From: Mesorhizobium sp. AR07
GTDB lineage: Bacteria; Pseudomonadota; Alphaproteobacteria; Rhizobiales; Rhizobiaceae
DNA: 64,000 nt
Direction: 5' to 3'
Assembly: GCF_024746815.1 (NCBI RefSeq)
Contig: NZ_CP080525.1
Coordinates: forward strand, 5,698,501 to 5,762,500
Under the pieces are notes generated by a model. It made no database searches. It saw only the letters and a list, made by a program, of their open reading frames with translations, and was not told the origin of the DNA. A program made the translations under genes and the position numbers. This document shows positions 1 to 64,000 of the stretch, piece after piece. Numbering within the stretch: the first letter of the stretch is position 1; the number at the start of each line of letters is the position of its first letter.

Positions 1-126
1 TGGTATATGGACGGCAAGATCGAGATCGACCCGATGATCACCCACACGCTGAAGCTCGAGGACATCAACAAGGGTTTTGACCTGATGCATGCCGGCGAAA
101 GCATTCGCAGCGTCGTGGTCTACTGA
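1..126 (+). CDS. adhC: S-(hydroxymethyl)glutathione dehydrogenase (class III ADH), 3' end only
   Basis: The window opens inside this gene; the last 41 codons are read in frame 1 to a TGA. The C-terminal segment, with the tail motif FDLMHAGESIRSVVVY, is typical of class III alcohol dehydrogenases, which oxidise S-hydroxymethylglutathione in cytoplasmic formaldehyde detoxification. The zinc ligands and the Rossmann fold lie outside the window and cannot be checked. The tail is highly conserved, so the family call is firm although only about a tenth of the protein is visible. Confidence 0.85.
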   Translation, partial: WYMDGKIEIDPMITHTLKLEDINKGFDLMHAGESIRSVVVY

Positions 127-594
127 TCGGTTTGAGCCATACGCCGCGCTGAAGGCCTGTGTTCCCAAAATACTCTGCCTCCCCAGCATTGGCGTAAGAC
201 CGGCGGCACGACAAGGCATTCCGGAATGCCCGTGCCGCCGGTCGATCCACAACGCTTGCGGCGGTCACAGCAGCGGCGGCTTCGAAGGCTCACCTTGGTC
301 GAGTCCGTGAAGTCGCCGCAAATGTGCTACCTATTGTGACACCTATTGTGATACAAATCGGCCTTAAAAGACAAAAAAATATAATAGAAACAACAGGATA
401 AGATCGCCAACGATCCCAGCCAACGGTACCATCGGTTTTCCTAAGAAAATCAACAAGTTGTCAGGCAGGGCAGGGGCGTTATTTCACCTTTCCATGTCGC
501 GGCATGTTGCAAACCGCTCCCGTTGATTTCCAAGGGTTTCCTGCGACTATCGGCAGGTCCACGCGACATGGATGCAACATAGGAGACGCGCGTA

Positions 595-672
595 ATGCGG
601 CTGATCAGCGGGTTGGTGCGTCTGGCTTGGGAATGGACACGGCTGCAACTGGCGAAGGCCAGGAAGCGGTAA
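595..672 (+). CDS. Candidate 25-residue basic amphipathic peptide
   Basis: A very short ORF starts at an ATG preceded by AGGAG at a spacing of 9 bases, and ends just before a perfect GC-rich hairpin. The peptide mixes Leu, Ile and Trp with Arg and Lys (two Trp, six Arg/Lys), so it would be a cationic amphipathic helix. It matches no family I recognise. The ribosome-binding site and the downstream stem are the only support; chance occurrence remains possible. Confidence 0.3.
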   Translation: MRLISGLVRLAWEWTRLQLAKARKR

Positions 673-673
673 A

Positions 674-690
674 GCCCGCTGGTGGCGGGC
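674..690 (+). terminator. GC-rich hairpin after the 25-residue ORF
   Basis: GCCCGC at 674-679 pairs perfectly with GCGGGC at 685-690 around a 5-base loop, beginning one base after the stop of the small ORF. No T-run follows, so it may be a transcript-stabilising or weak terminator stem. Confidence 0.35.
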
Positions 691-894
691 GTGGCACCAT
701 TCAAGATGTCGTGGCGCACGCATTTTGATTTTCTGCCAAAGTGGCCTTATCGCGCGAATCAAACCGCGCAGGTTTTCAAAGGCGATCAAAAGCCTTTGCT
801 AGGCTACCGGGCCTATCAATCGATCCGGGCTGGACCTTCTGGTTGTTACGCAAAGCCTATTCGCCGCACGTAACCGGCGCTCTCACACTCTCCT

Positions 895-908
895 GAAGTT
901 CGAACTTC
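895..908. repeat. Perfect 14-bp palindrome GAAGTTCGAACTTC
   Basis: The sequence is its own reverse complement and lies about 50 bases upstream of the small ORF at 961. It could be an operator or half of a cruciform. Nothing else in the 127-960 stretch was recognised apart from the 25-residue ORF and its hairpin. Confidence 0.4.
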
Positions 909-960
909 GTTTTGAAATGGAATGAGCTGAGCGCTCGGCTCCTGAAAAGGAGCAACCCCA

Positions 961-1056
961 ATGGACGTCACGTATGTCTACGGGAAGGGCTTCAGAATAC
1001 ATATTAGCGCTCGCTTCATCGCGTCGCTGGTCGTTCTGCTGACCTATTTTGCCTGA
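961..1056 (+). CDS. Candidate 31-residue single-pass membrane peptide
   Basis: The ORF begins at ATG 961 with AAAAGGAG about 8 bases upstream and ends at 1056, six bases before a strong hairpin with a T-run. The N-terminal half is polar and aromatic; residues 17-30 are almost entirely hydrophobic (FIASLVVLLTYF), enough for a short membrane anchor. I do not recognise a family. The combination of ribosome-binding site, hydrophobic tail and terminator makes it more likely than most short ORFs to be a real small gene. Confidence 0.4.
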   Translation: MDVTYVYGKGFRIHISARFIASLVVLLTYFA

Positions 1057-1061
1057 ATGAT

Positions 1062-1088
1062 GGAGGCGGCTTTTGTCGCCTCCGTTTT
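1062..1088 (+). terminator. Rho-independent terminator
   Basis: GGAGGCG at 1062-1068 pairs with CGCCTCC at 1077-1083 around an 8-base loop and is followed by GTTTT. It lies immediately after the 31-residue ORF. Confidence 0.6.
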
Positions 1089-1492
1089 CGCCACCCCGAG
1101 GCAGCGGGCGGGTCGGCCAATTGGCGGATGCTCTCAGCATGCGGCGAGTTGTTCCAGCGCTACGGCCTGCCCGCTCCGTTGAACCGAGCGGTGAACTGGC
1201 GCTAAAGTGGGCGACGCGTGCACCTCTCCTTGACCCCAATGTCGCCGACGAGGCACCGACTTCGTCTGTGCTGACTGGCTACGACGAGGAACGCCTCCTC
1301 ACGTACATTCGCCTCCTGGATGCAGCGGCTGAGGATGCCGACTGGAGTGAAGTCGCCCGCATCGTCTTGCATCTCGATCCTGAGAAGGAACCTGAACGGG
1401 CTTACAGAGCTTGGGCGACGCATCTCGCCCGCGCCCGCTGAATGACGACAAGCGGCTATCGTCACCTGCTTGCCGGCGGCGCGCCGCACTAA
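1073..1492 (+). pseudogene. DUF2285-type protein with an in-frame stop
   Basis: The reading frame resembles a Rhizobiales DUF2285-like family: a VVPALRPARSVEP segment, then LTGYDEERLLTYIRLLDA and EVARIVLHLDPEKEPERA. Where I expect a conserved Trp before MTxxGYRHLL there is TGA (1439-1441); reading on in the same frame gives MTTSGYRHLLAGGAPH and a natural stop at 1490-1492. A single TGG to TGA change explains this. The 5' end also looks eroded: there is no ATG upstream and the frame runs back into the terminator at 1062. Genes of this family often accompany mobile elements. The family call is from memory of its consensus. Confidence 0.6.
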
Positions 1493-1528
1493 GCCTCAAT
1501 CTTCGCTGCCCCCGCTCGGAAAGGCCTA

Positions 1529-1632
1529 ATGCATGTCGCCCAAAAGTGGCCCCGGTTTTGGGGCAACGACATGCATAAAAACAAAGACTTAAAGCGCGTC
1601 GCCTGAATCCGTTTCAAGGCGACGCGCTTTAA
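1529..1632. repeat. Rhizobial palindromic intergenic mosaic element
   Basis: Two nested inverted repeats lie side by side. ATGCATGTCG (1529-1538) pairs with CGACATGCAT (1567-1576), and TAAAGCGCGTCGCCT (from 1590) pairs with the complementary arm ending at 1631. This two-palindrome layout is a dispersed short intergenic repeat type seen in rhizobial genomes (RIME-like). It lies between a broken gene and the 3' end of a minus-strand gene. Confidence 0.65.
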
Positions 1633-1672
1633 CTTGCGTAACGCGGATGGTCGCAGCCCGGAATCGCCCCGA

Positions 1673-2086
1673 TCAAAGATTGAAGACGTGCGAAGCGGTC
1701 AGCCCGGCGAGCAGCACGCCCGCAAGGAGAGCGATGATCGAGGCGAGGAACCAGCGCAGCGTGACTCGATAGACCGGCTCGTCGTCGTCCCGCGGGAGCA
1801 GCGACCGCCACAGTGTGACGAGCTGAAGGACGATGGCCAGTGCGAGGAGCAGCGTCGCCAAGATCGAGGCAACCGTCCATCCGCCTTCAGCTTCGAAGTT
1901 CCAGTACCGCAGGAAAAGAAGCGAAAATCCGAGCAGCACGGTGATCGCGGAGATGACACCCTGTCGGTAGCCGCCGGGCAAGGGAACTCTGCCCGCCTTG
2001 ATTGCCTGGAAACCTGGCTCCATGGCCTCTTGGCAGTCGATCTGGCGATCGGAATGGTCATCCTGGCGCTTGGGCGTGTCGATCAT
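1673..2086 (-). CDS. Hypothetical small integral membrane protein
   Basis: The 137-residue protein has an N-terminal polar stretch of about 40 residues and then three strongly hydrophobic segments (roughly residues 45-62, 71-92 and 112-132), so it is an inner-membrane protein of unknown role. A second start at Met22 (MEPGFQAIKAG) is possible, giving 116 residues and losing only a charged tail. The large plus-strand ORF across the same DNA is Arg/Glu-rich and looks like a shadow. I do not recognise the family. Confidence 0.6.
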   Translation of the reverse strand: MIDTPKRQDDHSDRQIDCQEAMEPGFQAIKAGRVPLPGGYRQGVISAITVLLGFSLLFLRYWNFEAEGGWTVASILATLLLALAIVLQLVTLWRSLLPRDDDEPVYRVTLRWFLASIIALLAGVLLAGLTASHVFNL

Positions 2087-2096
2087 GAGGCAACAT

Positions 2097-2330
2097 TTAA
2101 TTTGGCAGGCCCTTGGAGGTCGGCGCAGGTCTTGTTCGGTCGATACGATCGAGGAAACCTTGTAGCGCAGTCATCATTATCCTTACGCCTTCCTCGCGCA
2201 AGGTGAACGACTTGACGCGATCCACGGTGAGAAGCCCGACCAGGCACATGGTTGGGGCGTCCCGGTCATCCAGATCAAGCTGAATGCCTCTCACCGCCGG
2301 CAACATCTCGTCTTTCGGCTTCCTCGGCAT
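2097..2330 (-). CDS. Conserved hypothetical protein (77 aa)
   Basis: The start at MPRKPKDEMLPAV is preferred because AGGAGG lies 7 bases upstream; the longer reading frame has no such signal. The product is a small soluble acidic/basic mixed protein containing a GIQLDLDDRDAPTMCLVGLL segment. No catalytic motif is visible. It is separated by 10 bases from the zinc-site microprotein upstream, and these genes with the 2519-2749 ORF appear to form a short minus-strand operon. Confidence 0.55.
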   Translation of the reverse strand: MPRKPKDEMLPAVRGIQLDLDDRDAPTMCLVGLLTVDRVKSFTLREEGVRIMMTALQGFLDRIDRTRPAPTSKGLPN

Positions 2331-2340
2331 GCTCTGCCTC

Positions 2341-2529
2341 CTAAAGGTGTCGTTCCCCGTCGTCGCGGTGCTCAAAACAAAACCAGTGTGAAACCTGGCG
2401 CGGCCGGGCGAAGCCGAACCCGGTATGCTTGCCGCAGCCAGGATGCTCACAGTAATGGCCAAGGAGTGCGACGCGCTCTCGCGTTACGGGCGTCATGCCT
2501 TCGGCAAGTCTCGCGGGCTCATCGCTCAC
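2341..2529 (-). CDS. Small putative zinc-binding protein (62 aa)
   Basis: Translation from GTG 2529 gives a protein beginning (M)SDEPARLAEGMTPVTRERV, followed by CEHPGC and WFCFEHRDDG. The Cys/His spacing suggests one structural zinc site. The GTG overlaps the stop region of the upstream gene by 11 bases, as in translational coupling. A degenerate second copy, sharing the first 11 residues exactly, lies at 4776. The function is unknown; the duplicate supports the GTG start because that copy begins with ATG at the same position. Confidence 0.6.
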   Translation of the reverse strand: MSDEPARLAEGMTPVTRERVALLGHYCEHPGCGKHTGFGFARPRQVSHWFCFEHRDDGERHL

Positions 2530-2749
2530 GAATACGCTTCCGCGAGGATGAGCCCTTGAGAGCATCAAGCTCGTCCTGAAGGTGCCCGTTCGGCACGATC
2601 ATCTCCTTCAATGCCTTCACCGGGTCGCCCTTATGCGAAGCGACGAACTTGTCGGCGACTGCCTGCAATGCCGCCTCTTGGCGGCTATTTAGCGTGATGA
2701 CGCATGACGCCCTGCTGCACGCGCCTCTCACTGTGGCAGGCTTTTGCAT
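2519..2749 (-). CDS. Hypothetical protein (76 aa)
   Basis: The protein ends in a helical, charged region with SRQEAALQAVADKFVASHKG and LKEMIVPNGHLQDELDALK, which looks like a short coiled-coil or helical bundle. The ATG at 2749 is the only in-frame ATG; the first 18 residues look less protein-like, so the native start is uncertain. It is the first gene of the minus-strand trio 2749-2097 and overlaps the next gene. No family was assigned. Confidence 0.5.
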   Translation of the reverse strand: MQKPATVRGACSRASCVITLNSRQEAALQAVADKFVASHKGDPVKALKEMIVPNGHLQDELDALKGSSSRKRIRER

Positions 2750-2941
2750 GACCTTTTGCCTTATAGCTTAGGCTTACGGATCAGCTTCGTTCGGGATTTT
2801 GCGGGCGGCGCTTTTCGGGCTGCCTCTCGGCTGCCCATTTGGCTTTCTGCTCAGCTCGATACTCCTCCAGCCGTCGAATGGCTGCGAGCAAGTCCTTCTC
2901 GCCGTGGTCTTCCTGAAAGCGCCGCCGAGCGGGTCGCAGAC

Positions 2942-3232
2942 ATGTCGCGTGCGGATCTGCAGATCATCCTTCGTCGGGCCGCATTAATGCTCAGAAACGT
3001 TGCTGGCGTGTCGCTTGAGCCGGCGACAGAAGACGCGCTCAACTCGATCGCTGCCGAGATGAAAATCGCCAGAGCGGACCTCATCCAGATCGTGCTGCGT
3101 GAATGGCTGGAAACGAATGCCTATCTGCCGGTGCGCCATATCGACGAGGAAAGCGAAACCGACGGGAGCGCGCAGCTGGCGCCTTACTTCTGCTGGCATC
3201 CCGAGACAGGCTGTAGCGATGACCAACGCTGA
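2942..3232 (+). CDS. Ribbon-helix-helix-like small protein
   Basis: From ATG 2942 the product has 96 residues. The central part, TEDALNSIAAEMKIARADLI followed by QIVLREWLETN, has the pattern of a CopG/MetJ ribbon-helix-helix unit, with the strand region replaced by a helix-rich preamble, and ends in an acidic tail with DEESETDGSA. Such proteins are often short repressors or antitoxins. The longer frame starting at 2744 was discarded because its first 66 residues are low-quality. The stop overlaps the next ORF. Confidence 0.5.
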   Translation: MSRADLQIILRRAALMLRNVAGVSLEPATEDALNSIAAEMKIARADLIQIVLREWLETNAYLPVRHIDEESETDGSAQLAPYFCWHPETGCSDDQR

Positions 3233-3374
3233 CATCATTACCCGATCTCCAATCATGAGCGCGCGCCTGGGTGGAACGACACTCGCGCGGCTACGGGAGA
3301 CTCTGATCGCGGCTGGCGTTGAGTTCATCCCCGAGAATGGCGGTGGCGCCGGGGTAAGATTGCGGAAGTCATGA
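3219..3374 (+). pseudogene. Truncated HTH-regulator C-terminus (51 aa)
   Basis: The last 24 residues, ending GVEFIPENGGGAGVRLRKS, match the conserved tail of small rhizobial XRE-type helix-turn-helix regulators, in which this tail follows the DNA-binding helices. Here the DNA-binding domain is missing: only 27 residues precede the tail. The ORF has its own ATG overlapping the previous gene, so it could still be translated as a tail-only peptide, but it is best read as a remnant. Confidence 0.45.
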
Positions 3375-3387
3375 GCATCATTCCAGA

Positions 3388-3684
3388 GTGGGGTCTACGG
3401 TGACGAGGGCGGCCATCTGTCTGTTGGTTGTCGCGGCGGTATCTTCCGGGACCGCTGAAGCCGAAACGCTGAGAGAAGCCTATGACGCTTGTCTTGCAGC
3501 CAGCATCCCTAAATTCGAGCATGTTTGTGGCCGTGCAGACTTGATAGCGAGGGACATAATCTTCGAGTGCAGTCCGCAACTTCTGGCAATTTTGCGTTCG
3601 ATGCCGCTTGCCGACGATGAAAATCAAAAGGTCGTGGCTGATCTGTTGAAATTTCGGCTTCAGCATCCCTGCGAAGTAAATTAA
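3388..3684 (+). CDS. Exported hypothetical protein with four mature cysteines
   Basis: The start is GTG 3388 or GTG 3400; from either, the N-terminus is a signal peptide (AAICLLVVAAVSSGTAEA) with a likely cleavage after Ala-Glu-Ala. The mature part of about 73 residues has Cys in DACLA, HVCGR, FECSP and HPCEV, which suggests two disulfides in the periplasm. No enzymatic motif is visible. The family is not recognised. Confidence 0.5.
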   Translation: MGSTVTRAAICLLVVAAVSSGTAEAETLREAYDACLAASIPKFEHVCGRADLIARDIIFECSPQLLAILRSMPLADDENQKVVADLLKFRLQHPCEVN

Positions 3685-3884
3685 CGCCTCTTCATCTTCG
3701 GCGTGATCTCCGCCACCCACCCCAAGTTTGTTGATTTCGCTCGCTCCATTGCGTGTCCGAACGGACAGCACAAGGAACTTCCCATGGCTTCGATCGCAGG
3801 CTCCTAACCTACCGCTTGCGGTCGACCTTATGCTGCGCAATACTACCCCCTTGGAGGGAACTATAGCGTTGTTGGGTGGACAGC

Positions 3885-4094
3885 ATGCCAATCTATGTTG
3901 TTGCTGAAATGCACTATGATCGCGTGATTAGGTCTCAGGCGGTCGAAGCGACTAGTCCTGCTCTAGCCGCATCGGAAATGAATGCCAGCAAGACGGTCTT
4001 TAAACGATGGGCGAAGGATTGGATTCGAGTGACGGATGAGGGTGGCGGGCAAGTATTCGCCTACTCTATTGCACGGCTAAAGAACCCGGGTTAA
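3885..4094 (+). CDS. Conserved hypothetical protein (69 aa)
   Basis: The product begins MPIYVVAEMHYDRVIRSQAV and contains a helical region with WAKDWIRVTDEGGG. GGTGGA precedes ATG 3885, which favours this start over the upstream one at 3876. The tail overlaps convergently with the minus-strand gene at 4066. I see no known domain. Confidence 0.5.
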   Translation: MPIYVVAEMHYDRVIRSQAVEATSPALAASEMNASKTVFKRWAKDWIRVTDEGGGQVFAYSIARLKNPG

Positions 4095-4317
4095 GCGCTG
4101 GCCCAGAGCCTCTCGCGACCATGACGCTCGCGGCGACAGCCTGGCCCGCGGCTACCTTTGCGGCCTTGTAGTCGCCCTCCCATGGCAACGTGTTAAAGTC
4201 CGGTTGATAGTCACCTTCGCGATAAAGGTTCTCCGCAACGTAAATGCCTTTCACCCCATCCACCACACATGCCCAAGGCGGGTTTCCCGGGCATCGGTAA
4301 AGGCCCACTGCTGCCAT
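4066..4317 (-). CDS. Hypothetical protein (83 aa)
   Basis: The start at 4317 is chosen because GGAG lies 8-9 bases upstream. The longer version starts with GTG at 4341 and has no ribosome-binding site. The sequence carries CPGNPPWACVVDGVKGIYVA, two cysteines that could pair, then an aromatic acidic stretch (YREGDYQPDFNTLPWEGDY) and an Ala-rich tail. No family is recognised. The 3' ends of this gene and the gene at 3885 overlap by 29 bases. Confidence 0.45.
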   Translation of the reverse strand: MAAVGLYRCPGNPPWACVVDGVKGIYVAENLYREGDYQPDFNTLPWEGDYKAAKVAAGQAVAASVMVARGSGPALNPGSLAVQ

Positions 4318-4537
4318 CAGTGCTTTCTCCGTGAAACGCACCTATCTCACTCTAAGACATCGTCCTACGAACCCTTGCTAGTGTCGCCCTCCGTTCTGAT
4401 GAAGGCGCCCACGGGCGCTTGGCGTCTTCCGAAGCAATCGGTCTCGTCCCGCTTTGGCACGATTTGATTGGCATCTGAATTGCTCATTCAGACTCGCCAG
4501 ACTTAAGGCCGGAGCGCAGGCGAAGGAGGGGATGACA

Positions 4538-4735
4538 ATGAGTTTAGCCGAAAACTTGTCTGATGTTGCGTTCACATTCGATTGTCCGGATTGCTCGCAT
4601 CCGACCGTAAGGAAGGGCTCCGCGCTAAGAACGATCGCGCACTTTAGATGCGAATGGTGCAAGGCAAAAGTGCGGATCACTTATTCGCAGAAGCTAGCGA
4701 TCTTCGAGAGGCATGGCCGTCTAGCCAATCGATAG
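4538..4735 (+). CDS. Small zinc-ribbon protein (65 aa)
   Basis: GAAGGAGG lies 9 bases before ATG 4538, so translation starts at MSLAENLSDVAFTFDCPDC. Two CxxC knuckles (CPDC and CEWC), 29 residues apart, form a zinc-ribbon, followed by a basic helix and YSQKLAIFERHGRLA. Similar small proteins recur in Mesorhizobium and Bradyrhizobium genomes; none has a known function to my knowledge. It might bind nucleic acid or a partner protein. Confidence 0.6.
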   Translation: MSLAENLSDVAFTFDCPDCSHPTVRKGSALRTIAHFRCEWCKAKVRITYSQKLAIFERHGRLANR

Positions 4736-4775
4736 CAGTCCACCACATCCTCATCTGGCCGCCGGGGGCCTACGG

Positions 4776-4874
4776 ATGAGCGACGAACCAGCCAGGCTTG
4801 CCGAAGGCATGACGGCAGTGCCGCGCGAGCGAGCCCGGATCTAAAACCACGTCTGCGAGCATGGTCTTGTGTAA
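4776..4874 (+). pseudogene. Dead duplicate of the zinc-site microprotein
   Basis: ATG 4776 opens MSDEPARLAEGMTAVPRERA, nearly the N-terminus of the protein encoded at 2529-2341. A TAA at 4842-4844 interrupts the frame; reading through gives NHVCEHGLV before a second TAA, so the CEH half of the zinc site is just visible and the rest is lost. The copy is inverted relative to the intact gene, about 2.3 kb away. Confidence 0.65.
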
Positions 4875-4981
4875 ATGGCTCAGCTCATATGTGCAGCCGA
4901 AAAACAAAGTGATTTCTTGCAGCCCTAAATCGTCCAGAATCGAGGCGTTTGTCAGCTAGATTCGAGACGATGGAGAGGTCG

Positions 4982-5320
4982 ATGAAATTGTCGGTTCTTG
5001 CCTTGGCCAGCGCGATGTTGTCGCTGACGTTTGGCACTCAGGCAGCGCCGCTGTCGATTGGCGCGCCGGCCCACGATGGTCTCGTCCAACAGGCGCGTGT
5101 GACGTGTGCATACCTGACCCGGGACGGCTACTGCGTCCGACCGCACAGGGTGCAGAAACACAGGGGATATCGGCATTATTACCGGCCCCATCGCTACCAC
5201 CACTATAGGCGGATGTATCGGACCTACGAGCCGCCATACTACGAGCGCTACTATCGCCCGCCGATCATCCGGGTCATTCCCAACTATCCACCGTTTTATG
5301 ATGATGGCTGGGACTATTGA
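4982..5320 (+). CDS. Secreted His/Tyr-rich protein (112 aa)
   Basis: ATG 4982 follows GGAGAGG. The first 21 residues (MKLSVLALASAMLSLTFGTQ) are a signal peptide cleaved near Gln-Ala-Ala. The mature protein has one Cys pair (TCAYL and YCVRP) and a long tract of Tyr, His, Arg and Pro (HYYRPHRYHHYRRMYR, then YEPPYYERYYRPP). Such tracts suggest metal, polysaccharide or cell-wall binding in the periplasm or outside. A terminator hairpin follows. The family is unnamed. Confidence 0.6.
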   Translation: MKLSVLALASAMLSLTFGTQAAPLSIGAPAHDGLVQQARVTCAYLTRDGYCVRPHRVQKHRGYRHYYRPHRYHHYRRMYRTYEPPYYERYYRPPIIRVIPNYPPFYDDGWDY

Positions 5321-5330
5321 GAAGTTGAGA

Positions 5331-5358
5331 GGGGCGGCGCAAACGTCGCCCCGCATCG
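5331..5358 (+). terminator. Terminator after the His/Tyr-rich gene
   Basis: GGGGCGGCG (5331-5339) pairs, with one mismatch, with CGTCGCCCC (5344-5352); ATCGTTTTAG follows. It lies 10 bases after the stop at 5320. Confidence 0.55.
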
Positions 5359-5451
5359 TTTTAGAGGAGCGTCGCCTCCCCGTGGCCAGCAGCCTCACCA
5401 TCGCCTAGGTCGCCAAAATAACCCGGCGTCGAACGCTGGTTGGAGTATCTC

Positions 5452-5538
5452 ATGAACATTCGAATTCTTATCGCCGCAGGTTCCCTTGCGTTTGTTAACC
5501 CATTCGTGGCTCCGGCAAACGCGCAAGAGACGTTCTAT
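5452..5538 (+). pseudogene. Small exported Cys-rich protein, 5' part, split by the IS
   Basis: ATG 5452 opens a signal peptide (MNIRILIAAGSLAFVNPFVA, cleaved near Ala-Asn-Ala) and runs 29 codons before entering the IS21 element, where it stops after Cys. Removing the element and one copy of the 9-bp duplication joins codon TAT directly to GGC at 8045 and restores an uninterrupted 97-residue ORF. The gene was therefore intact until the insertion. Its function is unknown. Confidence 0.75.
5530..5538. repeat. Left target-site duplication of the IS
   Basis: ACGTTCTAT immediately precedes the left inverted repeat, and the identical 9 bases occur at 8036-8044 just after the right end. Both flanks being intact means the element arrived by transposition rather than by rearrangement. 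Confidence 0.85.
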
Positions 5539-5593
5539 TGTTGATTTCCACTAGGAACTGACCCGGCGTTTCCACCGAGATTTGACCCGCCTT

Positions 5594-6406
5594 TTATGTA
5601 TGTTTCGGGTCTGGTGTGGTGGTCAAGTTCCTGTTTTTCTCCTTCGCGTTTTTCGGTTCATGAGCTGAGCTATTCTTGAAGCGGAAGCTGTCGTTTCCGG
5701 TTTCGAGGATGTGGCAATGATGCGTCAGTCGGTCGAGCAGCGCGGTCGTCATCTTGGCATCGCCGAAGACGCTGGCCCATTCGCTGAAGCTGAGGTTGGT
5801 GGTGATGATGACGCTTGTGCGCTCGTAGAGCTTGCTCAGCAGATGGAAGAGCAATGCGCCACCTGATGCACTGAACGGCAGGTATCCGAGCTCATCGAGA
5901 ATGACGAGATCGGAATGGACAAGCCGGTTGGCGATCTGTCCTGAGCGACCCTGTGCCTTCTCCTGCTCGAGCGCATTGACCAGCTCGACCGTGGAGAAGA
6001 AACGAACCCGCTTGTGATGATGCTCGATCGCCTGGATACCCAAGGCGGTCGCAACGTGGGTTTTTCCAGTGCCGGGTCCGCCGACCAGAACGATGTTGTT
6101 GGCTTCGTCGAGGAAGGCGCAACGGTGGAGTTGGCGAACCAGAGCCTCGTTGATCTCGCTACTAGAGAAGTCGAATCCGTTCAGATCACGATAGGCTGGA
6201 AAGCGTGCGGTCTTGAGCTGATAGACTGTCGATCGGACCTCGCGTTCTGCCGTCTCGGCCTTGAGGAGTTGCGACAGGATGGGAATGGCGGCTTCGAACG
6301 CCGGCGATCCCTGTTCGGTGAGTTCACCGACAGCCTGCGCCATTCCGTGCATCTTCAAGCTTCGCAACATGATGACGATTGCGCCGCTGGCAGGATTATG
6401 GCGCAT
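5594..6406 (-). CDS. istB: IS21 transposition helper ATPase
   Basis: IstB is the AAA+ ATPase that binds DNA and activates the IstA transposase. The 270-residue product has Walker [16 protein letters not shown] (about residue 107), Walker [14 protein letters not shown] and the sensor region [15 protein letters not shown], plus the IstB signature [20 protein letters not shown] near the C-terminus. Length is normal. It overlaps the 3' end of istA by 11 bases, the usual coupling in this family. It appears intact. Confidence 0.93.
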
Positions 6407-7924
6407 GGCGCACCTCCGAGGTCTTCCTCAAGGCATCGTAGCGTTCGACATTGGCCTTCGGCTCGTTGGTAAGCGTCAAGGCCTGTGGCGCGTCGATCGG
6501 CGGCGGCGTGGAGGACTTTCCGTCGACCAGGCGATGCAGCAGGTTCAGCACATGGGTCTTGGTCGGAACGCCGGATTTTAACGCCATGTCGACGGCCGAC
6601 AGCACGGCCTGTTCGTCGTGCTGAAGCACGAGCGCCAGGATATCGACCATCTCACGGTCGCCACCCGGCTTTTTGAGCAGTTGCTGCTGCAGCATTCTGA
6701 AGGCTTCGGGAAGCTCGGTGAACGGTGCGCCATTGCGAAGAGCACCGGGCTTGCGCTGCACGACCGCCAGATAGTGCCGCCAGTCGTAGACTGTCTGTCC
6801 CGGCCGATCATGCGATCGGTCGATGATGCGTCGGTGCTCGCAGATGATCAGACCTTCCGCGGCGACAACGACACGGTCCGGATAGACCCGAAGACTCACC
6901 GGCCGATTGGCAAAGGATGCCGGAACGCTGTAGCGGTTGCGTTCCAGATGCACGAGGCAGGTCGGGGTAACCCGCTTGGTATATTCGACAAAGCCGTCGA
7001 ACGGTCGGGACGTCGGCATGAGAGCCTGCACTTCCTCAGCCCAGATATCGGCGATGGTGCCGCGCATTTTGCCATGTGGGGTCTGCGCCCAGAACTCTTG
7101 GCATCGAAGCTCCAGCCAGTCATTCAGGGCTTCCAGCGAAGGAAAGCGTGGCACCGGCTGCCACAGTCGATGGCGAGCATCCTGAACATTCTTCTCGACC
7201 TGGCCCTTCTCCCAGCCAGACGCTGGATTGCAAAACTCGGGCTCGAACAGGTAGTGGCTGGCCATGGCCATGAAGCGGACATTGACGTCGCGATCCTTGC
7301 CACGCCCGACCTTGTCGATGGCGGTCTTCATGTTGTCGTAGATGCCGCGCCCAGGCACGCCACCTAAGACGCGGAAAGCATGGTCGTGGGCGTCGAACAG
7401 CATCTCATGCGTCTGCAGAAGGTAAGCTCGAACGGTGAAGGCCCGGCTGTAACTGAGCTTCGTGTGGGCCACCTGTAGCTTGGTGCGTTCATTGCCGATG
7501 ATCGCCCAGTCTTCCGACCAGTCGAACTGGAAAGCCTCACCCGGATCGAAGGCTAGTGGAACGAAAGTCCCACGCCCCGAAGTCTGTAATTCTCTCTGCA
7601 GATCCGCCTTCCACTCCCGAGCAAAAGCAGCAACACGACCATAGGACCCCTCATAGCCGAGGCTCACAAGATCGCATGCAACTGCTTCATCGTGCGTTTC
7701 TGCTTGCGGTTCTTTTTGGCTTCCGTCTTCAGCCAGGCTGACAATCGGTCGGCAAAAGGATCAAGCTTGCTAGGCCGCTCGGGAACCATGAACTTCGGCT
7801 CCACGCCGCCCAGGCGAAGGTATTTGCGAATGGTATTCCGAGACAGGCCGGTCCTGCGGCAAATCTCCCGGATCGATAAATGCTCTCGAAAATGCCAGCG
7901 TCGGATCACGCTCAATAACGCCAT
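6396..7924 (-). pseudogene. istA: IS21 transposase, frameshifted
   Basis: IstA is the DDE transposase. From ATG 7924 (GGAG 8 bases upstream) the product starts with an HTH (REICRRTGLSRNTIRKYLRL), then breaks after KQLHA with a premature TGA. The remaining 420 residues continue in another frame as SLGYEGSYGRVAAFAREW, with the catalytic-core region FDWSEDWAIIGNERTKLQVA. One missing G near 7672 (GCGATC where GCGGATC would give HADLVSLG) restores a single ORF of normal size. Programmed frameshifting is not usual in IS21 istA; either a mutation or a sequencing error explains it. Confidence 0.85.
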
Positions 7925-8035
7925 GTCGATCACTCCGTAGCCCCCGCTGAAAAACGCGGGGCAAGGTTCAAACATGGGTCAATTCTCGATGGAAATATCC
8001 TGTGTTGCCGGGTCAGTTCCTAGTGGAAATCAACA

Positions 8036-8044
8036 ACGTTCTAT
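8036..8044. repeat. Right target-site duplication of the IS
   Basis: ACGTTCTAT follows the terminal CAACA of the element and matches 5530-5538 exactly. Confidence 0.85.
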
Positions 8045-8251
8045 GGCTACGATTGCACTGATGGCTGCTCAAGCCATCAGGCGGGGTACGATTGGGCGCA
8101 AAGGAACGACATCACCGACGAAAGCGATTGCGACGGGAATAGCCGGTCTTTCAACGAGGGCTGCCAGGCGTACGTCGACGAGCAATCGACCGAACCAGTT
8201 CAGCGCTATCAACCCAATGATGATGGAGGGGACGAAGACAGCGGCGAATGA
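8045..8251 (+). pseudogene. Small exported Cys-rich protein, 3' part
   Basis: This is the downstream part of the gene interrupted at 5538: GYDCTDGCSSHQAGYDWAQR, then a Cys-containing centre (DESDCDG, NEGCQAYVDEQ) and an acidic tail (PNDDGGDEDSGE) before TGA. The four cysteines and the WAQ and GCQ motifs suggest a small disulfide-bonded periplasmic protein. It is separated from its start codon and promoter by the IS. Confidence 0.7.
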
Positions 8252-8274
8252 GGTTCTGCGAGCCACAACGAAGA

Positions 8275-8300
8275 GCCCCGCCAGTCGAAGCCAGCGGGGC
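8275..8300 (+). terminator. Hairpin after the interrupted gene
   Basis: GCCCCGC (8275-8281) pairs with GCGGGGC (8294-8300), 24 bases after the TGA. There is no long T-run. Confidence 0.4.
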
Positions 8301-8351
8301 GAATGTGGGGGTGGTGAGTAAATCGCGGGTCGCGAGTGGGATCGCCGCCGA

Positions 8352-9089
8352 CTACTGCGGTTGCTTTTCGTTCTCAGCGGCGCGGAAACCCGAGGCGGTT
8401 GCATCGGACTCGCAGATGTAGGCGCCCTTTTTTGTGTTCCCGTAGTTCCTGCTCCCGGCGAAGTGGAAAATCTTCGACTTCAGGTTCACCCACACCACAA
8501 TGCCGGCCGGGCAACGAGCTTTCGCCTGCCCCTCGGTCGCGAACTGGTTGGCACCCGTCGGTATGGCGGTTCCAGATGGTGCCGGCGAGTTCTTGGGCCG
8601 AGTTGTGGTGGTGACCGGTGCCGTCGTTGTGGCCGGCGCCGGCTTCGAGGGCGTCGGGGTTGTGGTTGTGCTCTGCACACCGGGAATCACTTCGGTTCCG
8701 GCGCGGCACGCAGCGACGAAATCCTTCTTGGTTTCGCCAGATCCTTTGATCGCGTCTTTGTTGGCTGCGTACTCGGCATCGCAGGCCTTTGCCGTTTTCA
8801 CGTTTCCGGCACCAGCCGCGCTGGTGGTCGGCGCCGGAGCCGTTTTCTTGGTGGGAGCCGCTGTAGTAGCCGGCGCTACGCCGCCAGGGATGACCTCAGT
8901 GCCCGCGCGGCATGCTGCAATAAAATCCGCTTTCTTCTCACCAGAGCTCTGAATGGCGGGTTTGTTGGCAGCGTATTCGGCATTGCATTCTTTCGCGGTC
9001 TTGGTGGCAGCCGTTGCTGCGCTCGGCGCAAGCGCCAGAATGGCCGTAACAGCAGCAATTGAAAACATAGGGGCAAACTGCAATCGCAT
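8352..9089 (-). CDS. Secreted protein with two 40-residue repeats
   Basis: The 245-residue product begins with a signal peptide (to about Ala27, SAATA). It then carries two near-identical modules (AKECNAEYAANKPAIQSSGE at about 32-68 and AKACDAEYAANKDAIKGSGE at about 99-135), each ending CRAGTEVIPG, linked by Thr/Pro/Ala-rich segments. The C-terminal module (CPAGIVVWVNLKSKIFHFAG, then YGNTKKGAYICESDA) is a small conserved domain common in rhizobial secreted proteins. GGAGAG precedes the ATG. It is likely periplasmic or cell-surface; its role is unknown. Confidence 0.75.
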   Translation of the reverse strand: MRLQFAPMFSIAAVTAILALAPSAATAATKTAKECNAEYAANKPAIQSSGEKKADFIAACRAGTEVIPGGVAPATTAAPTKKTAPAPTTSAAGAGNVKTAKACDAEYAANKDAIKGSGETKKDFVAACRAGTEVIPGVQSTTTTPTPSKPAPATTTAPVTTTTRPKNSPAPSGTAIPTGANQFATEGQAKARCPAGIVVWVNLKSKIFHFAGSRNYGNTKKGAYICESDATASGFRAAENEKQPQ

Positions 9090-9273
9090 CGCAAACTCTC
9101 CGTTTCATCGGGGTTTGGCCCCCCTAATAAGCTGCCGAAACGCAAAGAGTCAGCTGCTCACCACATTTCATAGCAGTCTGGATTGGGCTGAGCGACTTAC
9201 GGATTCGTAAACACCTTGAACGGCCGCCGACCGTACATTTCACCAATGGCGAAGTGCCGGACATGGAGTAGCG

Positions 9274-9495
9274 CTATTCCGCGACACCAGCATCATGATG
9301 GACGATTGCGTCCAAGACCGTTTCGTAGACGCTGCCCGTCTCTTCCTCGATTTCAGTGCTGCTGATGCCAATCGCCTTGGCGTCGGCGAACAATTTCTGG
9401 ATCGCCTCAGCAACGGAGATCAGATCGGCGTTGACGATGCCGGACAGATTGTTGCTCAGCCATTGGTCGAGGAAGTTGATGCCGCGCGTGCTCAT
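9274..9495 (-). CDS. DUF768 family protein (73 aa)
   Basis: The protein starts MSTRGINFLDQWLSNNLSGI and has the helical body and conserved EEETGSVYETVLDAI that mark DUF768. I know this family almost only from Mesorhizobium, so it is the best single taxonomic marker in the window. Length is normal. The function is unknown. It lies downstream of two hypothetical minus-strand genes with which it may be co-transcribed. Confidence 0.85.
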   Translation of the reverse strand: MSTRGINFLDQWLSNNLSGIVNADLISVAEAIQKLFADAKAIGISSTEIEEETGSVYETVLDAIVHHDAGVAE

Positions 9496-9519
9496 ATCGG
9501 CATAAGCTCGCCGCGGCGG

Positions 9520-9600
9520 TTAGGTTCCTTGGATTACCAGTTCGGCGGCCAAATCGGCAGCCTTCGCCGAGAGGAGCAAGACGGCGATCAGGAGGCGCAT
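9520..9600 (-). pseudogene. Signal-peptide scrap, possibly of a thermonuclease-like gene
   Basis: ATG 9600 opens MRLLIAVLLLSAKAADLAAE and stops after 26 codons. It overlaps the end of the upstream gene by 13 bases, as coupled genes do. The hydrophobic start resembles that of rhizobial thermonuclease-family proteins that accompany similar hypothetical genes. That link is from memory and weak. Confidence 0.25.
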
Positions 9601-10058
9601 CGAGAGCCCCTCGTCTTGCGAGGCTCCTTGGTCGTCGGATGCGCTGCAAGCCACGCCTCGTCCTCAGCAATGGCTTGGGCGATCTGTTCCGAGCTGATCG
9701 GCAGATAGCGGTCTTTCGCCGCCTGCTTCTTCCATTTCACCGAAACCTGATCCGGGGCCGGGGTCAGGATTTGCACTGCTACCGCCGCTCGATACCGTTC
9801 CACCCAAAGCTGGTGCCTATCCCCTATGGCGGAATGGATGGCCTCCAAACCGACGAGGGGTCCATGCCAAAAGACCTCTGCCAGGTCGCGGACAGCACGA
9901 TAAGCTTCGGTCAGCCTCCTCGCCTTCCGCCATTCATTCCAGCGAGCATGACGCATTGTGCTGTTGTACGCGGTGTCCACCAGAATGGCGGCAGGGAGAG
10001 GATCAAGGCAAGCCTCAATGAACGCCGATAGTTTCTTCTGTTGCAAGAGGTCAGCCAT
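9588..10058 (-). CDS. Hypothetical protein (156 aa)
   Basis: The soluble, helix-rich protein begins MADLLQQKKLSAFIEACLDP and is rich in Trp/Arg (ARWNEWRKARRLTEAYRAV). It starts inside the last codons of the upstream gene (8-base overlap), so the two are one transcription unit. No domain was recognised. The genes resemble paired hypothetical genes found in Mesorhizobium accessory DNA. Confidence 0.55.
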   Translation of the reverse strand: MADLLQQKKLSAFIEACLDPLPAAILVDTAYNSTMRHARWNEWRKARRLTEAYRAVRDLAEVFWHGPLVGLEAIHSAIGDRHQLWVERYRAAVAVQILTPAPDQVSVKWKKQAAKDRYLPISSEQIAQAIAEDEAWLAAHPTTKEPRKTRGSRCAS

Positions 10059-10614
10059 TGCGCTGCCCTCCCGACTTTTCTTGATGGCCGTTTGCGACGT
10101 GCTCGGGGTGGTCGACCAGTGCCGCGGCTTCGCGGATCAAACCCGATCCGAGACCCCACTTGTCGCCAGCCATCTCGTCATAGTTGCCGTAGGTCAGCTT
10201 TGCGGCAAAGTCCTTGGCATCGATCGGCGGCAAGGCAGCGATCTGGATCATGAGATCGTCCGTCTTTTGACAGAGGCTTACGAACCCCTCTTCGTCATCC
10301 TCGTGTTCTTCCGCATAGCGGTCAGCGGCATCACGCGCCGCGTTCCATTGTTGAAACAGCGTCATGATCGGCGAGGTCGCCGTTGGCGACGGCGTCAGGG
10401 CTTCGATCAACTTGATCCGGTCGAAGTTATCCCACTCGAAAAAAGACCGGCAACCGGCCATGTAGGCCGCCTTGCGGCTAACCTCGTCCAGCGTGGCGGG
10501 ACGGTGCGCCGGCATCGCCTCTTGCGCCGCATCGAGGCGCGCATCGATCCGCTTGGTTGCGGTGCTATCCCAAGTCTCGTCTGGAATGGCATCCCAAGCG
10601 GCAAGCGCGGCCAA
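10051..10614 (-). CDS. Hypothetical protein, probably 5'-truncated
   Basis: The first usable codon is TTG 10614, but the frame stays open upstream (HHLAALAAWDAIP) until sequence belonging to an MFS gene on the other strand begins near 10630, so the native N-terminus is probably lost. The body has AAYMAGCRSFFEWDNFDRIK and the conserved tail segment IAALPPIDAKDFAAKLTYG shared by a family of Mesorhizobium hypothetical proteins. The function is unknown. Confidence 0.5.
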   Translation of the reverse strand: MAALAAWDAIPDETWDSTATKRIDARLDAAQEAMPAHRPATLDEVSRKAAYMAGCRSFFEWDNFDRIKLIEALTPSPTATSPIMTLFQQWNAARDAADRYAEEHEDDEEGFVSLCQKTDDLMIQIAALPPIDAKDFAAKLTYGNYDEMAGDKWGLGSGLIREAAALVDHPEHVANGHQEKSGGQRNG

Positions 10615-10631
10615 ATGGTGGGCGACGGTGT

Positions 10632-11168
10632 CTCTACAATATCGGATTTGCGATGATCTTCAGCTTCGGTCCGACGATGCTTGTCGAGCGAGGTTGGTCC
10701 AGTTCGAGCGCTGGATCGACGATCAGCATCGTGCTCTGGCTGGCCGCGTTTTCGGTTCCCTTTGGTGGCTTCCTTGCTGATCGAACCAAACGCGGCGATG
10801 CCATCCTCGTCGCAGGTTGCGTCGCCTTCGCACTTCTGATGCTTTTTCTGTCGCGAAGCGGACCGGTGCTCCCCTTCGTCATCGCCTTGGGACTCGTCTG
10901 CGGCTTGCCCGCGGGCGCTATCATGAGCCTGCCGCCACGTGTGCTGGAGCGTAAGACGCGACCCATCGGAATGGGGTTGTTTTATACCGTGTACTATGCC
11001 GGCATGCTGGTTGGCCCAGCGATCGGAGGAAGGATCTCGACGTCGGCCGGCGCAGCGAGCGCCGCCCTCGACTTTGGCGCCATTGTGCTCCTGCTTTGCC
11101 CTGTCATCCTGTGGCTGTTCCGCCGTATCGTCGCCAGCCAATTTCGGTCGGCGGTTTCATCGACGTGA
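10632..11168 (+). pseudogene. MFS transporter, C-terminal half only
   Basis: From about LYNIGFAMIFSFGPTMLVER the frame encodes six transmembrane segments with the MFS loop FLADRTKRGDAILVAG (a variant of the GxLaDrxGrr motif), PAGAIMSLPPRVL and a C-terminal FRRIVASQF. The N-terminal six helices are absent: upstream DNA belongs to the opposite-strand hypothetical gene. The protein cannot be a functional transporter. The ORF extends back to 10557 only by chance. Confidence 0.75.
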
Positions 11169-11809
11169 GCGTGTGCGTAGAGTTTGGCGGAGCGGCGTTT
11201 TGAACAGTAGCGGATTATGTCGGCTCTCGACCAACAAGTAGTCGGGTGCGCAAGTTTCATCATAAATATCAGATAGTTAGCTGATGATGATTTTGACAAT
11301 TGTCCTTGCAGTTTGCGCGGATGCACAACGGAAGCACAAGAGATCGTACCAATTTCGACGCACCCTCCGTAGAAAAACTGCCATTGACGTCTACTTGAGG
11401 ATAATGCGGTGACCGATGGTCGCCCTTTTGGGACGGATAGGATGCTTCGGCTCATGAGATTGACGTGGTTGATGATGGTAGCGCTCGAGCGCTCCCACCT
11501 TTCCCCACACTCATTGAAGTACCGGTTTCGGCTTTCCTGCCATAGCTGATCGCAGCAAGTCTATCTTAACTGCACTTCTTGGGGCTCAATGCCTTGGTCA
11601 CCGAAGGTAGAGCATCGTCGCCGATCAGCGGCCGGACTTTCGAGAACCGGAACTGTGCGCTATCTCCGCCAGTCAACTTTCATCCTGATGCAGACATGCG
11701 GACCGCCATGGACGGGAACAGTCGGTCCCGCGTCCCGTCCTACGGCCGGCGCTATGCTGACGCTCCTACGGCTGTTCCGTTCACCGCCCGCGACGGGGGC
11801 GAATCGTGA
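11169..11809. other. Intergenic stretch with no recognisable gene
   Basis: Short ORFs on both strands lack ribosome-binding sites and protein-like composition. The stretch lies between an MFS remnant and a helicase remnant and is probably eroded DNA. Confidence 0.5.
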
Positions 11810-12109
11810 TACGGTGGAATTGAACGATATTAAGCTAGGATAATTCTTATATTTGCCGACTGCCTCGATCTTCGATGGAAAGACCTTGTAATGATCAAAG
11901 TAGGTGACGATTCTGGATGATGAACGGTAATTCTCGGATAGCTCCAGCTCTTTAAGCTCGATCCCTGCCAATGTCCGAATCTCGTTTGCTGTGATGGCGT
12001 AACCGCCAAGTGAGTCATAGATCGCTTGGTTGGGATCACCGACGATGAATGTTCTGACTCTGCCTTTGCCCGCCTTAAGAATTGCGGCGATGATCGCGTC
12101 TGGATCTCC
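11810..12109 (-). pseudogene. UvrD/Rep-type helicase fragment
   Basis: Read on the minus strand from 12109, the frame gives GDPDAIIAAILKAGKGRVRT and then FIVGDPNQAIYDSLGGYAI, which is helicase motif III (GDxxQxIY), followed by LSENYRSSSRIVTYFDHY, motif IV (LxxNYRS). About 100 residues of a roughly 600-residue ATP-dependent superfamily 1 helicase survive, with no Walker A. The upstream edge joins a small membrane-protein ORF and the downstream edge joins unrelated sequence near 11810. Confidence 0.75.
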
Positions 12110-12383
12110 TTTGTGTCCAAGGCCATACCTTGCTCAACAACGCTATCAAGATGGTCAATGTAAGAAGCCAAACTCCTAGATATAGGACAAACTTATTGAA
12201 CCGGCTTTGTTCGGCCGTTATGTAGACGAGGACGGGTCTGGTATAATAGGGAACGGTTTGACCGGTTTCAGGATTAGGGAGTTTCGGAAACGTCAAGTAA
12301 TAGTTATTTATCAGGATGTGCAATAGTAAGACAATAGCGAAGCTCTTTGCCGAAATTTTTAAGATAAATTGTATCAGTTTCAT
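12110..12383 (-). pseudogene. Small two-helix membrane protein, 3' end lost
   Basis: ATG 12383 opens MKLIQFILKISAKSFAIVLL with two hydrophobic segments (about residues 7-30 and 64-85) around a periplasmic loop with ETGQTVPYYTRPVLVYIT. After KVWPW the frame runs into the helicase fragment, so the true C-terminus is probably missing. Its AT-rich codon use differs from its neighbours, which suggests foreign origin. No family was recognised. Confidence 0.4.
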
Positions 12384-12674
12384 TGTAATGTCACGACGAC
12401 CGGGAAATTCTCGTAAAAAAAGATTCTGTTCATGGGTCGGTCTGTCAACATGTATGCATAGGGCAAATCGCTCCTCGTACTTGCATTCTGGTAAACGACT
12501 GCATGAGAGTAGGTTGAGATTCCACGACGCTCTTTGTGGGTGGCGACATGCTGGACAGAGAGTAGCCTATTCCACCGAGCCGCCTTCGCAGTGAAAGGCA
12601 ACTTCCGTACCTTGACTTCCTGAGTATATTAGCAATCCCTTGACAATCAAGCGCCCCGCTCCAGACTCCTATCC

Positions 12675-12782
12675 ATGGCGCGGGAGATCAATATCGGAGA
12701 CAAGGTGGCGGTCATCGCCACTGTGGGCAAGCGCATCGAGGGTCGCGTCACCCTGCACATTCCGACAGCCAATTTCCCCTAG
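12675..12782 (+). pseudogene. 35-residue ORF, possible 5' fragment of a larger gene
   Basis: The ORF begins MAREINIGDKVAVIATVGKR and ends IPTANFP before TAG. Its beta-rich, well-formed N-terminus looks like the start of a longer single-domain protein cut short. There is only a weak ribosome-binding site. It lies about 150 bases upstream of kup. Confidence 0.3.
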
Positions 12783-12936
12783 ACGACTATGCCCTCCTGA
12801 ATACCAACGCGCCCGCCTTCGCGATATCGCGAGCGAAGCCAGGCTCGTTGCCAAAGTTCGACGCGGGCTTTCTGCTGAAAGCGGCTTGTCGAGACAAATG
12901 CGGAAGAATACCAAGAAAGAAAAAGGGGAGCGCGAC

Positions 12937-14838
12937 ATGACGGCCGCCGTCCAAGATCATGGGCAACGTCGCGCCAGGGCGGCGACTGCCCTTGCCTGCA
13001 TGGGGATCGTTTTCGGCGATATCGGTACGAGTCCCCTTTACGCGCTGCAGGTCGCAATCAATTCGGCTACGCCAGCGGGCAGCGGCCCCGCCCCACAGGC
13101 GATCATCGGCATCGTTTCGCTGATCTTCTGGTCGCTCATCGTCGTCATTTCGATCAAATATGCGATCCTGATCATGCGAGCCGACAATCACGGCGAGGGC
13201 GGCATTCTCGCGCTGCTTGCACTGGTCAGCCCGCAGCGCGCCAAGCAGAGCCGCGCGCGCGCCCTGATGGTGATGGTTGGCCTCTTCGGCGCGACCCTGC
13301 TCTACGGCGACGGCGCAATCACGCCCGCCATGTCCGTGCTCAGCGCGATCGAAGGTCTCAAGGTCTATGCGCCGCAGACGGAACATGTCGTCGTCCCGCT
13401 GACCGTCGCGATTCTTGTCGTTCTGTTCTTTGTCCAGAAGAAGGGCACGGGCTGGATCGGCGGCATCTTTGGGCCAATCATGCTGGTCTGGTTCGCGGTT
13501 ATCGGTCTTCTCGGCATCAGCGGCATCATGGAAGGGCCGGCGATTCTCGCAGCCCTAAGCCCGTGGCCCGCCATCGACTATCTCTGGCACGCCGGGCCGC
13601 TGGCCTTCACGGTAATCGGAAGCGCCTTCCTCGCGGTTACGGGCGGTGAAGCGCTCTATGCGGACATGGGCCATTTCGGTCCTTTCCCAATCCGTGTTGC
13701 ATGGTTTGGTGTGGCGCTGCCGTCGCTGACGCTGAATTATTTCGGGCAAGGTGGGCTGTTGCTGGTTAATCCGTCGGCCATCGAAAATCCCTTCTATCAC
13801 CTTGCGCCCGCTTGGTCGCACTACGGACTGATTGCACTGGCGACGGCGGCGACGGTCATTGCCTCGCAGGCGATCATAACGGGTGCCTATTCGCTGACGC
13901 AGCAGGCGATCCAGCTTGGCTTCCTGCCGCGCATGAACATCATCCATACTGCCGGGCACGAACGTGGGCAGATTTACATCCCGCTGGTCAACTGGACCCT
14001 GGCCGCTGCCACGCTCACCGCCGTCCTTGGCTTCCGCTCGTCGGATGCGCTCGCCGGCGCTTATGGCATTGCTGTGTCGCTGCTGATGGTCATCACTACG
14101 GTTCTTGCCGCCTTCGTAGCGCTGCATTGGAAGCACAATCTATTGATTGTTCTTGTCGTGAACGGCGGCCTCTTCCTGCTCGAACTCCTCTATTTCGCAT
14201 CGGCCTCGACGAAGCTGCTGGACGGCGGCTGGTTCCCACTGACGATTTCCCTCGTGATCGCTTTTCTCATGATGACCTGGCGCCGCGGCCAGGAGATTCT
14301 GGACAAGGCGCGCCTGGCTGTTCGCCAGACGGTCGCCGACTTCAATGCCGACATCAAAGCGAACCCGCCCTTTCGCATCCCCGGCACCGCAGTCGTGCTC
14401 GGCCGCTTGACGAAAGGCATTCCGCTCGCCCTCTCGCACAACCTCAAGCTCAACCATGTGCTGCATGAGAGGGTGCTGCTGGTCGCGATCGAAGTCGCGG
14501 AGACGCCGCGCGTGCCCGATGAGGAGCGGGCCGTCATCCGGAAGATTTCCGATGACATTTCCCGTGTCGAGCTTCGCTACGGCTTCATGGAGAATCCAGA
14601 TGTGCCCGACGGTCTGAGGACGGCGCTCGCACGCGAGCAGATCGACAAATGCGAATTGTCGAAGATCACCTACTACACTGGACACGAGACGATCATCGCC
14701 GGGGGACTGACGGACGGGATGGCGCGCTGGCGCGAGCGTCTCTTTGCGCTCATGCACCACAACGCGCAGCGGCCTGGCGCCTATTTCAGCATCCCAGCCG
14801 AGCAGGTCATGGAAATCGGGGTCGAATTCAAGATCTGA
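12937..14838 (+). CDS. kup: Low-affinity potassium uptake protein
   Basis: Kup imports potassium, probably with protons, through the inner membrane. The 633-residue product has the family hallmarks MGIVFGDIGTSPLYAL at residues 25-40 and YGDGAITPAMSVLSAIEGLK in the third helix region, about 12 hydrophobic segments, and a cytoplasmic C-terminal domain of about 180 residues. ATG 12937 follows AAAGGGGAG; the ORF can be extended 99 codons upstream but that part is Arg/Ser-rich and unlike Kup. Length is normal. A broken second kup start lies at 41356. Confidence 0.95.
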   Translation: MTAAVQDHGQRRARAATALACMGIVFGDIGTSPLYALQVAINSATPAGSGPAPQAIIGIVSLIFWSLIVVISIKYAILIMRADNHGEGGILALLALVSPQRAKQSRARALMVMVGLFGATLLYGDGAITPAMSVLSAIEGLKVYAPQTEHVVVPLTVAILVVLFFVQKKGTGWIGGIFGPIMLVWFAVIGLLGISGIMEGPAILAALSPWPAIDYLWHAGPLAFTVIGSAFLAVTGGEALYADMGHFGPFPIRVAWFGVALPSLTLNYFGQGGLLLVNPSAIENPFYHLAPAWSHYGLIALATAATVIASQAIITGAYSLTQQAIQLGFLPRMNIIHTAGHERGQIYIPLVNWTLAAATLTAVLGFRSSDALAGAYGIAVSLLMVITTVLAAFVALHWKHNLLIVLVVNGGLFLLELLYFASASTKLLDGGWFPLTISLVIAFLMMTWRRGQEILDKARLAVRQTVADFNADIKANPPFRIPGTAVVLGRLTKGIPLALSHNLKLNHVLHERVLLVAIEVAETPRVPDEERAVIRKISDDISRVELRYGFMENPDVPDGLRTALAREQIDKCELSKITYYTGHETIIAGGLTDGMARWRERLFALMHHNAQRPGAYFSIPAEQVMEIGVEFKI

Positions 14839-15120
14839 CCGTGACCTGGGCTTAGGAGCGATTGTTCAGAGCCAAGAGATGACGGCTGCCGGTCCCCTGG
14901 AGGCAGCACATCCCGGTGTTGCGACACCAATACAGAATTGATCGAACCCGCTCTCGCTAACGTTGGGCTCAATGACGACTTCGATCGGACCTTTAGGACG
15001 ACGAGAGAGGCACCGTCGACCCGACGCTTAAGCGCCGAGTCTGTCCGCTGTGCACCGGGCATCGTCACCGATCTGTTCGATCTCAGGCTTTGCAACGACT
15101 CTACGATTGGCATCCAAGAA

Positions 15121-16641
15121 CTAAATTAGCGACAGTCCGTGATCCTTGAAGTAGCGGCTTAGCAACTCCGGATCCTGCTGCTCGGCCGCGAGCGCGACGT
15201 ACGTATCAGGGCGAAGAAGATACATCGCATTCTGAGCGAGGCCCTTCTTTGCGTAAGCTTCCTGCCAAGCGAAGGCATGAAGGGCGAGACCTCGACGCGT
15301 GCACCAGTCGCCTAGGTCGGCGCTTGAGGTGCCATACACATGGACTTGCCAGCCGATTGTCCCCAATGTCTCGAAGTTGTCGTCGCTCGGCGTCGGCGCC
15401 CAGGGCAGGCGGTCGCCGCCGTTGACATCGCCGGCCTTGCCTTCGCTGATCGCGCTGTCGCGGTAGTTTATGACGATCTGGGACACGGCACTGAACAAGT
15501 AGTCGCGAACCGCTTCGAATTTGAAGAGCGTGGGCACGAGTACGGGGACAATGCGCGTGCGAATGAAGTCCGCCGCCCATCCTTCGGCCGTCGCGAGTGT
15601 AAATCCTCTGTCGGTGGTTGCCACGAGCTTTAGCGCAAAGGCCCGGCGCTCGCTTTCGTAGGTATCCAGGAGAGCGTCCGATGCCTGATCGGCCAGAACG
15701 GCTTTCAATTTCCAGGCCAGATTGATGGCGTCGCCAATGCCTGTGTTCATGCCCTGGCCGCCGGCCGGGCTGTGAATGTGCGCGGCATCTCCCAAGAGGA
15801 AGATACGGCCTTTGCGGAAATGCTCCGTGACGCGGTGATGGACGCGGTAGGTCGAGAACCAGTTGACCGTTCGAATCTGTACTTTCATGTGCTGGATGGC
15901 GCGATCGCTGACATCTTCGAACTTCAGGCTATCGGCCTGCGCCGCCCGCTCGTCGCGGACGGTTCCGATCAGCCGCGCGCGACCTTCGCCTTTCAACGGA
16001 AAGACCGCGAGAAAGTCGGCCTCGTCCAGGTCGACGTGCAGCTCGCCGTCCAGCGCTGGACCTGAAGCATCGACGTCGGCGACGTAAAACACCTGTTGGT
16101 AGGTACCACCAGGAAAGCCGATGCCCGCTGTCTGCCGGACGATGGAGCGCGCGCCGTCGCACCCGGCGAGGTAATTTGCCTCGCACGGTTCTTCCTGGCC
16201 GTCCGCACGGCGCAGGGTTGCAACAATATGATCGCCGGCATCGCTGAAACCGAGAAGCTCGGTGTTTCGTTCGACCGATACGCCGAACGCCTCGAGATGC
16301 TCGATAAGCAGGCGCTCATGTTGATCCTGCGGGTAGATGAACGGCCCATAGGGCGTGAGATCTGCGGCGATGGTTCCAAAGGGGACACGTGCCTTCTTCT
16401 CACCTTCGACCCATAGGTTGATCCCAGGGACCTTGTGACCTTTTGTCAGGATCTCTTCCGTCAGATCGAGTTGACGGTAAAGTTCGAGCGTTCGCGCCTG
16501 TACCGCGAGCGCGCGTGACGTCGTGCCCGGCCCATCCGTCTTGTCGATGACGCGGACTTTCACGCTCTGCTTGGCGAGCCAAAGCGCCAGTACAAGGCCG
16601 GTCGGTCCGGCGCCGATAATCAGGACATCGCTACGGCGCAT
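15121..16641 (-). CDS. FAD-dependent aromatic-type monooxygenase
   Basis: The 506-residue protein is a class A flavoprotein hydroxylase of the PheA/TfdB type, which uses NAD(P)H and oxygen to hydroxylate an aromatic or polyketide-like substrate. Motifs in order: GxGxxG in LIIGAGPTGLVLALWLAKQS (near residue 10), the DG motif in LAGCDGARSIVRQ (about 165), and the GD motif in FLLGDAAHIHSPAGGQGMNT (about 285). GGAGAG before 16641 selects this start over one five codons upstream. The gene stands alone; nothing nearby names the substrate. Confidence 0.85.
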   Translation of the reverse strand: MRRSDVLIIGAGPTGLVLALWLAKQSVKVRVIDKTDGPGTTSRALAVQARTLELYRQLDLTEEILTKGHKVPGINLWVEGEKKARVPFGTIAADLTPYGPFIYPQDQHERLLIEHLEAFGVSVERNTELLGFSDAGDHIVATLRRADGQEEPCEANYLAGCDGARSIVRQTAGIGFPGGTYQQVFYVADVDASGPALDGELHVDLDEADFLAVFPLKGEGRARLIGTVRDERAAQADSLKFEDVSDRAIQHMKVQIRTVNWFSTYRVHHRVTEHFRKGRIFLLGDAAHIHSPAGGQGMNTGIGDAINLAWKLKAVLADQASDALLDTYESERRAFALKLVATTDRGFTLATAEGWAADFIRTRIVPVLVPTLFKFEAVRDYLFSAVSQIVINYRDSAISEGKAGDVNGGDRLPWAPTPSDDNFETLGTIGWQVHVYGTSSADLGDWCTRRGLALHAFAWQEAYAKKGLAQNAMYLLRPDTYVALAAEQQDPELLSRYFKDHGLSLI

Positions 16642-16988
16642 CTTACTCTCCACCATCTTCCGCCAGAAAGAACGCTATCAGGTGGCGGTGAATTAGCTCG
16701 ATACAGGTCCCCGTCGCCGAAGGCGATGCGCACTCGTTCCCAGTGTGCCCACGCGGATTGTGCTTTCTGTTCTAGGCATATCAAGCAATGTGGGCGGAAA
16801 TCTTCAGTGCGGTCAATCGACACCAGGCCTGATTGTGTGTCCGCAAGGTGTCAGGGGCTGAACGGGGCGCCACCCGCTTAGTCCTTCCTGAACCCCAACT
16901 GAACACCGTCTTCAGCATCGGTTCGAATGGCATCTCCTAAAAAGAAGCCGTTCAACTCGCGGTCCCGTCCGCCAAAGGAGACGCTCTC
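16642..16988. other. Divergent intergenic region, curlin promoter side
   Basis: No gene was seen. The stretch separates the monooxygenase start from the first curlin gene and contains the CTGAAC repeats described separately, including a third CTGAAC at 16858. Confidence 0.5.
16888..16904 (+). promoter_or_regulatory. CTGAAC direct repeat upstream of curlin 1
   Basis: CTGAAC at 16888 and again at 16899 are 11 bases apart (one helical turn), 85 bases before the curlin ATG. The same arrangement precedes curlin 2. An 11-bp direct repeat is the site type of OmpR/PhoB-class response regulators; the regulator itself is not in the window. Confidence 0.55.
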
Positions 16989-17426
16989 ATGATCCGCATT
17001 TCTTTCATCGCAACCGCGCTCGCCGCTCTTGTCGGTATTACCGTCGCCGCCCCGGCCATGGCCAACGACGTGAGCATCGAGCAATATGGCTGGTCGAACT
17101 CGGCCGGCGGCGCCCAGAACGGCTTCAAGAACCGTATCCGGGTCTACCAGGACGGCCGCTTCAACACGGTGATCGGCCAGCAGCGCGGCCGCCACAACCT
17201 TTCGGCCATCGGCCAGGAAGGGGTCGGCAACTACGGCGCCACCTATCAGAACGGCAACCGCAATGTGGCCGGCGTCGCCCAGTTCGGCTCCAACCACACC
17301 ACCATCCTGACCCAGGACGGCAACGGCAACATCGCCGCCGGCGTGCAGGTGGGCCATGGCTGCGATGCCAATGTCAGCCAGGGTGGCAGCGGCAACGTCG
17401 CCGCTTTCGTCCAGGCCTGCCCGTAG
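16989..17426 (+). CDS. Curlin-repeat amyloid subunit 1
   Basis: The 145-residue protein has a signal peptide (cleaved near Ala-Met-Ala, residue 25) and then imperfect curlin repeats of the QxGxxN type, for example VYQDGRFNTVIGQQRGRHNL, IGQEGVGNYGATYQNGNRN and ILTQDGNGNIAAGVQ. These form the stacked beta-strands of curli amyloid fibres outside the cell. A C-terminal Cys pair (HGCDAN and VQACP) is unusual for CsgA. GGAG precedes the ATG. It is followed by a stem-loop and csgH. It may be CsgA- or CsgB-like. Confidence 0.85.
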   Translation: MIRISFIATALAALVGITVAAPAMANDVSIEQYGWSNSAGGAQNGFKNRIRVYQDGRFNTVIGQQRGRHNLSAIGQEGVGNYGATYQNGNRNVAGVAQFGSNHTTILTQDGNGNIAAGVQVGHGCDANVSQGGSGNVAAFVQACP

Positions 17427-17443
17427 ACAGCAGTGCCGGCCGG

Positions 17444-17470
17444 GTGGCCGCGGAACGATTTCGCGGCCAC
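17444..17470 (+). promoter_or_regulatory. Stem-loop between curlin 1 and csgH
   Basis: GTGGCCGCG (17444-17452) pairs perfectly with CGCGGCCAC (17462-17470). No T-run follows, and the next gene starts 27 bases on, so it probably stabilises the abundant curlin message or attenuates read-through into csgH. Confidence 0.5.
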
Positions 17471-17497
17471 GGCCACCGAACGCCAAGGAGACGAACC

Positions 17498-17899
17498 ATG
17501 CCCCGCATCGTCAAGCATTCCCGCTCCGTCATAACGGCACTCGCCCTGGTCTTAGTCTCGGCCGGCGCGCTGGCGACCATGGCCACCGCCGACCAGTCCG
17601 TCGAACCGGTGCGTTGCGAGATCCGCGCCGCGCCGGAAGGCGGCATGGTCTTGCTGGAGGCGCTCGCCCATGCCGACAGAAAGGTGAGCGGCACCTATTC
17701 CTTCCATGTCGAAAGCGCCGGCCGGTCCGGCGGCACCAATATCGAGCAGGGCGGCGCCTTCAGCGCCGCGCCCGGCAAGCCTGCGACGCTCGGCACCGTC
17801 ATGCTGGACGCAAAGGGCGTCGTCTACGACGCCAAGCTCGAGGTCACGGTCGATGGCAAGAGCATCGGCTGCGCCGAGCAGGTCGGCGGCGCGACCTGA
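17498..17899 (+). CDS. csgH: Curli assembly chaperone CsgH
   Basis: CsgH is the periplasmic alpha-proteobacterial curli factor that binds curlin subunits and blocks premature fibre formation. ATG 17498 follows AAGGAG. The 133-residue product has a signal peptide (about 32 residues) and then the CsgH beta-sandwich, beginning VRCEIRAAPEGGMVLLEALA and ending KSIGCAEQV, with two cysteines likely to pair. Location between two curlin genes fits. A terminator follows. Confidence 0.85.
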   Translation: MPRIVKHSRSVITALALVLVSAGALATMATADQSVEPVRCEIRAAPEGGMVLLEALAHADRKVSGTYSFHVESAGRSGGTNIEQGGAFSAAPGKPATLGTVMLDAKGVVYDAKLEVTVDGKSIGCAEQVGGAT

Positions 17900-17921
17900 T
17901 CGCATCGCTAGATTTACGAAC

Positions 17922-17949
17922 AGGGCGTCGGCGGTCGGCGCCCTTTTTA
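17922..17949 (+). terminator. Rho-independent terminator after csgH
   Basis: AGGGCG (17922-17927) pairs with CGCCCT (17939-17944), followed by TTTTT. Confidence 0.7.
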
Positions 17950-17975
17950 TGTGCGCCAGGCCGGGAGAAAAATGA

Positions 17976-17992
17976 CTGAACGACAGCTGAAC
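17976..17992 (+). promoter_or_regulatory. CTGAAC direct repeat upstream of curlin 2
   Basis: CTGAAC at 17976 and 17987 repeat with the same 11-base period as before curlin 1, 78 bases before the ATG. A reverse copy, GTTCAG, lies 22 bases further on at 18009. It sits just beyond the csgH terminator, so curlin 2 has its own promoter. Confidence 0.55.
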
Positions 17993-18069
17993 GAAGGATT
18001 CCGGCAGCGTTCAGCCACGAGATGAGAAGGTTGGCCATAGGCTGAGGCAGCCGGAAAATGGAGATCAAG

Positions 18070-18483
18070 ATGACCCGCAATATGTTCAAAACCCTTACCG
18101 CGGCTCTCGTTGCCGGCGGCATCGGCCAGGCGGCGCTGTCCGCACCGGCTTACGCGGGCGGCTGGGTTTCGGTGACATTTGCTCCTGACAACGCCCGCGA
18201 CGCCGGCGCCCTGGCGACTGGCCTGCGCGTCTATTCGCTGTATCGCGGCCTGCGCGGCGCCAGCATCCGCCAGGTGGGACACGGCAACGCCGCCGGCATC
18301 GGGCAAAACGGCGGCGGCAATCTGGGCATCATCCAGCAGGAGGGTAACGGCCATTCCGCCACCCTGCAGCAGAACGGCAATGACAACGCCTACGGCATTT
18401 TCCAGTTCGGCAGAAACACCGACGCCAACGTCGTGCAGACCGGCGATGGCGGCGGCGGCGCCACCTTCAGCTACGGTTGGTAG
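18070..18483 (+). CDS. Curlin-repeat amyloid subunit 2
   Basis: ATG 18070 follows GGAG at normal spacing. The 137-residue protein has a signal peptide to about Ala31 (PAYAGG), then repeats such as IRQVGHGNAAGIGQNGGGN, IIQQEGNGHSATLQQNGND and IFQFGRNTDANVVQTGDGG, the curlin QxGxxN pattern. There is no C-terminal Cys pair. It diverges from subunit 1 throughout, so the two may act as major subunit and nucleator. It has its own upstream repeat element. Confidence 0.82.
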   Translation: MTRNMFKTLTAALVAGGIGQAALSAPAYAGGWVSVTFAPDNARDAGALATGLRVYSLYRGLRGASIRQVGHGNAAGIGQNGGGNLGIIQQEGNGHSATLQQNGNDNAYGIFQFGRNTDANVVQTGDGGGGATFSYGW

Positions 18484-19242
18484 CAGGCGAAGACCAATCG
18501 AGACTCGGGCCCGGAGATCATCGTTGCGCGTCGCCAGCGGCTCGCTTGCCTGTGGCGGCTCAGCGCCGACCTCAAGGGGCCCCCTCGCTATCCAACTTGG
18601 AGCATGAAGGTGCACCTGTTGAAGCCCTCGGAATTGCTCGAACGGGGGTTATAGCTTTTGATGATGGCGCCGTTCTTCACCGACGCGAGCATGAAGACGA
18701 TGAAGCCGGAAGCCGATATGAAAAAGGCCTGGGCCGGCATGGCTAAGGCCGATCAGGACAAGATGATGAAGGAATGCAACGACGCGGCGATGAGCAAGCC
18801 TCACGCCCGCCGGAGTTGGTACCGGAGCGCACTACCACCTTTCCTTACATTCTTCAGGAGGGGTTCATTTTGAACCTTTTTGACCGTGAGCGATCTTTCG
18901 CTCCGAGCAGGACAGCCGTCAGCTTTTTGGGAGCCAACGTTGAAGTAAGCGAGTTCGTGATATTGTGTGGGTGTGGGCATTGTCGCTTCCGAGATTCGTC
19001 ATCCAGATCGATCAAGCATCGTGACCGCCATCAACATTCGAGGCGCTATTACACCCTCCGGGCTCACCATTATCGTTATTTATCAATGATTTAGTAGTAA
19101 TCATTGGCTCGGGTGGCCAAGTCAGGACTGACGAACCTCCGTGCATCTTATTGACTTTATCGACTTATGGCGGGCTCCGGAAGACGGACGATATCGATTT
19201 GCCGCACAAAAATGTGGCAAACTCGCAGGAATATTGCTCCTG
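18484..19242. other. Mostly empty stretch with one gene scrap
   Basis: At about 18661-18804 a reading frame gives FFTDASMKTMKPEADMKKAW and DQDKMMKECNDAAMSKPHA, resembling the mature part of a small rhizobial periplasmic protein but without signal peptide or proper end. It is probably a remnant. The rest shows no gene, RNA or repeat that I recognise. Confidence 0.35.
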
Positions 19243-20262
19243 TCAGCGCTCTAGGCAGACGGTGACGCCCAGCCCTCCGCCGATGCAGAGCGAAGCGAGG
19301 CCACGCCTTGCGTTTCGCTTCTGCATCTCGTGCAGCAGGGTGACGACGATGCGGCAACCTGATCCCGCCAGCGGGTGACCCAGCGCGATGGCACCGCCGT
19401 TAACGTTGATCAGATCGCTGTCCCAGCCCATCTCGCGGTTGACGGCTATGGCTTGCGCGGCGAAGGCCTCGTTGATTTCCATCAGGTCAAGATCAGACGC
19501 GGACCATCCGGCTTTGGCAAGCGCCTTGCGTGATGCCGACACCGGACCGAGCCCCATTTCCATCGGCTCGATACCGGCCGAGGCATAGGCGGCGATGCGC
19601 GCCAGCGGCGTCAGGTTAAGCTCGTTCATGCGCTTTTCCGAAACGACCATGACCGCCGCGGCGCCGTCGTTCAGCCCGGATGAATTGCCGGCCGTGATCG
19701 TGCCGCCCTGATCGAAGACCGGGCGCAGCCGCGACAGGTCTTCCAGCGTCGAGGCGGGGTTGGGATGTTCGTCGGCAACGACAACGCGCTGCTCGCGCTT
19801 GCCCGTGACCGTGACCAGCGCGATCTCGCTGGTGAAGCGATCCGTCGCGATGGCAGCGCCGGCCTTTTCCTGTGAGACCAGCGCGAAGCGATCCTGTTCG
19901 TCACGCGTGATCTGGTAGCGCCGTGCCAGGCCTTCGGCGGTCACGCCCATATGTACCTGGTTGGGTGCATCCCACAGGCCGTCGACGATCATCGAATCCC
20001 TGATGGCGTGGTCGCCCATCCGGACGCCGCGCCGGATGCCGTAGATCAGGTGCGGGGCCTCCGTCATCGAATCCTGGCCGCCGGCAATGACGATGTCGGC
20101 GTCGCCGCAGCGGATCGCCTGGGCGGCGAGATGGATCGACTTCTGGCCGGCGCCACAGACCTTGTTGACGGTCATTGCCGGCACGCCGATGGGAATGCCT
20201 GCTTTGAGCGCGGCCTGCCTGGCCGGGTTCTGGCCGGCACCGCCCGTCAACACCTGGCCCAT
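19243..20262 (-). pseudogene. Acetyl-CoA acetyltransferase (thiolase), 5'-truncated
   Basis: The frame covers residues equivalent to about 50-390 of a biosynthetic-type thiolase: active-site Cys in VNKVCGAGQKSIHLAAQA, the His loop GGAIALGHPLAGSGCRI and the C-terminal catalytic Cys in CIGGGLGVTVC. The ATG at 20262 is the internal Met of the conserved EVIMGQVL segment. Upstream, thiolase similarity ends within about 20 bases and the DNA becomes the 3' end of quiC. About 50 N-terminal residues are missing, including part of the fold, so it is probably inactive unless fused by readthrough. Confidence 0.8.
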
Positions 20263-22154
20263 GATGACTTCGCAGATCGCACCCCCTTCGACCTGCGTTT
20301 CCTCAGAGCCGAAATGCGAAAGATCGCGTTTGGCGCGCCATAGCCTCTGTATCCGACACGTTGCACGATCTCAAAGAAGAAGCCTTCGGCGTAAGTCGGG
20401 CTGTATATCTGGAAATAGTCTCCGTGATCATCCCGATCGTAGAGTATGTTGTTTGCCTTCAGCCGTTCCGTCAGGGCGGGGTCCAGGCCGAACCTAGCTT
20501 CCAGATCCTCATAATAGTTCGGGGATATGGCCAGGAATATGAATCCGTTCTGGGAGAGCCGTTTTGCTGTCGCGAATATGTCTTCCGTCCGGAACGCGAT
20601 ATGTTGAATGCCGGACCCGAAATTCTCGGCGATGAAGCGGCCTGCAAGGGTATTATGGTTCTCGGCACCGTTCATTGTCAGCCGGAGGGAACCCTCGCGA
20701 TTTTCCACGACCTGACTGCGCACGATGCCCGAGGGATCGATAACGTCAACCATAGGAGATTTGTGCGTCTCGACAAGTGAGATGTAGAAAAGCAGGCACG
20801 TCGGCAAATCCTCGTACCGCATCGTCTGGGCAATATGGTCTATCGACGTCAATCCGGCTGAAACCGGCTCCGCGTGCTCGTTGGTGGAATGAAACTCGCC
20901 GTCCCAGGCACGATCGAGCCCCGATTTCTCGTCCAGGAAACAAAGCAGGCCACCGCCGACGCCGTGCACGGCAGGTATCTCGATTTCACCGAGCCTACCG
21001 GGTGTCGAAAATTGTTCGGCGCCGAGTGCCACCGCACGCTTCACGACCGCGGCCGCATCGTCGACAAGCAGGCCCAGGGCGTAGGCGGAGGTGCCATGGA
21101 CTGCATAGGAGGCGCCTGCGAAGCCTTCTCGGCCGGTATTGATCACAATGTTGATCACGCCCTGTTGGAAGCGTACCGCTGACTTGGTCTTGTGTTTTCC
21201 AACCTTTCTGAAACCCAGGCTGCGAATGAGCGCTTCTAGCCGCGCGCCGTCCGCCTCATCGGCTGTGAACTCAATGAACGCCACCCCCTCGACAATGCCC
21301 CGCGCCGGCATCGCGGGCACGGACAGGGCTGTTCCTGGCTCCTCGCGTTTGACCTGGTCACCGAGACAGATCAACGAGCGCCGTCCATCGTTGGCGATCG
21401 TGGCGGCAGAGCCGCCCCGGAACTGATCATTGAAGATTTCCAACGAGAAATAGCCGTCATAGCCGGTCGATGCGACCGCCTTCATGAAATCGAGCACGGG
21501 CAGGTCGCCTTCGCCCGGCATGTTGCGGAAGTGGCGGCTCCAATGGAGCAGATCCATATCGATGAGGGGCGCATCGGCGAGTTGGACAAGGAAAAGTCTT
21601 TCCTTCGGGATGGAACGGATCGAGTTGATGTCGATCTTGCGCGAAAGCGTGTGGAAACTGTCGAGGATGAGACCGACACTCGAATGATCGGCGCGGCGCA
21701 CGATCTCCCAGGCGTCGCGATGGTCGTTTATATGGCGCCCCCAGGCCAGGGCCTCGTAACCCACACGAAGTCCACGCCTTGCCGCCCGATCGCCGAGTTC
21801 GTGGAAATCGGCGGCCGCGCGCTCCAGGCCGCCAAGTGCCGCGGGGGACACATTGGAGCACACAAGGATGAGATCGGTGCCGATCTCCTGCATGAGGTCG
21901 AATTTTCGTTCTGCACGGTCGAATGTCCGGGAGCGTAATGTTCCCGGCATGCCCTCAAAATCCCGAAACGGCTGAAACAGCGTGACCTGCAGTCCCTGGT
22001 CACAAACCATCTTGCCCACCTGACTCGGGCTCTCGTCGGAAATCAGAAAGTCGTTCTCGAATATCTCCACGCCATCGAAGCCGGCCTTGGCTATGACCTT
22101 CAGTTTTTCACTCAGATCGCCGCTGATGGATACGGTGGCTATCGAAGTTTTCAT
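20247..22154 (-). CDS. quiC1: 3-dehydroshikimate dehydratase, QuiC1 type
   Basis: This enzyme converts 3-dehydroshikimate to protocatechuate. The 635-residue product fuses a TIM-barrel sugar-isomerase-like half (1-270) to a VOC half resembling 4-hydroxyphenylpyruvate dioxygenase (about 285-610). The metal site is present: Glu134 (GYEALAW), Asp165 (LILDSFHTL), Gln191 (LVQLADAP) and Glu239 (FSLEIFN), the positions I recall for Pseudomonas putida QuiC1. The VOC half keeps a His440-His518-Glu595 triad. GGAGG is 8 bases before ATG 22154. The last 25 residues look non-native, read through the junction with the truncated thiolase. Confidence 0.85.
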   Translation of the reverse strand: MKTSIATVSISGDLSEKLKVIAKAGFDGVEIFENDFLISDESPSQVGKMVCDQGLQVTLFQPFRDFEGMPGTLRSRTFDRAERKFDLMQEIGTDLILVCSNVSPAALGGLERAAADFHELGDRAARRGLRVGYEALAWGRHINDHRDAWEIVRRADHSSVGLILDSFHTLSRKIDINSIRSIPKERLFLVQLADAPLIDMDLLHWSRHFRNMPGEGDLPVLDFMKAVASTGYDGYFSLEIFNDQFRGGSAATIANDGRRSLICLGDQVKREEPGTALSVPAMPARGIVEGVAFIEFTADEADGARLEALIRSLGFRKVGKHKTKSAVRFQQGVINIVINTGREGFAGASYAVHGTSAYALGLLVDDAAAVVKRAVALGAEQFSTPGRLGEIEIPAVHGVGGGLLCFLDEKSGLDRAWDGEFHSTNEHAEPVSAGLTSIDHIAQTMRYEDLPTCLLFYISLVETHKSPMVDVIDPSGIVRSQVVENREGSLRLTMNGAENHNTLAGRFIAENFGSGIQHIAFRTEDIFATAKRLSQNGFIFLAISPNYYEDLEARFGLDPALTERLKANNILYDRDDHGDYFQIYSPTYAEGFFFEIVQRVGYRGYGAPNAIFRISALRKRRSKGVRSAKSSWARC

Positions 22155-22202
22155 TTGTCCAAACCTCCGATTTTCACCGCCAATTTTCGTCTTTGAATTT
22201 GG

Positions 22203-22216
22203 TGCAGATATCTGCA
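22203..22216. repeat. Perfect 14-bp palindrome TGCAGATATCTGCA
   Basis: It lies in the 83-base gap between the aminotransferase and quiC1, where an internal operator or an RNA stem could act. The function is unknown. Confidence 0.4.
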
Positions 22217-22237
22217 GCAAACGCCTCAGCTGCTATG

Positions 22238-23470
22238 TCATGCAGCGAACTGTTTGGCTGTGCCCGCGAACGCCTCGGCCCACAGCGCCAAGGCATGTTC
22301 GTCGTGCCTGGCCGATACATAGTGGCGGCCATAGGTGCTGTGCATCGACATCACGCCATTGCGCCTGAGTTCCAGGTGGAGCTTCAATGTGAAGCCGGGA
22401 TCCGAAACTGCGACGGCCTCGATATAATTCGCCGGCTCCTTGTCTCCGCGCCAGACTGTGAAGACCGTCCCGTAGCCGCTGGTGCAGATGGATATGCCCT
22501 CGGCGGCGAAGGCGCTCACGGCACGCTCCCTCAATTGATTGCCGGCCTGCAGAACGGCGGCATAGTCCACTGTGTCGACGACGCTCATGGCGGCTTTTAC
22601 CGCGGCGCAGGCCAGCGGATTGCCGTTATAGGTTCCGGCCCTGTTGACCCGCTGGTCGTCGAAGGCAGCCGTGAGTTCTGGCGAGCAAAGCAAGGCCGCG
22701 ACGGCGACCCCGTTTCCGATTGCCTTTCCGACGGTTGCCATGTCGGGTTCGACACCAAGCAGGTGGCTTGCCAATCCCGGATGGAGCCGAAACCCCATCA
22801 GGACCTCGTCCATGATGACCAGGGCTCCATGCTTTCTGGCGAGAGCAGTTACGTATTGAAGGTAGCCTGCTTCCGCGAGGATGCATCCCGCGTTCGCCAT
22901 CATGGGCTCCAAAATGATCGCGGCGATGTCAGCGCATTCGGCGAAGAGGAGATCGGCATCTTCCTTGTCGTTGAAGCGAAGAAGCAGCGTATCGCCCTTC
23001 GACGGCCTTTCGTTCGACGCCATGGCCGCCTCGCGCGATCCGGCATTGCCGAACGCTACATCGTCGAACCAGCCGTCATAGCCTGCCGCCATCTTGACGA
23101 TCTTGCGGCGGCCTGTAATCGCCTTCGCCGCGCGGCACGCAAGGTGCACCGCCTCGCTACCCGAGTTCAAGAACACCACCTTGGTGAGATTGCGGGTGTG
23201 AGATGCCAGACTGGCCGCGGCTTCCTCCTCGAGGGCGTGGGCGTAGGCCGGCATGGAGCCTCTGTCGATCGCTTCGTGGATCGCCTGCGCAACCTCCGGG
23301 TCCGTATGCCCCAGAAATGTCGCTCCGAAGCCCAAAGCGGTGTCGACATAGCGCCTGCCCTGGTCATCCCAGACATAAGGACCCTGTGCCTTTGACACCA
23401 GGAAACGCCGCCCATTCACATCGGGTACTATTCGCCCCGCGCTCGAGATACCGCCAACGAGGTGCTGCAT
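22238..23470 (-). CDS. Class III aminotransferase, glutamate-1-semialdehyde aminomutase-like
   Basis: The 410-residue PLP enzyme has the family layout: FLNSGSEAVHLACRAAKAIT (cofactor phosphate site, about residue 100), an AGYDGWFDDVAF segment (the aromatic that stacks on PLP), MDEVLMGFR (Asp to the pyridine nitrogen) and VGKAIGNGVAVAA (Schiff-base Lys). Members of this group act on glutamate semialdehyde or on small amino-acids and amino sugars. It starts 4 bases after dctM and precedes quiC1, so it belongs to a catabolic operon rather than to haem synthesis. The substrate is not identifiable from sequence. Confidence 0.85.
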   Translation of the reverse strand: MQHLVGGISSAGRIVPDVNGRRFLVSKAQGPYVWDDQGRRYVDTALGFGATFLGHTDPEVAQAIHEAIDRGSMPAYAHALEEEAAASLASHTRNLTKVVFLNSGSEAVHLACRAAKAITGRRKIVKMAAGYDGWFDDVAFGNAGSREAAMASNERPSKGDTLLLRFNDKEDADLLFAECADIAAIILEPMMANAGCILAEAGYLQYVTALARKHGALVIMDEVLMGFRLHPGLASHLLGVEPDMATVGKAIGNGVAVAALLCSPELTAAFDDQRVNRAGTYNGNPLACAAVKAAMSVVDTVDYAAVLQAGNQLRERAVSAFAAEGISICTSGYGTVFTVWRGDKEPANYIEAVAVSDPGFTLKLHLELRRNGVMSMHSTYGRHYVSARHDEHALALWAEAFAGTAKQFAA

Positions 23471-23473
23471 GAG

Positions 23474-24760
23474 TTAAACTCCAAACAGGCGGGGAAGCCA
23501 CTCGGTGAGCGACGGGAACGCGACCAGCACCGCGACACAGACAATGCTCGCGATCCAGTAGGGCACCAGCCAGACCGAAACCGACCACATGTCGATCTTC
23601 GCGACCTTGCACACGACGAAGATGTTTGTGCCGATTGGCGGCGTGAACAGGCCTATGCCCAACGTCATGGTGAACACGATGCCGGTTTGATAGGGCGTGA
23701 GCCCCGCCGCGAGCGCGATTGGCACGAGGATAGGCGCCAGGATGATGAGCGCGGGGCCGAGATCCAGCCAGAAGCCCACAACCTTCAGCAATCCCAAAAC
23801 CAGGATGATGGTGATCAATGGCGAGGTGTGCAGTCCGGTAATCCACGCGGCGGCGTTCGCCGGCACTTGCTCCACGGTCAAGATCCAGCCGAATGGCGTG
23901 GCGAGCGCCATGATCATCATGATCACGCCCGTCGTTGCGACGGCGCCGGCCGCAGCGGAATAAAGCGAACGGATCGGAAGTTCCCGATAGACCAGGATAC
24001 CGACGAAGAACGAGTAGACGACTGCAAGAGCAGACGCTTCAGTCGCCGTGGCAATGCCTCCGATTATGGACCCCAGCACGAGCACCGGCATCAACAGCGC
24101 CGGCAATGCACCAATGGCGTCACGGCCGATTTCTCGCCACGACGCCGGTGTCTCGTTGCGCGGGAAATTGTTCCGTCGCGCGACGATGTACGAGGTCACC
24201 ATGAAGGTTGCGGCGATGAAGGCGCCGGGAACCAATGCGGCGACAAGCAGGCCGCCGATGGATGTGCCCGTCAGAACGCCATACAAGATAAGAATGACGC
24301 TTTGCGGTCCTATGATGCCGAGGGTTCCAGATGCCGCGGTCACTGCCGCGGCGAACGCTTTGGGATAGCCCCGTTCCGCCATGGCCGGGATCATGATCGC
24401 GCCGACCGCGCCTGTATCGGCGGTGGCCGAACCGCTTATCCCGCCATAGACAAGGGCGGTCGCTACATTCACCAATCCGAGGCCGCCCCGGATGCGCCCG
24501 AAAACATGCTCTGCCATCCGCATGATCCGTGCGGTCAACCCGCCTCGGTTCATCAATTCGCCGGCGAACAGAAACAGCGGAATCGCCGCAAGCGTAATGG
24601 CATCCGCACCTCGGATCGTCTGCTGTGCGAACCACGCGAACGGCAGACCAAGGTTGCCGAAGTAGATCGTCAGGAGGCTGGCCACGCCCATGCACCAGGC
24701 GATCGGGACACCGATTAGAAGCAAGAACGAAAAGCTTATGATGAGGATCGCGATGGTCAT
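23474..24760 (-). CDS. dctM: TRAP transporter large permease
   Basis: DctM is the 12-helix subunit of tripartite periplasmic transporters that import organic acids with sodium. The start is MTIAILIISFSFLLLIGVPI at 24760, whose ATG overlaps the dctQ stop by four bases (ATGA); the longer frame is a shadow. The 428-residue protein is hydrophobic throughout, with the family signature RGGLTARIMRMAEHVFGRIR and ISGSATADTGAVGAIMIPAM. Length is normal. Confidence 0.92.
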   Translation of the reverse strand: MTIAILIISFSFLLLIGVPIAWCMGVASLLTIYFGNLGLPFAWFAQQTIRGADAITLAAIPLFLFAGELMNRGGLTARIMRMAEHVFGRIRGGLGLVNVATALVYGGISGSATADTGAVGAIMIPAMAERGYPKAFAAAVTAASGTLGIIGPQSVILILYGVLTGTSIGGLLVAALVPGAFIAATFMVTSYIVARRNNFPRNETPASWREIGRDAIGALPALLMPVLVLGSIIGGIATATEASALAVVYSFFVGILVYRELPIRSLYSAAAGAVATTGVIMMIMALATPFGWILTVEQVPANAAAWITGLHTSPLITIILVLGLLKVVGFWLDLGPALIILAPILVPIALAAGLTPYQTGIVFTMTLGIGLFTPPIGTNIFVVCKVAKIDMWSVSVWLVPYWIASIVCVAVLVAFPSLTEWLPRLFGV

Positions 24761-25275
24761 TGCGCGTCGCCTTTCCTGGTCGCCGAAAACAACGAGTCCA
24801 GGATCCGGGGGGCGCGAGAAGCCGCGATGCAAACCGCGGACACGCCCAGGATCAGCACGGTGACCGTGATCACGCCGGTGGGCATCCGCAGCACCGGAGT
24901 AGGCACCAGCCATGAACGTTGCCAAACCGCCCAGCCACTGACGATGAAGGCAATTCCAATCGCCAGCAGCGCGATCGTCCCTATCATGTCAAAGACAGCT
25001 TTCAGACGAACTGGAGCGCTGTGGTTCAGCGCTTCGAATGCGACGTTTTCACCCCGCAGTTCTGCGTTGATCACGCCAATGAACGTGATCCAGATGAACG
25101 CAATACCCGCGACCTCGAAGGACCACTCAACGCCTCCAAATTCGAGATAGCGGGCGATGACGCCGAGCAGCGTCGAGCCAAACATCACGATGAACGCAAC
25201 CACACCGATGAATTCGAATGCGAGCATCAGGCGCCCCCACCCGCCGGGTGGGGGTTTCAACGAATCGGGATCCAT
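24757..25275 (-). CDS. dctQ: TRAP transporter small permease
   Basis: The 172-residue protein has four hydrophobic segments (about 20-42, 56-73, 97-118 and 137-157), as expected for DctQ, which pairs with DctM. Met at 25275 (MDPDSLKPPPGGWGRLMLAF) follows TGAGGTGA; the ORF extends 22 codons upstream but with no signal. The segment GGVEWSFEVAGIAFIWITFI is typical of the family. It begins 10 bases after dctP. Confidence 0.88.
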   Translation of the reverse strand: MDPDSLKPPPGGWGRLMLAFEFIGVVAFIVMFGSTLLGVIARYLEFGGVEWSFEVAGIAFIWITFIGVINAELRGENVAFEALNHSAPVRLKAVFDMIGTIALLAIGIAFIVSGWAVWQRSWLVPTPVLRMPTGVITVTVLILGVSAVCIAASRAPRILDSLFSATRKGDAQ

Positions 25276-25285
25276 TGAAATCACC

Positions 25286-26281
25286 TCAGTTGGAGGTCGC
25301 GGCTTGCTTGACCGCGGACACCAGATCAGCGCCCCATTCATTGGAGAACTTGTCGTAGACGGGTTTGACGAGCACGACGAACGGCGCCGTATCCACGGTG
25401 GTGACCTTGACGCCTTTCTTCTCGAGCTTCTTCTGCGTTTCGGCGTATGTCGCTGTCAGTTCGCTGCGATACCAGGCAACCGTATCGGAGGCGGATTTTT
25501 TCACCGCCGCCTGTTCGTCGGGAGTGAGGGAGTCGAACTTGTCCTTGTTCATGTACCACCAGTTGGCGGTCCAGATATAATTCGAGATCGAAAGGTTCTT
25601 CACGACCTCGTACCATTTGGAGTCGTAGTAATCGCGCATCTCGGGTTCGACGGCTGCAACGACGTGCGACTGCAGCGCGGTGTAGACCTGACCGAAGGGA
25701 ATGGACTCCGCGAGCGCGCCCAGTTCTTTCATCGTAGCCAGAATAACCGGGTTCGGAGGTGTCCTGATCTTGATTCCGGCGAGGTCGGCCGGCGTCACAA
25801 CCGCCTTGCTGGTGGCGAACTGGCGGAACCCTGAATCCAAAACGCCGAGCATAAGGTAGCCGCGGCCTTCACCAAGGCGTTGCACCTTTTGTCCCTCGTC
25901 GCTGTCCAGGAATTTGTGGACATTGTCCGCATCGCGAAACAGGAACGGCAGCGAAAGCACATTCAAGCGTGGGTCGATTGCATCGACAGCTCCGCCAAGG
26001 CCGATGTCGATGGCCCCCGCGCCGACGCCATCGGCGATCGGGCCTTCGTCACCCAATTGGGCATTTGGGAAAATCTGGATTTTCACCGATCCCTTTGTCG
26101 TGTCGGTGACTTCGGCTGCGAATTTCTCTATCGCCTTGTTGATAAGGCTATCGGGAGACGAAGCATGGGCAAGCCGCAATGTCGTTTCGGCGCTTGCCTG
26201 GGCCACCCACAGGCTCGAGACGCAGATGACGCCCCCGATGAGCGAGGCGAGAATCTGGCGCCGTTTCGTGGTCTTCAACAT
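25286..26281 (-). CDS. dctP: TRAP transporter solute-binding protein
   Basis: The periplasmic 331-residue receptor captures the substrate. Residues 1-31 are a signal peptide (cleaved at AQASA). The mature protein has the DctP hallmark IKIRTPPNPVILATMKELGA, whose Arg binds a substrate carboxylate in characterised members, and SIPFGQVYTALQSHVVAAVE. The ligand is therefore probably an organic acid. It is first in the operon dctPQM-aminotransferase-quiC1 and is transcribed divergently from a LysR gene. Confidence 0.9.
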   Translation of the reverse strand: MLKTTKRRQILASLIGGVICVSSLWVAQASAETTLRLAHASSPDSLINKAIEKFAAEVTDTTKGSVKIQIFPNAQLGDEGPIADGVGAGAIDIGLGGAVDAIDPRLNVLSLPFLFRDADNVHKFLDSDEGQKVQRLGEGRGYLMLGVLDSGFRQFATSKAVVTPADLAGIKIRTPPNPVILATMKELGALAESIPFGQVYTALQSHVVAAVEPEMRDYYDSKWYEVVKNLSISNYIWTANWWYMNKDKFDSLTPDEQAAVKKSASDTVAWYRSELTATYAETQKKLEKKGVKVTTVDTAPFVVLVKPVYDKFSNEWGADLVSAVKQAATSN

Positions 26282-26515
26282 TGGTTCCCCTTTGCGATCT
26301 TGTTTATTGCCGCACCGCTAAAATAGCTGCGCCAGCGGACCTGAAAACCGCAGATTTGTTATTGCAGCATAAGCGTCGTTGATACCTGGCAAGCCGCTGA
26401 TGCAATTCCAGACACCGCTCATCCGGGGCGCGGTCAAAAGGTTCAAATTCAGATTCATGTGCTGCGAACGTCATCATCTGGCATAATCAACCTGCGAACC
26501 CTTGGAGCTGGATGA
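26282..26515. promoter_or_regulatory. Divergent promoter region dctP / LysR
   Basis: Two CTGCGAAC direct repeats, at about 26461 and 26493, lie close to the LysR start, and the region is where a LysR regulator would bind to control both directions. A convincing T-N11-A site was not fixed by eye. Confidence 0.35.
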
Positions 26516-27418
26516 ATGCGCAACCTCGACAGCGATGCATTGGCGGCCTTCGTCGCTGTCGCGGAAACAGGCAGTTTTACCGCGGCCGCCGAGCGCCTCG
26601 GTCGAACCCAAGCCGCCGTCAGCATGGCAATCGGCAGGTGGGAGGAGCGTCTCGACTTGCGCTTGTTCGATCGAGGCCACCGCCGCGTAACGCTCACTCC
26701 GATTGGTGAGCGGCTGTTGGGCTACGCGCGCAGGATTCGCGCGATAGAAGACGAGGCTCTTGCGACGCTCCTCGAAGGCAGAAACGAAAGCCGAGTGCGG
26801 TTGGGCATGCCGGACGACTACCTCACTTTGTTTGGCACGGCGCTTATGCAGCGCTTCGTCCCACAGCACCCGACTGTCAGTCTCGATCTTCAGTATGATT
26901 TTTCGCACCGTCTCGAATACATGGTCGAAAATCGCGAACTGGACATAGCGATCATCACCCAGAACGCAGGAGATCCCAAAGGCGAGGTCATTCGATTGGA
27001 GAAACAAGTCTGGTGTTCCGCGCCGAACAGACGGCCCGAGGAAGCCAGCTGTGTCCAACTCGCGCTTTTCCCTGACGGGTGCCGGGCGCGTCCGCAGATT
27101 TTGTCTGCTCTCGAACGGGCGAACCGTCGCTGGCGCATTGTCTATTCGTCTTCCGATATAGCCGGCATTCAGTTGGCGGTTGCTTCCGGCGATCTTTTGA
27201 CGGTCCTGCCGGAAGCCGCTGTGCCGGCGGAGTGGCGCAAGCTGACGCCTGAGGATGGAATGCCGGACCTCCCACTTCTGCGCCTGGCGATGGTTCTTCC
27301 ACAACAACCACGCCTGCCGGTCAGGCAACTAGCGACTTTCCTGAGAATGGAGTTTCAAAGCACAGTGGTCGAACCGTTTCCCGGTCGGGTGTCGAAGCTT
27401 CAAGGCTTGTCCCACTGA
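26516..27418 (+). CDS. LysR-family transcriptional regulator of the TRAP operon
   Basis: The 300-residue protein has an N-terminal winged helix (SDALAAFVAVAETGSFTAAA, RTQAAVSMAIGRWEERLDLR) and a substrate-binding half starting about residue 90. The helix contains Gly-Arg-Trp where most LysR proteins have Lys-Arg-Leu, a small oddity. GGAG is 7 bases before ATG. Divergence from dctP suggests that it senses the transported acid or a downstream intermediate and activates the operon. Confidence 0.88.
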   Translation: MRNLDSDALAAFVAVAETGSFTAAAERLGRTQAAVSMAIGRWEERLDLRLFDRGHRRVTLTPIGERLLGYARRIRAIEDEALATLLEGRNESRVRLGMPDDYLTLFGTALMQRFVPQHPTVSLDLQYDFSHRLEYMVENRELDIAIITQNAGDPKGEVIRLEKQVWCSAPNRRPEEASCVQLALFPDGCRARPQILSALERANRRWRIVYSSSDIAGIQLAVASGDLLTVLPEAAVPAEWRKLTPEDGMPDLPLLRLAMVLPQQPRLPVRQLATFLRMEFQSTVVEPFPGRVSKLQGLSH

Positions 27419-27509
27419 CGCTGATGTCACTTGCAGGGAGGAAGGCAAAGAGGACCGCGGCCTCGCCTTCTGATGCAGGAGGGCCATGCCGTCATTTCCG
27501 GCGTCGTCG

Positions 27510-27620
27510 AGCGAAGTTAATCTGCGCGCCAATTTCTCGGCTGGGAGTTCGGCTAACCGATGCCGAAATCGAGGCGATCCGTGCGCTTGACTGCGGTCAT
27601 CGCCGCGCTGGAACATCCAA
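27510..27620 (+). pseudogene. Aldo/keto reductase C-terminal remnant
   Basis: SSEVNLRANFSA in one frame and VRLTDAEIEAIRALDCGHR in another together resemble the end of an aldo/keto reductase, where this segment follows the NADPH-binding loop. A frameshift separates the halves near 27540. The rest of 27419-27742 shows nothing recognisable. Confidence 0.35.
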
Positions 27621-27742
27621 AGCGCAATTTGGAGCACTCGATCTGGGGACAGTACCCACGCGCGATATGGAAAAATCCCACGGCAACCTCAAGAGAGCTT
27701 TCCATCATCGTGGCGAAGCCGGCCACAACTCTATCCGGTCCG

Positions 27743-28844
27743 CTAGGACACATCTTCGTCCGAACTGAACGGCGCGCTGCGCTCGTAAACACTCGCCAAT
27801 TCGACGAACTTGCATGTCTGTGCCGAGATAGACAGTGCTTCACCAATCTCCAGGATATGAAGAGCACGGCGGATTGAAGCGCGGGGCTCGCGCCTTGTCC
27901 TTATCGACACGGACATTTCCGCAAGCCCCAAGCCGCGATAATTGTTGAAATGGCCATCCGGGCCTCCAAACCGCCGTTCCGCGCTGGTGAAAGTCTGCCA
28001 GCCGGTTTTCCGTCCGACATGGACGTCCCCACCAAACTGATCGGGATCGGGGAGCCGTATCGTCCCTTCCGAGCCGTACAATTCGATATGCGGCAGCGAG
28101 TGCGCCTGCACGTCCCAACTTGTTCCGAGCGAGATCTGCGTGCCCGACGCAAAGGAAAGAAGGCACCAGAAGGTGGTGGGAACCTCGACGTCGATTTGGG
28201 CTCCCGCTTTCGGCCCGGCCTTCATGATCCGCGTCGCGCGCGGCAGGCTGGACATTGCTGCCACCCGCTTCACTGGGCCGAGCAGCTCGAGCAGCACCGT
28301 CAGATAATAGGGAGCAACATCGAGCAACGGCCCGCCGCCTGCCTTGAAGAAGAACTCGGCATTGGGATGCCTGTCCTCCATGCCGGCAGACAGGAAGAAG
28401 GCGATGCCGCCCGTCACGCGGCCGATCGTTCCGGTATCCACCAGTCCGCGCGCGAATTGGTGCGAGGCTCCCATGAACGTATCAGGCGCCACCGCTGCGA
28501 CCAGGCCCCGCGCCTCCGCCTCATTGGCAATGAGAAGCCCTTCCCGTATAGGTCGCGGCAAGCGGCTTTTCTGAATAGACGTGTTTCCCGGCGCGAAGCG
28601 CCGCCATGGTGATCGGAAAATGGGCCGCCGGCGGTGTAAGATTGAGGATTATGTCGATATCGGCCCGACGAAGCAGCGTCTCGACCTCGCATCCGTCGAT
28701 GCCGAATTCGAGGCCTCGCGCCTCGGCCTTGTGAAGATTGCGATCCGCGACTGCCTTGATTTCGTAATCCCGAAAGAGAGAGGCATTCCTCAGATACGCC
28801 CCAGAGATTTGCCCGCAGCCGACGATACCGACGCCTGTTCGCAT
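27743..28844 (-). pseudogene. Gfo/Idh/MocA oxidoreductase, frameshifted
   Basis: The family comprises NAD(P)-dependent sugar or inositol dehydrogenases. From ATG 28844 the first 94 residues hold the Rossmann motif VGIVGCGQISGAYLRNASLF and the catalytic-helix segment HVYSEKPLAATY. The frame then breaks; an extra base near 28549 moves the remaining 268 residues (REGLLIANEAEARGL onward, with the C-terminal substrate domain GPLLDVAPYYLTVLLELLGP) to another frame. The total fits a normal protein of about 366 residues. It lies 19 bases after the GMC gene in the same operon. Mutation or sequencing error is undecided. Confidence 0.8.
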
Positions 28845-28863
28845 GATCGATTTCTCGCTTTGT

Positions 28864-30513
28864 TCAGATTGTGTTTGCGATGTGGGTCGCGTTGCGAAAC
28901 GCCAGCGCCATGATGGTAAGAACCGGGTTATAGCCGCCGTTCGTCGGATGCAGCGAGCCATCGCAGACAAACAGGTTCTCATGTCCCCACACCTTGCCGA
29001 AAGCATCAGTGACGGAGTTCTCCGGCCTGTCGCCCATCCGGCAGGTTCCAGCCTGATGCTGCCCTCCCGACAATTGCGGGGAGGGCGGCGCACCCCATGT
29101 CTTCAAGGCTCCCGACGCCCGCAGCCATTCATCAGCCTTGCCGTGGATGTAGGCTGCCGTTTTCTTGGTTTCGTCGTGGATCGAGCCGGAGAGTCGGGCC
29201 ACGCGGCGTCCAAACAGATCACGGCAATGTTCATCCAAAGTGACCCGAGAACCGGGCGAGGGGATCTCTTGTACGGGTCCCTTTATTTGCGTGACACGCC
29301 GGAAATTCGTCCTCATGAACCGCTTGGCCTCGAGGCCGTATCGGGGAAGACCGGGCGGCAGCGCTGCCTTCCAGAATATCACCGGCAGCATCACGAAGTC
29401 GTCGGCCAGCATCGCGCCCCCGATTACGCCTTCGTTGCCATGATTGTAATCGCACGTCGCGATCGTCACGCCGGGTCCTTTGGAATCCTGGACCGCATGA
29501 TCGAAGAGACCGAATACGATCGGATAGATGTGGCCCTGGAGATTTCTGCCGACCAGATCTCCGGAATTTCCCAATCCGTGTGGCTCCTTGTCGGTCTTCG
29601 ACAGCAACAGCAACCTGGCGGTTTCGATTGCGCCCGCGGAGAGCACAACCGTCCTTGCGGAGATGAAATCGCGCTTCAGGTTGCCGTCCGCGTTAAGCGC
29701 AACCACATAGACACCGACGACCTTGCCTTCAGCATCGGTGGCGATCCGGTCGACCGTCGTTTGCGCAAGCACTGTGCATCGGCCGGTGGCTACCGCCCTT
29801 GGAATCATAGTGTTCTGTGTGCCGTTCTTGGCGTCCGTCGGACACATGAAACCCACGCAGGAACCGCATTGGATACAAGCCTTGCGGCCAAGACGAGGCA
29901 CGGTGTTGATCAGGAGCGGCGGCACGAACGTGTTCAAGCCAAGCGCGTCCGCGCCTTTCCTGAGAACGTCAGTCCCCGGATTGCCGGGTACTGGCGGCAT
30001 GGGATAATCGCGATTGCGAATGCCCTCCTGCGGATTTTGTCCGCCTTGCCCGCTCACCCCGATTTCGTGTTCCGCGCGCTCGTACCACGGCTCGAGTTCG
30101 CTGTAGTCGAACGGCCAGTCGACGAGAGACGACCGCTCCGGCACCCCGTAGCGCGAAGCCATACGGAAGTCGTCCGGGTGGAATCGCCAAGCAAGGCCCC
30201 CATAGACCGTGGTCCCGCTGCCGAGTGCCGACGCGTTGGCGTGGTAGTTCGCCTCATGAGGTCGCACGACATGGGAGTTTCCCTGCGCATCCACGAAAAC
30301 CCGCGGGTTGCCTTCGATATCCGGTCCAGTGTTATGTCCGTAACGTGAGAGCCGATGGTTCCGCAGGTGATCGCGATATCCGCTATTATCGTAGCGCCGC
30401 TCTTTTCCCCGTTCAATCAGCAGCACGGTCTTGCCACCTTCCGCGAGCACACAGGCAACAATCCCTCCCGCCGCGCCGCTGCCGACGACGATCGCGTCAA
30501 ACGCTGGATTCAT
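28864..30513 (-). CDS. GMC-family FAD sugar/polyol dehydrogenase, large subunit
   Basis: The 549-residue flavoprotein oxidises a hydroxyl of a sugar or sugar acid. Seen: FAD site AIVVGSGAAGGIVACVLAEG at the N-terminus, a CIQCGSCVGFMCP cysteine cluster about residue 200 (as in gluconate and sorbosone-type dehydrogenases), and the GMC C-terminal His/Asn pair in LHPTNGGYNPVLT. The ATG at 30513 overlaps the small-subunit stop by four bases. No Tat or Sec signal is visible, and no cytochrome c subunit gene follows, unlike classical membrane gluconate dehydrogenase. Confidence 0.85.
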   Translation of the reverse strand: MNPAFDAIVVGSGAAGGIVACVLAEGGKTVLLIERGKERRYDNSGYRDHLRNHRLSRYGHNTGPDIEGNPRVFVDAQGNSHVVRPHEANYHANASALGSGTTVYGGLAWRFHPDDFRMASRYGVPERSSLVDWPFDYSELEPWYERAEHEIGVSGQGGQNPQEGIRNRDYPMPPVPGNPGTDVLRKGADALGLNTFVPPLLINTVPRLGRKACIQCGSCVGFMCPTDAKNGTQNTMIPRAVATGRCTVLAQTTVDRIATDAEGKVVGVYVVALNADGNLKRDFISARTVVLSAGAIETARLLLLSKTDKEPHGLGNSGDLVGRNLQGHIYPIVFGLFDHAVQDSKGPGVTIATCDYNHGNEGVIGGAMLADDFVMLPVIFWKAALPPGLPRYGLEAKRFMRTNFRRVTQIKGPVQEIPSPGSRVTLDEHCRDLFGRRVARLSGSIHDETKKTAAYIHGKADEWLRASGALKTWGAPPSPQLSGGQHQAGTCRMGDRPENSVTDAFGKVWGHENLFVCDGSLHPTNGGYNPVLTIMALAFRNATHIANTI

Positions 30514-30968
30514 GCACATAGCTTTCCGCGAACCATGTCCTGCATATTCGAGGGTGGGCCGTCCGGCCCATCGGGTAGCCCCGGTTCGTACCCGATCATC
30601 CGCCATGAAAGCGCGTGGGGATTGGAACCGTTGCCCGGGTTGGAGTAGTAGCCTTCGGCGACCAGTTCACAGAGCGTAGCGAACCAAGGGGCGTGGGCGT
30701 GCCGCAGAACAATCTCGTCCTGTTGTCTTGCGGGTGCATCGACAAATGCAACGCCGAATACGGTGTGTGCTTCCCGATCCAGTCTTCTCAAGCCTTCGAA
30801 AACGAGAGATCCGGACGGCTCCGTGCCGCTCCTCCAGAGCCCCAGGAGAAACTCGCTTACCCCCGCTTGCCCAGCGGAGGGGAAATCATCCTCGGGTATG
30901 ATGAAGTCAACAACCCTCGACAGTAAATCCACATCGCGCCGTTGAGGACATATGTCCTTAGTCGCCAT
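30510..30968 (-). CDS. Gluconate 2-dehydrogenase subunit 3 family protein
   Basis: The 152-residue product has the subunit-3 pattern: LLSRVVDFIIPEDDFPSAGQ near the N-terminus, GVSEFLLGLW and FATLCELVAEGYYSNPGNGS near the end. It acts as the small partner of the GMC flavoprotein encoded next. The start at 30968 overlaps the ABC ATPase stop by 11 bases. In periplasmic relatives this subunit carries the Tat signal; here the N-terminus (MATKDICPQRRD) has none, so the pair may be cytoplasmic. Confidence 0.8.
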   Translation of the reverse strand: MATKDICPQRRDVDLLSRVVDFIIPEDDFPSAGQAGVSEFLLGLWRSGTEPSGSLVFEGLRRLDREAHTVFGVAFVDAPARQQDEIVLRHAHAPWFATLCELVAEGYYSNPGNGSNPHALSWRMIGYEPGLPDGPDGPPSNMQDMVRGKLCA

Positions 30969-32058
30969 ATAGAGCGCTCCCGTTTTCGCGGTCGAAGACG
31001 TAGATGCTTTTGGGATCGACACACAGGGTAAGCCGGGTCCCCCGTCTTAAGGAAGCATCAGGCGACAGGCGCGCAACGGCCTTCGTGCCGGCGATGATGA
31101 AGTGTACCAGGGTATCCATTCCAAGAGGCTCGACAAGCTCTGCAACGGCTTCGATGCGGGTCGATACTTGGCCTCCGTTTGGGCCGAGGGATAAATGTTC
31201 GGGCCGGATACCAAGGTCGACCGTCCGTCCAACCGCGTCGGCGAATCTGGAAATGCCTGCAGGCAGTTCGAGACGCGAGCCATCGGACAGGACGCCGATC
31301 AGCTGTTTTCCGTGTCGTTCAAGCGCCGCGCTGACGAAATTCATGCCAGGCGACCCGATGAACCCGGCTACGAACTTGCTCGCCGGTTTCAAGTATAGTT
31401 CCTGAGGCGGCGCGATCTGCTCTATCTTGCCGGCATTCATGACGACCACCCTGTCGGCAAGCGTCATCGCCTCGATCTGGTCATGGGTGACATAGACCGT
31501 TGTGGTCGGCACCGCCTCGTGGATCTGTTTGATCTCCGCGCGCATCTGGACGCGGAGCTTGGCATCCAAGTTCGAGAGCGGCTCGTCGAACAGGAATACC
31601 GCCGGATTTCTGATCATGGCGCGCCCCATTGCAACGCGTTGGCGCTGTCCGCCAGAGAGTTGCCTTGGTTTGCGTTTGAGCAGGTGGCCGATGTCCAGGA
31701 TCCGGGCGGTCTCGATCAGTCTCGTCTGGATTTCACCACGCGGCGTCTTCTTCAAACGCAGCCCGAACGTGATGTTGTCCTCAACCGAAAGATGTGGGTA
31801 AAGCGCATAGTTCTGGAAAACCATCGCGATGTCCCGCTCTCCCGGCAGGAGGTCATTGACCCGTCGCTCACCGATTTTTATTTCTCCGTCCGTAATTGTC
31901 TCAAGCCCGGCGATCATGCGCAGTGTGGTGGATTTTCCGCATCCGGAAGGGCCGACCAGCACCACGAACTCGTGATCCTTGATCGTGAGGTCGATACCGT
32001 GGACGGTTTGAACGCCCCCATAGGCTTTGACGACTTTGTTCAGCTCGATGGCGGCCAT
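30958..32058 (-). CDS. Carbohydrate ABC transporter ATPase (UgpC/MsmK type)
   Basis: The 366-residue ATPase drives the sugar importer encoded on the opposite arm (36461-39560). Walker A GPSGCGKSTTLRMIAGLE (about residue 36), signature LSGGQRQRVAMGRA, Walker B VFLFDEPLSNLD and switch His in TVYVTHDQIEAMT are intact. The C-terminal TOBE/OB domain (LGIRPEHLSLG) is present. GGAGG before ATG 32058 sets the start. The importer's ATPase sits in the minus-strand operon with the catabolic genes. Confidence 0.92.
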   Translation of the reverse strand: MAAIELNKVVKAYGGVQTVHGIDLTIKDHEFVVLVGPSGCGKSTTLRMIAGLETITDGEIKIGERRVNDLLPGERDIAMVFQNYALYPHLSVEDNITFGLRLKKTPRGEIQTRLIETARILDIGHLLKRKPRQLSGGQRQRVAMGRAMIRNPAVFLFDEPLSNLDAKLRVQMRAEIKQIHEAVPTTTVYVTHDQIEAMTLADRVVVMNAGKIEQIAPPQELYLKPASKFVAGFIGSPGMNFVSAALERHGKQLIGVLSDGSRLELPAGISRFADAVGRTVDLGIRPEHLSLGPNGGQVSTRIEAVAELVEPLGMDTLVHFIIAGTKAVARLSPDASLRRGTRLTLCVDPKSIYVFDRENGSALYGD

Positions 32059-32086
32059 AAGGCCCTCCAGTGTTGGGTCTTGGCGG

Positions 32087-33454
32087 TTATCGATCGCGGA
32101 CGAGGACGTTATCGCTCTTGAGCCAGAACGGCGCGAAATAGAGCGGTGTCGAGGAAAGCGGCAGGATGTCCGCCCGCAGTTCCACGCCAATCACTTTCTT
32201 CATGAAATCGCGGCGCGCGGCGATGCGCTTGAATGTCGTCGGATGCTTGGTCTCAATCTGGGACCTCAACGCTTCGTCGGCAAACACCACGGCATCCTCA
32301 CAGTTCAAGGCCCAGCCGACGGCGATCGGCGTCGGGATGATATCAACCTGAAAATGCATGCCCGACCGGATGCGGTCCTTCGACCCAGGTCGGATCGGGC
32401 TATGTGTCCACTCCTCGTAGCCGCCGAGATGTCCCGGATTGAGAGCCGGCCTGAGGTTCGATATTGTGAGCGTCGATATCACCGTTTCATGGACAGTGCC
32501 GCCCTCGACACCGATCGCAGCCGTCTCGTACCAGGAGATCAGGCCTTGAAAATAACCCTTGGCGATCGTGAGAAACTCGTCGTTGGCTACATCGAAGAGA
32601 CCCGCTCGGGAGGAAAGACCGCCCCAATGTCCGATGGCGGTCGTCACACCGTCGCCACGCTTGAGCTTGCGTCCCGTTGCGCTTCGCAGGCCAATCACGG
32701 TTTCACCCTTGCTCGCCGACGCGAACATGGTGTGGACGTTCAGCGGGTCTCCAGCATATCCCATGCGCGAGACGGCATCGAACTCGCTGTCACCCTCCCG
32801 AACTCCGGAAACGATCCTCCATGTCGCAAGCGAGCTGCGTGTTGCAGCCCATTCGAACGCAGCGATCTGATCAGCATCGATGGTGACGGCGACGCCGTTT
32901 TCCGGGTGCATCAGAACATGGGTCGCGTCCCGCAGCCTGCCTGAAGGGCCGACCGCTCGCTGAAGCGCCTGTACGTAGACCGCGGGGACGAAATAGGCTG
33001 TTTCAGAAGCTTCGTCTTCAAATGGCTCGAGATACTTCCAGCCCACCAGCCCTACGGTGTCGCCTGCCTTGATTCCAGCGTCGCCCAGACGGTCGGAAAA
33101 GCGCGGGAAACGAGAGCGATCCTGCGCCATGAGACTCAGGGTCTGGCTCAAAAGCACCGTCACTCCGGGCAAGCGCGCGAGCGGAGCGTAGCTTTCGGAC
33201 TCGTTGCCGGTGAGCAGTACGCGCTTGTTGTTCGGCCCAAGAAGAAGGAAGGCTTCTTCGAAGCGCGGCTCGAAACCCGTCAGGAAAGCGATGTTGCCGA
33301 AATGCTCCCGATCGGCATAAACCGCCAGCCAGTCGCACCCGGCTTTGTCACAGGCAGCGCGGACACGAGCATCATATATTTCAACGGCGACGTCCGGCTT
33401 TTCACCGGGAACACCGAAGTCCGGCAACCGAACGGATGTGAGGGAAATGGTCAT
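32087..33454 (-). CDS. M24 (pita-bread) family protein, probably without canonical metal site
   Basis: The 455-residue protein has the two-domain layout of Xaa-Pro peptidases and creatinases: an N-terminal domain to about 170 and a pita-bread fold after that. The usual Asp-Asp metal pair is not seen; the equivalent region reads GDGVTTAIGHWGGLSSRAG. The His (GHLGGYEEWTHSP) and the last acidic ligand (NCEDAVVF) are there, but the Glu of VEPG is Asp (QVDIIPTP). Like creatinase it may act without metal. It lies between the M81 peptidase and the ATPase. Confidence 0.75.
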   Translation of the reverse strand: MTISLTSVRLPDFGVPGEKPDVAVEIYDARVRAACDKAGCDWLAVYADREHFGNIAFLTGFEPRFEEAFLLLGPNNKRVLLTGNESESYAPLARLPGVTVLLSQTLSLMAQDRSRFPRFSDRLGDAGIKAGDTVGLVGWKYLEPFEDEASETAYFVPAVYVQALQRAVGPSGRLRDATHVLMHPENGVAVTIDADQIAAFEWAATRSSLATWRIVSGVREGDSEFDAVSRMGYAGDPLNVHTMFASASKGETVIGLRSATGRKLKRGDGVTTAIGHWGGLSSRAGLFDVANDEFLTIAKGYFQGLISWYETAAIGVEGGTVHETVISTLTISNLRPALNPGHLGGYEEWTHSPIRPGSKDRIRSGMHFQVDIIPTPIAVGWALNCEDAVVFADEALRSQIETKHPTTFKRIAARRDFMKKVIGVELRADILPLSSTPLYFAPFWLKSDNVLVRDR

Positions 33455-33511
33455 TTGGCATCCTTTTGTTTGTGCCGGCGCGAGAGCTGTTGAAATTGGC
33501 TGCGAGGGAGA

Positions 33512-34999
33512 TCAATCGCCGTACATCCGGGCCTGCGCGTCCCATTCGAAATCTTTGTCGAGGGGGTAGGTCGGACGAGGCAACAGGTTCCATTGCAACT
33601 GCGTCATGTCCAATTGCGAGGTGCCGTCGCTCAGCAGCAGGATATGGCGAGCCGAGACATCTTCGAGCTGAGGATGGAGATATCCAAGCTTGACGACATA
33701 TGCCTTGTGCTCGGTTGGACTGATGTCCATTGCAACGAAATGGTGCGGCGTGGTTATGCCGATGGCATTGGCGTGGAATGTTGCAATCACGTTGCCGCTT
33801 CGCACCTTGGCCCACGCGCCCTCCTTGGATCGGTATGGCTGGAATCCCGGCAGCACCAACTCTTCTCCGCATGCCTCTACGAGCACGCTGACGCGGCGCG
33901 CCATCTTCGGACGGGAAAGATGCTCGGCCCCCAATTCGATCTCCACCGTCGAGCCGACACCGGCCTGGACGAGTTTGCGGACAGTTTCGGGAGCCGTAAT
34001 GCCGGCGACAACGACATCGTGGACCTGTTCGTCTTCGAGCGCTGCCTGCAAGACGAGGGTCAGATCTCCGGCCGCACCCGCCGTGGTGTTATCCCCCGAA
34101 TCGGACACGAATACGGGGCGCTGCGGGCACTCGACCGCGAGCCTCAGTCCCTGCCGAACTTCCGCGGTTTCCATCTTGAGATTGAATTCCGCGCGCTTCG
34201 CCCATATCGCTTGTGCCAACCGTGTGGCCTGCACGCGCGCCAGCTCGGCGTCGCCGTCGCTTACTGCAATCGCCGATACGGCGGTCCAGGGCCTGTCGTT
34301 CCAAGCAAATCCGACAAGGATGTTCGCCTCCATCATGCCCGGCATGCTGTCGTATTCCAGCAAGGAGCCATAGAGGCTTTTCGCGGGCTCCAGGGCTGTG
34401 ACCGCCGTCTCCCCGGGGATGAGAATTGGTAGGCTCACGACGGATTTCTTGGGCGTGATGCCGGTTCGAATGACCCGGATAAGCTGGTCTGCTGCTCGGT
34501 AACCCGTCTGCCTGTCGTCACGATGCGGCGCGGTGCGCAGAACGCTGATGACCGTGGACGCCTCGAGAAGTTCCGGAGTCATGTCGCCATGGAGATCGAG
34601 CGACACGCCGATCGGCACATCAGGCCCAAGGACATTCCTGATAGCCTGAATGAAGTCGGTGTCTGCGTCGATGTCCAGCCCCTGGACTTCCAACGCACCA
34701 TGATTGGCAACGAGCATCCCGTCGAACGGCCCGTGTGCGCTGATGAGCGCGAGCGTCTTTTCCTTGACGTCTTGATATGCCGCCCGCTCCAGCGGCCCGC
34801 CGGGCAGCGCAGTGGCCCAGTATAGCGGGACCGCCTCGACGTCACTATCCTTCGCCATGCGCGCGAGCATGCCTCGGACCATCCAGACGTCACCTTCGGA
34901 CATGTCCCTGCCGGTATAATGTTGTATCGCGTCCCACGTGGTTGGGACCGGAGAGGCGAGCATGATTTCAATGGAGAGGCCGACGATACCTATGCGCAT
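33512..34999 (-). CDS. M81 family metallopeptidase (MlrC-like)
   Basis: M81 proteins include MlrC, which cleaves linear microcystin fragments; most other members have unknown substrates. The 495-residue product has the metal-site motifs VSLDLHGDMTPE (about residue 131) and APHRDDRQTGYRAA, and the C-terminal SDSGDNTTAGAAGDLTLVL. ATG 34999 (MRIGIVGLSIE) is used; the frame extends 79 Arg-rich codons upstream over the ROK gene, which is not credible. It starts 32 bases after the ROK regulator stop and is the second gene of the operon. Confidence 0.85.
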   Translation of the reverse strand: MRIGIVGLSIEIMLASPVPTTWDAIQHYTGRDMSEGDVWMVRGMLARMAKDSDVEAVPLYWATALPGGPLERAAYQDVKEKTLALISAHGPFDGMLVANHGALEVQGLDIDADTDFIQAIRNVLGPDVPIGVSLDLHGDMTPELLEASTVISVLRTAPHRDDRQTGYRAADQLIRVIRTGITPKKSVVSLPILIPGETAVTALEPAKSLYGSLLEYDSMPGMMEANILVGFAWNDRPWTAVSAIAVSDGDAELARVQATRLAQAIWAKRAEFNLKMETAEVRQGLRLAVECPQRPVFVSDSGDNTTAGAAGDLTLVLQAALEDEQVHDVVVAGITAPETVRKLVQAGVGSTVEIELGAEHLSRPKMARRVSVLVEACGEELVLPGFQPYRSKEGAWAKVRSGNVIATFHANAIGITTPHHFVAMDISPTEHKAYVVKLGYLHPQLEDVSARHILLLSDGTSQLDMTQLQWNLLPRPTYPLDKDFEWDAQARMYGD

Positions 35000-35031
35000 T
35001 CTCTGACTTTCGAACTGACTTGGAATTGAAC

Positions 35032-36192
35032 TCACGGAAGGACGTGTGGAGAATCGAGGCCCGTGACCCCGTCGAGGGCGAGTGCGACGCCGCCGAGAAA
35101 CGGACTGATTGTCGACAAATGCGAGAAAATGACTTTGGTCTGCACTGACATCGAGGGATGTGCCAGCCGTTGCAGGGCGCGTTCGACCGCCGGTCGCAGA
35201 TAAGGCTCGGCGCTCGCCATATCGCCGCCGAGGCAAACCAATGGCGGATTGAAGATGTTTACGAGACTGGAAATCGCCGAGCCGAGAACCGCGCCAGCAT
35301 TGTCGAGCACGCCGACAACCACCTCATCATCTGCGCTGGCACGCTCCATGATCTCCTTGAATGAAGATGGCTGATTGCCGGTCAGCCTGCCGATCTCCTC
35401 CGCCAGCCCGGGTTCGGAAAGGTAAGGCGAAAGGCAACCCGAGCCTCCGCAGGAACAATAGCGGCCCTGCGGGACAACCTTGATGTGTCCCAGTTCGCCT
35501 GCCAATCCGCTGGCGCCGCGGTAGATGTTGCCGTCAAGAAACAAGGCGCCGCCGACGCCTGAGCCCGAAAACAGATAAATAAAATCTCTGACGCCGACGC
35601 ATTCACCGAACATGTATTCGGCCATCGCGGCCGCCTTGCCGTCATTGCCCGCAAAAACGGGCGCATCCAGTGCGGAGGAGAACATGTCCACTACAGGGAC
35701 GCCGCGCCATCCAAGGACCGGAGCGTGAAGCAGGACGCCCTCGTTGGTGAGGAGGCCCGGAAGCGAAATGCCGACTCCGAGCGTCTCGCCGTCGCGGCCG
35801 CATTCACGGACTATTTCCTTCACCCCCCGAGCGACGAGATCGACGACGCCGCCCAGCTTTCCGTCGAACGCCTGGACCTTGGAGTGTATGGGGATTCCGT
35901 CGAGCGCAGCAGCGACATAGCCGATCGTGTCGGCCTCGATCTGCACGCCAACGATCAATCCGCTTTCCGGAGAAATGGTGAGGCCCTCTACAGGTCGACC
36001 AGGCTTGTTGCTGGTCGCGACAGGGTTGCGTTCAACCAGGCCCAACTCGCTGAATTGATTGATAATGGAGGAGACAACGGACTTGTCGATGCCCGTCTTG
36101 GCGACGATGTCGCGCTGCGAAACGTTCGGCTCGATGCGTATCCTGTGAAAGATCGCATTGGCATTGAAATGCCTGATGTACGACTTGCTCAA
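35032..36192 (-). CDS. ROK-family transcriptional repressor
   Basis: The 386-residue regulator has an N-terminal winged HTH (NVSQRDIVAKTGIDKSVVSS), a sugar-kinase-like ROK domain with AGNDGKAAAMAEYMFGECVG and the zinc motif GHIKVVPQGRYCSCGGSGC. ROK repressors release DNA on binding a sugar. It is the first gene of the minus arm and is divergent from the binding-protein gene, so it likely controls both arms. Confidence 0.9.
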   Translation of the reverse strand: MSKSYIRHFNANAIFHRIRIEPNVSQRDIVAKTGIDKSVVSSIINQFSELGLVERNPVATSNKPGRPVEGLTISPESGLIVGVQIEADTIGYVAAALDGIPIHSKVQAFDGKLGGVVDLVARGVKEIVRECGRDGETLGVGISLPGLLTNEGVLLHAPVLGWRGVPVVDMFSSALDAPVFAGNDGKAAAMAEYMFGECVGVRDFIYLFSGSGVGGALFLDGNIYRGASGLAGELGHIKVVPQGRYCSCGGSGCLSPYLSEPGLAEEIGRLTGNQPSSFKEIMERASADDEVVVGVLDNAGAVLGSAISSLVNIFNPPLVCLGGDMASAEPYLRPAVERALQRLAHPSMSVQTKVIFSHLSTISPFLGGVALALDGVTGLDSPHVLP

Positions 36193-36221
36193 GCCTCGCT
36201 CCGATGTTTTTCTTGCATTGA

Positions 36222-36297
36222 GAATAATTCATACGAGGAGGCCGTGTGATTTGTCAATCGACGAACGCCAGCCAATTTTATTCCCGGAGAATTATTG
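36222..36297. promoter_or_regulatory. Possible ROK operator pair and minus-strand promoter
   Basis: GAATAATTC (36222-36230) and GAATTATT (36289-36296) are inverted AT-rich half-sites. On the minus strand, TTGACA (36257-36252), 18 bases and TATGAA (36233-36228) make a promoter for the ROK gene, and the first site overlaps its -10. This is by eye only. Confidence 0.4.
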
Positions 36298-36356
36298 CAT
36301 GATACCAATATGTTATGCGGATTGCCCTCGCGGCAATGGGCTTCCGCCCGGATATT

Positions 36357-36384
36357 TTGACCGCAATCTGTTGACGGGTATCAT
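36357..36384 (+). promoter_or_regulatory. Promoter of the sugar-binding-protein operon
   Basis: TTGACC (36357-36362), a 16-base spacer and TATCAT (36379-36384) give good -35 and -10 boxes 77 bases before ATG 36461. Confidence 0.45.
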
Positions 36385-36460
36385 TTTTTGAGGGTAGGTT
36401 TTTCTTGTTTACAGAATATATGCCGGGGACAAAACGCTCGGCTCAACAGAGGGTAGAACA

Positions 36461-37735
36461 ATGAGTAAATCGAAATGGATCGGCGTGGCGCTCGGCGTAG
36501 TCGCAAGCGCATCAGTGGCTAGGGCCGACGGCGCGAAGGAGCTTTGGCATTATTACGCGGCAGGGTCCGAAAAGGCGGGCATCGAAGCCTTGATCGCGTT
36601 TGCCAACAAGCAGAATCCCAACAACCAGATCGTTGGCAAGGTGATCCCGGGCAATGCCGTCGAAATGCGTCGCCAGTTGCAGACCGCATTCATGGGAAAC
36701 ACACCGCCCGCCGCCTATCAGAGCTCGATGGCGTCGGAGCTGAAGACGTTTGTCGACAGCGGCAAGCTTCATGATCTTTCGGAGACCTGGGCAAAGATCA
36801 AGGGAGACGAGATTTTTCCGGAGGGCGTGCAGCGCGTCGTCAAGATTGGCGGCAAGCCTTATGGCATTCCTTATGACCTCTCGCTCATCAACAATATCTT
36901 CTACAACAAGGCGATATTCACAAAGGCCGGGCTGGAGCCTCCCAAAGATTACAATGGCTTGGTGGCCGCTTGCGACAAGCTGCGCGCGGCAGGGGTGGAG
37001 CCTTTGGGCAACGCAGGAGGCCCGTTCTGGAGCCTGTATAATTTTTACGCGCCTCTCGTATCCACTGTCGGCACCGAGGGCTACTACAAGATCGCGAGTG
37101 GTGAACTCGGCTTCGATACCCCGGAATTCCGCAAGGCTCTCGACCTTTACCGCAGCACGATGGTGAAGTGTTACGCCAAGAACTGGAGCGGCAAGACCTG
37201 GACGCAAACGGCCGACGATGTCGTCAACGGGAATACCGGGATGTTCATGATGGGCGCCTGGGCTGCGGCCTATTTCAAACAGGCGGGCTTCGCCCCTGTT
37301 GAGAAGTTCGATGTGTTTCCGGCACCAGGGACAGAGGGCAAGGCGATTTTCCAGATGGATGCCTTTGCGGTTCCGGAAGGACCGGCCGATACGCTTGAAA
37401 CCGCTGAAAAATTCGTGATCTCCGCTGCGTCTGCGGAAGGTCAGGCAGCATTTGCCGTTCCGAAAGGCTCACTCGCACCAAATGTGACAGTTGATCCGTC
37501 GATCTATGATGCCGTGGGTGCCAAGTTCGCGAAGGAGCTGGCGGATGCGTCAAAGGCCAACGCCGTGCTGCCGAACCTGTTTTTCTTGCTGCCCACCAAG
37601 GTCGGCACGGAATTGGGCGTCCAAATCGAGAAATTCGCGATCGAGCCCTCCGACGCCAACGAAAACGAGATGATCACGACGCTTGAGGGCTTACGGCAGG
37701 AAGCTTTGACGGAGGGATCCTATCAGAAGTGGTGA
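36461..37735 (+). CDS. Carbohydrate ABC transporter substrate-binding protein
   Basis: The 424-residue periplasmic receptor (family 1 extracellular solute-binding) has a short signal peptide (to about Ala22, ASVARA). It then carries motifs of sugar-binding members: LWHYYAAGSEKAGIEALIAF, PYGIPYDLSLINNIFYNKAI and NGNTGMFMMGAWAAAYFKQA. The likely ligand is a mono- or oligosaccharide or sugar conjugate. It heads the plus arm and is followed by a stem-loop that separates it from the permeases, consistent with higher expression of the receptor. Confidence 0.9.
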   Translation: MSKSKWIGVALGVVASASVARADGAKELWHYYAAGSEKAGIEALIAFANKQNPNNQIVGKVIPGNAVEMRRQLQTAFMGNTPPAAYQSSMASELKTFVDSGKLHDLSETWAKIKGDEIFPEGVQRVVKIGGKPYGIPYDLSLINNIFYNKAIFTKAGLEPPKDYNGLVAACDKLRAAGVEPLGNAGGPFWSLYNFYAPLVSTVGTEGYYKIASGELGFDTPEFRKALDLYRSTMVKCYAKNWSGKTWTQTADDVVNGNTGMFMMGAWAAAYFKQAGFAPVEKFDVFPAPGTEGKAIFQMDAFAVPEGPADTLETAEKFVISAASAEGQAAFAVPKGSLAPNVTVDPSIYDAVGAKFAKELADASKANAVLPNLFFLLPTKVGTELGVQIEKFAIEPSDANENEMITTLEGLRQEALTEGSYQKW

Positions 37736-37742
37736 TACCGTG

Positions 37743-37768
37743 GTCGGGCCGACACATGTCGGCCCGAC
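37743..37768 (+). promoter_or_regulatory. Stem-loop between binding protein and permease
   Basis: A 26-base near-perfect hairpin starting GTCGGGCCGACA and ending TGTCGGCCCGAC begins eight bases after the stop. Such stems between receptor and permease genes usually stabilise the receptor message and lower downstream expression. Confidence 0.65.
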
Positions 37769-37826
37769 ATCCCGGGACGTTGACGATACGATTTTCTGAT
37801 TCCGCTTGCCGAGAGAACAATCCGAC

Positions 37827-38741
37827 ATGCCGAACTTCCAACTCATGCGCCGGAAGTTTCAGACCGCAGGGGTGACCCACGCAATCTTTCTGTCGCTTCC
37901 TGTAACCCTTTTTGCCGTTTTCTATGTCTATCCCATCATTTCCACATTCAATTTGTCGCTTCACAGCTGGGATGGTTTCTCACCCACTCCGAAGTATGTC
38001 GGGCTGCAGAACTACGTCGCGCTGCTTCATCAATCGCGCTTCTTTCACGCCCTTTTGAACAACATTTCCTGGCTCGTCTTCCTCATGCTTGGGCCGACGA
38101 GCCTCGGCCTGCTCCTGGCCGCTTTGCTCGACAGGGGCATGAAGGGTGAATCGGTGTTCCGGGTCATCTTCTTCCTGCCCTTTACTATCCCGGCCGTGGC
38201 CGTGGCCGCGATCTGGCGCTGGATGTATGAGCCGACTAACGGTCTGCTGACGACGATCTTGCGGTCGGTTGGTTTGGGCGGCCTGGCCCAGAACTGGCTT
38301 GGCGACCCGTCGATCGTCAACTTCGCGCTTATGGGTTCGATGATGTGGTGGACGACGGGTTTCGCCTTCCTGGTGTTCTTCGCGGGCCTTCGCAACATTC
38401 CGGTCGAGTACATAGAGGCCGCGAGGATCGAGGGGGCGACACCCTGGCAGGTCTTCTGGAAGGTCAGCTTCCCGCTTCTATGGCCCTCCACGATCGTCGT
38501 CCTCGGTATGGCCGCGGTCGACGCTATGCGCCTGTTCGACATTGTCTGGGCGATGACCAATGGCGGCCCCGCATACGCTTCCGAGGTCCTGGCCACGCAG
38601 ATGTACGACACCGCGTTCGGTAGGTTCGAGATGGGCCGCGCCAGCGCGATTTCGGTCTACCTTCTGGTGATCGCAGGGTTCATCATCATGCCCTACATCT
38701 ACCAGCTGGCAAAACGCGTTCAGGACAGCGAGGCGGAATAG
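37827..38741 (+). CDS. Sugar ABC transporter permease 1
   Basis: The 304-residue inner-membrane protein has six hydrophobic segments and the ABC EAA loop EYIEAARIEGATPWQVFWKV near residue 200, the site of contact with the ATPase. It is an MalF/UgpA-type permease. The start MPNFQLMRRKF at 37827 is preferred to a TTG 21 bases earlier. It ends directly against the next gene. Confidence 0.9.
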   Translation: MPNFQLMRRKFQTAGVTHAIFLSLPVTLFAVFYVYPIISTFNLSLHSWDGFSPTPKYVGLQNYVALLHQSRFFHALLNNISWLVFLMLGPTSLGLLLAALLDRGMKGESVFRVIFFLPFTIPAVAVAAIWRWMYEPTNGLLTTILRSVGLGGLAQNWLGDPSIVNFALMGSMMWWTTGFAFLVFFAGLRNIPVEYIEAARIEGATPWQVFWKVSFPLLWPSTIVVLGMAAVDAMRLFDIVWAMTNGGPAYASEVLATQMYDTAFGRFEMGRASAISVYLLVIAGFIIMPYIYQLAKRVQDSEAE

Positions 38742-39560
38742 ATGAACACTGCAACCGCCAAGCGCACGGCTCTACCCTTTTCGATCCTGGTGGCGGCTGC
38801 GGCGATCTTTGCCGCTCCCCTGGTGGTTGCGTTCCTGACGTCGCTCAAATCGCCGTCCGAAATAACGCGAGTGATCGCGTTGCCGAACGAACTCTTCTTC
38901 CAGAATTACGCCATCGCCTACGAGCGGATGGGGCGAAGCTTCCTGAACTCGATTGCGATTACGGTGCCATCCGTGATCCTGTCGCTGCTGGTGGGGGCGA
39001 TTTCTGGCTACCCGCTTGCCTATATGCGCGGAGCTGGCGGAAGGGTGGTGTATCTTTTCCTGCTAACTGGCATGCTCGTTCCCTTCCAGATCGTCCAAAT
39101 TCCCTTGTTTTTTCTGATCAGGGCGATTGGTCTTTACGACACTATTCCCGGCATGTGGCTGGTCCACACCGCCTACAGTGTTCCGTTCTGCACCTTCTTC
39201 ATGCGGAATTTCTTCGCGTCGGTACCCAGGTCGATGTATGAGGCAGCACTCATCGACGGCTGCACCCCGGCGGCTTACTTCTGGCGACTTCTTCTGCCGG
39301 CGTCGGGATCAGGTCTCGCGGCCCTCGCGATCATCCAGAGTCGCGCCATCTGGAACGACCTCCTCTTTGCCATTACCTTGACAACGAGCGACGAGGCCAG
39401 ACCTGTCACGGTCACTATCGCCGGTTTCGCCAGCAGCCTGCAGGTTGAATACGGTCCGCTCATGGCAGCGACGCTTATCTCGCTTCTGCCAGTGATGCTC
39501 GCCTACCTGCTCTTCCAGAAGGCCTTCGTGCGCGGTTTGCTTGGGGGAGCTGGGAAATAG
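38742..39560 (+). CDS. Sugar ABC transporter permease 2
   Basis: The 272-residue MalG/UgpE-type permease has six hydrophobic segments and an EAA loop, MYEAALIDGCTPAAYFWRLL, around residue 166. Its ATG follows the permease 1 stop with no gap. It pairs with permease 1 to form the channel and uses the ATPase at 30958-32058. Confidence 0.9.
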   Translation: MNTATAKRTALPFSILVAAAAIFAAPLVVAFLTSLKSPSEITRVIALPNELFFQNYAIAYERMGRSFLNSIAITVPSVILSLLVGAISGYPLAYMRGAGGRVVYLFLLTGMLVPFQIVQIPLFFLIRAIGLYDTIPGMWLVHTAYSVPFCTFFMRNFFASVPRSMYEAALIDGCTPAAYFWRLLLPASGSGLAALAIIQSRAIWNDLLFAITLTTSDEARPVTVTIAGFASSLQVEYGPLMAATLISLLPVMLAYLLFQKAFVRGLLGGAGK

Positions 39561-39632
39561 TCGGATCCGGATCCATCATTTCTTCGCGAGGTGATCGGCT
39601 CGGTGGGAGTGTGAACGCTTCTGCACGTGCAA

Positions 39633-39823
39633 GGGGACCTTCTATTCGGCGCGCGCAGTCGGGGGCGTCTCCAGTTGGTCCGTTATGGCCTGCCAACGGT
39701 CGGCGAAAATGGCCGTATGCGGTCTTGATCTGGACGCCGACAGGAAGTTCTGGGCATTCATTCTCGCCATTGCTGCCCCAATTGACCCAACCGGACTGGC
39801 GCCGTTGGACGATCTGGAAACCC
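39633..39823 (-). repeat. 190-bp copy of the 3' end of the 58.9-kb gene
   Basis: This stretch matches 58860-59046 with roughly ten differences and the same orientation, including the coded segment GFQIVQRRQSGWVNWGSNGE. One extra A (GGCGAAAATGG against GGCGAAATGG) destroys the frame, so it is an inactive fragment. The two copies are direct repeats 19.2 kb apart. Confidence 0.85.
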
Positions 39824-40237
39824 TGAGGCGGAGGCCACAGCCGTGCCCGTGCCGTCGACGTCTTCGTCCTCGGGATCTCCGCGCGGTTTCGCGTGCTCCG
39901 GGACGATCTCGGCGATGCCGACGCATTGAAGCATTGGATCGCCGCCGCCATCCAGCGACTTGTGGACGCTGCATAGACACGATCGTGCTCGTCTCGGCGC
40001 CTGCGCATATCTTCGATGAGCTACTGCTGGAGCGGGCTGCCAAGGATTGGCGCAAGGTTGCACGGGTCATCGCCGAGACCATGGGACACAATATGGACCC
40101 GTATATCCAGGTCGGTGACTTGATGTTGCTGACCCGTATCGTGGCCCTTGTCGATCAGGGAGCCACGAAACTCGCCGTAAGGCACGGTCTTGATATTTCG
40201 ATGGACAGGTGTGTCCCCGGGCTGAAATGCTGGGCAG
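39824..40237 (+). other. Remnant stretch with a DUF3658-like scrap
   Basis: From about 39977 to 40200 one frame reads FDELLLERAAKDWRKVARVI and YIQVGDLMLLTRIVALVDQG, which resembles the C-terminal domain of DUF3658-type proteins. No start codon or upstream domain is present. Another 40-codon open frame (VDVFVLGISARFRVLRDDLG) precedes it at 39854-39976. Both look like leftovers. Confidence 0.35.
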
Positions 40238-41149
40238 ATGGTTCACAAAAACGTTGCTCTGGTTCTCGGTGGTGGTGGGGCTGCCGGAAATGCATGGTTG
40301 ATCGGCATCATCGCCGGCCTGGCTGAAGCTGGTCTCGATATGACAGAGGTCGCCGATTTGGTGGTCGGCACCTCGGCCGGTGCCACCGCGGCAGCGCAGA
40401 TGCGCAGCGGCATACCGCCGGCCGAACTGCTGGCCTCGGTGCTGTCTGCACCGGTTCAACCGGTCGGACAGAGCCGGCAGGGCGCGCCCTCCCTGCCGAT
40501 GGCCACGGTGTTCGAGCGGATGAGGGCCATCGGCGCCGCGGCCACCTCGGCAGCCGATCTACGACGTGCGATGGGCGCGTTCGGGTTGGAGAGCGACCCC
40601 ATACTCGGACCCGCGGCGGCGGAACAGCGGCGCGCCATGGTCGCCGCCAGGTTGCCTCGCCCTGAATGGCCGGACAGGCCGATGATCGTGGTGGCCATTG
40701 ACGCGCATACCGGCGAGCTGGCTGCGTTCCACCGCGATTCCGGCGTCGACCTGGTGGACGCAGTCACCGCGAGCACCGCAATGCCTGGTCTGGCGCCCAC
40801 GCACAGCATCAACGGTGCCCGCTACATCAACGGTGGCGTGCGCTCCGCCGAAAACGCCGACCTTGCCTCGGGCTATGCGAACGTCGTGGTGCTCTCGCCG
40901 TTTGGCGGGCGGAGCGGGTCACTACCGGAAGGGCAGTTCGAGGGCCTGCGCAGATTACCGGGCGCGGACCTGGAGAGCCAGGTCGAGGGCCTGCGCAAGC
41001 AGGGCAGCCGCGTCGAGGTGATCACGCCGGACGCCGATTCCCGAGCCGCAATGGGCACGAACCAGATGGATCTGGCGACCCGTATTCCCTCCGCCCGTGC
41101 CGGTTTCGCCCAAGGCAAGCGGGAAGCGGCCCGCGTAGAACTCCTCTGA
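40238..41149 (+). CDS. Patatin-like phospholipase family protein
   Basis: The 303-residue protein has the oxyanion-hole loop LVLGGGGAAGNAWLIG at residue 9 and the nucleophile elbow GTSAGAT near residue 44, so it is a patatin-type serine hydrolase acting on lipids at the membrane or in the cytosol. The second catalytic residue is normally the Asp of DGG; here the loop reads YINGGVRSAENADLA, with Asn. Either this subfamily tolerates Asn or activity is reduced. No partner gene is adjacent. Confidence 0.82.
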   Translation: MVHKNVALVLGGGGAAGNAWLIGIIAGLAEAGLDMTEVADLVVGTSAGATAAAQMRSGIPPAELLASVLSAPVQPVGQSRQGAPSLPMATVFERMRAIGAAATSAADLRRAMGAFGLESDPILGPAAAEQRRAMVAARLPRPEWPDRPMIVVAIDAHTGELAAFHRDSGVDLVDAVTASTAMPGLAPTHSINGARYINGGVRSAENADLASGYANVVVLSPFGGRSGSLPEGQFEGLRRLPGADLESQVEGLRKQGSRVEVITPDADSRAAMGTNQMDLATRIPSARAGFAQGKREAARVELL

Positions 41150-41355
41150 CGATTGCACGCCGACACCAAGCGCTACTCTATACGCGCTGGCACTCGCTTT
41201 TTTAGGGTCGACCGCAACATGGCGGGGGGCCCGAATGGGTTGTTGGCTGGAGGGCGGCGTCCGAGGCTGCTGCCACCGTGCGAAGGACGGCGAAGTGGCG
41301 AGGGCGCCGATCGGGGAGTTCAAGGCAATTACCAAATATCTCTGAGCAAAGGGGT

Positions 41356-41534
41356 ATGACTGAGGACTACCATCTGGAAGGGATGTCCATCGTCCGCGCC
41401 GCCAAAGCAGGCATTCCGGTACTCAGTCTTGCGGCTCTGGGCATCGTTTTCGGTGATATCGGAACCAGCCCCTCTTTACACCTTCAAGACCGTCCTTGAC
41501 CTGATCGACGGCAAGCCCGACGCAACCTGCGCAG
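41356..41534 (+). pseudogene. kup: Second kup gene, 5' fragment with a frameshift
   Basis: The frame opens MTEDYHLEGMSIVRAAKAGI and continues SLAALGIVFGDIGTSP, an unmistakable Kup N-terminus. An extra C in AGCCCCTC (about 41470) shifts the frame; correcting it yields LYTFKTVLDLIDGKPDAT, after which homology ends. About 60 of 630 residues remain. It is distinct in sequence from the intact kup at 12937. Confidence 0.8.
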
Positions 41535-41734
41535 GTGGCATGAGCCCGGTTCCGTCACTGCTGGCCGGGCGGTATCGTCCGCGCCGCTGATGGCCGCCTC
41601 GGAATGGTCGGGCGTTGGCTTGAGTGGCCTTAAAGAATTCTGTTGGGTCTCGCCACCGGAGTTGCCCACGGATCGCGATAGATTATGATGACACCCTGTC
41701 TTTGATCCGGTGCTTCTGGGAGGAACGATCGGGC

Positions 41735-41911
41735 ATGAAATATGTTTTGCTGATCATACCCTGCGTTCTGAGCGTTTGGGTTCCGCTGTACAACAGCATC
41801 GAGCCGACCCTTGCGGGCATTCCCTTCTTTTTCTGGTTTCTGCTGGTCTTGATTCCGGTCTCGTCGATCTTCATGTGGGCTGCATCGAGGATCGGAGGGG
41901 ACGACGCGTGA
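41735..41911 (+). CDS. DUF3311 small membrane protein
   Basis: The 58-residue protein has two hydrophobic helices (about 3-20 and 29-48) and the pattern VPLYNSIEPTLAGIPFFFWF, characteristic of DUF3311, which accompanies sodium/solute symporters. It is presumably an accessory subunit. GGAGG lies upstream, and its TGA overlaps the GTG start of the symporter. Confidence 0.85.
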   Translation: MKYVLLIIPCVLSVWVPLYNSIEPTLAGIPFFFWFLLVLIPVSSIFMWAASRIGGDDA

Positions 41912-43422
41912 TCGATCATCTCAATTGGACCGCGACGGTCGTCTTTGTCTTCTTCTTTGCGGTGGTAACGGTCATTGGCTTCGTCGCTGCCCGCTGGAAA
42001 TCCGGCAATCTCGACGAGTTGCACGAATGGGGCCTTGGTGGCCGGCGGTTTGGCGCGTGGATCACCTGGTTCCTGCTCGGCGGCGACCTCTACACGGCCT
42101 ATACCGTCATCGCGGTGCCTGCGGTCGTATATGCGATCGGTTCTTACGGCTTCTTTGCCGTGCCCTACACGATCCTGATCTATCCTTTCGTCTTCCTGAC
42201 GATGCCGCGCTTGTGGAACGTGGCGCGCGAGAAGGGTTACATCACCGGGGCCGATTTCATCTTCGGGCGTTACCGCAACAAGGGGCTGGAGCTCGCGGTC
42301 GCCTTCACCGGCATCCTCGCCACCATGCCCTATATCGCGCTGCAACTCGTCGGCATGGAGAAGGTCATCCAGGCGCTGGGTTTCCAGGGCCAGGGTATGA
42401 TGTCGCATCTGCCGTTGACCATCGCCTTCGTCATCCTGGCGCTCTACACATACAAGAGCGGCCTGCGCGCGCCCGCCATGATCGCCTTCGTCAAGGACAT
42501 CATGATCTACATCTTCGTCATCGCCGCGGTGGTGATCATCCCGGCCAAGCTCGGTGGCTATGGCGCGGTCTTCGATGCGGCTGCCAAGGCATATGCCGGC
42601 AAACCCAACCAGGGTCTGACCCTCTCGCCGGCGCAAATCGGACCATTCATCACGCTCGCCATTGGATCGGCGATGGCATTGTTTATGTACCCGCATTCGC
42701 TGACCGGCGTGCTGTCGGCATCGGGGCCCAAGGCGATCCGGCGCAATGCCATGACACTGCCGGCCTATTCGCTTCTGCTTGGGCTTATCGCGCTGATGGG
42801 TTTGATGGCCCATGCAGCGGGCATCGAAGTCGCCAATCCGCAGGACGCGATCCCTCAATTGCTGCTGAAAATGTTCCCGGACTGGTTCGCGGGCTTCTGC
42901 TTCGCCGCAATTGCCATCGGCGCCCTGGTGCCGGCCGCGGTGATGTCGATCGGCGCGGCGAACACTTTCACGCGCAATGTCTGGCGGCCTTTCGTCAATC
43001 CCGCCATCTCGCCCCTGCAGGAATCGCAGCTCGCCAAGCTGATGTCGCTGATCGTGAAGGTCGGTGCCCTGGCGGTGATCATCCTCATGCCGACAAAGTT
43101 CGCGCTCGACCTGCAATTGCTCGGCGGCGTCTGGATGATCCAGATATTCCCGGCCGTGATCTTTGGCCTCTACACGCGCTGGTACAGTGGCGAGGCGCTG
43201 CTGGCAGGCTGGGTCGTCGGCTTCGGCCTGGGGTCCTATCTGTCCTGGGGGGCCACAGCTTGGGTGCCGACATCGACCATTCTCGGATACGGCGCCTATA
43301 ACGGCGTCATCGCCGTGATCGCCAACATTGTTGTCGCGACCGCACTGTCGTTCGTGTTTCGCACGAAGGTTGAAGGCGATATCGCCAACGCTGATTTCCT
43401 GGATGCTCGCAGCACAGCCTGA
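41908..43422 (+). CDS. mctP: Sodium:solute symporter, monocarboxylate uptake
   Basis: MctP of Rhizobium imports lactate, pyruvate, alanine and related monocarboxylates. The 504-residue protein starts at GTG 41908 (GGAGGGG upstream) and has about 13 transmembrane helices with the SSS motifs GLGGRRFGAWITWFLLGGDL and VPAAVMSIGAANTFTRNVWR. The overlapping GTGA couples it to DUF3311. The ORF can be extended upstream across DUF3311 but that is a shadow. Confidence 0.88.
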   Translation: MIDHLNWTATVVFVFFFAVVTVIGFVAARWKSGNLDELHEWGLGGRRFGAWITWFLLGGDLYTAYTVIAVPAVVYAIGSYGFFAVPYTILIYPFVFLTMPRLWNVAREKGYITGADFIFGRYRNKGLELAVAFTGILATMPYIALQLVGMEKVIQALGFQGQGMMSHLPLTIAFVILALYTYKSGLRAPAMIAFVKDIMIYIFVIAAVVIIPAKLGGYGAVFDAAAKAYAGKPNQGLTLSPAQIGPFITLAIGSAMALFMYPHSLTGVLSASGPKAIRRNAMTLPAYSLLLGLIALMGLMAHAAGIEVANPQDAIPQLLLKMFPDWFAGFCFAAIAIGALVPAAVMSIGAANTFTRNVWRPFVNPAISPLQESQLAKLMSLIVKVGALAVIILMPTKFALDLQLLGGVWMIQIFPAVIFGLYTRWYSGEALLAGWVVGFGLGSYLSWGATAWVPTSTILGYGAYNGVIAVIANIVVATALSFVFRTKVEGDIANADFLDARSTA

Positions 43423-43528
43423 CGTCGAAGGGCCGGCTGCCGAGCCAGATCCAACAATCAATCCGAAATCGGTCGGCAAATTCCAGTTTGACCGGCGTAG
43501 GGTCGGTTGCCAGCGCCTTCGCTCAGGA

Positions 43529-43954
43529 TCAATTCACCGCGTTGCGGTTGTTGCCGGATTCAAAAGCTGCATCGCCTCGTAGGTTGATCGATACCCAGAT
43601 GTTGGGATTCTGCTGCGACTGGCGCTTGAGAAAGTAATAGCCAGTGGCATCCCATGAGCGAATGCTGTTGACGAGGTTGTCGAGGATGAAATCGCCCTTG
43701 TCGGTCTTCACCGTGAGGATGGCATGGCCTTCGCCGTGCAGGTCGTAAACAACCGTCATCAGCAAAGTCTGCCGTGGGAATCCGGCGTCGAGCAATAGTT
43801 TGCGCTTGAACAGCGCGTAGATCTTGCAATCGCTCATTTCGGCCAGGTCAAAATAGACTGAATTACCTCGCAAAAGATCATGCTCAAACAAGACGATAGG
43901 GCCAGTAGACACCAGACCGCTTCCGGCGCTCGAAAGCATCGAGAGCGATGACAT
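43529..43954 (-). pseudogene. BTLCP (transglutaminase-like Cys peptidase), shortened
   Basis: The C-terminal two-thirds of a bacterial transglutaminase-like cysteine peptidase is clear: SDCKIYALFKRKLLLDAGFP (Cys of the catalytic site), HAILTVKTDKGDFILDN (His and Asp) and WDATGYYFLKRQSQQNPNIW. About 60 residues and the signal peptide are missing from the N-terminus; what precedes Cys does not resemble the family. ATG 43954 is in frame but lacks a ribosome-binding site. It is probably non-functional. Confidence 0.65.
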
Positions 43955-44081
43955 TCGTTTCGCCGGGGGAGGGCCTGGTCGAAGGGGCGCGCTGCCCTGC
44001 TGGACAGGCGGCTTGGGGTCAGGACGTGTGATCGAAATGGCGCCCGGGACTGGCAAGCGGGGCGGCTTTGCCGCCCCAGGA

Positions 44082-47000
44082 TCAGAACTTGACGCCGAGA
44101 TTGGCCTTGAAGCTCTGGTCGATTGCCGCGCCGCCGAACTGGCTGGTGTAGGAGACCCCGAGCGTCGCGCTGGGCGTGAGGGTGAAGTCCAGTCCCGCTT
44201 CGACGATCGCGCTGTCCTTGGCGATCGGAACGCCGGCCACGGTGAAGGCGCCGCCGCCGGCGAAGGCGAGCGACGATAGCGGCGTGGTGTCACCGAAAGC
44301 GTGGCGCCAGCCAACCATGCCGCGCACCGTGGCGCTGATATCGCGCACTGTAAAGTCCGCGCCCGCCCTGAGACCCACGGTGGTGAAGGTCGTTTCGGTG
44401 GTCGAGCCGGCACTGGCCAGCGCTGCCCTGCCACCTTGCTCCGAAAAGCCGTCGGCCTTGACGTTGACATGGGCAAGTCCGCCGAACGGCTCGAGGGAAA
44501 CGCCGCCGATATTCAGGCCGTAGCCGAGTTCCCCGAAGACCTGTGCGGTGCCGGCATGGTATTTCGCCGCAAGGCTGTCGGAAAAGCCCGGGAAGACGAC
44601 GTCGCGGCTGGTCTCGATGTCATGCCAGCTGTAGGCGGCGCCGCCACGCAGGCTGAATACCCCCCACCGGCCGCCGCCGAACAGGCCGACATGGTAGCTT
44701 GAGCTGCTGCCCGAGGAAGCCCGGTCGGTTGCATCGAAGGAAGTTTGGCTGTAGCCGCCGATAACGCCAAGGCGCCAGTTGTCGCCGATGGGCGTATCGG
44801 CGCCAACGACGAAGCCACCGGTGCTGCGGCTGAATGTTGCCGCGTTGCCGTCGCTGTCGGTATCGCCCCAGGAGCCGTAGGCCTGGCTCCAGACGGCGAG
44901 ACGGTCGGTCGCGGCCTCGGCGAGCACAGGGCCGCCCGGACCGTAGGCCATCACCGGGACAGAAGTCGCGCCGGCCTCGCCGAAGGCCGCCCGGATACGG
45001 GCGTTGGCGGCGTCGGCCAGGAAGCGGCTGTCCTCGACCAGCATGCCGTTCACCGATGCATGGACCTCGCCCGACAGCGCGTCGAAGGCCTTGCGGGCAG
45101 TGTCCTCGTCGAGGCTGGTGACGGCGTTGTAGAGCGCGTTGCCGGTACCGAGCTGTTCGGCGCCGCCGGCGGCGGCGATCTGGTTTCGGGTGCGCCCGAC
45201 GTCGCCAAATGAAACATCGTTGCGGGCGAGCGAAAGGCTGATCGCATTGGCGGTGTAGGAAAGCGTCGGCGTCAGGAAGGCGAAATTGGAGGTCACCGAC
45301 GCAAACTGGCCGGCAATGCCCGAGGCCGCCGTCAAGATGGTGTATTGCGGTGTCGTTGCGTAGTCTCCTGTCGCCGCAAGCACCTGCACGGTGCCGCCGG
45401 AAAGCGTTACCTTGCCCGAGACGGCAAGCCTGTCCGACTTGCCGGTCGCATCGGCCTCGACCTGATAGATGGAGCCGGCGGCAAAGCTCGCATCGCCCGC
45501 GACATTGAGCGTGCCGATGGAGTTGCCGGGGGCGACCGTCGAGCCGCTGAGCGCCGTTACCTTGCCGACCGTGCCGGTGCCGCCAAGGCTTGCGCCCGAT
45601 TGCAGCGTGACGGCCGAATTGGCAAGCGAACCATTGACGGAAAGTCGCCCGGCGTTGACGGTGGTTTGGCCCGAAAGCAGGCTGGTGCCGGTGAGGTTGA
45701 GCCTGCCTGTGCCGGTCTTGGTGAAGGAGCCGGTGCCGTTGATGGCGTTGGCGAAAGTGGCGTCCACCGCCTGGTCGATGATGAGGGCGGCGTCGTCGAG
45801 GATGGCGCCGCTGCCGAAGCTCGATGCGGAACCGGCCAGCGTCCCCGCCGCAATCGTCGTGCCGCCAGCATAGCTATTGGCGCCGGTGAGCACGGTCTTG
45901 CCGGTTCCGATCTGCTTGAGCGAACCGCTGCCGGAGATCGCGCCGGTGAAGGTCAGCGTGTCGGAGCGGTTGAAGGCAAGCACGCCGCTATTGGCGACAT
46001 CGCCGACGATCGAACCTTGCCCGCCGCCATTGCCCAGTTGCAGCGTGCCTTGCGAGATTGTGGTGCCTTGGGCGTAAGTGCTGGTGCCGGTGAGGCTGAG
46101 CGTGCCTGTGCCGGTCTTGGTGAAGGAGCCGGTGCCGTTGATGGCGTTGGCGAAAGTGGCGTCCGTCGCCTGGTCGATAATGAGGGCGGCGTCGTCGAGG
46201 ATGGCGCCGCTGCCGAAGCTCGATGCGGAACCGGCCAGCGTCCCCGCCGCAATCGTCGTGCTGCCAGCATAGCTGTTGGCGCCGGTGAGCACGGTCTTGC
46301 CGGTTCCGATCTGCTTGAGCGAACCGCTGCCGGAGATCGCGCCGGTAAAGGTCAGCGTGTCGGAGCGGTTGAAGGCAAGCACGCCGCCATTGGCGACGTC
46401 GCCGACGATCGAGCCCTGCGCGCTGCCATTGCCCAGTTGCAGCGTGCCTTGCGAGATTGTGGTGCCTTGGGCGTAGGTGCTGGTGCCGGTGAGGCTGAGC
46501 GTACCCATGCCGGTCTTGGCGAAGGAGCCGGTGCCGTTGATGGCGTTGGCGAAAGTGGCGTCCGTCGCCTGGTCGATAATGAGGGCGGCGTCGTCGAGGA
46601 TGGCGCCGCTGCCGAAGCTCGATGCGGAACCGGCCAGCGTCCCCGCCGCAATCGTCGTGCCGCCAGCATAGCTATTGGCGCCGGTGAGCACGGTCTTGCC
46701 GGTTCCGATCTGCTTGAGCGAACCGCTGCCGGAGATCGCGCCGGTGAAGGTCAGCGTGTCGGAGCGGTTGAAGGCAAGCACGCCGCTATTGGCGACATCG
46801 CCGACGATCGAACCTTGCCCGCCGCCATTGCCCAGTTGCAGCGTGCCTTGCGAGATTGTGGTGCCTTGGGCGTAAGTGCTGGCGCCGGTCAGCGTCAGCG
46901 TCGCGGCGCCGGTCTTGGTCAGCTTGCCTTTGCCGGAGATCATGCCCGAAGCGGTGAGATCGGCGTCGGTGGCGAACGTACCGCCTGCCGTGCGCAGGTC

Positions 47001-50000
47001 GATGTCGCGCGCCGTGGACATCGCTGCTGTATTGCGCAGCGTGCCGCCGTCAAAGGCAAGCCCGCCGGCCGCGGCGCCAAGATTGGCATTGGACGAGATC
47101 GCCAGGGTGCCGCCCTTGATGAGCGTGCCGCCGGTATAGGTGTTTTCACCGGTCAATGTGAGGGTCCCATGGTCATCCTTGACGAGGGTGCCGGCGCCGG
47201 TGAGCTCGGAGGCGATCGTGGCTTTGGTGGTGGCGCTCGATTGGGTGCCGTCGCCGACACGAATGATCGTCTGCGGGGCACCAAGCGCGATCGCGTCGCC
47301 TTCGATGCGATAGCCGTCGGTTGCGAATTGCATGCCGGTCACGGCAATCGTGCCCTGGCCGCCATCGACCGTCACAGTGCCTGCCTGGCCTTGGAAAATG
47401 GCGTATCCCGGCTGCGGTGTCATCGGCGTGTTGAAAGCGCCGTCCTGCCCGGTCCAGTTTCCGCCGGCAACACTCCACACGCCGTCGCCGCCGTCGACAG
47501 CGCCGTTGTTGACGTTTCCAGGCGCGCCGCCATCCCAGAAGTTCAGTGCGGCTCCCCCGGTGTTGACTAGGTTGACCTGCGTGGCCACCGCAGTCTGCAC
47601 GCTCAAGTCGCCAGCCGACAATGTGGAGGGAACGGTGCCGATGGCAAGTCCGTTGTCGGCCAGCGTGCCGCCATAGTTGAACAGACGATAGATGCCGGCG
47701 CCGAAGTCGTTGCCGGCGCTGATATTGAGCGTGCCGTCGAGTGTCAGGTCGCCGTTCACGTCGACGCGATTGCCGGTCAAGCCAAGCTGGTAGTCGAGAT
47801 AAGCGCCTGCCGACAGTGACAGCGAGCCCAGGGTCAGCGGGCCCGGGCCAGATCCGGGCGCAAGATGCCCGCCGTCGGCGATCGCCACCGCGCCGTCAAT
47901 GGTGCCCGAGCCACCGAGCGTTGCCCCGCTGTCGATAGTGACGGCGGTGTCGGCGAGCTTGCCGTCGACCAGCAACCGCCCCGCCTTGACCGATGTCGTT
48001 CCGGTGTAGGTATTGGTGCCGGTGACGGCGAACGTGCCGGTTCCTTGTTTGACGAGGCCGCCGCCGCCGGAGATGACGCCGGAGAAGCTGGTATCGCTGG
48101 CATTGCCAGTCGTCAGCGTGCCGGCGCCAAGCGTAACGCTGCCGCCACCGCCAAGCGAGCCGATGGTCTGGTCGAAGCCATTGAGGTCGAGCTTCGCACC
48201 CGAACTGACCGTGAAGTTGCTAAGTGGGGCAAACACGCCCGCCGCGCCGGCTTGCAGCGTGCCGACATCGACCTTGGTGGCGCCGGTGTAGGTGCTGGAT
48301 GCCTGCGTGAAGGCACCCGAGCTCTGCTTCGCCAGTCTGAGGTTGCCCGAGCCCGTCTTGCCCAGCGTGAAGATGCCAGAGCCCGTCTTCGTCAGGCCGC
48401 CGGTGCCGTTGATGTCGCCGGCAAATGTCGACGACGTGCCGTCGCCACCCAATGTCAGCGTTCCGGCGCCGAGCACGACACTGCCGGCGCCTGTAAGCGA
48501 GCCGATGGTCTGATCGTAGCCGCCGAGGTCGAGTCTTGCGCCCGGAACCATGCTGAAGGCGCTGCCTGAGGCAAAGCTGTTTGCCGCACTGGCCTTCAAG
48601 GTGCCGGCATCGACCTCCGTCGTTCCGCCATAGCTGTTGGTGCCGCTGAGCGTGAATATGCCTGATCCGCTCTTCGTCAGGCCGCCAGTGCCGGAAATGC
48701 CGCCGGAGAATGCCGTCGAGCCGGCGTCGCCGGTGCTCAATCGGCCGGCGCCAAGGACCACGTCGCCGGCACCCGCCAGCGAGGCGATGGTCTGGTTGAA
48801 GCCGCCGAGGTCGAGCTTGGCGCCCGAAGCCACCGTCACGGCGCTTCGCGAATCGAATGCACCCGAACCGCCGGCCCGCAGCGTTCCGTCGCTGACGGTG
48901 GTCGCGCCGCCATGGTTCATGCGGTCGACGATCAGCACTCCGGCGCCCTTCTTTTCGACGGCGTGCGGTACGCCGCCGCCGCTAAGGATGATCCCGGCCT
49001 GCCGGGCAGAGCCTTGCTTGACCCAGAGTTCGGTATTGTCCTGCTGGAGCGTCATGATGTTGGCAAGATCGACGTTCGCGCCATAATCGAGCGCACCGCT
49101 ATACATCATCAGGTAGCCGGTGCCGATCGCCGAACTGTTTTCGACCCGCAACGTGCCGGCCTGCACATTGACGATGCCGTCATAGGCGCTGTTGTCGCCC
49201 GACAGCGCCAGCACGCCCGCGCCATATTTGTGAAACGTTCCCGAGCCACTGATGTCGCCGGCAAACACGATGTCGTCCGACCGGTCGAATGCCAGGCTGC
49301 CGGCATTCGCCACATTGCCGGCGAGGGAACCATGTGTCGCTCCGTCGCCGACCACCAGCACACTGCCGCTGTCGATCGTCGTTCCGCCCGTATGGCTGAG
49401 GTCGCCGCTCGTCGACAGCGTACCGCCACCGGTCACGGTGAGCGTTCCCGAGCCGGAAAGATCGCCGGTGAAGGAACCGTAGAAATCCGATCGGTTGAAG
49501 ACCAGCGCGCTGTTGTTGACGATGTTGCCGGCGATCGAGCCGGTGCTTGCGCCGTCGCCGACCTGCAAGGTACCGGCGTTGATCGTGGTGCCGCCGGTAT
49601 AGGTGTTGGCGCCGGCAAGGATGCTCGTGCCGGTACCGTTCTGCTCCACCCGCCCAGTGCCCGAGATCGCGCCGCCCAGCGTCAGGTTGCTGTCCGAGCG
49701 GTTGAACGTCAGCACGCCTTGGTTGACGATATCGCCGGCGACCGAGCCGGCGGCGCCGCCGTTGCCGAGCTGCAGCGTGCCCGCCGAAATCGTGGTCAAA
49801 CCGGAATAGGTGTTGTCGCCGGCCAGCACCAGCGTGCCGGAGCCAAGCTTGTCGAGGCCGAACATGCCGGCGCTCGCCAGCACCGACGAGACGGTCGCCG
49901 TCACGCCGGCGTCGGTAGTGATGAAACTGGCGCCGGCATTGCCGTGGGCATCGCCGGACAGGTCCAGCGCTCCGCCTGAAAGTTCGTAGCCGTCGGTCGA

Positions 50001-52853
50001 AAACTGCAACCCCTGGAAGCCGATGGCGCCCGATACCGTCACCGTGCCGGCGGTGCCGGCGAACACGCCGACCTCGCCGCGCCAGCTGTCATTGATGCCG
50101 GCCTCGCCGGGTGCGCCGGTCCAGTTGGAGGTGCCGGCACTCCATTGGCCGGTGCCGCCGTCGACGCTGCCGTTGCCGGCGACATCGGTGCCGTCCCAGA
50201 ACTGCAGCAGCTGACCGCCATTGCGCTGCAGCAGGTTGACCTGGTTGGCAGCGGCGGTGGTAACGATGGCGTCTGTGGGAACCGCATCGAAGGATCCGGT
50301 GGTGGTGCCCGAAACGTTGAACAGCCGGTAGTAGCCGGTCACCGCGCTGGGCGCTTCCAGCGTGCCGCCCAGCGTCAGGTTGCCGTTGACGTTGACGAGG
50401 TCGTTGGTGGAGCCTCCGGCAACGCCGGGCGTGCCGAGTTCGAACAGGCTGGTCGAGCCGGCATTGAGAGTGAGATTGCCAGCCACGGTGAGTGTGCCGG
50501 GGCTGTTGCCGGCGAAGAGCGTGCCGTTGACGATGGTGGAGGCGATGGTGCCGCTGCCGCCGATGGCGGCGCCGGCGTCAACCGTGACGCCGGAGGACGA
50601 GGCGATCGATCCGTTGACGATGAGCTTGCCGGCGGAGACGGTGGTGGCGCCGGTGTAGTCGCTGCTGGCGGCAGTCAGGATGGTGGTGCCCGTGCCGCTA
50701 TGGCCCAGTGCCCCGCTGCCGGAAATCCTGTTGCCGACGATGACCGTGTCGCTGCGGTTGAAGTCGAGCTTGCCGCTGTTGGCGACATCGCCGTCGGCGA
50801 GCGCTCCCGCCGTACCGCCGTCGCCGACCTGCAAGGTGCCATTGCTGATCGTGGTGGCGCCGAAATAGGTATTGGCGCCGGCGAGGGCCACCGTGCCCGC
50901 GCCGGCCTTGGTGAGCCCGCCCGTTCCGCTCAGCACGCCGCTATAGGTCAGCGTGTTTCCCGCCGATGCCGACAATGTGCCGCCACCGGCGGCGAGGGTA
51001 GCGTCATTGCTGGCGGCGAAACTGGCCGTCGCCAGCAGGGTGCCGCCATCGAAGCTCAGCGCGCCGCTGCCAAGGTTGGCATCGGCGGAGACCGACAGCG
51101 TGCCGCCGTTGATGTTGGTGCCACCGGAATAGGTGTTGACGCCGGTCAGGACGGTCGTTCCGGCGCCGGTCTTGGTCAATACACCGGCGCCCGCGATCGC
51201 CGCGCCGATCGTGCCGTTCGACAGGTTGAAGGCGGTGGCGGCGGTGATCGTTCCCGTGCCGGTGACGCTGCCACCGGTGAGCGTGAAGGTGTCGACGCCG
51301 AGGTTGTAGCCGGCGGCGACATTGACGGTCGCGGTCCCGCTGTTGGTCAGCGTGCCGATGCCGGTCATGTCGCCGCCGGTCAGCGACAGCGTGCCGTTGT
51401 TCTGGTTGCTGATGTCGCCGGTGACGGCGACGGCGCCGCCGAGAACCTTGATCTGCCCGTCATTGACGATGCTGCTTATTCCCGACGACAGTGTCGCCGT
51501 GCCCGTCGGGCCGTTGAAATTGATCGTGCCGCCGCCTTGGTTGTTGACGGCGCCGGCGTCGATGACGCTGCCGTTGACGCCGACATTGATGACCGTGTTG
51601 TTGTTGAGCGTGTTGCCGGTGCCCCGCAACGTCGCGCCGGCGCCGATATTGATCATACCAGCGCCGTTGTTGATCGTCTGGGCGCTGAGCGTGCGCCCGG
51701 CGCTGATCGAGGTCGTGCCGAAATTGTTGAAGGCCGTGATGCCGGTCGCATCATCGGCCGCGGTCGATCCGGTTACCGACACGGTGACGCCGCCATCGAC
51801 CTGGATCGTGCCGTTGAACGTGCCCGCCAGCGTCGTGGCGCCGCCGAGTTCGATCGCGCCGATATTGCTGCCGGCGAGCGCCTTGATGCTGTTGGTGCCG
51901 CCGGTGATGATGATGGCGGTCGAAGGGGCGCCGTTCAAGCCGCCGCCGCCGCCCAGGGCGCCACCGGCGATCGTGCCGCTGTTGATGATCGTCAGGTTCT
52001 GGCCGATGATGCCGAAGCCGCCGGCCTGCGGCCGGTAAGGTTGGTAGTTCTGGAAATCGGTGCCGCCGCCGCCGCCCTTGATTGTGCCTGTATTGGTGAT
52101 CGTCAGCCCGGCCGAGCCGGTTGCGGTGATGCCGTTGCCGCCTCTGCCGCCGGTTCCGTTGCCGGAAGGGTCGGTGAACGGATTGATCGCTCCGCTTGAG
52201 CTTCCGCCGCCGCCGCCGGTGCCGCCGGTGATTGTGCTGGAATTGATGAGGTTGGCGCCGGTCGTGGCGATGATGCCGGAACCGCCGCCACCGCCGCCGC
52301 CGCCGCCACCATAAGAGTAAGACGGCACGGAATTGTAATTTCCGATACCGCCGTAGCCGCCTTTGCCGCCGGTAATGGCGCTGCTGTTGTTCAGATCGGC
52401 GCCGAGGGTCAGACCGGCGCCGCCGGCGCCGCCACCACCGCCGCCGGCGCCGGCGGCATAGCCGCCGCCGCCGCTGCCGCCACCATCCGAGCCGCCGCCG
52501 ACACCGCCGCGGGCCCCTTGACCAGAGGTAGTTCCGCCGCCGCCGCCGGGCGCGGTCGCGCTGCCATCTCCGTAGCCGCCGCCGCCCGAACCGCCACCTG
52601 CCGTGTAGCCATTCGGTGCGTCCCTGCCATTCCCGCCATTGCCGCCGATGACCTGAGCCATCGCCGGCTGATGCGTCGCCGCCAGCGCCAGCGGCGTGAC
52701 GAGCGCGGTGCCGGCAAGCAGCATCGCGCGGTAGCGCTTATGCCGGGGCTTGAGCGGCGATGTGGGCTGTGCGCCGGCGCGGCGTGTCCCCGTCGGCGAC
52801 ACCGGCTCGCCATTGGCATGAACTTCGTGTCCGCTACCGCAAATGCTGCTCAC
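44082..52853 (-). CDS. Giant autotransporter adhesin (2,923 aa)
   Basis: A type V secretion protein: a signal region (MLLAGTALVTPLALAATHQP near residue 44), a Gly-rich stretch (about 70-330), a long passenger of beta-helix PATR-like repeats of the GGTTISAGTLQLGNGG type, and a C-terminal beta-barrel of about 280 residues starting near LAVWSQAYGSWGDTDSDGN and ending ANLGVKF, with Phe last as expected. Residues about 1990-2390 are three near-identical 133-residue repeats. The start is GTG 52853; another start up to about residue 44 is possible. It is probably a surface adhesin or autoaggregation factor. No partner gene is needed. Confidence 0.88.
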   Translation of the reverse strand: MSSICGSGHEVHANGEPVSPTGTRRAGAQPTSPLKPRHKRYRAMLLAGTALVTPLALAATHQPAMAQVIGGNGGNGRDAPNGYTAGGGSGGGGYGDGSATAPGGGGGTTSGQGARGGVGGGSDGGGSGGGGYAAGAGGGGGGAGGAGLTLGADLNNSSAITGGKGGYGGIGNYNSVPSYSYGGGGGGGGGGSGIIATTGANLINSSTITGGTGGGGGSSSGAINPFTDPSGNGTGGRGGNGITATGSAGLTITNTGTIKGGGGGTDFQNYQPYRPQAGGFGIIGQNLTIINSGTIAGGALGGGGGLNGAPSTAIIITGGTNSIKALAGSNIGAIELGGATTLAGTFNGTIQVDGGVTVSVTGSTAADDATGITAFNNFGTTSISAGRTLSAQTINNGAGMINIGAGATLRGTGNTLNNNTVINVGVNGSVIDAGAVNNQGGGTINFNGPTGTATLSSGISSIVNDGQIKVLGGAVAVTGDISNQNNGTLSLTGGDMTGIGTLTNSGTATVNVAAGYNLGVDTFTLTGGSVTGTGTITAATAFNLSNGTIGAAIAGAGVLTKTGAGTTVLTGVNTYSGGTNINGGTLSVSADANLGSGALSFDGGTLLATASFAASNDATLAAGGGTLSASAGNTLTYSGVLSGTGGLTKAGAGTVALAGANTYFGATTISNGTLQVGDGGTAGALADGDVANSGKLDFNRSDTVIVGNRISGSGALGHSGTGTTILTAASSDYTGATTVSAGKLIVNGSIASSSGVTVDAGAAIGGSGTIASTIVNGTLFAGNSPGTLTVAGNLTLNAGSTSLFELGTPGVAGGSTNDLVNVNGNLTLGGTLEAPSAVTGYYRLFNVSGTTTGSFDAVPTDAIVTTAAANQVNLLQRNGGQLLQFWDGTDVAGNGSVDGGTGQWSAGTSNWTGAPGEAGINDSWRGEVGVFAGTAGTVTVSGAIGFQGLQFSTDGYELSGGALDLSGDAHGNAGASFITTDAGVTATVSSVLASAGMFGLDKLGSGTLVLAGDNTYSGLTTISAGTLQLGNGGAAGSVAGDIVNQGVLTFNRSDSNLTLGGAISGTGRVEQNGTGTSILAGANTYTGGTTINAGTLQVGDGASTGSIAGNIVNNSALVFNRSDFYGSFTGDLSGSGTLTVTGGGTLSTSGDLSHTGGTTIDSGSVLVVGDGATHGSLAGNVANAGSLAFDRSDDIVFAGDISGSGTFHKYGAGVLALSGDNSAYDGIVNVQAGTLRVENSSAIGTGYLMMYSGALDYGANVDLANIMTLQQDNTELWVKQGSARQAGIILSGGGVPHAVEKKGAGVLIVDRMNHGGATTVSDGTLRAGGSGAFDSRSAVTVASGAKLDLGGFNQTIASLAGAGDVVLGAGRLSTGDAGSTAFSGGISGTGGLTKSGSGIFTLSGTNSYGGTTEVDAGTLKASAANSFASGSAFSMVPGARLDLGGYDQTIGSLTGAGSVVLGAGTLTLGGDGTSSTFAGDINGTGGLTKTGSGIFTLGKTGSGNLRLAKQSSGAFTQASSTYTGATKVDVGTLQAGAAGVFAPLSNFTVSSGAKLDLNGFDQTIGSLGGGGSVTLGAGTLTTGNASDTSFSGVISGGGGLVKQGTGTFAVTGTNTYTGTTSVKAGRLLVDGKLADTAVTIDSGATLGGSGTIDGAVAIADGGHLAPGSGPGPLTLGSLSLSAGAYLDYQLGLTGNRVDVNGDLTLDGTLNISAGNDFGAGIYRLFNYGGTLADNGLAIGTVPSTLSAGDLSVQTAVATQVNLVNTGGAALNFWDGGAPGNVNNGAVDGGDGVWSVAGGNWTGQDGAFNTPMTPQPGYAIFQGQAGTVTVDGGQGTIAVTGMQFATDGYRIEGDAIALGAPQTIIRVGDGTQSSATTKATIASELTGAGTLVKDDHGTLTLTGENTYTGGTLIKGGTLAISSNANLGAAAGGLAFDGGTLRNTAAMSTARDIDLRTAGGTFATDADLTASGMISGKGKLTKTGAATLTLTGASTYAQGTTISQGTLQLGNGGGQGSIVGDVANSGVLAFNRSDTLTFTGAISGSGSLKQIGTGKTVLTGANSYAGGTTIAAGTLAGSASSFGSGAILDDAALIIDQATDATFANAINGTGSFAKTGMGTLSLTGTSTYAQGTTISQGTLQLGNGSAQGSIVGDVANGGVLAFNRSDTLTFTGAISGSGSLKQIGTGKTVLTGANSYAGSTTIAAGTLAGSASSFGSGAILDDAALIIDQATDATFANAINGTGSFTKTGTGTLSLTGTSTYAQGTTISQGTLQLGNGGGQGSIVGDVANSGVLAFNRSDTLTFTGAISGSGSLKQIGTGKTVLTGANSYAGGTTIAAGTLAGSASSFGSGAILDDAALIIDQAVDATFANAINGTGSFTKTGTGRLNLTGTSLLSGQTTVNAGRLSVNGSLANSAVTLQSGASLGGTGTVGKVTALSGSTVAPGNSIGTLNVAGDASFAAGSIYQVEADATGKSDRLAVSGKVTLSGGTVQVLAATGDYATTPQYTILTAASGIAGQFASVTSNFAFLTPTLSYTANAISLSLARNDVSFGDVGRTRNQIAAAGGAEQLGTGNALYNAVTSLDEDTARKAFDALSGEVHASVNGMLVEDSRFLADAANARIRAAFGEAGATSVPVMAYGPGGPVLAEAATDRLAVWSQAYGSWGDTDSDGNAATFSRSTGGFVVGADTPIGDNWRLGVIGGYSQTSFDATDRASSGSSSSYHVGLFGGGRWGVFSLRGGAAYSWHDIETSRDVVFPGFSDSLAAKYHAGTAQVFGELGYGLNIGGVSLEPFGGLAHVNVKADGFSEQGGRAALASAGSTTETTFTTVGLRAGADFTVRDISATVRGMVGWRHAFGDTTPLSSLAFAGGGAFTVAGVPIAKDSAIVEAGLDFTLTPSATLGVSYTSQFGGAAIDQSFKANLGVKF
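45683..46880 (-). repeat. Three tandem 399-bp repeats inside the autotransporter
   Basis: The unit repeats with a 399-base period (landmark GGCGCCGGTGAGCACGGTC at about 45876, 46275 and 46674) with few differences between copies. 399 is divisible by three, so gain or loss of a unit keeps the frame and changes passenger length by 133 residues. Confidence 0.9.
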
Positions 52854-53354
52854 TCAGTCTTCCCCGTCTTCGCGAACCGGCGGCAGCCGGTGCACAAAGC
52901 TCCGCCGCCGCCGAAAACAGCCATGCCGTCGGTCGCAGTTCACATCGGTTTCAAAATTCGGCGCCGGCACGCCCATTCCCCGAGCACCGGACGAGCGGGA
53001 CCCTATGTCCGCCCAAAACCGCGGTCAATTCTCAGGAACTGACTATTATTGGGAGGAGTTTTGCCCGTTTTTGCAGATGCTTAGCCGAGGTCGGGGTCAA
53101 GGCAGGCGTCGAACGCGGCTCGACGGCGCGGGCCGCATCGCCTTCGTCGACGTCGAAAATCTGCCGTTCACCGGCACCGGCCGCAAAAGAGTTTCCATCT
53201 CTGGCCATCAATGGCTTTTGATGAGTGGCGCGTGGGCTGCCGGTGAAGTTTTAGCGGTGATTTGCAACGATAGCGAAATTCCTTATCTTGAAAGACGCTT
53301 ACGCTCTTCGATGAAATGGTGCGGCAACCGCGTCGTAAGCTAGAAACCTGTGAG
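52854..53354. other. Intergenic stretch with no convincing gene
   Basis: Overlapping plus-strand ORFs are Arg/Ala/Pro-rich shadows of the GC bias. Nothing resembles a protein family or RNA. It holds the upstream regions of the autotransporter and the AraC gene. Confidence 0.5.
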
Positions 53355-54191
53355 ATGGCATTCGAACACGACCAAAAGCCCGATACTCCTCCCGATCGCA
53401 CATCCCCGCAGGGCCTCGAGAACTACTTTGCCGGCCGTACCCTGATCAGCGGTGACGGCCCAGCCTGGACGGATATGTTCGTGCAGGTCTTCTCGCGCCT
53501 GCGCGAACAAGCGCCTTTCCTGGTGCCGGCGGTGGCCGAGCCGTTGATCGTGTGGGTGATATCAGGGGGTGCGCTGGTCGAGGAACGCGATCTGGGTGGA
53601 GAATGGATGGCGAACCGGGTGGCCGTGGGGGATTTTTTCCTCACCCGCTCCGTGACGCCATATGAGTTGCGCTGGCGTGCGGAGGGCGACGAACCGTTCC
53701 AGGTCATGCATCTCTATCTGTCGGTCCCATTGTTTGAACGGGTGGCGCAGGAGATATCGGGCAAGGCCACGGTCGGCCTGCGCGATATCTCCGACGGCCG
53801 GGATGAACAACTGTCTCACTTGCTGGCCCTCATTCACCGCGAGCTCACCGCGGAAGGCGCCGGCAGCGCGCTTTTTATCCAGGGGTTGGCGCAAAGCCTG
53901 GCCGTTCATTTGATCCGGCATTACACGTCGGGAGCAGGCGAACGGCGCCGACAAAACGCTCTTCCGGGCGCAAAACTGCGCCGGGCGATGGCCTTCATGG
54001 AGGCGCATCTGGACGAGCCGTTTGACCTGGCCCAGGTGGCGCGAGGCGTAGGCATCAGCGAGTTCCACTTCAGCCGCTTGTTCAAGAAGGCCATGGGACT
54101 TTCGCCGTCTCATCAGTTCATTCGCCAGCGCGTCGCCAAGGCCCAGAGATTGTTGCAGGAGACCGATACCAGCATCATCGAGATCCTATGA
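53355..54191 (+). pseudogene. AraC-family regulator, C-terminus truncated
   Basis: The product has an AraC cupin-type N-terminal domain (PLIVWVISGGALVEERDLGG) and the first HTH (AQVARGVGISEFHFSRLFKK). After ETDTSIIEIL it stops; the usual continuation, the second HTH with AxxxGYxxxSHFxRxFr, is missing (about 35 residues). Without it, DNA binding is doubtful. The start is taken at MAFEHDQ because the upstream ORF extension lacks a signal. The following DNA leads into an SDR gene, its likely former target. Confidence 0.75.
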
Positions 54192-54366
54192 GTCTGGACA
54201 GCGGCCTGCTTTGATACGGCGGGAAGTGTTGTCCCGGCCAGAATAGAGCAAGATCCCGACAGTTCGCGCAGGTCGCCGCGCGAAGGCTCCGACGCCTCCG
54301 ACTAAATTCCTCCTTGTCCAACACGCCCCCCGGTTCAACCGAAGGGTCCCAACAAGGAGCAGAACA

Positions 54367-55114
54367 ATGACCAGCATTTCTGGAAAAATCGCACTGGTTA
54401 CGGGTGCATCGAGTGGCATAGGTGCTGCCACTGCCTTGAAACTTGCGGAGGCCGGCGCCAAGGTCGGTATCGCAGCACGGCGAACGGACAAGCTCGAAGC
54501 TCTCAAGAGCGAAATCGCCTCGAAGGGCGGTGAGGCCCTGGTGATCGAGATGGATGTGGTTGATGCGGCCGCAGTCGAGGCTGGCGTGAAGAAGCTGGTC
54601 GACGCCTATGGCTCCATCGACATTCTCGTCAACAATGCAGGGCTGATGCCGCTTTCCGACCTCGATCAACTCAAGACCAACGAATGGCACCGCATGGTCG
54701 ATGTCAATTTGAAGGGCCTGCTGAACGTCACCGCCGCCGTGCTGCCCCGGATGGTCAAGCAGCATTCCGGTCATATCTTCAACGTCCTCGATCGCCGGCC
54801 GCAAGGTCTTCAAGGGCCTGTCGGTCTATTGTGCCACGAAGCACGCGGTGGCTGCCTTCTCTGACGGCCTGCGCATGGAGGTCGGCCAGAAGCACAACAT
54901 CCGGGTCACCTGCATCCAGCCAGGGGCCGTCGCCACCGAGCTTTACGACCACATCACCGACGCCGGCTATCGGCAGCAGATGGACGATCTCGCCAAGCAG
55001 ATGACGTTCCTGCAGGGCTCGGACATCGGCGACACCATCGTTTTTGCCGCGCAGGCACCCTCGCATGTGGATGTGGCCGAGCTGTTCGTCATGCCGGTCG
55101 AGCAGGGCTGGTAA
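54367..55114 (+). pseudogene. Short-chain dehydrogenase, frameshifted
   Basis: ATG 54367 follows AAGGAGCAGAAC. The first part has the NADP motif TGASSGIGAATALKLAEAG, ARRTDKL and the NNAG motif VNNAGLMPLSD. After HIFNV the frame breaks; the rest, in another frame, continues SIAGRKVFKGLSVYCATKHA (YxxxK) to VAELFVMPVEQGW. Loss of two bases near 54786 (AACGTCCTCG where AACGTCTCCTCG would give NVSS) explains it and removes the catalytic Ser region. Length once repaired is 249 residues, normal for the family. Confidence 0.85.
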
Positions 55115-55180
55115 TTGAAATCAGAGACCTTCCGCCTCTCCGTCCTTGGGCGGGGAGGCCACCCTCAACAGGAGTTCAAG

Positions 55181-55728
55181 ATGAAAGAGATACCTGCTTC
55201 TCAGGCCTATCACCTCCTCGAACCGGGTCCGATTGTTCTGGTAACGACGAGCTATAAGGGCAAGCCGAATGTGATGACCATGGGTTTCCACATGATGATC
55301 CAGCATGAGCCGCCGCTGATCGGCTGCATCGTCGGCCCCTGGGACCACAGCCATCGGGCGATGAGAGAAACCGGCGAATGCGTCATCGCGATTCCAACAA
55401 TCGATCTGGCCGAAACTGTCGTCGACATCGGCAATTGCTCCGGCGCTTCCGTGGACAAGTTTCAGCGATTCGGGCTGAAGCAGCGCCCGGCAAGCGATGT
55501 TAAGGCCCCGCTGATTGGCGATTGCCTTGCCAACATCGAGTGCAAGGTCGCCGACACCAGCCTTGTAGACACCTACGGCCTCTTCATCCTCGAGGCGAAA
55601 CGGATCTGGGTCGATGAAGCACGAACGGAACGCCGAACCCTGCATCATCGTGGTGACGGCGTTTCACCATCGACGGTGACACGCTCGATCTCAGCAACCG
55701 CATGACGAAGTGGCGGCAACTCCCATAA
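55181..55728 (+). pseudogene. Flavin reductase family protein, frameshifted near the end
   Basis: ATG 55181 follows AGGAG. The protein binds FMN and reduces it with NAD(P)H: PIVLVTTSYKGKPNVMTMGF, a WDHSHRAMRETGECVIAIP segment, and the tail HHRGDGV are the family pattern. One T is missing near 55664 (GTTTCACC, where GTTTTCACC would give FTIDGDT), so the ORF ends with a wrong 13-residue tail at 55705. Corrected, it runs to TAA 55728. It lies 66 bases after the SDR gene. Confidence 0.75.
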
Positions 55729-55946
55729 GCTACCCACACGTCGGCAACGATGCCTCTTGGGGATTTGCTCAGATGAACAACCTGAAGAGTCAGCCTTCCT
55801 GACAGACGGAACGCATCCCTAGGTCGGCTTGTGAATCACCGCAGATGGCGACATTCGCCACAACCTGGGGCGCCCATCACCCGCTGGTGGGCATGGCGCA
55901 AATTCCTTTCCCCGCCGCTGTCGATGTTGCAGATACGGCGTAGGTT

Positions 55947-56852
55947 TCATGCGTTCATCGTCTGGAGCCGTTCACGGAACTGATCGGCCATCCAGTCGAT
56001 GAACACGCGCAGGCGCGGCGATAGCTGGCGGGTGTGCGAATAAAGCACGTGGACCGGCAAAGGCGAGGGGGGAAAGTCGGCGAGCACTTCGACAAGGGCT
56101 CCGCTGGCCAGTTCCGAAACGACGCGGTATCGCGGCACCTGGATCAGCCCAAGGCCCAGGCATGCGGAGGCGACATTGGTCTCGGGGCCAGTCACGGTCA
56201 CATTGGCGGGTAAGGTCAATTGGCGGGTCTTTGCGCCGACGGCAAAGACGAGAGGTATAATCTCGGCGGAGTCTGGAGCGAGCAAGCCGACCATTTCGTG
56301 CCCCTCCAGATCGTCGGGCGTTTGCGGCGTGCCAAAGCGGTCGAGGTAGTCAGGGCTGGCGAAGGTGCCCCTTTCCAGCGTCGCCAGACGCCGCCGTATC
56401 AACGGGCTGTCGGCCAGTTCGCCGGCGCGCAGCAGGCAGTCGAACCCTTCGCGGATCATGTCCAGCGGCTGGTGCATCTCGCTGATGTGCAGGCGAATGT
56501 CCGGATACATCGCGCGGAAGCGAGGCAGGCCTGGCAGCAGGAAATACCGCGCCTGGGTGCCATGCATGTCGACGCGAACCAGACCCGATGGCTTGGCGCC
56601 GACAAAGGCGCCCTCGGCGTCTTCCAGGTCGGCGATCAGGCCGACGCAACGCTGATAGTAGGCTTCGCCATCCAGTGTCGGGCTGACCTGGCGCGTCGTG
56701 CGCTGCAGCAACCGCACGCCCAGCCGTGCCTCCAGACCCTTCACCGCATCTGTGACCGATGAGCGGGGCAGGCCGAGATCGTCGGCAGCCTTGGTAAAGC
56801 TGCGCCGCTCGACGATGCGGATGAAGACGCGCATGGCATCGAAGCGATCCAT
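55947..56852 (-). CDS. LysR-family regulator beside the SDR genes
   Basis: The 301-residue product has the N-terminal winged helix (MDRFDAMRVFIRIVERRSFT, SSVTDAVKGLEARLGVRLL) and the effector-binding domain of the group acting on aldehydes, quinones or other electrophiles. It is divergent from the SDR gene at 56969 (116-base gap), suggesting control of that gene and of 57784. Length is normal. Confidence 0.88.
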   Translation of the reverse strand: MDRFDAMRVFIRIVERRSFTKAADDLGLPRSSVTDAVKGLEARLGVRLLQRTTRQVSPTLDGEAYYQRCVGLIADLEDAEGAFVGAKPSGLVRVDMHGTQARYFLLPGLPRFRAMYPDIRLHISEMHQPLDMIREGFDCLLRAGELADSPLIRRRLATLERGTFASPDYLDRFGTPQTPDDLEGHEMVGLLAPDSAEIIPLVFAVGAKTRQLTLPANVTVTGPETNVASACLGLGLIQVPRYRVVSELASGALVEVLADFPPSPLPVHVLYSHTRQLSPRLRVFIDWMADQFRERLQTMNA

Positions 56853-56968
56853 TGTCCGAACTCCCGAATTATGATGTCGGATTATGGCCGATTATCCGCC
56901 GGAAAAGAAGGTGCATCTTGATCCCATCAGCCGCCGATCACCGGTGGCCATCACCAAGGAGAGAGATC

Positions 56969-57709
56969 ATGACCACCCAGACCAACAAAGTAGCCATCGT
57001 CACCGGCGCCTCGGGCGGTATCGGCGCCGCAGTCGCCGAACGCCTTGCCAGGGACGGCTTCACCGTCGTGGTGAACTATGCCGGCAATGCCGCCTCGGCC
57101 GAGGCTGTGGTCGCCAGGATCGAAGCGGCCGGCGGCCGGGCCGTCGCGGCGAAGGCCGACATCTCGGATGTCGCCGCGGTCGTCCGCATGTTCGACTCGG
57201 CCGAGACCGCCTTCGGCGGCGTCGACGTGCTGATCAACAACGCCGGCATCATGAGCCTGGCGGCAATCAAGGACAGCGACGATGCCCTGTTCGATCGCCA
57301 CATCGCGGTCAACCTGAAGGGTACCTTCAACACGCTGCGCGAGGCGGCTCGTCGCCTGCGCGATGGCGGCCGGATCGTCAACTTCTCGTCCAGTGTCACC
57401 AGCATGCTGCAGCCGAGCTACGGCGTCTATGCCGCTACCAAAGCCGCGGTCGAAGCCATGACCAGCGTCCTCGCCAAGGAACTGCGCGGCCGCAACATCA
57501 CGGTCAACGCCATCGCGCCGGGGCCGACGGCAACCAGGCTTTTCCTCGACGGCAAGCCGCAGGAGGTGATCGACCGTCTGTCGAAGATGGCGCCACTCGA
57601 ACGTCTCGGCCAGCCCGATGACATCGCCAATGCCGTCGCCTTCCTCGCCGGCCCGGACGGCGCCTGGATCAACGGCCAGACCCTGCGCGCCAATGGCGGG
57701 ATCATCTGA
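56969..57709 (+). CDS. Short-chain dehydrogenase/reductase 2
   Basis: The 246-residue protein has the SDR landmarks TGASGGIGAAVAERLARDG, LINNAGIMSLAAIKD, the catalytic Ser in NFSSSVTSM and YGVYAATKAAVEAM (YxxxK), and ends with an ALANGGII-type tail. It belongs to the FabG-like classical SDRs and reduces a carbonyl with NADPH. ATG 56969 follows AAGGAGAGAGATC. The substrate is unknown. Confidence 0.9.
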   Translation: MTTQTNKVAIVTGASGGIGAAVAERLARDGFTVVVNYAGNAASAEAVVARIEAAGGRAVAAKADISDVAAVVRMFDSAETAFGGVDVLINNAGIMSLAAIKDSDDALFDRHIAVNLKGTFNTLREAARRLRDGGRIVNFSSSVTSMLQPSYGVYAATKAAVEAMTSVLAKELRGRNITVNAIAPGPTATRLFLDGKPQEVIDRLSKMAPLERLGQPDDIANAVAFLAGPDGAWINGQTLRANGGII

Positions 57710-57783
57710 TCCGGACCTGTCCATCACCCTCAGACATACCCGACCCACCTCAAACCCAAAACCTCAAGCAAGGAGATTTCATC

Positions 57784-58686
57784 ATGTCCAAGTCCATCAT
57801 CCTCGTCACCGGCGCTTCCTCGGGCTTCGGCCTCATGACCGCCAAGGCCCTGGCCGAGGCTGGCCATACCGTCTACGCCTCGATGCGCGAGACCACGGGC
57901 CGCAATGCACCGCAAGTCGCTGCGGTCGCCGCCTGGGCGGCCGAACAGAAGGCGGATATGCGCACCGTCGAACTGGACGTGCAGTCCGATGCGTCGGCCG
58001 ATGCCGGCATCGGCCACATCATCGCCGATGTGGGCCGATTGGACGTCATCGTCCACAATGCCGGCCACATGGTGTTCGGCCCGGCCGAAGCCTTCACGCC
58101 TGAGCAACTGATCCAGCAGTATGACGTCAATGTGCTGGGCGCCCAGCGGGTCAACCGGGCAGCATTGCCCCATCTGCGCCGCCAGCACAAAGGCCTGCTG
58201 GTCTGGGTCGGTTCTTCCTCGACGCGTGGCGGCACCCCGCCATTCCTGGCGCCATATTTCGCGGCCAAGGCGGCGATGGACGCGCTTGCCGTGTCCTACT
58301 CCACCGAGCTTGCACTGTGGGGCATCGAGACGACCATCATGGTTCCCGGCGCTTTCACCAAGGGCACCAATCACTTCGCGCATTCGGGCAAGCCGTCCGA
58401 CGCGGCGCGGGTCGCGGAGTATGAAGCAGGCCCCTATGCCGGCATCGCCGACAAGGCGCTGAAGGGGTTGGCTGGCCTCGAACCCGCCGACGCCGATCCG
58501 GCGGAAGTGGCGCGCGCGATCGTCCGCGTCGTGGATGCGCCGTTCGGCAAGCGGCCGTTCCGGGTTCACGTCGATCCGTCACAGGATGGCGCGGAGATCG
58601 TCAACGGCGTCGCCGACCGCATGCGCCGCGAAATGTACCGCAATATCGACCTGGAAAGCCTGCTCCACCCGGCGATCATCGCCTGA
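57784..58686 (+). CDS. Short-chain dehydrogenase/reductase 3
   Basis: The 300-residue SDR has the cofactor motif TGASSGFGLMTAKALAEAG, HNAGHMVFGPAEAFT and PYFAAKAAMDALAVSYSTEL (YxxxK). It is longer than classical SDRs, with a 40-residue C-terminal extension. AAGGAG precedes ATG 57784. It follows SDR 2 after 74 bases and may be co-transcribed. The function is unknown. Confidence 0.9.
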   Translation: MSKSIILVTGASSGFGLMTAKALAEAGHTVYASMRETTGRNAPQVAAVAAWAAEQKADMRTVELDVQSDASADAGIGHIIADVGRLDVIVHNAGHMVFGPAEAFTPEQLIQQYDVNVLGAQRVNRAALPHLRRQHKGLLVWVGSSSTRGGTPPFLAPYFAAKAAMDALAVSYSTELALWGIETTIMVPGAFTKGTNHFAHSGKPSDAARVAEYEAGPYAGIADKALKGLAGLEPADADPAEVARAIVRVVDAPFGKRPFRVHVDPSQDGAEIVNGVADRMRREMYRNIDLESLLHPAIIA

Positions 58687-58696
58687 GTTTGAGCCC

Positions 58697-58724
58697 GCCC
58701 TCCCTCGCGATTGCGCGGGAGGGC
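58697..58724 (+). terminator. Hairpin after SDR 3
   Basis: GCCCTCCC (58697-58704) pairs with GGGAGGGC (58717-58724), ten bases after the stop. Confidence 0.55.
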
Positions 58725-58747
58725 GTATCGCCGTTTCCATTTCTGCT

Positions 58748-58775
58748 GGGGGTTACCGTGACCCCCGAATTTTTC
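58748..58775 (+). terminator. Second terminator with a T-run
   Basis: GGGGGT (58748-58753) pairs with ACCCCC (58761-58766), followed by GAATTTTTC. It insulates the SDR unit from the convergent 58.9-kb gene. Confidence 0.5.
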
Positions 58776-58868
58776 ACTCCCACCTACAAGCTGACCCTCG
58801 AGGTCGCGCAGCGGATGACCGCGCCCCTGAGCTGAATTCCTTCAGCCTCGCCCGGGTGAGGGGACCTT

Positions 58869-60221
58869 CTATTCGGAGCGCACAGTCGGGGGCGTCTCCA
58901 ATTGATCCGCTATGGCCTGCCAACGGTCGGCGAAATGGCCGTATGCGGTCTTGATCTGGACACCGACAGGAAGTTCTGGGCATTCATTCTCGCCATTGCT
59001 GCCCCAATTGACCCAACCGGACTGGCGCCGTTGGACGATCTGGAAAGCCCCTGACGGTTCCGATGTCCACCAGATCATGGCACGGCCAGTGGCCTCGTCG
59101 AATTCCACTGTCTTGTCGGCTGGACCGGGGAAGATCGTTTCGTGCTCGACGACCGACACGTCGATCGGCTGAGCTGTCAGAATCCAATGCCGGTCCGTGT
59201 GGTCGGCCTTGACATGCGCCGCGGCGCGCACCCGCGCGAGCCGCTCACGCAGTTCATCTTCACCGAGCACACCTTCCCACTTGCAGAACAGGCGCCAGTA
59301 GAGGTCCCAGTGGGCGGATTCGATATCGCTTAGATGCGAACGGAATTCCTCGAACTTCCGGCTCTGGTTGGCAGAGTTGGTCACCGTGTCGGCGACCAAC
59401 GCGACGAGTTCCCCAGCGTAGGGGTCGCCCGCACGGTATCGCGTTCCGCCATAGGCGGCGAAACGGTTGAACACAAGCTCGCCCTTACCGCCCTCGAACT
59501 CGTCGCCGACAGTGATCTTGTTGGTGACGGAGCGGCCGTTGATGACGGTCTGGAAGGGGTCGACCCTATAGCAGCGTTGGAAAAAGGGTGTCCCGTAGGT
59601 GAAGATCCAGTCGATCGAGAACCGCTTGCCCCTGAGTTCGTCCAGCAGGCCGTCCGGGATCGTGCCGTGCATCCGGTAATGGTGCATAATCGGACCGCTC
59701 TCCAGTGTCTCAATCTCCACGGTCGTGTGCTCGGGAGGGTTGATGAGGCCGTTCTCCGGGGTGAAGAAAGGCCCATAGAATCCGCCGATGGCGTTGTTGC
59801 CGGAGGGCAGCAGCTCGAAATCGTCGGCCAATGACCGAAAGTGGCGGATTCCCCACTTGGATGAACCGAGACCTTGCGCTGTACCTGAGCAGAGCTCGAG
59901 GTCGAATGCACCCGTATTAAGGCGCGCGAAGCAGTCTGCTTCTCTGCCCTTGAGAACAATGATGCCGGGAATGTCAGCAGAAGCAGGGTCGCATGGCTCG
60001 TCCAGCGTCAGTCGCAGACGGTCGCTGAAGCTTACGGTCGCCGTGAAACGCGTTTCGCCTGGCTTGGCGTCCCGCGTCAGCCGCTGGCACAATACCCGGT
60101 TGCCGGCGTCGTCTCGGGCCCACCAGAGTGCCCGCGGCAGGTCCGCTGCGACGGAAAAGATGATCGGCTCGTGGTCGCGCCGGCCTGCCAGAGGATCTGC
60201 AATGGTGACGGCAAGGGTCAT
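58869..60221 (-). CDS. Unfamiliar 450-residue protein of the ribose-type ABC operon
   Basis: I do not recognise a family. It starts MTLAVTIADPLAGRRDHEPI, has no signal peptide or membrane helix, and is rich in Trp, Tyr, Phe and Gly in a mainly beta pattern, for example NNAIGGFYGPFFTPENGLIN, IDWIFTYGTPFFQRCYRVDP and HWDLYWRLFCKWEGVLGE; the end reads GFQIVQRRQSGWVNWGSNGE. This composition recalls beta-sandwich or glycoside-active proteins. It follows the permease gene after 75 bases on the same strand, so it probably acts on the imported sugar in the cytoplasm. Confidence 0.7.
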   Translation of the reverse strand: MTLAVTIADPLAGRRDHEPIIFSVAADLPRALWWARDDAGNRVLCQRLTRDAKPGETRFTATVSFSDRLRLTLDEPCDPASADIPGIIVLKGREADCFARLNTGAFDLELCSGTAQGLGSSKWGIRHFRSLADDFELLPSGNNAIGGFYGPFFTPENGLINPPEHTTVEIETLESGPIMHHYRMHGTIPDGLLDELRGKRFSIDWIFTYGTPFFQRCYRVDPFQTVINGRSVTNKITVGDEFEGGKGELVFNRFAAYGGTRYRAGDPYAGELVALVADTVTNSANQSRKFEEFRSHLSDIESAHWDLYWRLFCKWEGVLGEDELRERLARVRAAAHVKADHTDRHWILTAQPIDVSVVEHETIFPGPADKTVEFDEATGRAMIWWTSEPSGAFQIVQRRQSGWVNWGSNGENECPELPVGVQIKTAYGHFADRWQAIADQLETPPTVRSE

Positions 60222-60296
60222 GGAGGTCCCTCCAGGAGAGAGTGGTGAGTTGGGGAGAGCGCTGCCGCGTCATGCGGGCTGGGGCGCCGCGGCGGT

Positions 60297-61335
60297 TTAT
60301 TGGCTTGATGCACCGGGTGGCGTGTTGCTGCGAAAGCGGAAGAGCCCCGGCCGCTGCTTCAGGCTGTCGATAGCGACGGCCAGGATGATGACCACACCCT
60401 TGATCAGCAACTGAGTGAAGAAGGGCACGTTGAGCAGGATCAAGCCGGTACCCAGCACACCAAGGATCACCGATCCTATGAGCGTTCCAACAATTCGGCC
60501 GCGGCCTCCGGCCAGACTGGTGCCGCCGAGCACGACCGCCGCGATGCGCGTCGAGTTCGTAGCCGGTGCCGGCGGTGGGCTGGGCCGAGATGACCCGGGC
60601 GGCGAAGATGACGCCGGCCAGGCCGGCGCAGCCGCCAGCCAGGACATAGACGGACGTGATGACCCGCCTGACGCGTACGCCGGCGAGCTTGGCCGCCTCC
60701 GCATTGCCGCCCACGGCATAGACATGGCGGCCATAGCGCGTCCGCTCCAGGGTGAACCAGACGGTCAGGTAGACGATCGCCATCACGATGACCGGCACAG
60801 GGATGCCCCAGAGATATCCATTGCCGATGTCCTTGAAGTTCAAGGAACTCGAAACGATCGGCTGGCCTGCGGTGATGGTGTAGGCAAGGCCGCGCAGGAA
60901 GGTCATCGTCCCCAGGGTGACGATGAATGGCGCGAGCGATAGGTAAGCGGTCAGGGCTCCGTTGACCAGGCCGCAGGCCGCGCCGACGGCAATGCCGACA
61001 CAGACAGCGGCGGGGGCGGGCACGCCCGCCATGGCGGCGATGACGGAGACCACACCGGAAACGGCAACGATCGATCCAACGGAAAGGTCGATGCCGCCGG
61101 TTAGGATGACGAGCGTCATACCTGCCGCCAGGATGGCGTTCACCGAGATGGCGCGCGCAATGTTGAGCAGGTTGTCGACACGGTTGAAGTTCGGAGCGAT
61201 GGCCGACATCAGGATTACCAGCGCGACCAGCACCATGAGAATGCCTATGCGGTCCCACCATTTGGCGAAATCGAAGGGCGCGCGATCCGGAGCGGTCGGC
61301 GTTGCCTGAGTGGTGTCGTCACGAGCCGTGTTCAC
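60297..61335 (-). pseudogene. Ribose-type ABC permease, frameshifted
   Basis: GTG 61335 (AGGAG nine bases upstream) overlaps the ATPase stop as GTGA. The protein is RbsC-like: multiple helices with TLVILTGGIDLSVGSIVAVS and the conserved GGNAEAAKLAGVRVRRVITS. After GTGYELDA the frame breaks because of one extra base near 60547; the other frame resumes with IAAVVLGGTSLAGGRGRIVG, a hallmark of the family, and ends at 60297. About 345 residues are restored. If real, the importer is dead; if a sequencing error, it is intact. Confidence 0.85.
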
Positions 61336-62855
61336 GGTTGCACTCCTGTGTTTCCGCGACGGCTCGCGGTGCCCGTCGCATGAAGCATCACTTCTTCTTC
61401 CGATGTTTCCTCCGAAACCAATTCTGACACGATCCTGCCCTCGCGCATGACCAGCAGGCGATCGCTTATCCCGATCGCCTCCGGCAGATCCGACGACATG
61501 ATCAGGAGCGCCTTTCCGGCGCGGGCCAGTTGGTCGATCTCCTCGTAGATCTCGCGCTTTGCACCGATGTCGACACCGCGGGTAGGCTCGTCGAGGATCA
61601 GCACCCTGGAATCGCGAAGCAGCCATCGGGCGAGTGCCGCCTTCTGCTGATTTCCCCCAGACAGAGCCTTCACAGGCAGCGAGATTGCGTTGAGCCGGAG
61701 TTTGAGCCGCTTCATCTGCTCCATGACGGCGTCGCGCCGTTCCGTGCGATTGACAACGCCTCCGGTGATGAAGCGGTCGAGTGAACTGATTGCAATGTTG
61801 TCCTCCACCGAATGTTCGAGGAACAGGCCTTGCTCCTTCCGGTTCTCGGGCACCATGCCAATGCCGTCGGTAATCGCCTCGAAGGGGTCCGACGGGCGAC
61901 TGGGGTGCCCTTCGATCCGGACTGAGCCCGCGGTGCGCGGGTCGGCGCCGAAAAGCAGGCGTCCGACTTCGGTTCTGCCGGAACCGATCAGTCCGGCCAT
62001 GCAGACCACCTCTCCGGCGCGGACCGAAAGGTCGACAGGGCCAACGCCTTCACCCGCGAGCCCCTCGACTTCGAGCACGGTGGCGCCAGGGGTGCGTTTG
62101 TCGTGGCGGTAGAGGTCGGCGACCGGACGGCCGACCATCATGCGGACCACGTCCTGCGGACTGATCTCGGCCAAGGTCCCGGACCCCACGTAGCCGCCAT
62201 CACGGAACACCGTAACCCGGTCCGCCAACTGCCAAACCTCCTCCATGCGGTGCGAAATATAGATGAGCCCCACGCCCGCCGAGCGCATCTGGCCTATGAT
62301 CCGATAGAGTTCCTGTGCCTCGGCTCGCGACAGCGCCGCGGTCGGTTCATCGAGCACGAGGACGCGGGCGTTTTCGCCAACGGCGCGCGCGATCTCCACC
62401 AATTGCTGCATGCCCAGGCTCAACGAGCCGAGCGGCCGCCGCGGATCGATCGTCGAGTGTATGCGTGCCAGTTTTTCGCGTGCCTGCTGCTCCATGCGGC
62501 GGCGGTCAAGCATGCCGAAGCGCGTGCGCGGCTCACGTCCAAGAGAGAGGTTCTCCGCGACCGTCATGTCGCGCACGGTGTTGAGCTCTTGGTGGATGAT
62601 GGCTATGCCATTGGCGGAAGCATCGATCGGGGAGCGAATCTCGACTTCGTGGCCATCGATGAGGATACGCCCCGCGTCGCGTTGGATATTACCGGCGAGG
62701 ATCTTCATGAGGGTCGACTTGCCCGCGCCATTCTCACCCATCAGCGCATGGACCTCGCCCGCTCTGAGGTCGAAGCGGACTTTGTTCAAGGCCAACGTGG
62801 CACCGAAGCGCTTGGAGACGCTTTCGAGGACAAGAAGCGGAGATTGGGTGCTCAT
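61332..62855 (-). CDS. Ribose-type ABC transporter ATPase
   Basis: The 507-residue protein is a tandem-domain sugar ATPase of the RbsA/MglA type. Domain 1: GENGAGKSTLMKILAGNI, SLGMQQLVEIARAV and VLVLDEPTAALS. Domain 2: AGLIGSGRTEVGRLLFGADP, LSGGNQQKAALARWLLRD and VLILDEPTRGVDIGAKREI. Domain 2 lacks a normal Walker A, as is usual here. MSTQSPLLVLESV at 62855 is the likely start. It partners with the binding protein upstream and the permease downstream. Confidence 0.92.
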   Translation of the reverse strand: MSTQSPLLVLESVSKRFGATLALNKVRFDLRAGEVHALMGENGAGKSTLMKILAGNIQRDAGRILIDGHEVEIRSPIDASANGIAIIHQELNTVRDMTVAENLSLGREPRTRFGMLDRRRMEQQAREKLARIHSTIDPRRPLGSLSLGMQQLVEIARAVGENARVLVLDEPTAALSRAEAQELYRIIGQMRSAGVGLIYISHRMEEVWQLADRVTVFRDGGYVGSGTLAEISPQDVVRMMVGRPVADLYRHDKRTPGATVLEVEGLAGEGVGPVDLSVRAGEVVCMAGLIGSGRTEVGRLLFGADPRTAGSVRIEGHPSRPSDPFEAITDGIGMVPENRKEQGLFLEHSVEDNIAISSLDRFITGGVVNRTERRDAVMEQMKRLKLRLNAISLPVKALSGGNQQKAALARWLLRDSRVLILDEPTRGVDIGAKREIYEEIDQLARAGKALLIMSSDLPEAIGISDRLLVMREGRIVSELVSEETSEEEVMLHATGTASRRGNTGVQP

Positions 62856-62874
62856 GGCAGTCTCACGGGTCTGA

Positions 62875-62905
62875 GGCGGGGAGCGGCGCAAGGCCGCTCC
62901 CCGCC
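62875..62905 (-). promoter_or_regulatory. Strong stem-loop between binding protein and ATPase
   Basis: A perfect 13-bp stem (GGCGGGGAGCGGC with its complement) and 5-base loop lie 19 bases after the binding-protein stop. It is the classic receptor-protecting intercistronic hairpin. Confidence 0.7.
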
Positions 62906-62924
62906 GGGCTGGTCTGGGAGATGG

Positions 62925-63878
62925 TTACCAGCCGGGATACTGGGTGACGTTGTCGCGAGTGACGAGAACGCTTTCGATGAGGATTGTTTTGTCCTTCGGC
63001 GCCTTGCCGGCAATCATGTCCTGCGCGACCTTGACCGCCTGGCGCACCATCTCTGCCGGGTTCTGCGTGGCGGAGCCGATGAACGGCGACCCTTCCCGCT
63101 TCAGCTCGGCGACCGCTTCAGGGCTGCCATCCACGCCGGTGACCTTGATCTGGCTGGTCTTGCCGGCCTGTTCGACAGCGAGCACCGCGCCGAGCGCCGA
63201 GGGGTCGTTCATGCCGAAGATGCCAGTGACATCCGGGTTGGCCGTCAGCATATCGGTCGTCACGGCGAGGCCCGAGGCGCGGTCATTCTTCGAGGCCTGC
63301 TGGCCAACGATCTTGATGCCGGGAAACTTCGCTGCGACCGTTTTGCAGCCGTTGATACGGTCGATGATGGTCTGAATGGGTGTGCCGTCCACCAACAGCA
63401 CCTGACCCTTTCCGCCCATTTGCTGGAAGAGGTACTCGCACGATTTCTCGCCCGCCTGTACCGCATTGGTCATGATCACCGCGTCGGCGCCGTGAGCCGG
63501 AGTATCGACCGCGATGACGATGATGCCGGCATCCTTGGCCCGCTGGATAGCCGGCTCGATGCCGGCTTCGTCTACCGCGGAAATGACGATCAGATTGACG
63601 CCCTGCTGCATGAAGGCGTCGATCTGGGTGTTTTGATTGGCCAGGTCGAGTTGCGCGTCCTGCACGTTGACGGTGGCGCCGATCTGCTTGGCGGCATCTT
63701 CCGCGCCCTTCGTCATGGCGGAAAAGAACGGATTGGACATATCCTGCACCATCAGGCCAATCTTCTCGATCTTGCTGGGAAGCTTGCCTTCCGCCGCGGC
63801 CGGGGCTACCCCCAAGGACAAGCCGAGCGCCACAAGGGACGCAGCAGTCATAAGCTGGATACTGGTCTTTGCTTTCAT
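62925..63878 (-). CDS. Ribose-type sugar-binding protein
   Basis: The 317-residue periplasmic receptor has a signal peptide (to about Ala29, APAAA) and the RbsB pattern IGLMVQDMSNPFFSAMTKGA, IVISAVDEAGIEPAIQRAKD and TGIFGMNDPSALGAVLAVEQ. The ligand is likely a pentose, polyol or related sugar. GGAGGAAG precedes the ATG. It leads the operon, and a LacI-type site lies upstream. Confidence 0.9.
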   Translation of the reverse strand: MKAKTSIQLMTAASLVALGLSLGVAPAAAEGKLPSKIEKIGLMVQDMSNPFFSAMTKGAEDAAKQIGATVNVQDAQLDLANQNTQIDAFMQQGVNLIVISAVDEAGIEPAIQRAKDAGIIVIAVDTPAHGADAVIMTNAVQAGEKSCEYLFQQMGGKGQVLLVDGTPIQTIIDRINGCKTVAAKFPGIKIVGQQASKNDRASGLAVTTDMLTANPDVTGIFGMNDPSALGAVLAVEQAGKTSQIKVTGVDGSPEAVAELKREGSPFIGSATQNPAEMVRQAVKVAQDMIAGKAPKDKTILIESVLVTRDNVTQYPGW

Positions 63879-63982
63879 GTTTCTTCCTCCTGTTGTCTGC
63901 CGCCGTGATGTGACGGCAAATTCTGTCTCGCCAACTTCCAGGCCGCGACTTTCACCGTGGCCAGATTCCGGTTTTCGAGCCG

Positions 63983-63996
63983 CCTAATCGTTTAGG
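63983..63996. promoter_or_regulatory. LacI-family operator candidate
   Basis: CCTAATCGTTTAGG has the inverted repeat around a central CG typical of LacI/GalR operators, in the upstream region of the binding-protein gene, 105 bases before its start. The regulator is probably beyond the window. Confidence 0.5.
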
Positions 63997-64000
63997 TTAA

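Follow-up and report, generated by a model that had tools for sequence, protein, structure and literature searches.

The analysed window, a stretch of 64,000 nucleotides from Mesorhizobium sp. AR07, contains two curlin genes separated by csgH, and each curlin gene is preceded by the paired repeat CTGAAC-N5-CTGAAC. Features of the locus are listed in Table 1. A pattern scan placed the repeats at 16888-16904 and 17976-17992 with zero mismatches, exactly where the earlier note had put them, and the gaps given there also hold, since the first repeat ends 85 bases before the ATG at 16989 and the second 78 bases before the ATG at 18070. An alternative start at 18058 is possible for the second curlin ORF; in a copied cassette elsewhere in the genome (L019) the ATG equivalent to 18070 is kept and none occurs at the position of 18058. 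Elsewhere in the window, a 399-bp tandem repeat (3.1 copies, 95% matches) occupies 45681-46919.

Table 1. Genes and predicted promoter features of the curlin locus (positions are those of the window; ranks are from a feuN-site matrix)
Feature	Position	Strand	Sequence	Remarks
Curlin 1 distal FeuP-type box (predicted)	16888..16904	-	CTGAACCCCAACTGAAC	Minus strand GTTCAG-N5-GTTCAG; matrix rank 2/127,966
Curlin 1 proximal box (predicted, weaker)	16910..16926	+	CTTCAGCATCGGTTCGA	Fits conserved 11-bp-period array; matrix rank 438
-10-like hexamer	16938..16943	+	TAAAAA	11 bp past curlin 1 proximal box
Curlin gene 1, curlin repeats	16989..17426	+		PF07012 1.3e-17
csgH, chaperone of curli-like fibre formation	17498..17899	+		PF21112 5.6e-31; NF041112 6e-33
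Curlin 2 distal FeuP-type box (predicted)	17976..17992	-	CTGAACGACAGCTGAAC	Matrix rank 1/127,966
Curlin 2 proximal box (predicted)	17998..18014	+	ATTCCGGCAGCGTTCAG	Matrix rank 3/127,966; array conserved
-10-like hexamer, weak	18026..18031	+	GAAGGT	Only A2 and T6 kept; 11 bp past proximal box
Curlin gene 2	18070..18483	+		PF07012 8.1e-09

The CTGAAC repeats are not a product of chance. Among 150 windows simulated with a first-order Markov model of this one, a single exact pair turned up, an expectation of 0.0067 per window; two are present, both in curlin promoters. When up to three mismatches were allowed, 49 matches were found in the window against 44.6 expected, which is background, so that the exact form alone is informative. 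Over the 8.73-Mb genome 8 exact matches were counted, compared with 1 for a letter-reversed control; seven of the eight lie at the four csgH loci (two at each of three chromosomal curlin loci and one at a plasmid copy) and the eighth lies ahead of a BA14K-family gene. With one mismatch allowed the genome count was 39 against 20 for the reversed control. A third CTGAAC at 16858 was excluded from the element, being present in cassette L019 and absent from cassette L020.

Both CTGAAC pairs belong to a larger element of 39 bp, lying at 16888-16926 and 17976-18014, in which two pairs face each other with the core TGAA-N7-TGAA-N7-TTC-N8-TTC. Two more half-sites, located on the opposite strand, continue the 11-bp spacing in a constant way in the csgH loci of the genus. 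The paired repeats described by the earlier note are real, but they are only the distal half of an element whose proximal half it had missed. The CTGAAC pair is directed against transcription, and the pair beside the -10 box lies on the other strand and is weaker in consensus. Reversed, the CTGAAC pair reads GTTCAG-N5-GTTCAG, that is, TTCA-N7-TTCA. This core is exact in the distal boxes of both promoters of the window, and the proximal boxes keep TTC-N8-TTC with one core A replaced in each.

The curlin-csgH-curlin cassette (16837-18808 of the window, about 2 kb) occurs in four copies in the genome, the other three (L019, L020, L021) being 91-97% identical to it. The plasmid copy begins inside curlin gene 1, and it contains csgH and no curlin-repeat match. 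The cassettes are recent copies and conservation within the genome is inflated accordingly, for which reason conservation had to be shown in other genomes. The same high identity is what would be expected if the repeats were leftovers of recent duplication with no regulatory meaning. In 12 of 15 other genera, however, the half-sites are constant while the 5-bp spacers vary (best-scoring loci), and this reading is regarded as extremely improbable. No match to CsgG (PF03783) was found on any contig of the genome, despite its four csgH loci.

The earlier note had named absence of the repeats from orthologous promoters as what would count against its proposal; the array was found to be conserved in such promoters, both within the genus and in other genera. 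The genus set consisted of 33 loci (L015-L018 from the same genome and L023-L051), of which two incomplete loci were set aside. At no more than one mismatch in the 14 specified bases, the array was present before csgH in 30 of 31 loci and after csgH in all 31, the sole miss being the plasmid copy described above. A named set of 27 loci (L142-L168; Mesorhizobium, Rhizobium, and one Hyphomicrobiales metagenome-assembled genome) had the array before csgH in 26 and after csgH in 26; one of its members (L168) was scored as before csgH by position, although its array resembles the second-curlin type. Four incomplete loci (L025, L051, L172, L179) stand outside the counts made by position relative to csgH, and each has the array with at most one mismatch.

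Across the order, csgH was found in 53 of 397 genomes and 25 of 141 genera, the AR07 genome included, and the best-scoring 29 csgH loci from genomes other than AR07, representing 15 genera, were read. The array was present with at most one mismatch in 26 of these 29 loci (two incomplete ones included) and in 12 of the 15 genera, three genera being without it at that threshold, and none of eight control spacings was found in any of the same 29 loci. Counted by position among the 27 loci left when the two incomplete ones are set aside, the array lay before csgH in 24 and after it in 14, rising to 26 and 17 at two mismatches. In an 8.3-kb stretch of a Bosea plasmid, where csgH stands beside a CsgG/HfaB gene, the best match had three mismatches and no array was found.

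Species overlap between the named and genus sets makes the full collection of 89 loci partly redundant. Within it the exact array occurred 137 times, and 18 other spacings gave no exact occurrence. At one mismatch or fewer, the array scored 156 and five other spacings also scored (66, 50, and 1 each for the last three), with several more doing so at two mismatches; these scores arise because a one-base shift of TTC costs few mismatches. The curlin promoters used in the conservation, hexamer, and matrix tests were picked by array score, so that conservation of the 14 specified bases is built in; this does not apply to the remaining letters or to where the -10 hexamer lies.

Two exact arrays apiece were found in Rhizobium etli CFN 42 p42e, R. 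tropici CIAT 899, and Mesorhizobium sp. AR02, and one in Sinorhizobium chiapasense. R. leguminosarum 23B carries an IS630 transposase gene in the interval from csgH to the second curlin gene; the array of the first curlin gene has one mismatch, and an exact array adjoins the second. As the array stays with the second curlin gene despite the IS630 insertion, this comparison indicates that the second curlin gene has an array of its own.

TTCA-N7-TTCA was reported before 12 genes, 5 of them FeuP-dependent, in a start-site map of S. meliloti and was proposed there as the FeuP site (PMC3616915), a proposal that is itself computed. In S. meliloti Ak57 the motif stands ahead of the annotated feuN and of the annotated glucan exporter (ndvA-type) gene. 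The AR07 genome has a feuN-feuP-feuQ-like operon (L114) with the site GTTCATTTCACGTTCAG at L114:650-666 and a feuN-like ORF from 691. Its regulator shares 80.4% identity with S. meliloti FeuP, compared with 51% for the runner-up among the 30 of 42 Trans_reg_C loci in the genome that were compared; the FeuQ-like kinase is 51.8% identical to S. meliloti FeuQ, against 30.7% for the next, and the FeuN-like product shows 40% identity to FeuN over 94 residues. Upstream of feuP (within 650 bp) the motif was present in 23 of 27 genomes of the order, and a reversed control in none of the 27. The set grows to 31 feuP loci when AR07, S. meliloti, L204, and L207 are included, and of these 26 have the site and 5 do not; the feuP starts of L204 and L207 were missed by the pattern search and taken by fixed coordinate (L207 with the site, L204 without), and one of the counted sites (L225) is weak. 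Contrary to expectation, no TTCA-N7-TTCA was found in the 1.5 kb upstream of the AR07 ndvA homologue (L104, G000:C1:282661), unlike the S. meliloti gene, a result that bears on which genes make up the regulon of this Mesorhizobium and not on the box.

The same kind of site could be shared by FeuP with a paralogue or with another OmpR/PhoB-family protein that is the true binder. AR07 has such a pair (L130, G000:C1:4457929), a FeuP-like regulator with 51% identity to the FeuP of S. meliloti and a FeuQ-like kinase with 31% identity to its FeuQ, and a similar pair, SMc02366/SMc02367, has been described in S. meliloti (PMC5539429). However, no TTCA-N7-TTCA is present in the 3.2-kb L130 locus, nor is any found at one mismatch upstream of the paralogue, and its recognition-helix region differs from that of FeuP, in which DRDSNTIEVF is identical in the five FeuP sequences compared. 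FeuP itself is near-universal in the order, having been found in 44 of the 46 genomes drawn. A binder other than FeuP from this family is considered very unlikely.

The window was scored on both strands with a matrix built from 24 of 26 feuN sites (L207 and L225 left out), none of them from curlin promoters. The first three places were taken by the curlin 2 distal, curlin 1 distal, and curlin 2 proximal boxes, in that order; with a 26-site matrix these were unchanged and the curlin 1 proximal box came 531st. The training sites had been picked by TTCA-N7-TTCA, so that the matrix favours that core by construction; the published proposal of the FeuP site and the enrichment before feuP are separate supports. 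Among non-redundant promoters the distal box was in the top five of its locus in 52/52 curlin 1 and 44/44 curlin 2 cases, and the proximal box in 30/52 and 28/44, ranking first in only 0/52 and 1/44. The feuN training sites scored 22.6 on average, the curlin 1 and curlin 2 distal boxes 16.2 and 14.3, and the corresponding proximal boxes 5.8 and 8.6; the lower curlin scores suggest that curlin expression would need more active FeuP than feuN does.

When offsets of 4-23 from the end of the proximal box were compared, the match to TATAAT, taken as the predicted -10 element, peaked at offset 11 for curlin 1, curlin 2, feuN, and BA14K promoters. The curlin 1 mean at this offset was 3.73 of 6 (52 non-redundant promoters), with A at the second position in all; that of curlin 2 was 2.52 (44 non-redundant promoters), with A at the second and T at the sixth position in 98% each and T at the first in 7%. 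In the other two sets the peak was blunt: feuN scored 2.58 at offset 11 and 2.35 at offset 9 (n=26), and BA14K 3.76 and 3.53 (n=17). By analogy, this geometry appears to be the layout of activators that replace the -35 element, as described for PhoB (PMC3616915).

The one exact match in the genome away from csgH is a GTTCAG-N5-GTTCAG at L003:1501-1517, before the BA14K-family gene. At least one exact CTGAAC-N5-CTGAAC was present in 144 of 146 genomes of the genus, and 28 of 31 pattern loci (30 and the AR07 locus) have a site of the type GTTCAG-CCNCY-GTTCAG, which scored first in its locus in 28/28. In 27/27 other genomes the site is followed, after about 70 to 94 bases, by the start of a homologue of the AR07 BA14K protein, with identities of 53 to 92%. 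Among the one-mismatch loci of AR07 (22 of 31 matches viewed), L082, L089, L090, and L093 precede secreted-looking proteins, with a good offset-11 hexamer at L089 (TATAAG) and L093 (TATTCC); the majority of the remaining loci seem to be chance matches. As a separate observation, CTGAAC-N5-CTGAAC or a near form precedes a secreted-looking protein beginning MQAN in two genomes of the genus (L073, L082), and the spacer CGAAC recurs in others.

Binding of the repeats by CenR, an OmpR-family envelope regulator of alphaproteobacteria, was the first candidate explanation, because the motif reported for it, TGA-N8-TGA with an 11-bp period (PMC9275681), is satisfied by CTGAAC-N5-CTGAAC. A BA14K transcript also falls in cenR and essRS deletions of Brucella ovis (PMC10746171), and the single non-curlin exact site of AR07 precedes a BA14K gene. 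CenR was set back when a matrix of 31 published R. sphaeroides sites failed to single out the curlin boxes, whose median ranks per locus were 32.5 to 322 with this matrix and 1 to 5 with the feuN matrix; it also leaves the sites ahead of feuNPQ unexplained, and is judged quite unlikely. ChvI was set aside by its cited motif alone, N-GCC-N8-GCC (PMC9731502).

The alphaproteobacterial SOS box of LexA, GAAC-N7-GAAC, is likewise contained in CTGAAC-N5-CTGAAC, and a site of this kind lies upstream of the AR07 lexA gene (L139:1426). That site reads GGAACA-N5-GGAACA and not CTGAAC, lexA being the gene examined, and GAAC/GTTC is not kept in every half-site of the array, conserved members such as TGAAT, CTTCAG, CTTCCG, and ATTCCG breaking it. 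The feuN sites begin with A in 12/24, in each half. LexA is disfavoured on these grounds, and its being the regulator is highly improbable.

The explanation preferred here is that FeuP, a response regulator of the OmpR family, controls both curlin promoters through a double FeuP box at each, and we consider this likely. The earlier note had read the period and distance of the repeats as those of an OmpR/PhoB-type regulator directly co-regulating the two curlin genes; the comparative evidence from the genus and from the best-scoring loci of other genera supports a regulator of that family at both promoters and allows it to be named, provisionally, as FeuP. The two curlin genes would have separate promoters, both provided with the doubled box. 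FeuP is the response regulator of the FeuPQ envelope two-component system; once phosphorylated, it would occupy the consensus distal box and, presumably cooperatively, the weaker proximal box. The latter is oriented the other way and lies one helical turn along, which would place four DNA-binding domains of FeuP on a single face of the DNA. Since the proximal box lies 11 bp before the -10-like hexamer, at the place of the -35 element as PhoB boxes do, the proximal pair would contact RNA polymerase, and FeuP would recruit the polymerase and activate both curlin genes together. Activation, as opposed to repression, is assumed from the role of FeuP in S. meliloti, and the signal may resemble the one described in that species, where FeuPQ has been characterised as osmolarity-sensing (PMC11103875).

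Whether the proposal extends further is evenly balanced in our estimation. In the extended form, FeuPQ would be an order-wide master switch of curli in the Hyphomicrobiales replacing the missing CsgD, and would act through a new architecture in which two tandem FeuP dimers meet head-on over 39 bp, the strong distal box, in inverted orientation, helps to load the weak activator box proximal to the gene, and the FeuP-phosphate threshold of the curlin genes is higher than that of feuN. No link of FeuP to curlin was found in the open-licence PMC passages covered, whose co-mentions concerned root-hair curling or E. coli curli apart from FeuP. For csgAB of Rhizobium mesoamericanum, levels lower by a factor of 2.6 to 3 were reported in root exudate of Mimosa (PMC5789663), with no mention of FeuP in the part of that paper covered.

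Known systems resemble parts of this arrangement. E. coli CsgD exerts at csgBAC the master control of curlin genes that is proposed here for FeuP; FeuP belongs to the OmpR family and CsgD to the LuxR family. PhoB boxes of E. coli and rhizobia resemble the curlin boxes in being direct repeats with an 11-bp period; their half-site, CTGTCAT, is different, and we know of none that includes a facing inverted pair. They stand in for the -35 element (PMC3616915), a place that the curlin proximal box appears to take as well. The candidate FeuP box of S. meliloti, Motif 3 of the same study, has the TTCA-N7-TTCA core and 11-bp period of the curlin boxes, and the S. meliloti feuN and ndvA-type genes, like the curlin genes, have a -10-like hexamer 11 bp downstream of the box. 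The curlin promoters differ in that the box is doubled and its distal copy is inverted and stronger than the proximal one, and the part of that text covered does not list curlin genes among the targets (PMC3616915). The CenR site of R. sphaeroides shares TGA-N8-TGA, an OmpR-family regulator, and envelope genes with the curlin boxes and differs from them in its flanking letters (PMC9275681).

In a 2012 survey csgD was reported to be absent from Alphaproteobacteria, and many alphaproteobacterial curlin genes were found without csgD and other csg genes, their regulation and assembly being left open (PMC3521004). Control by FeuP, if true, would explain how curli are switched on in rhizobia that have no usual curli switch, and the array of FeuP type conserved before both curlin genes points to one candidate regulator. 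The facing double box would, if this is correct, also offer a clean system for cooperative binding by OmpR-family proteins. In R. leguminosarum, mutation of FeuPQ impairs both growth in the rhizosphere and the colonisation of roots, and in S. meliloti the FeuPQ regulon is expressed more strongly in response to the plant peptide NCR247 (PMC11103875, PMC12714254). Given this role in root colonisation and this response to NCR247, amyloid production may be tied to plant-facing signals.
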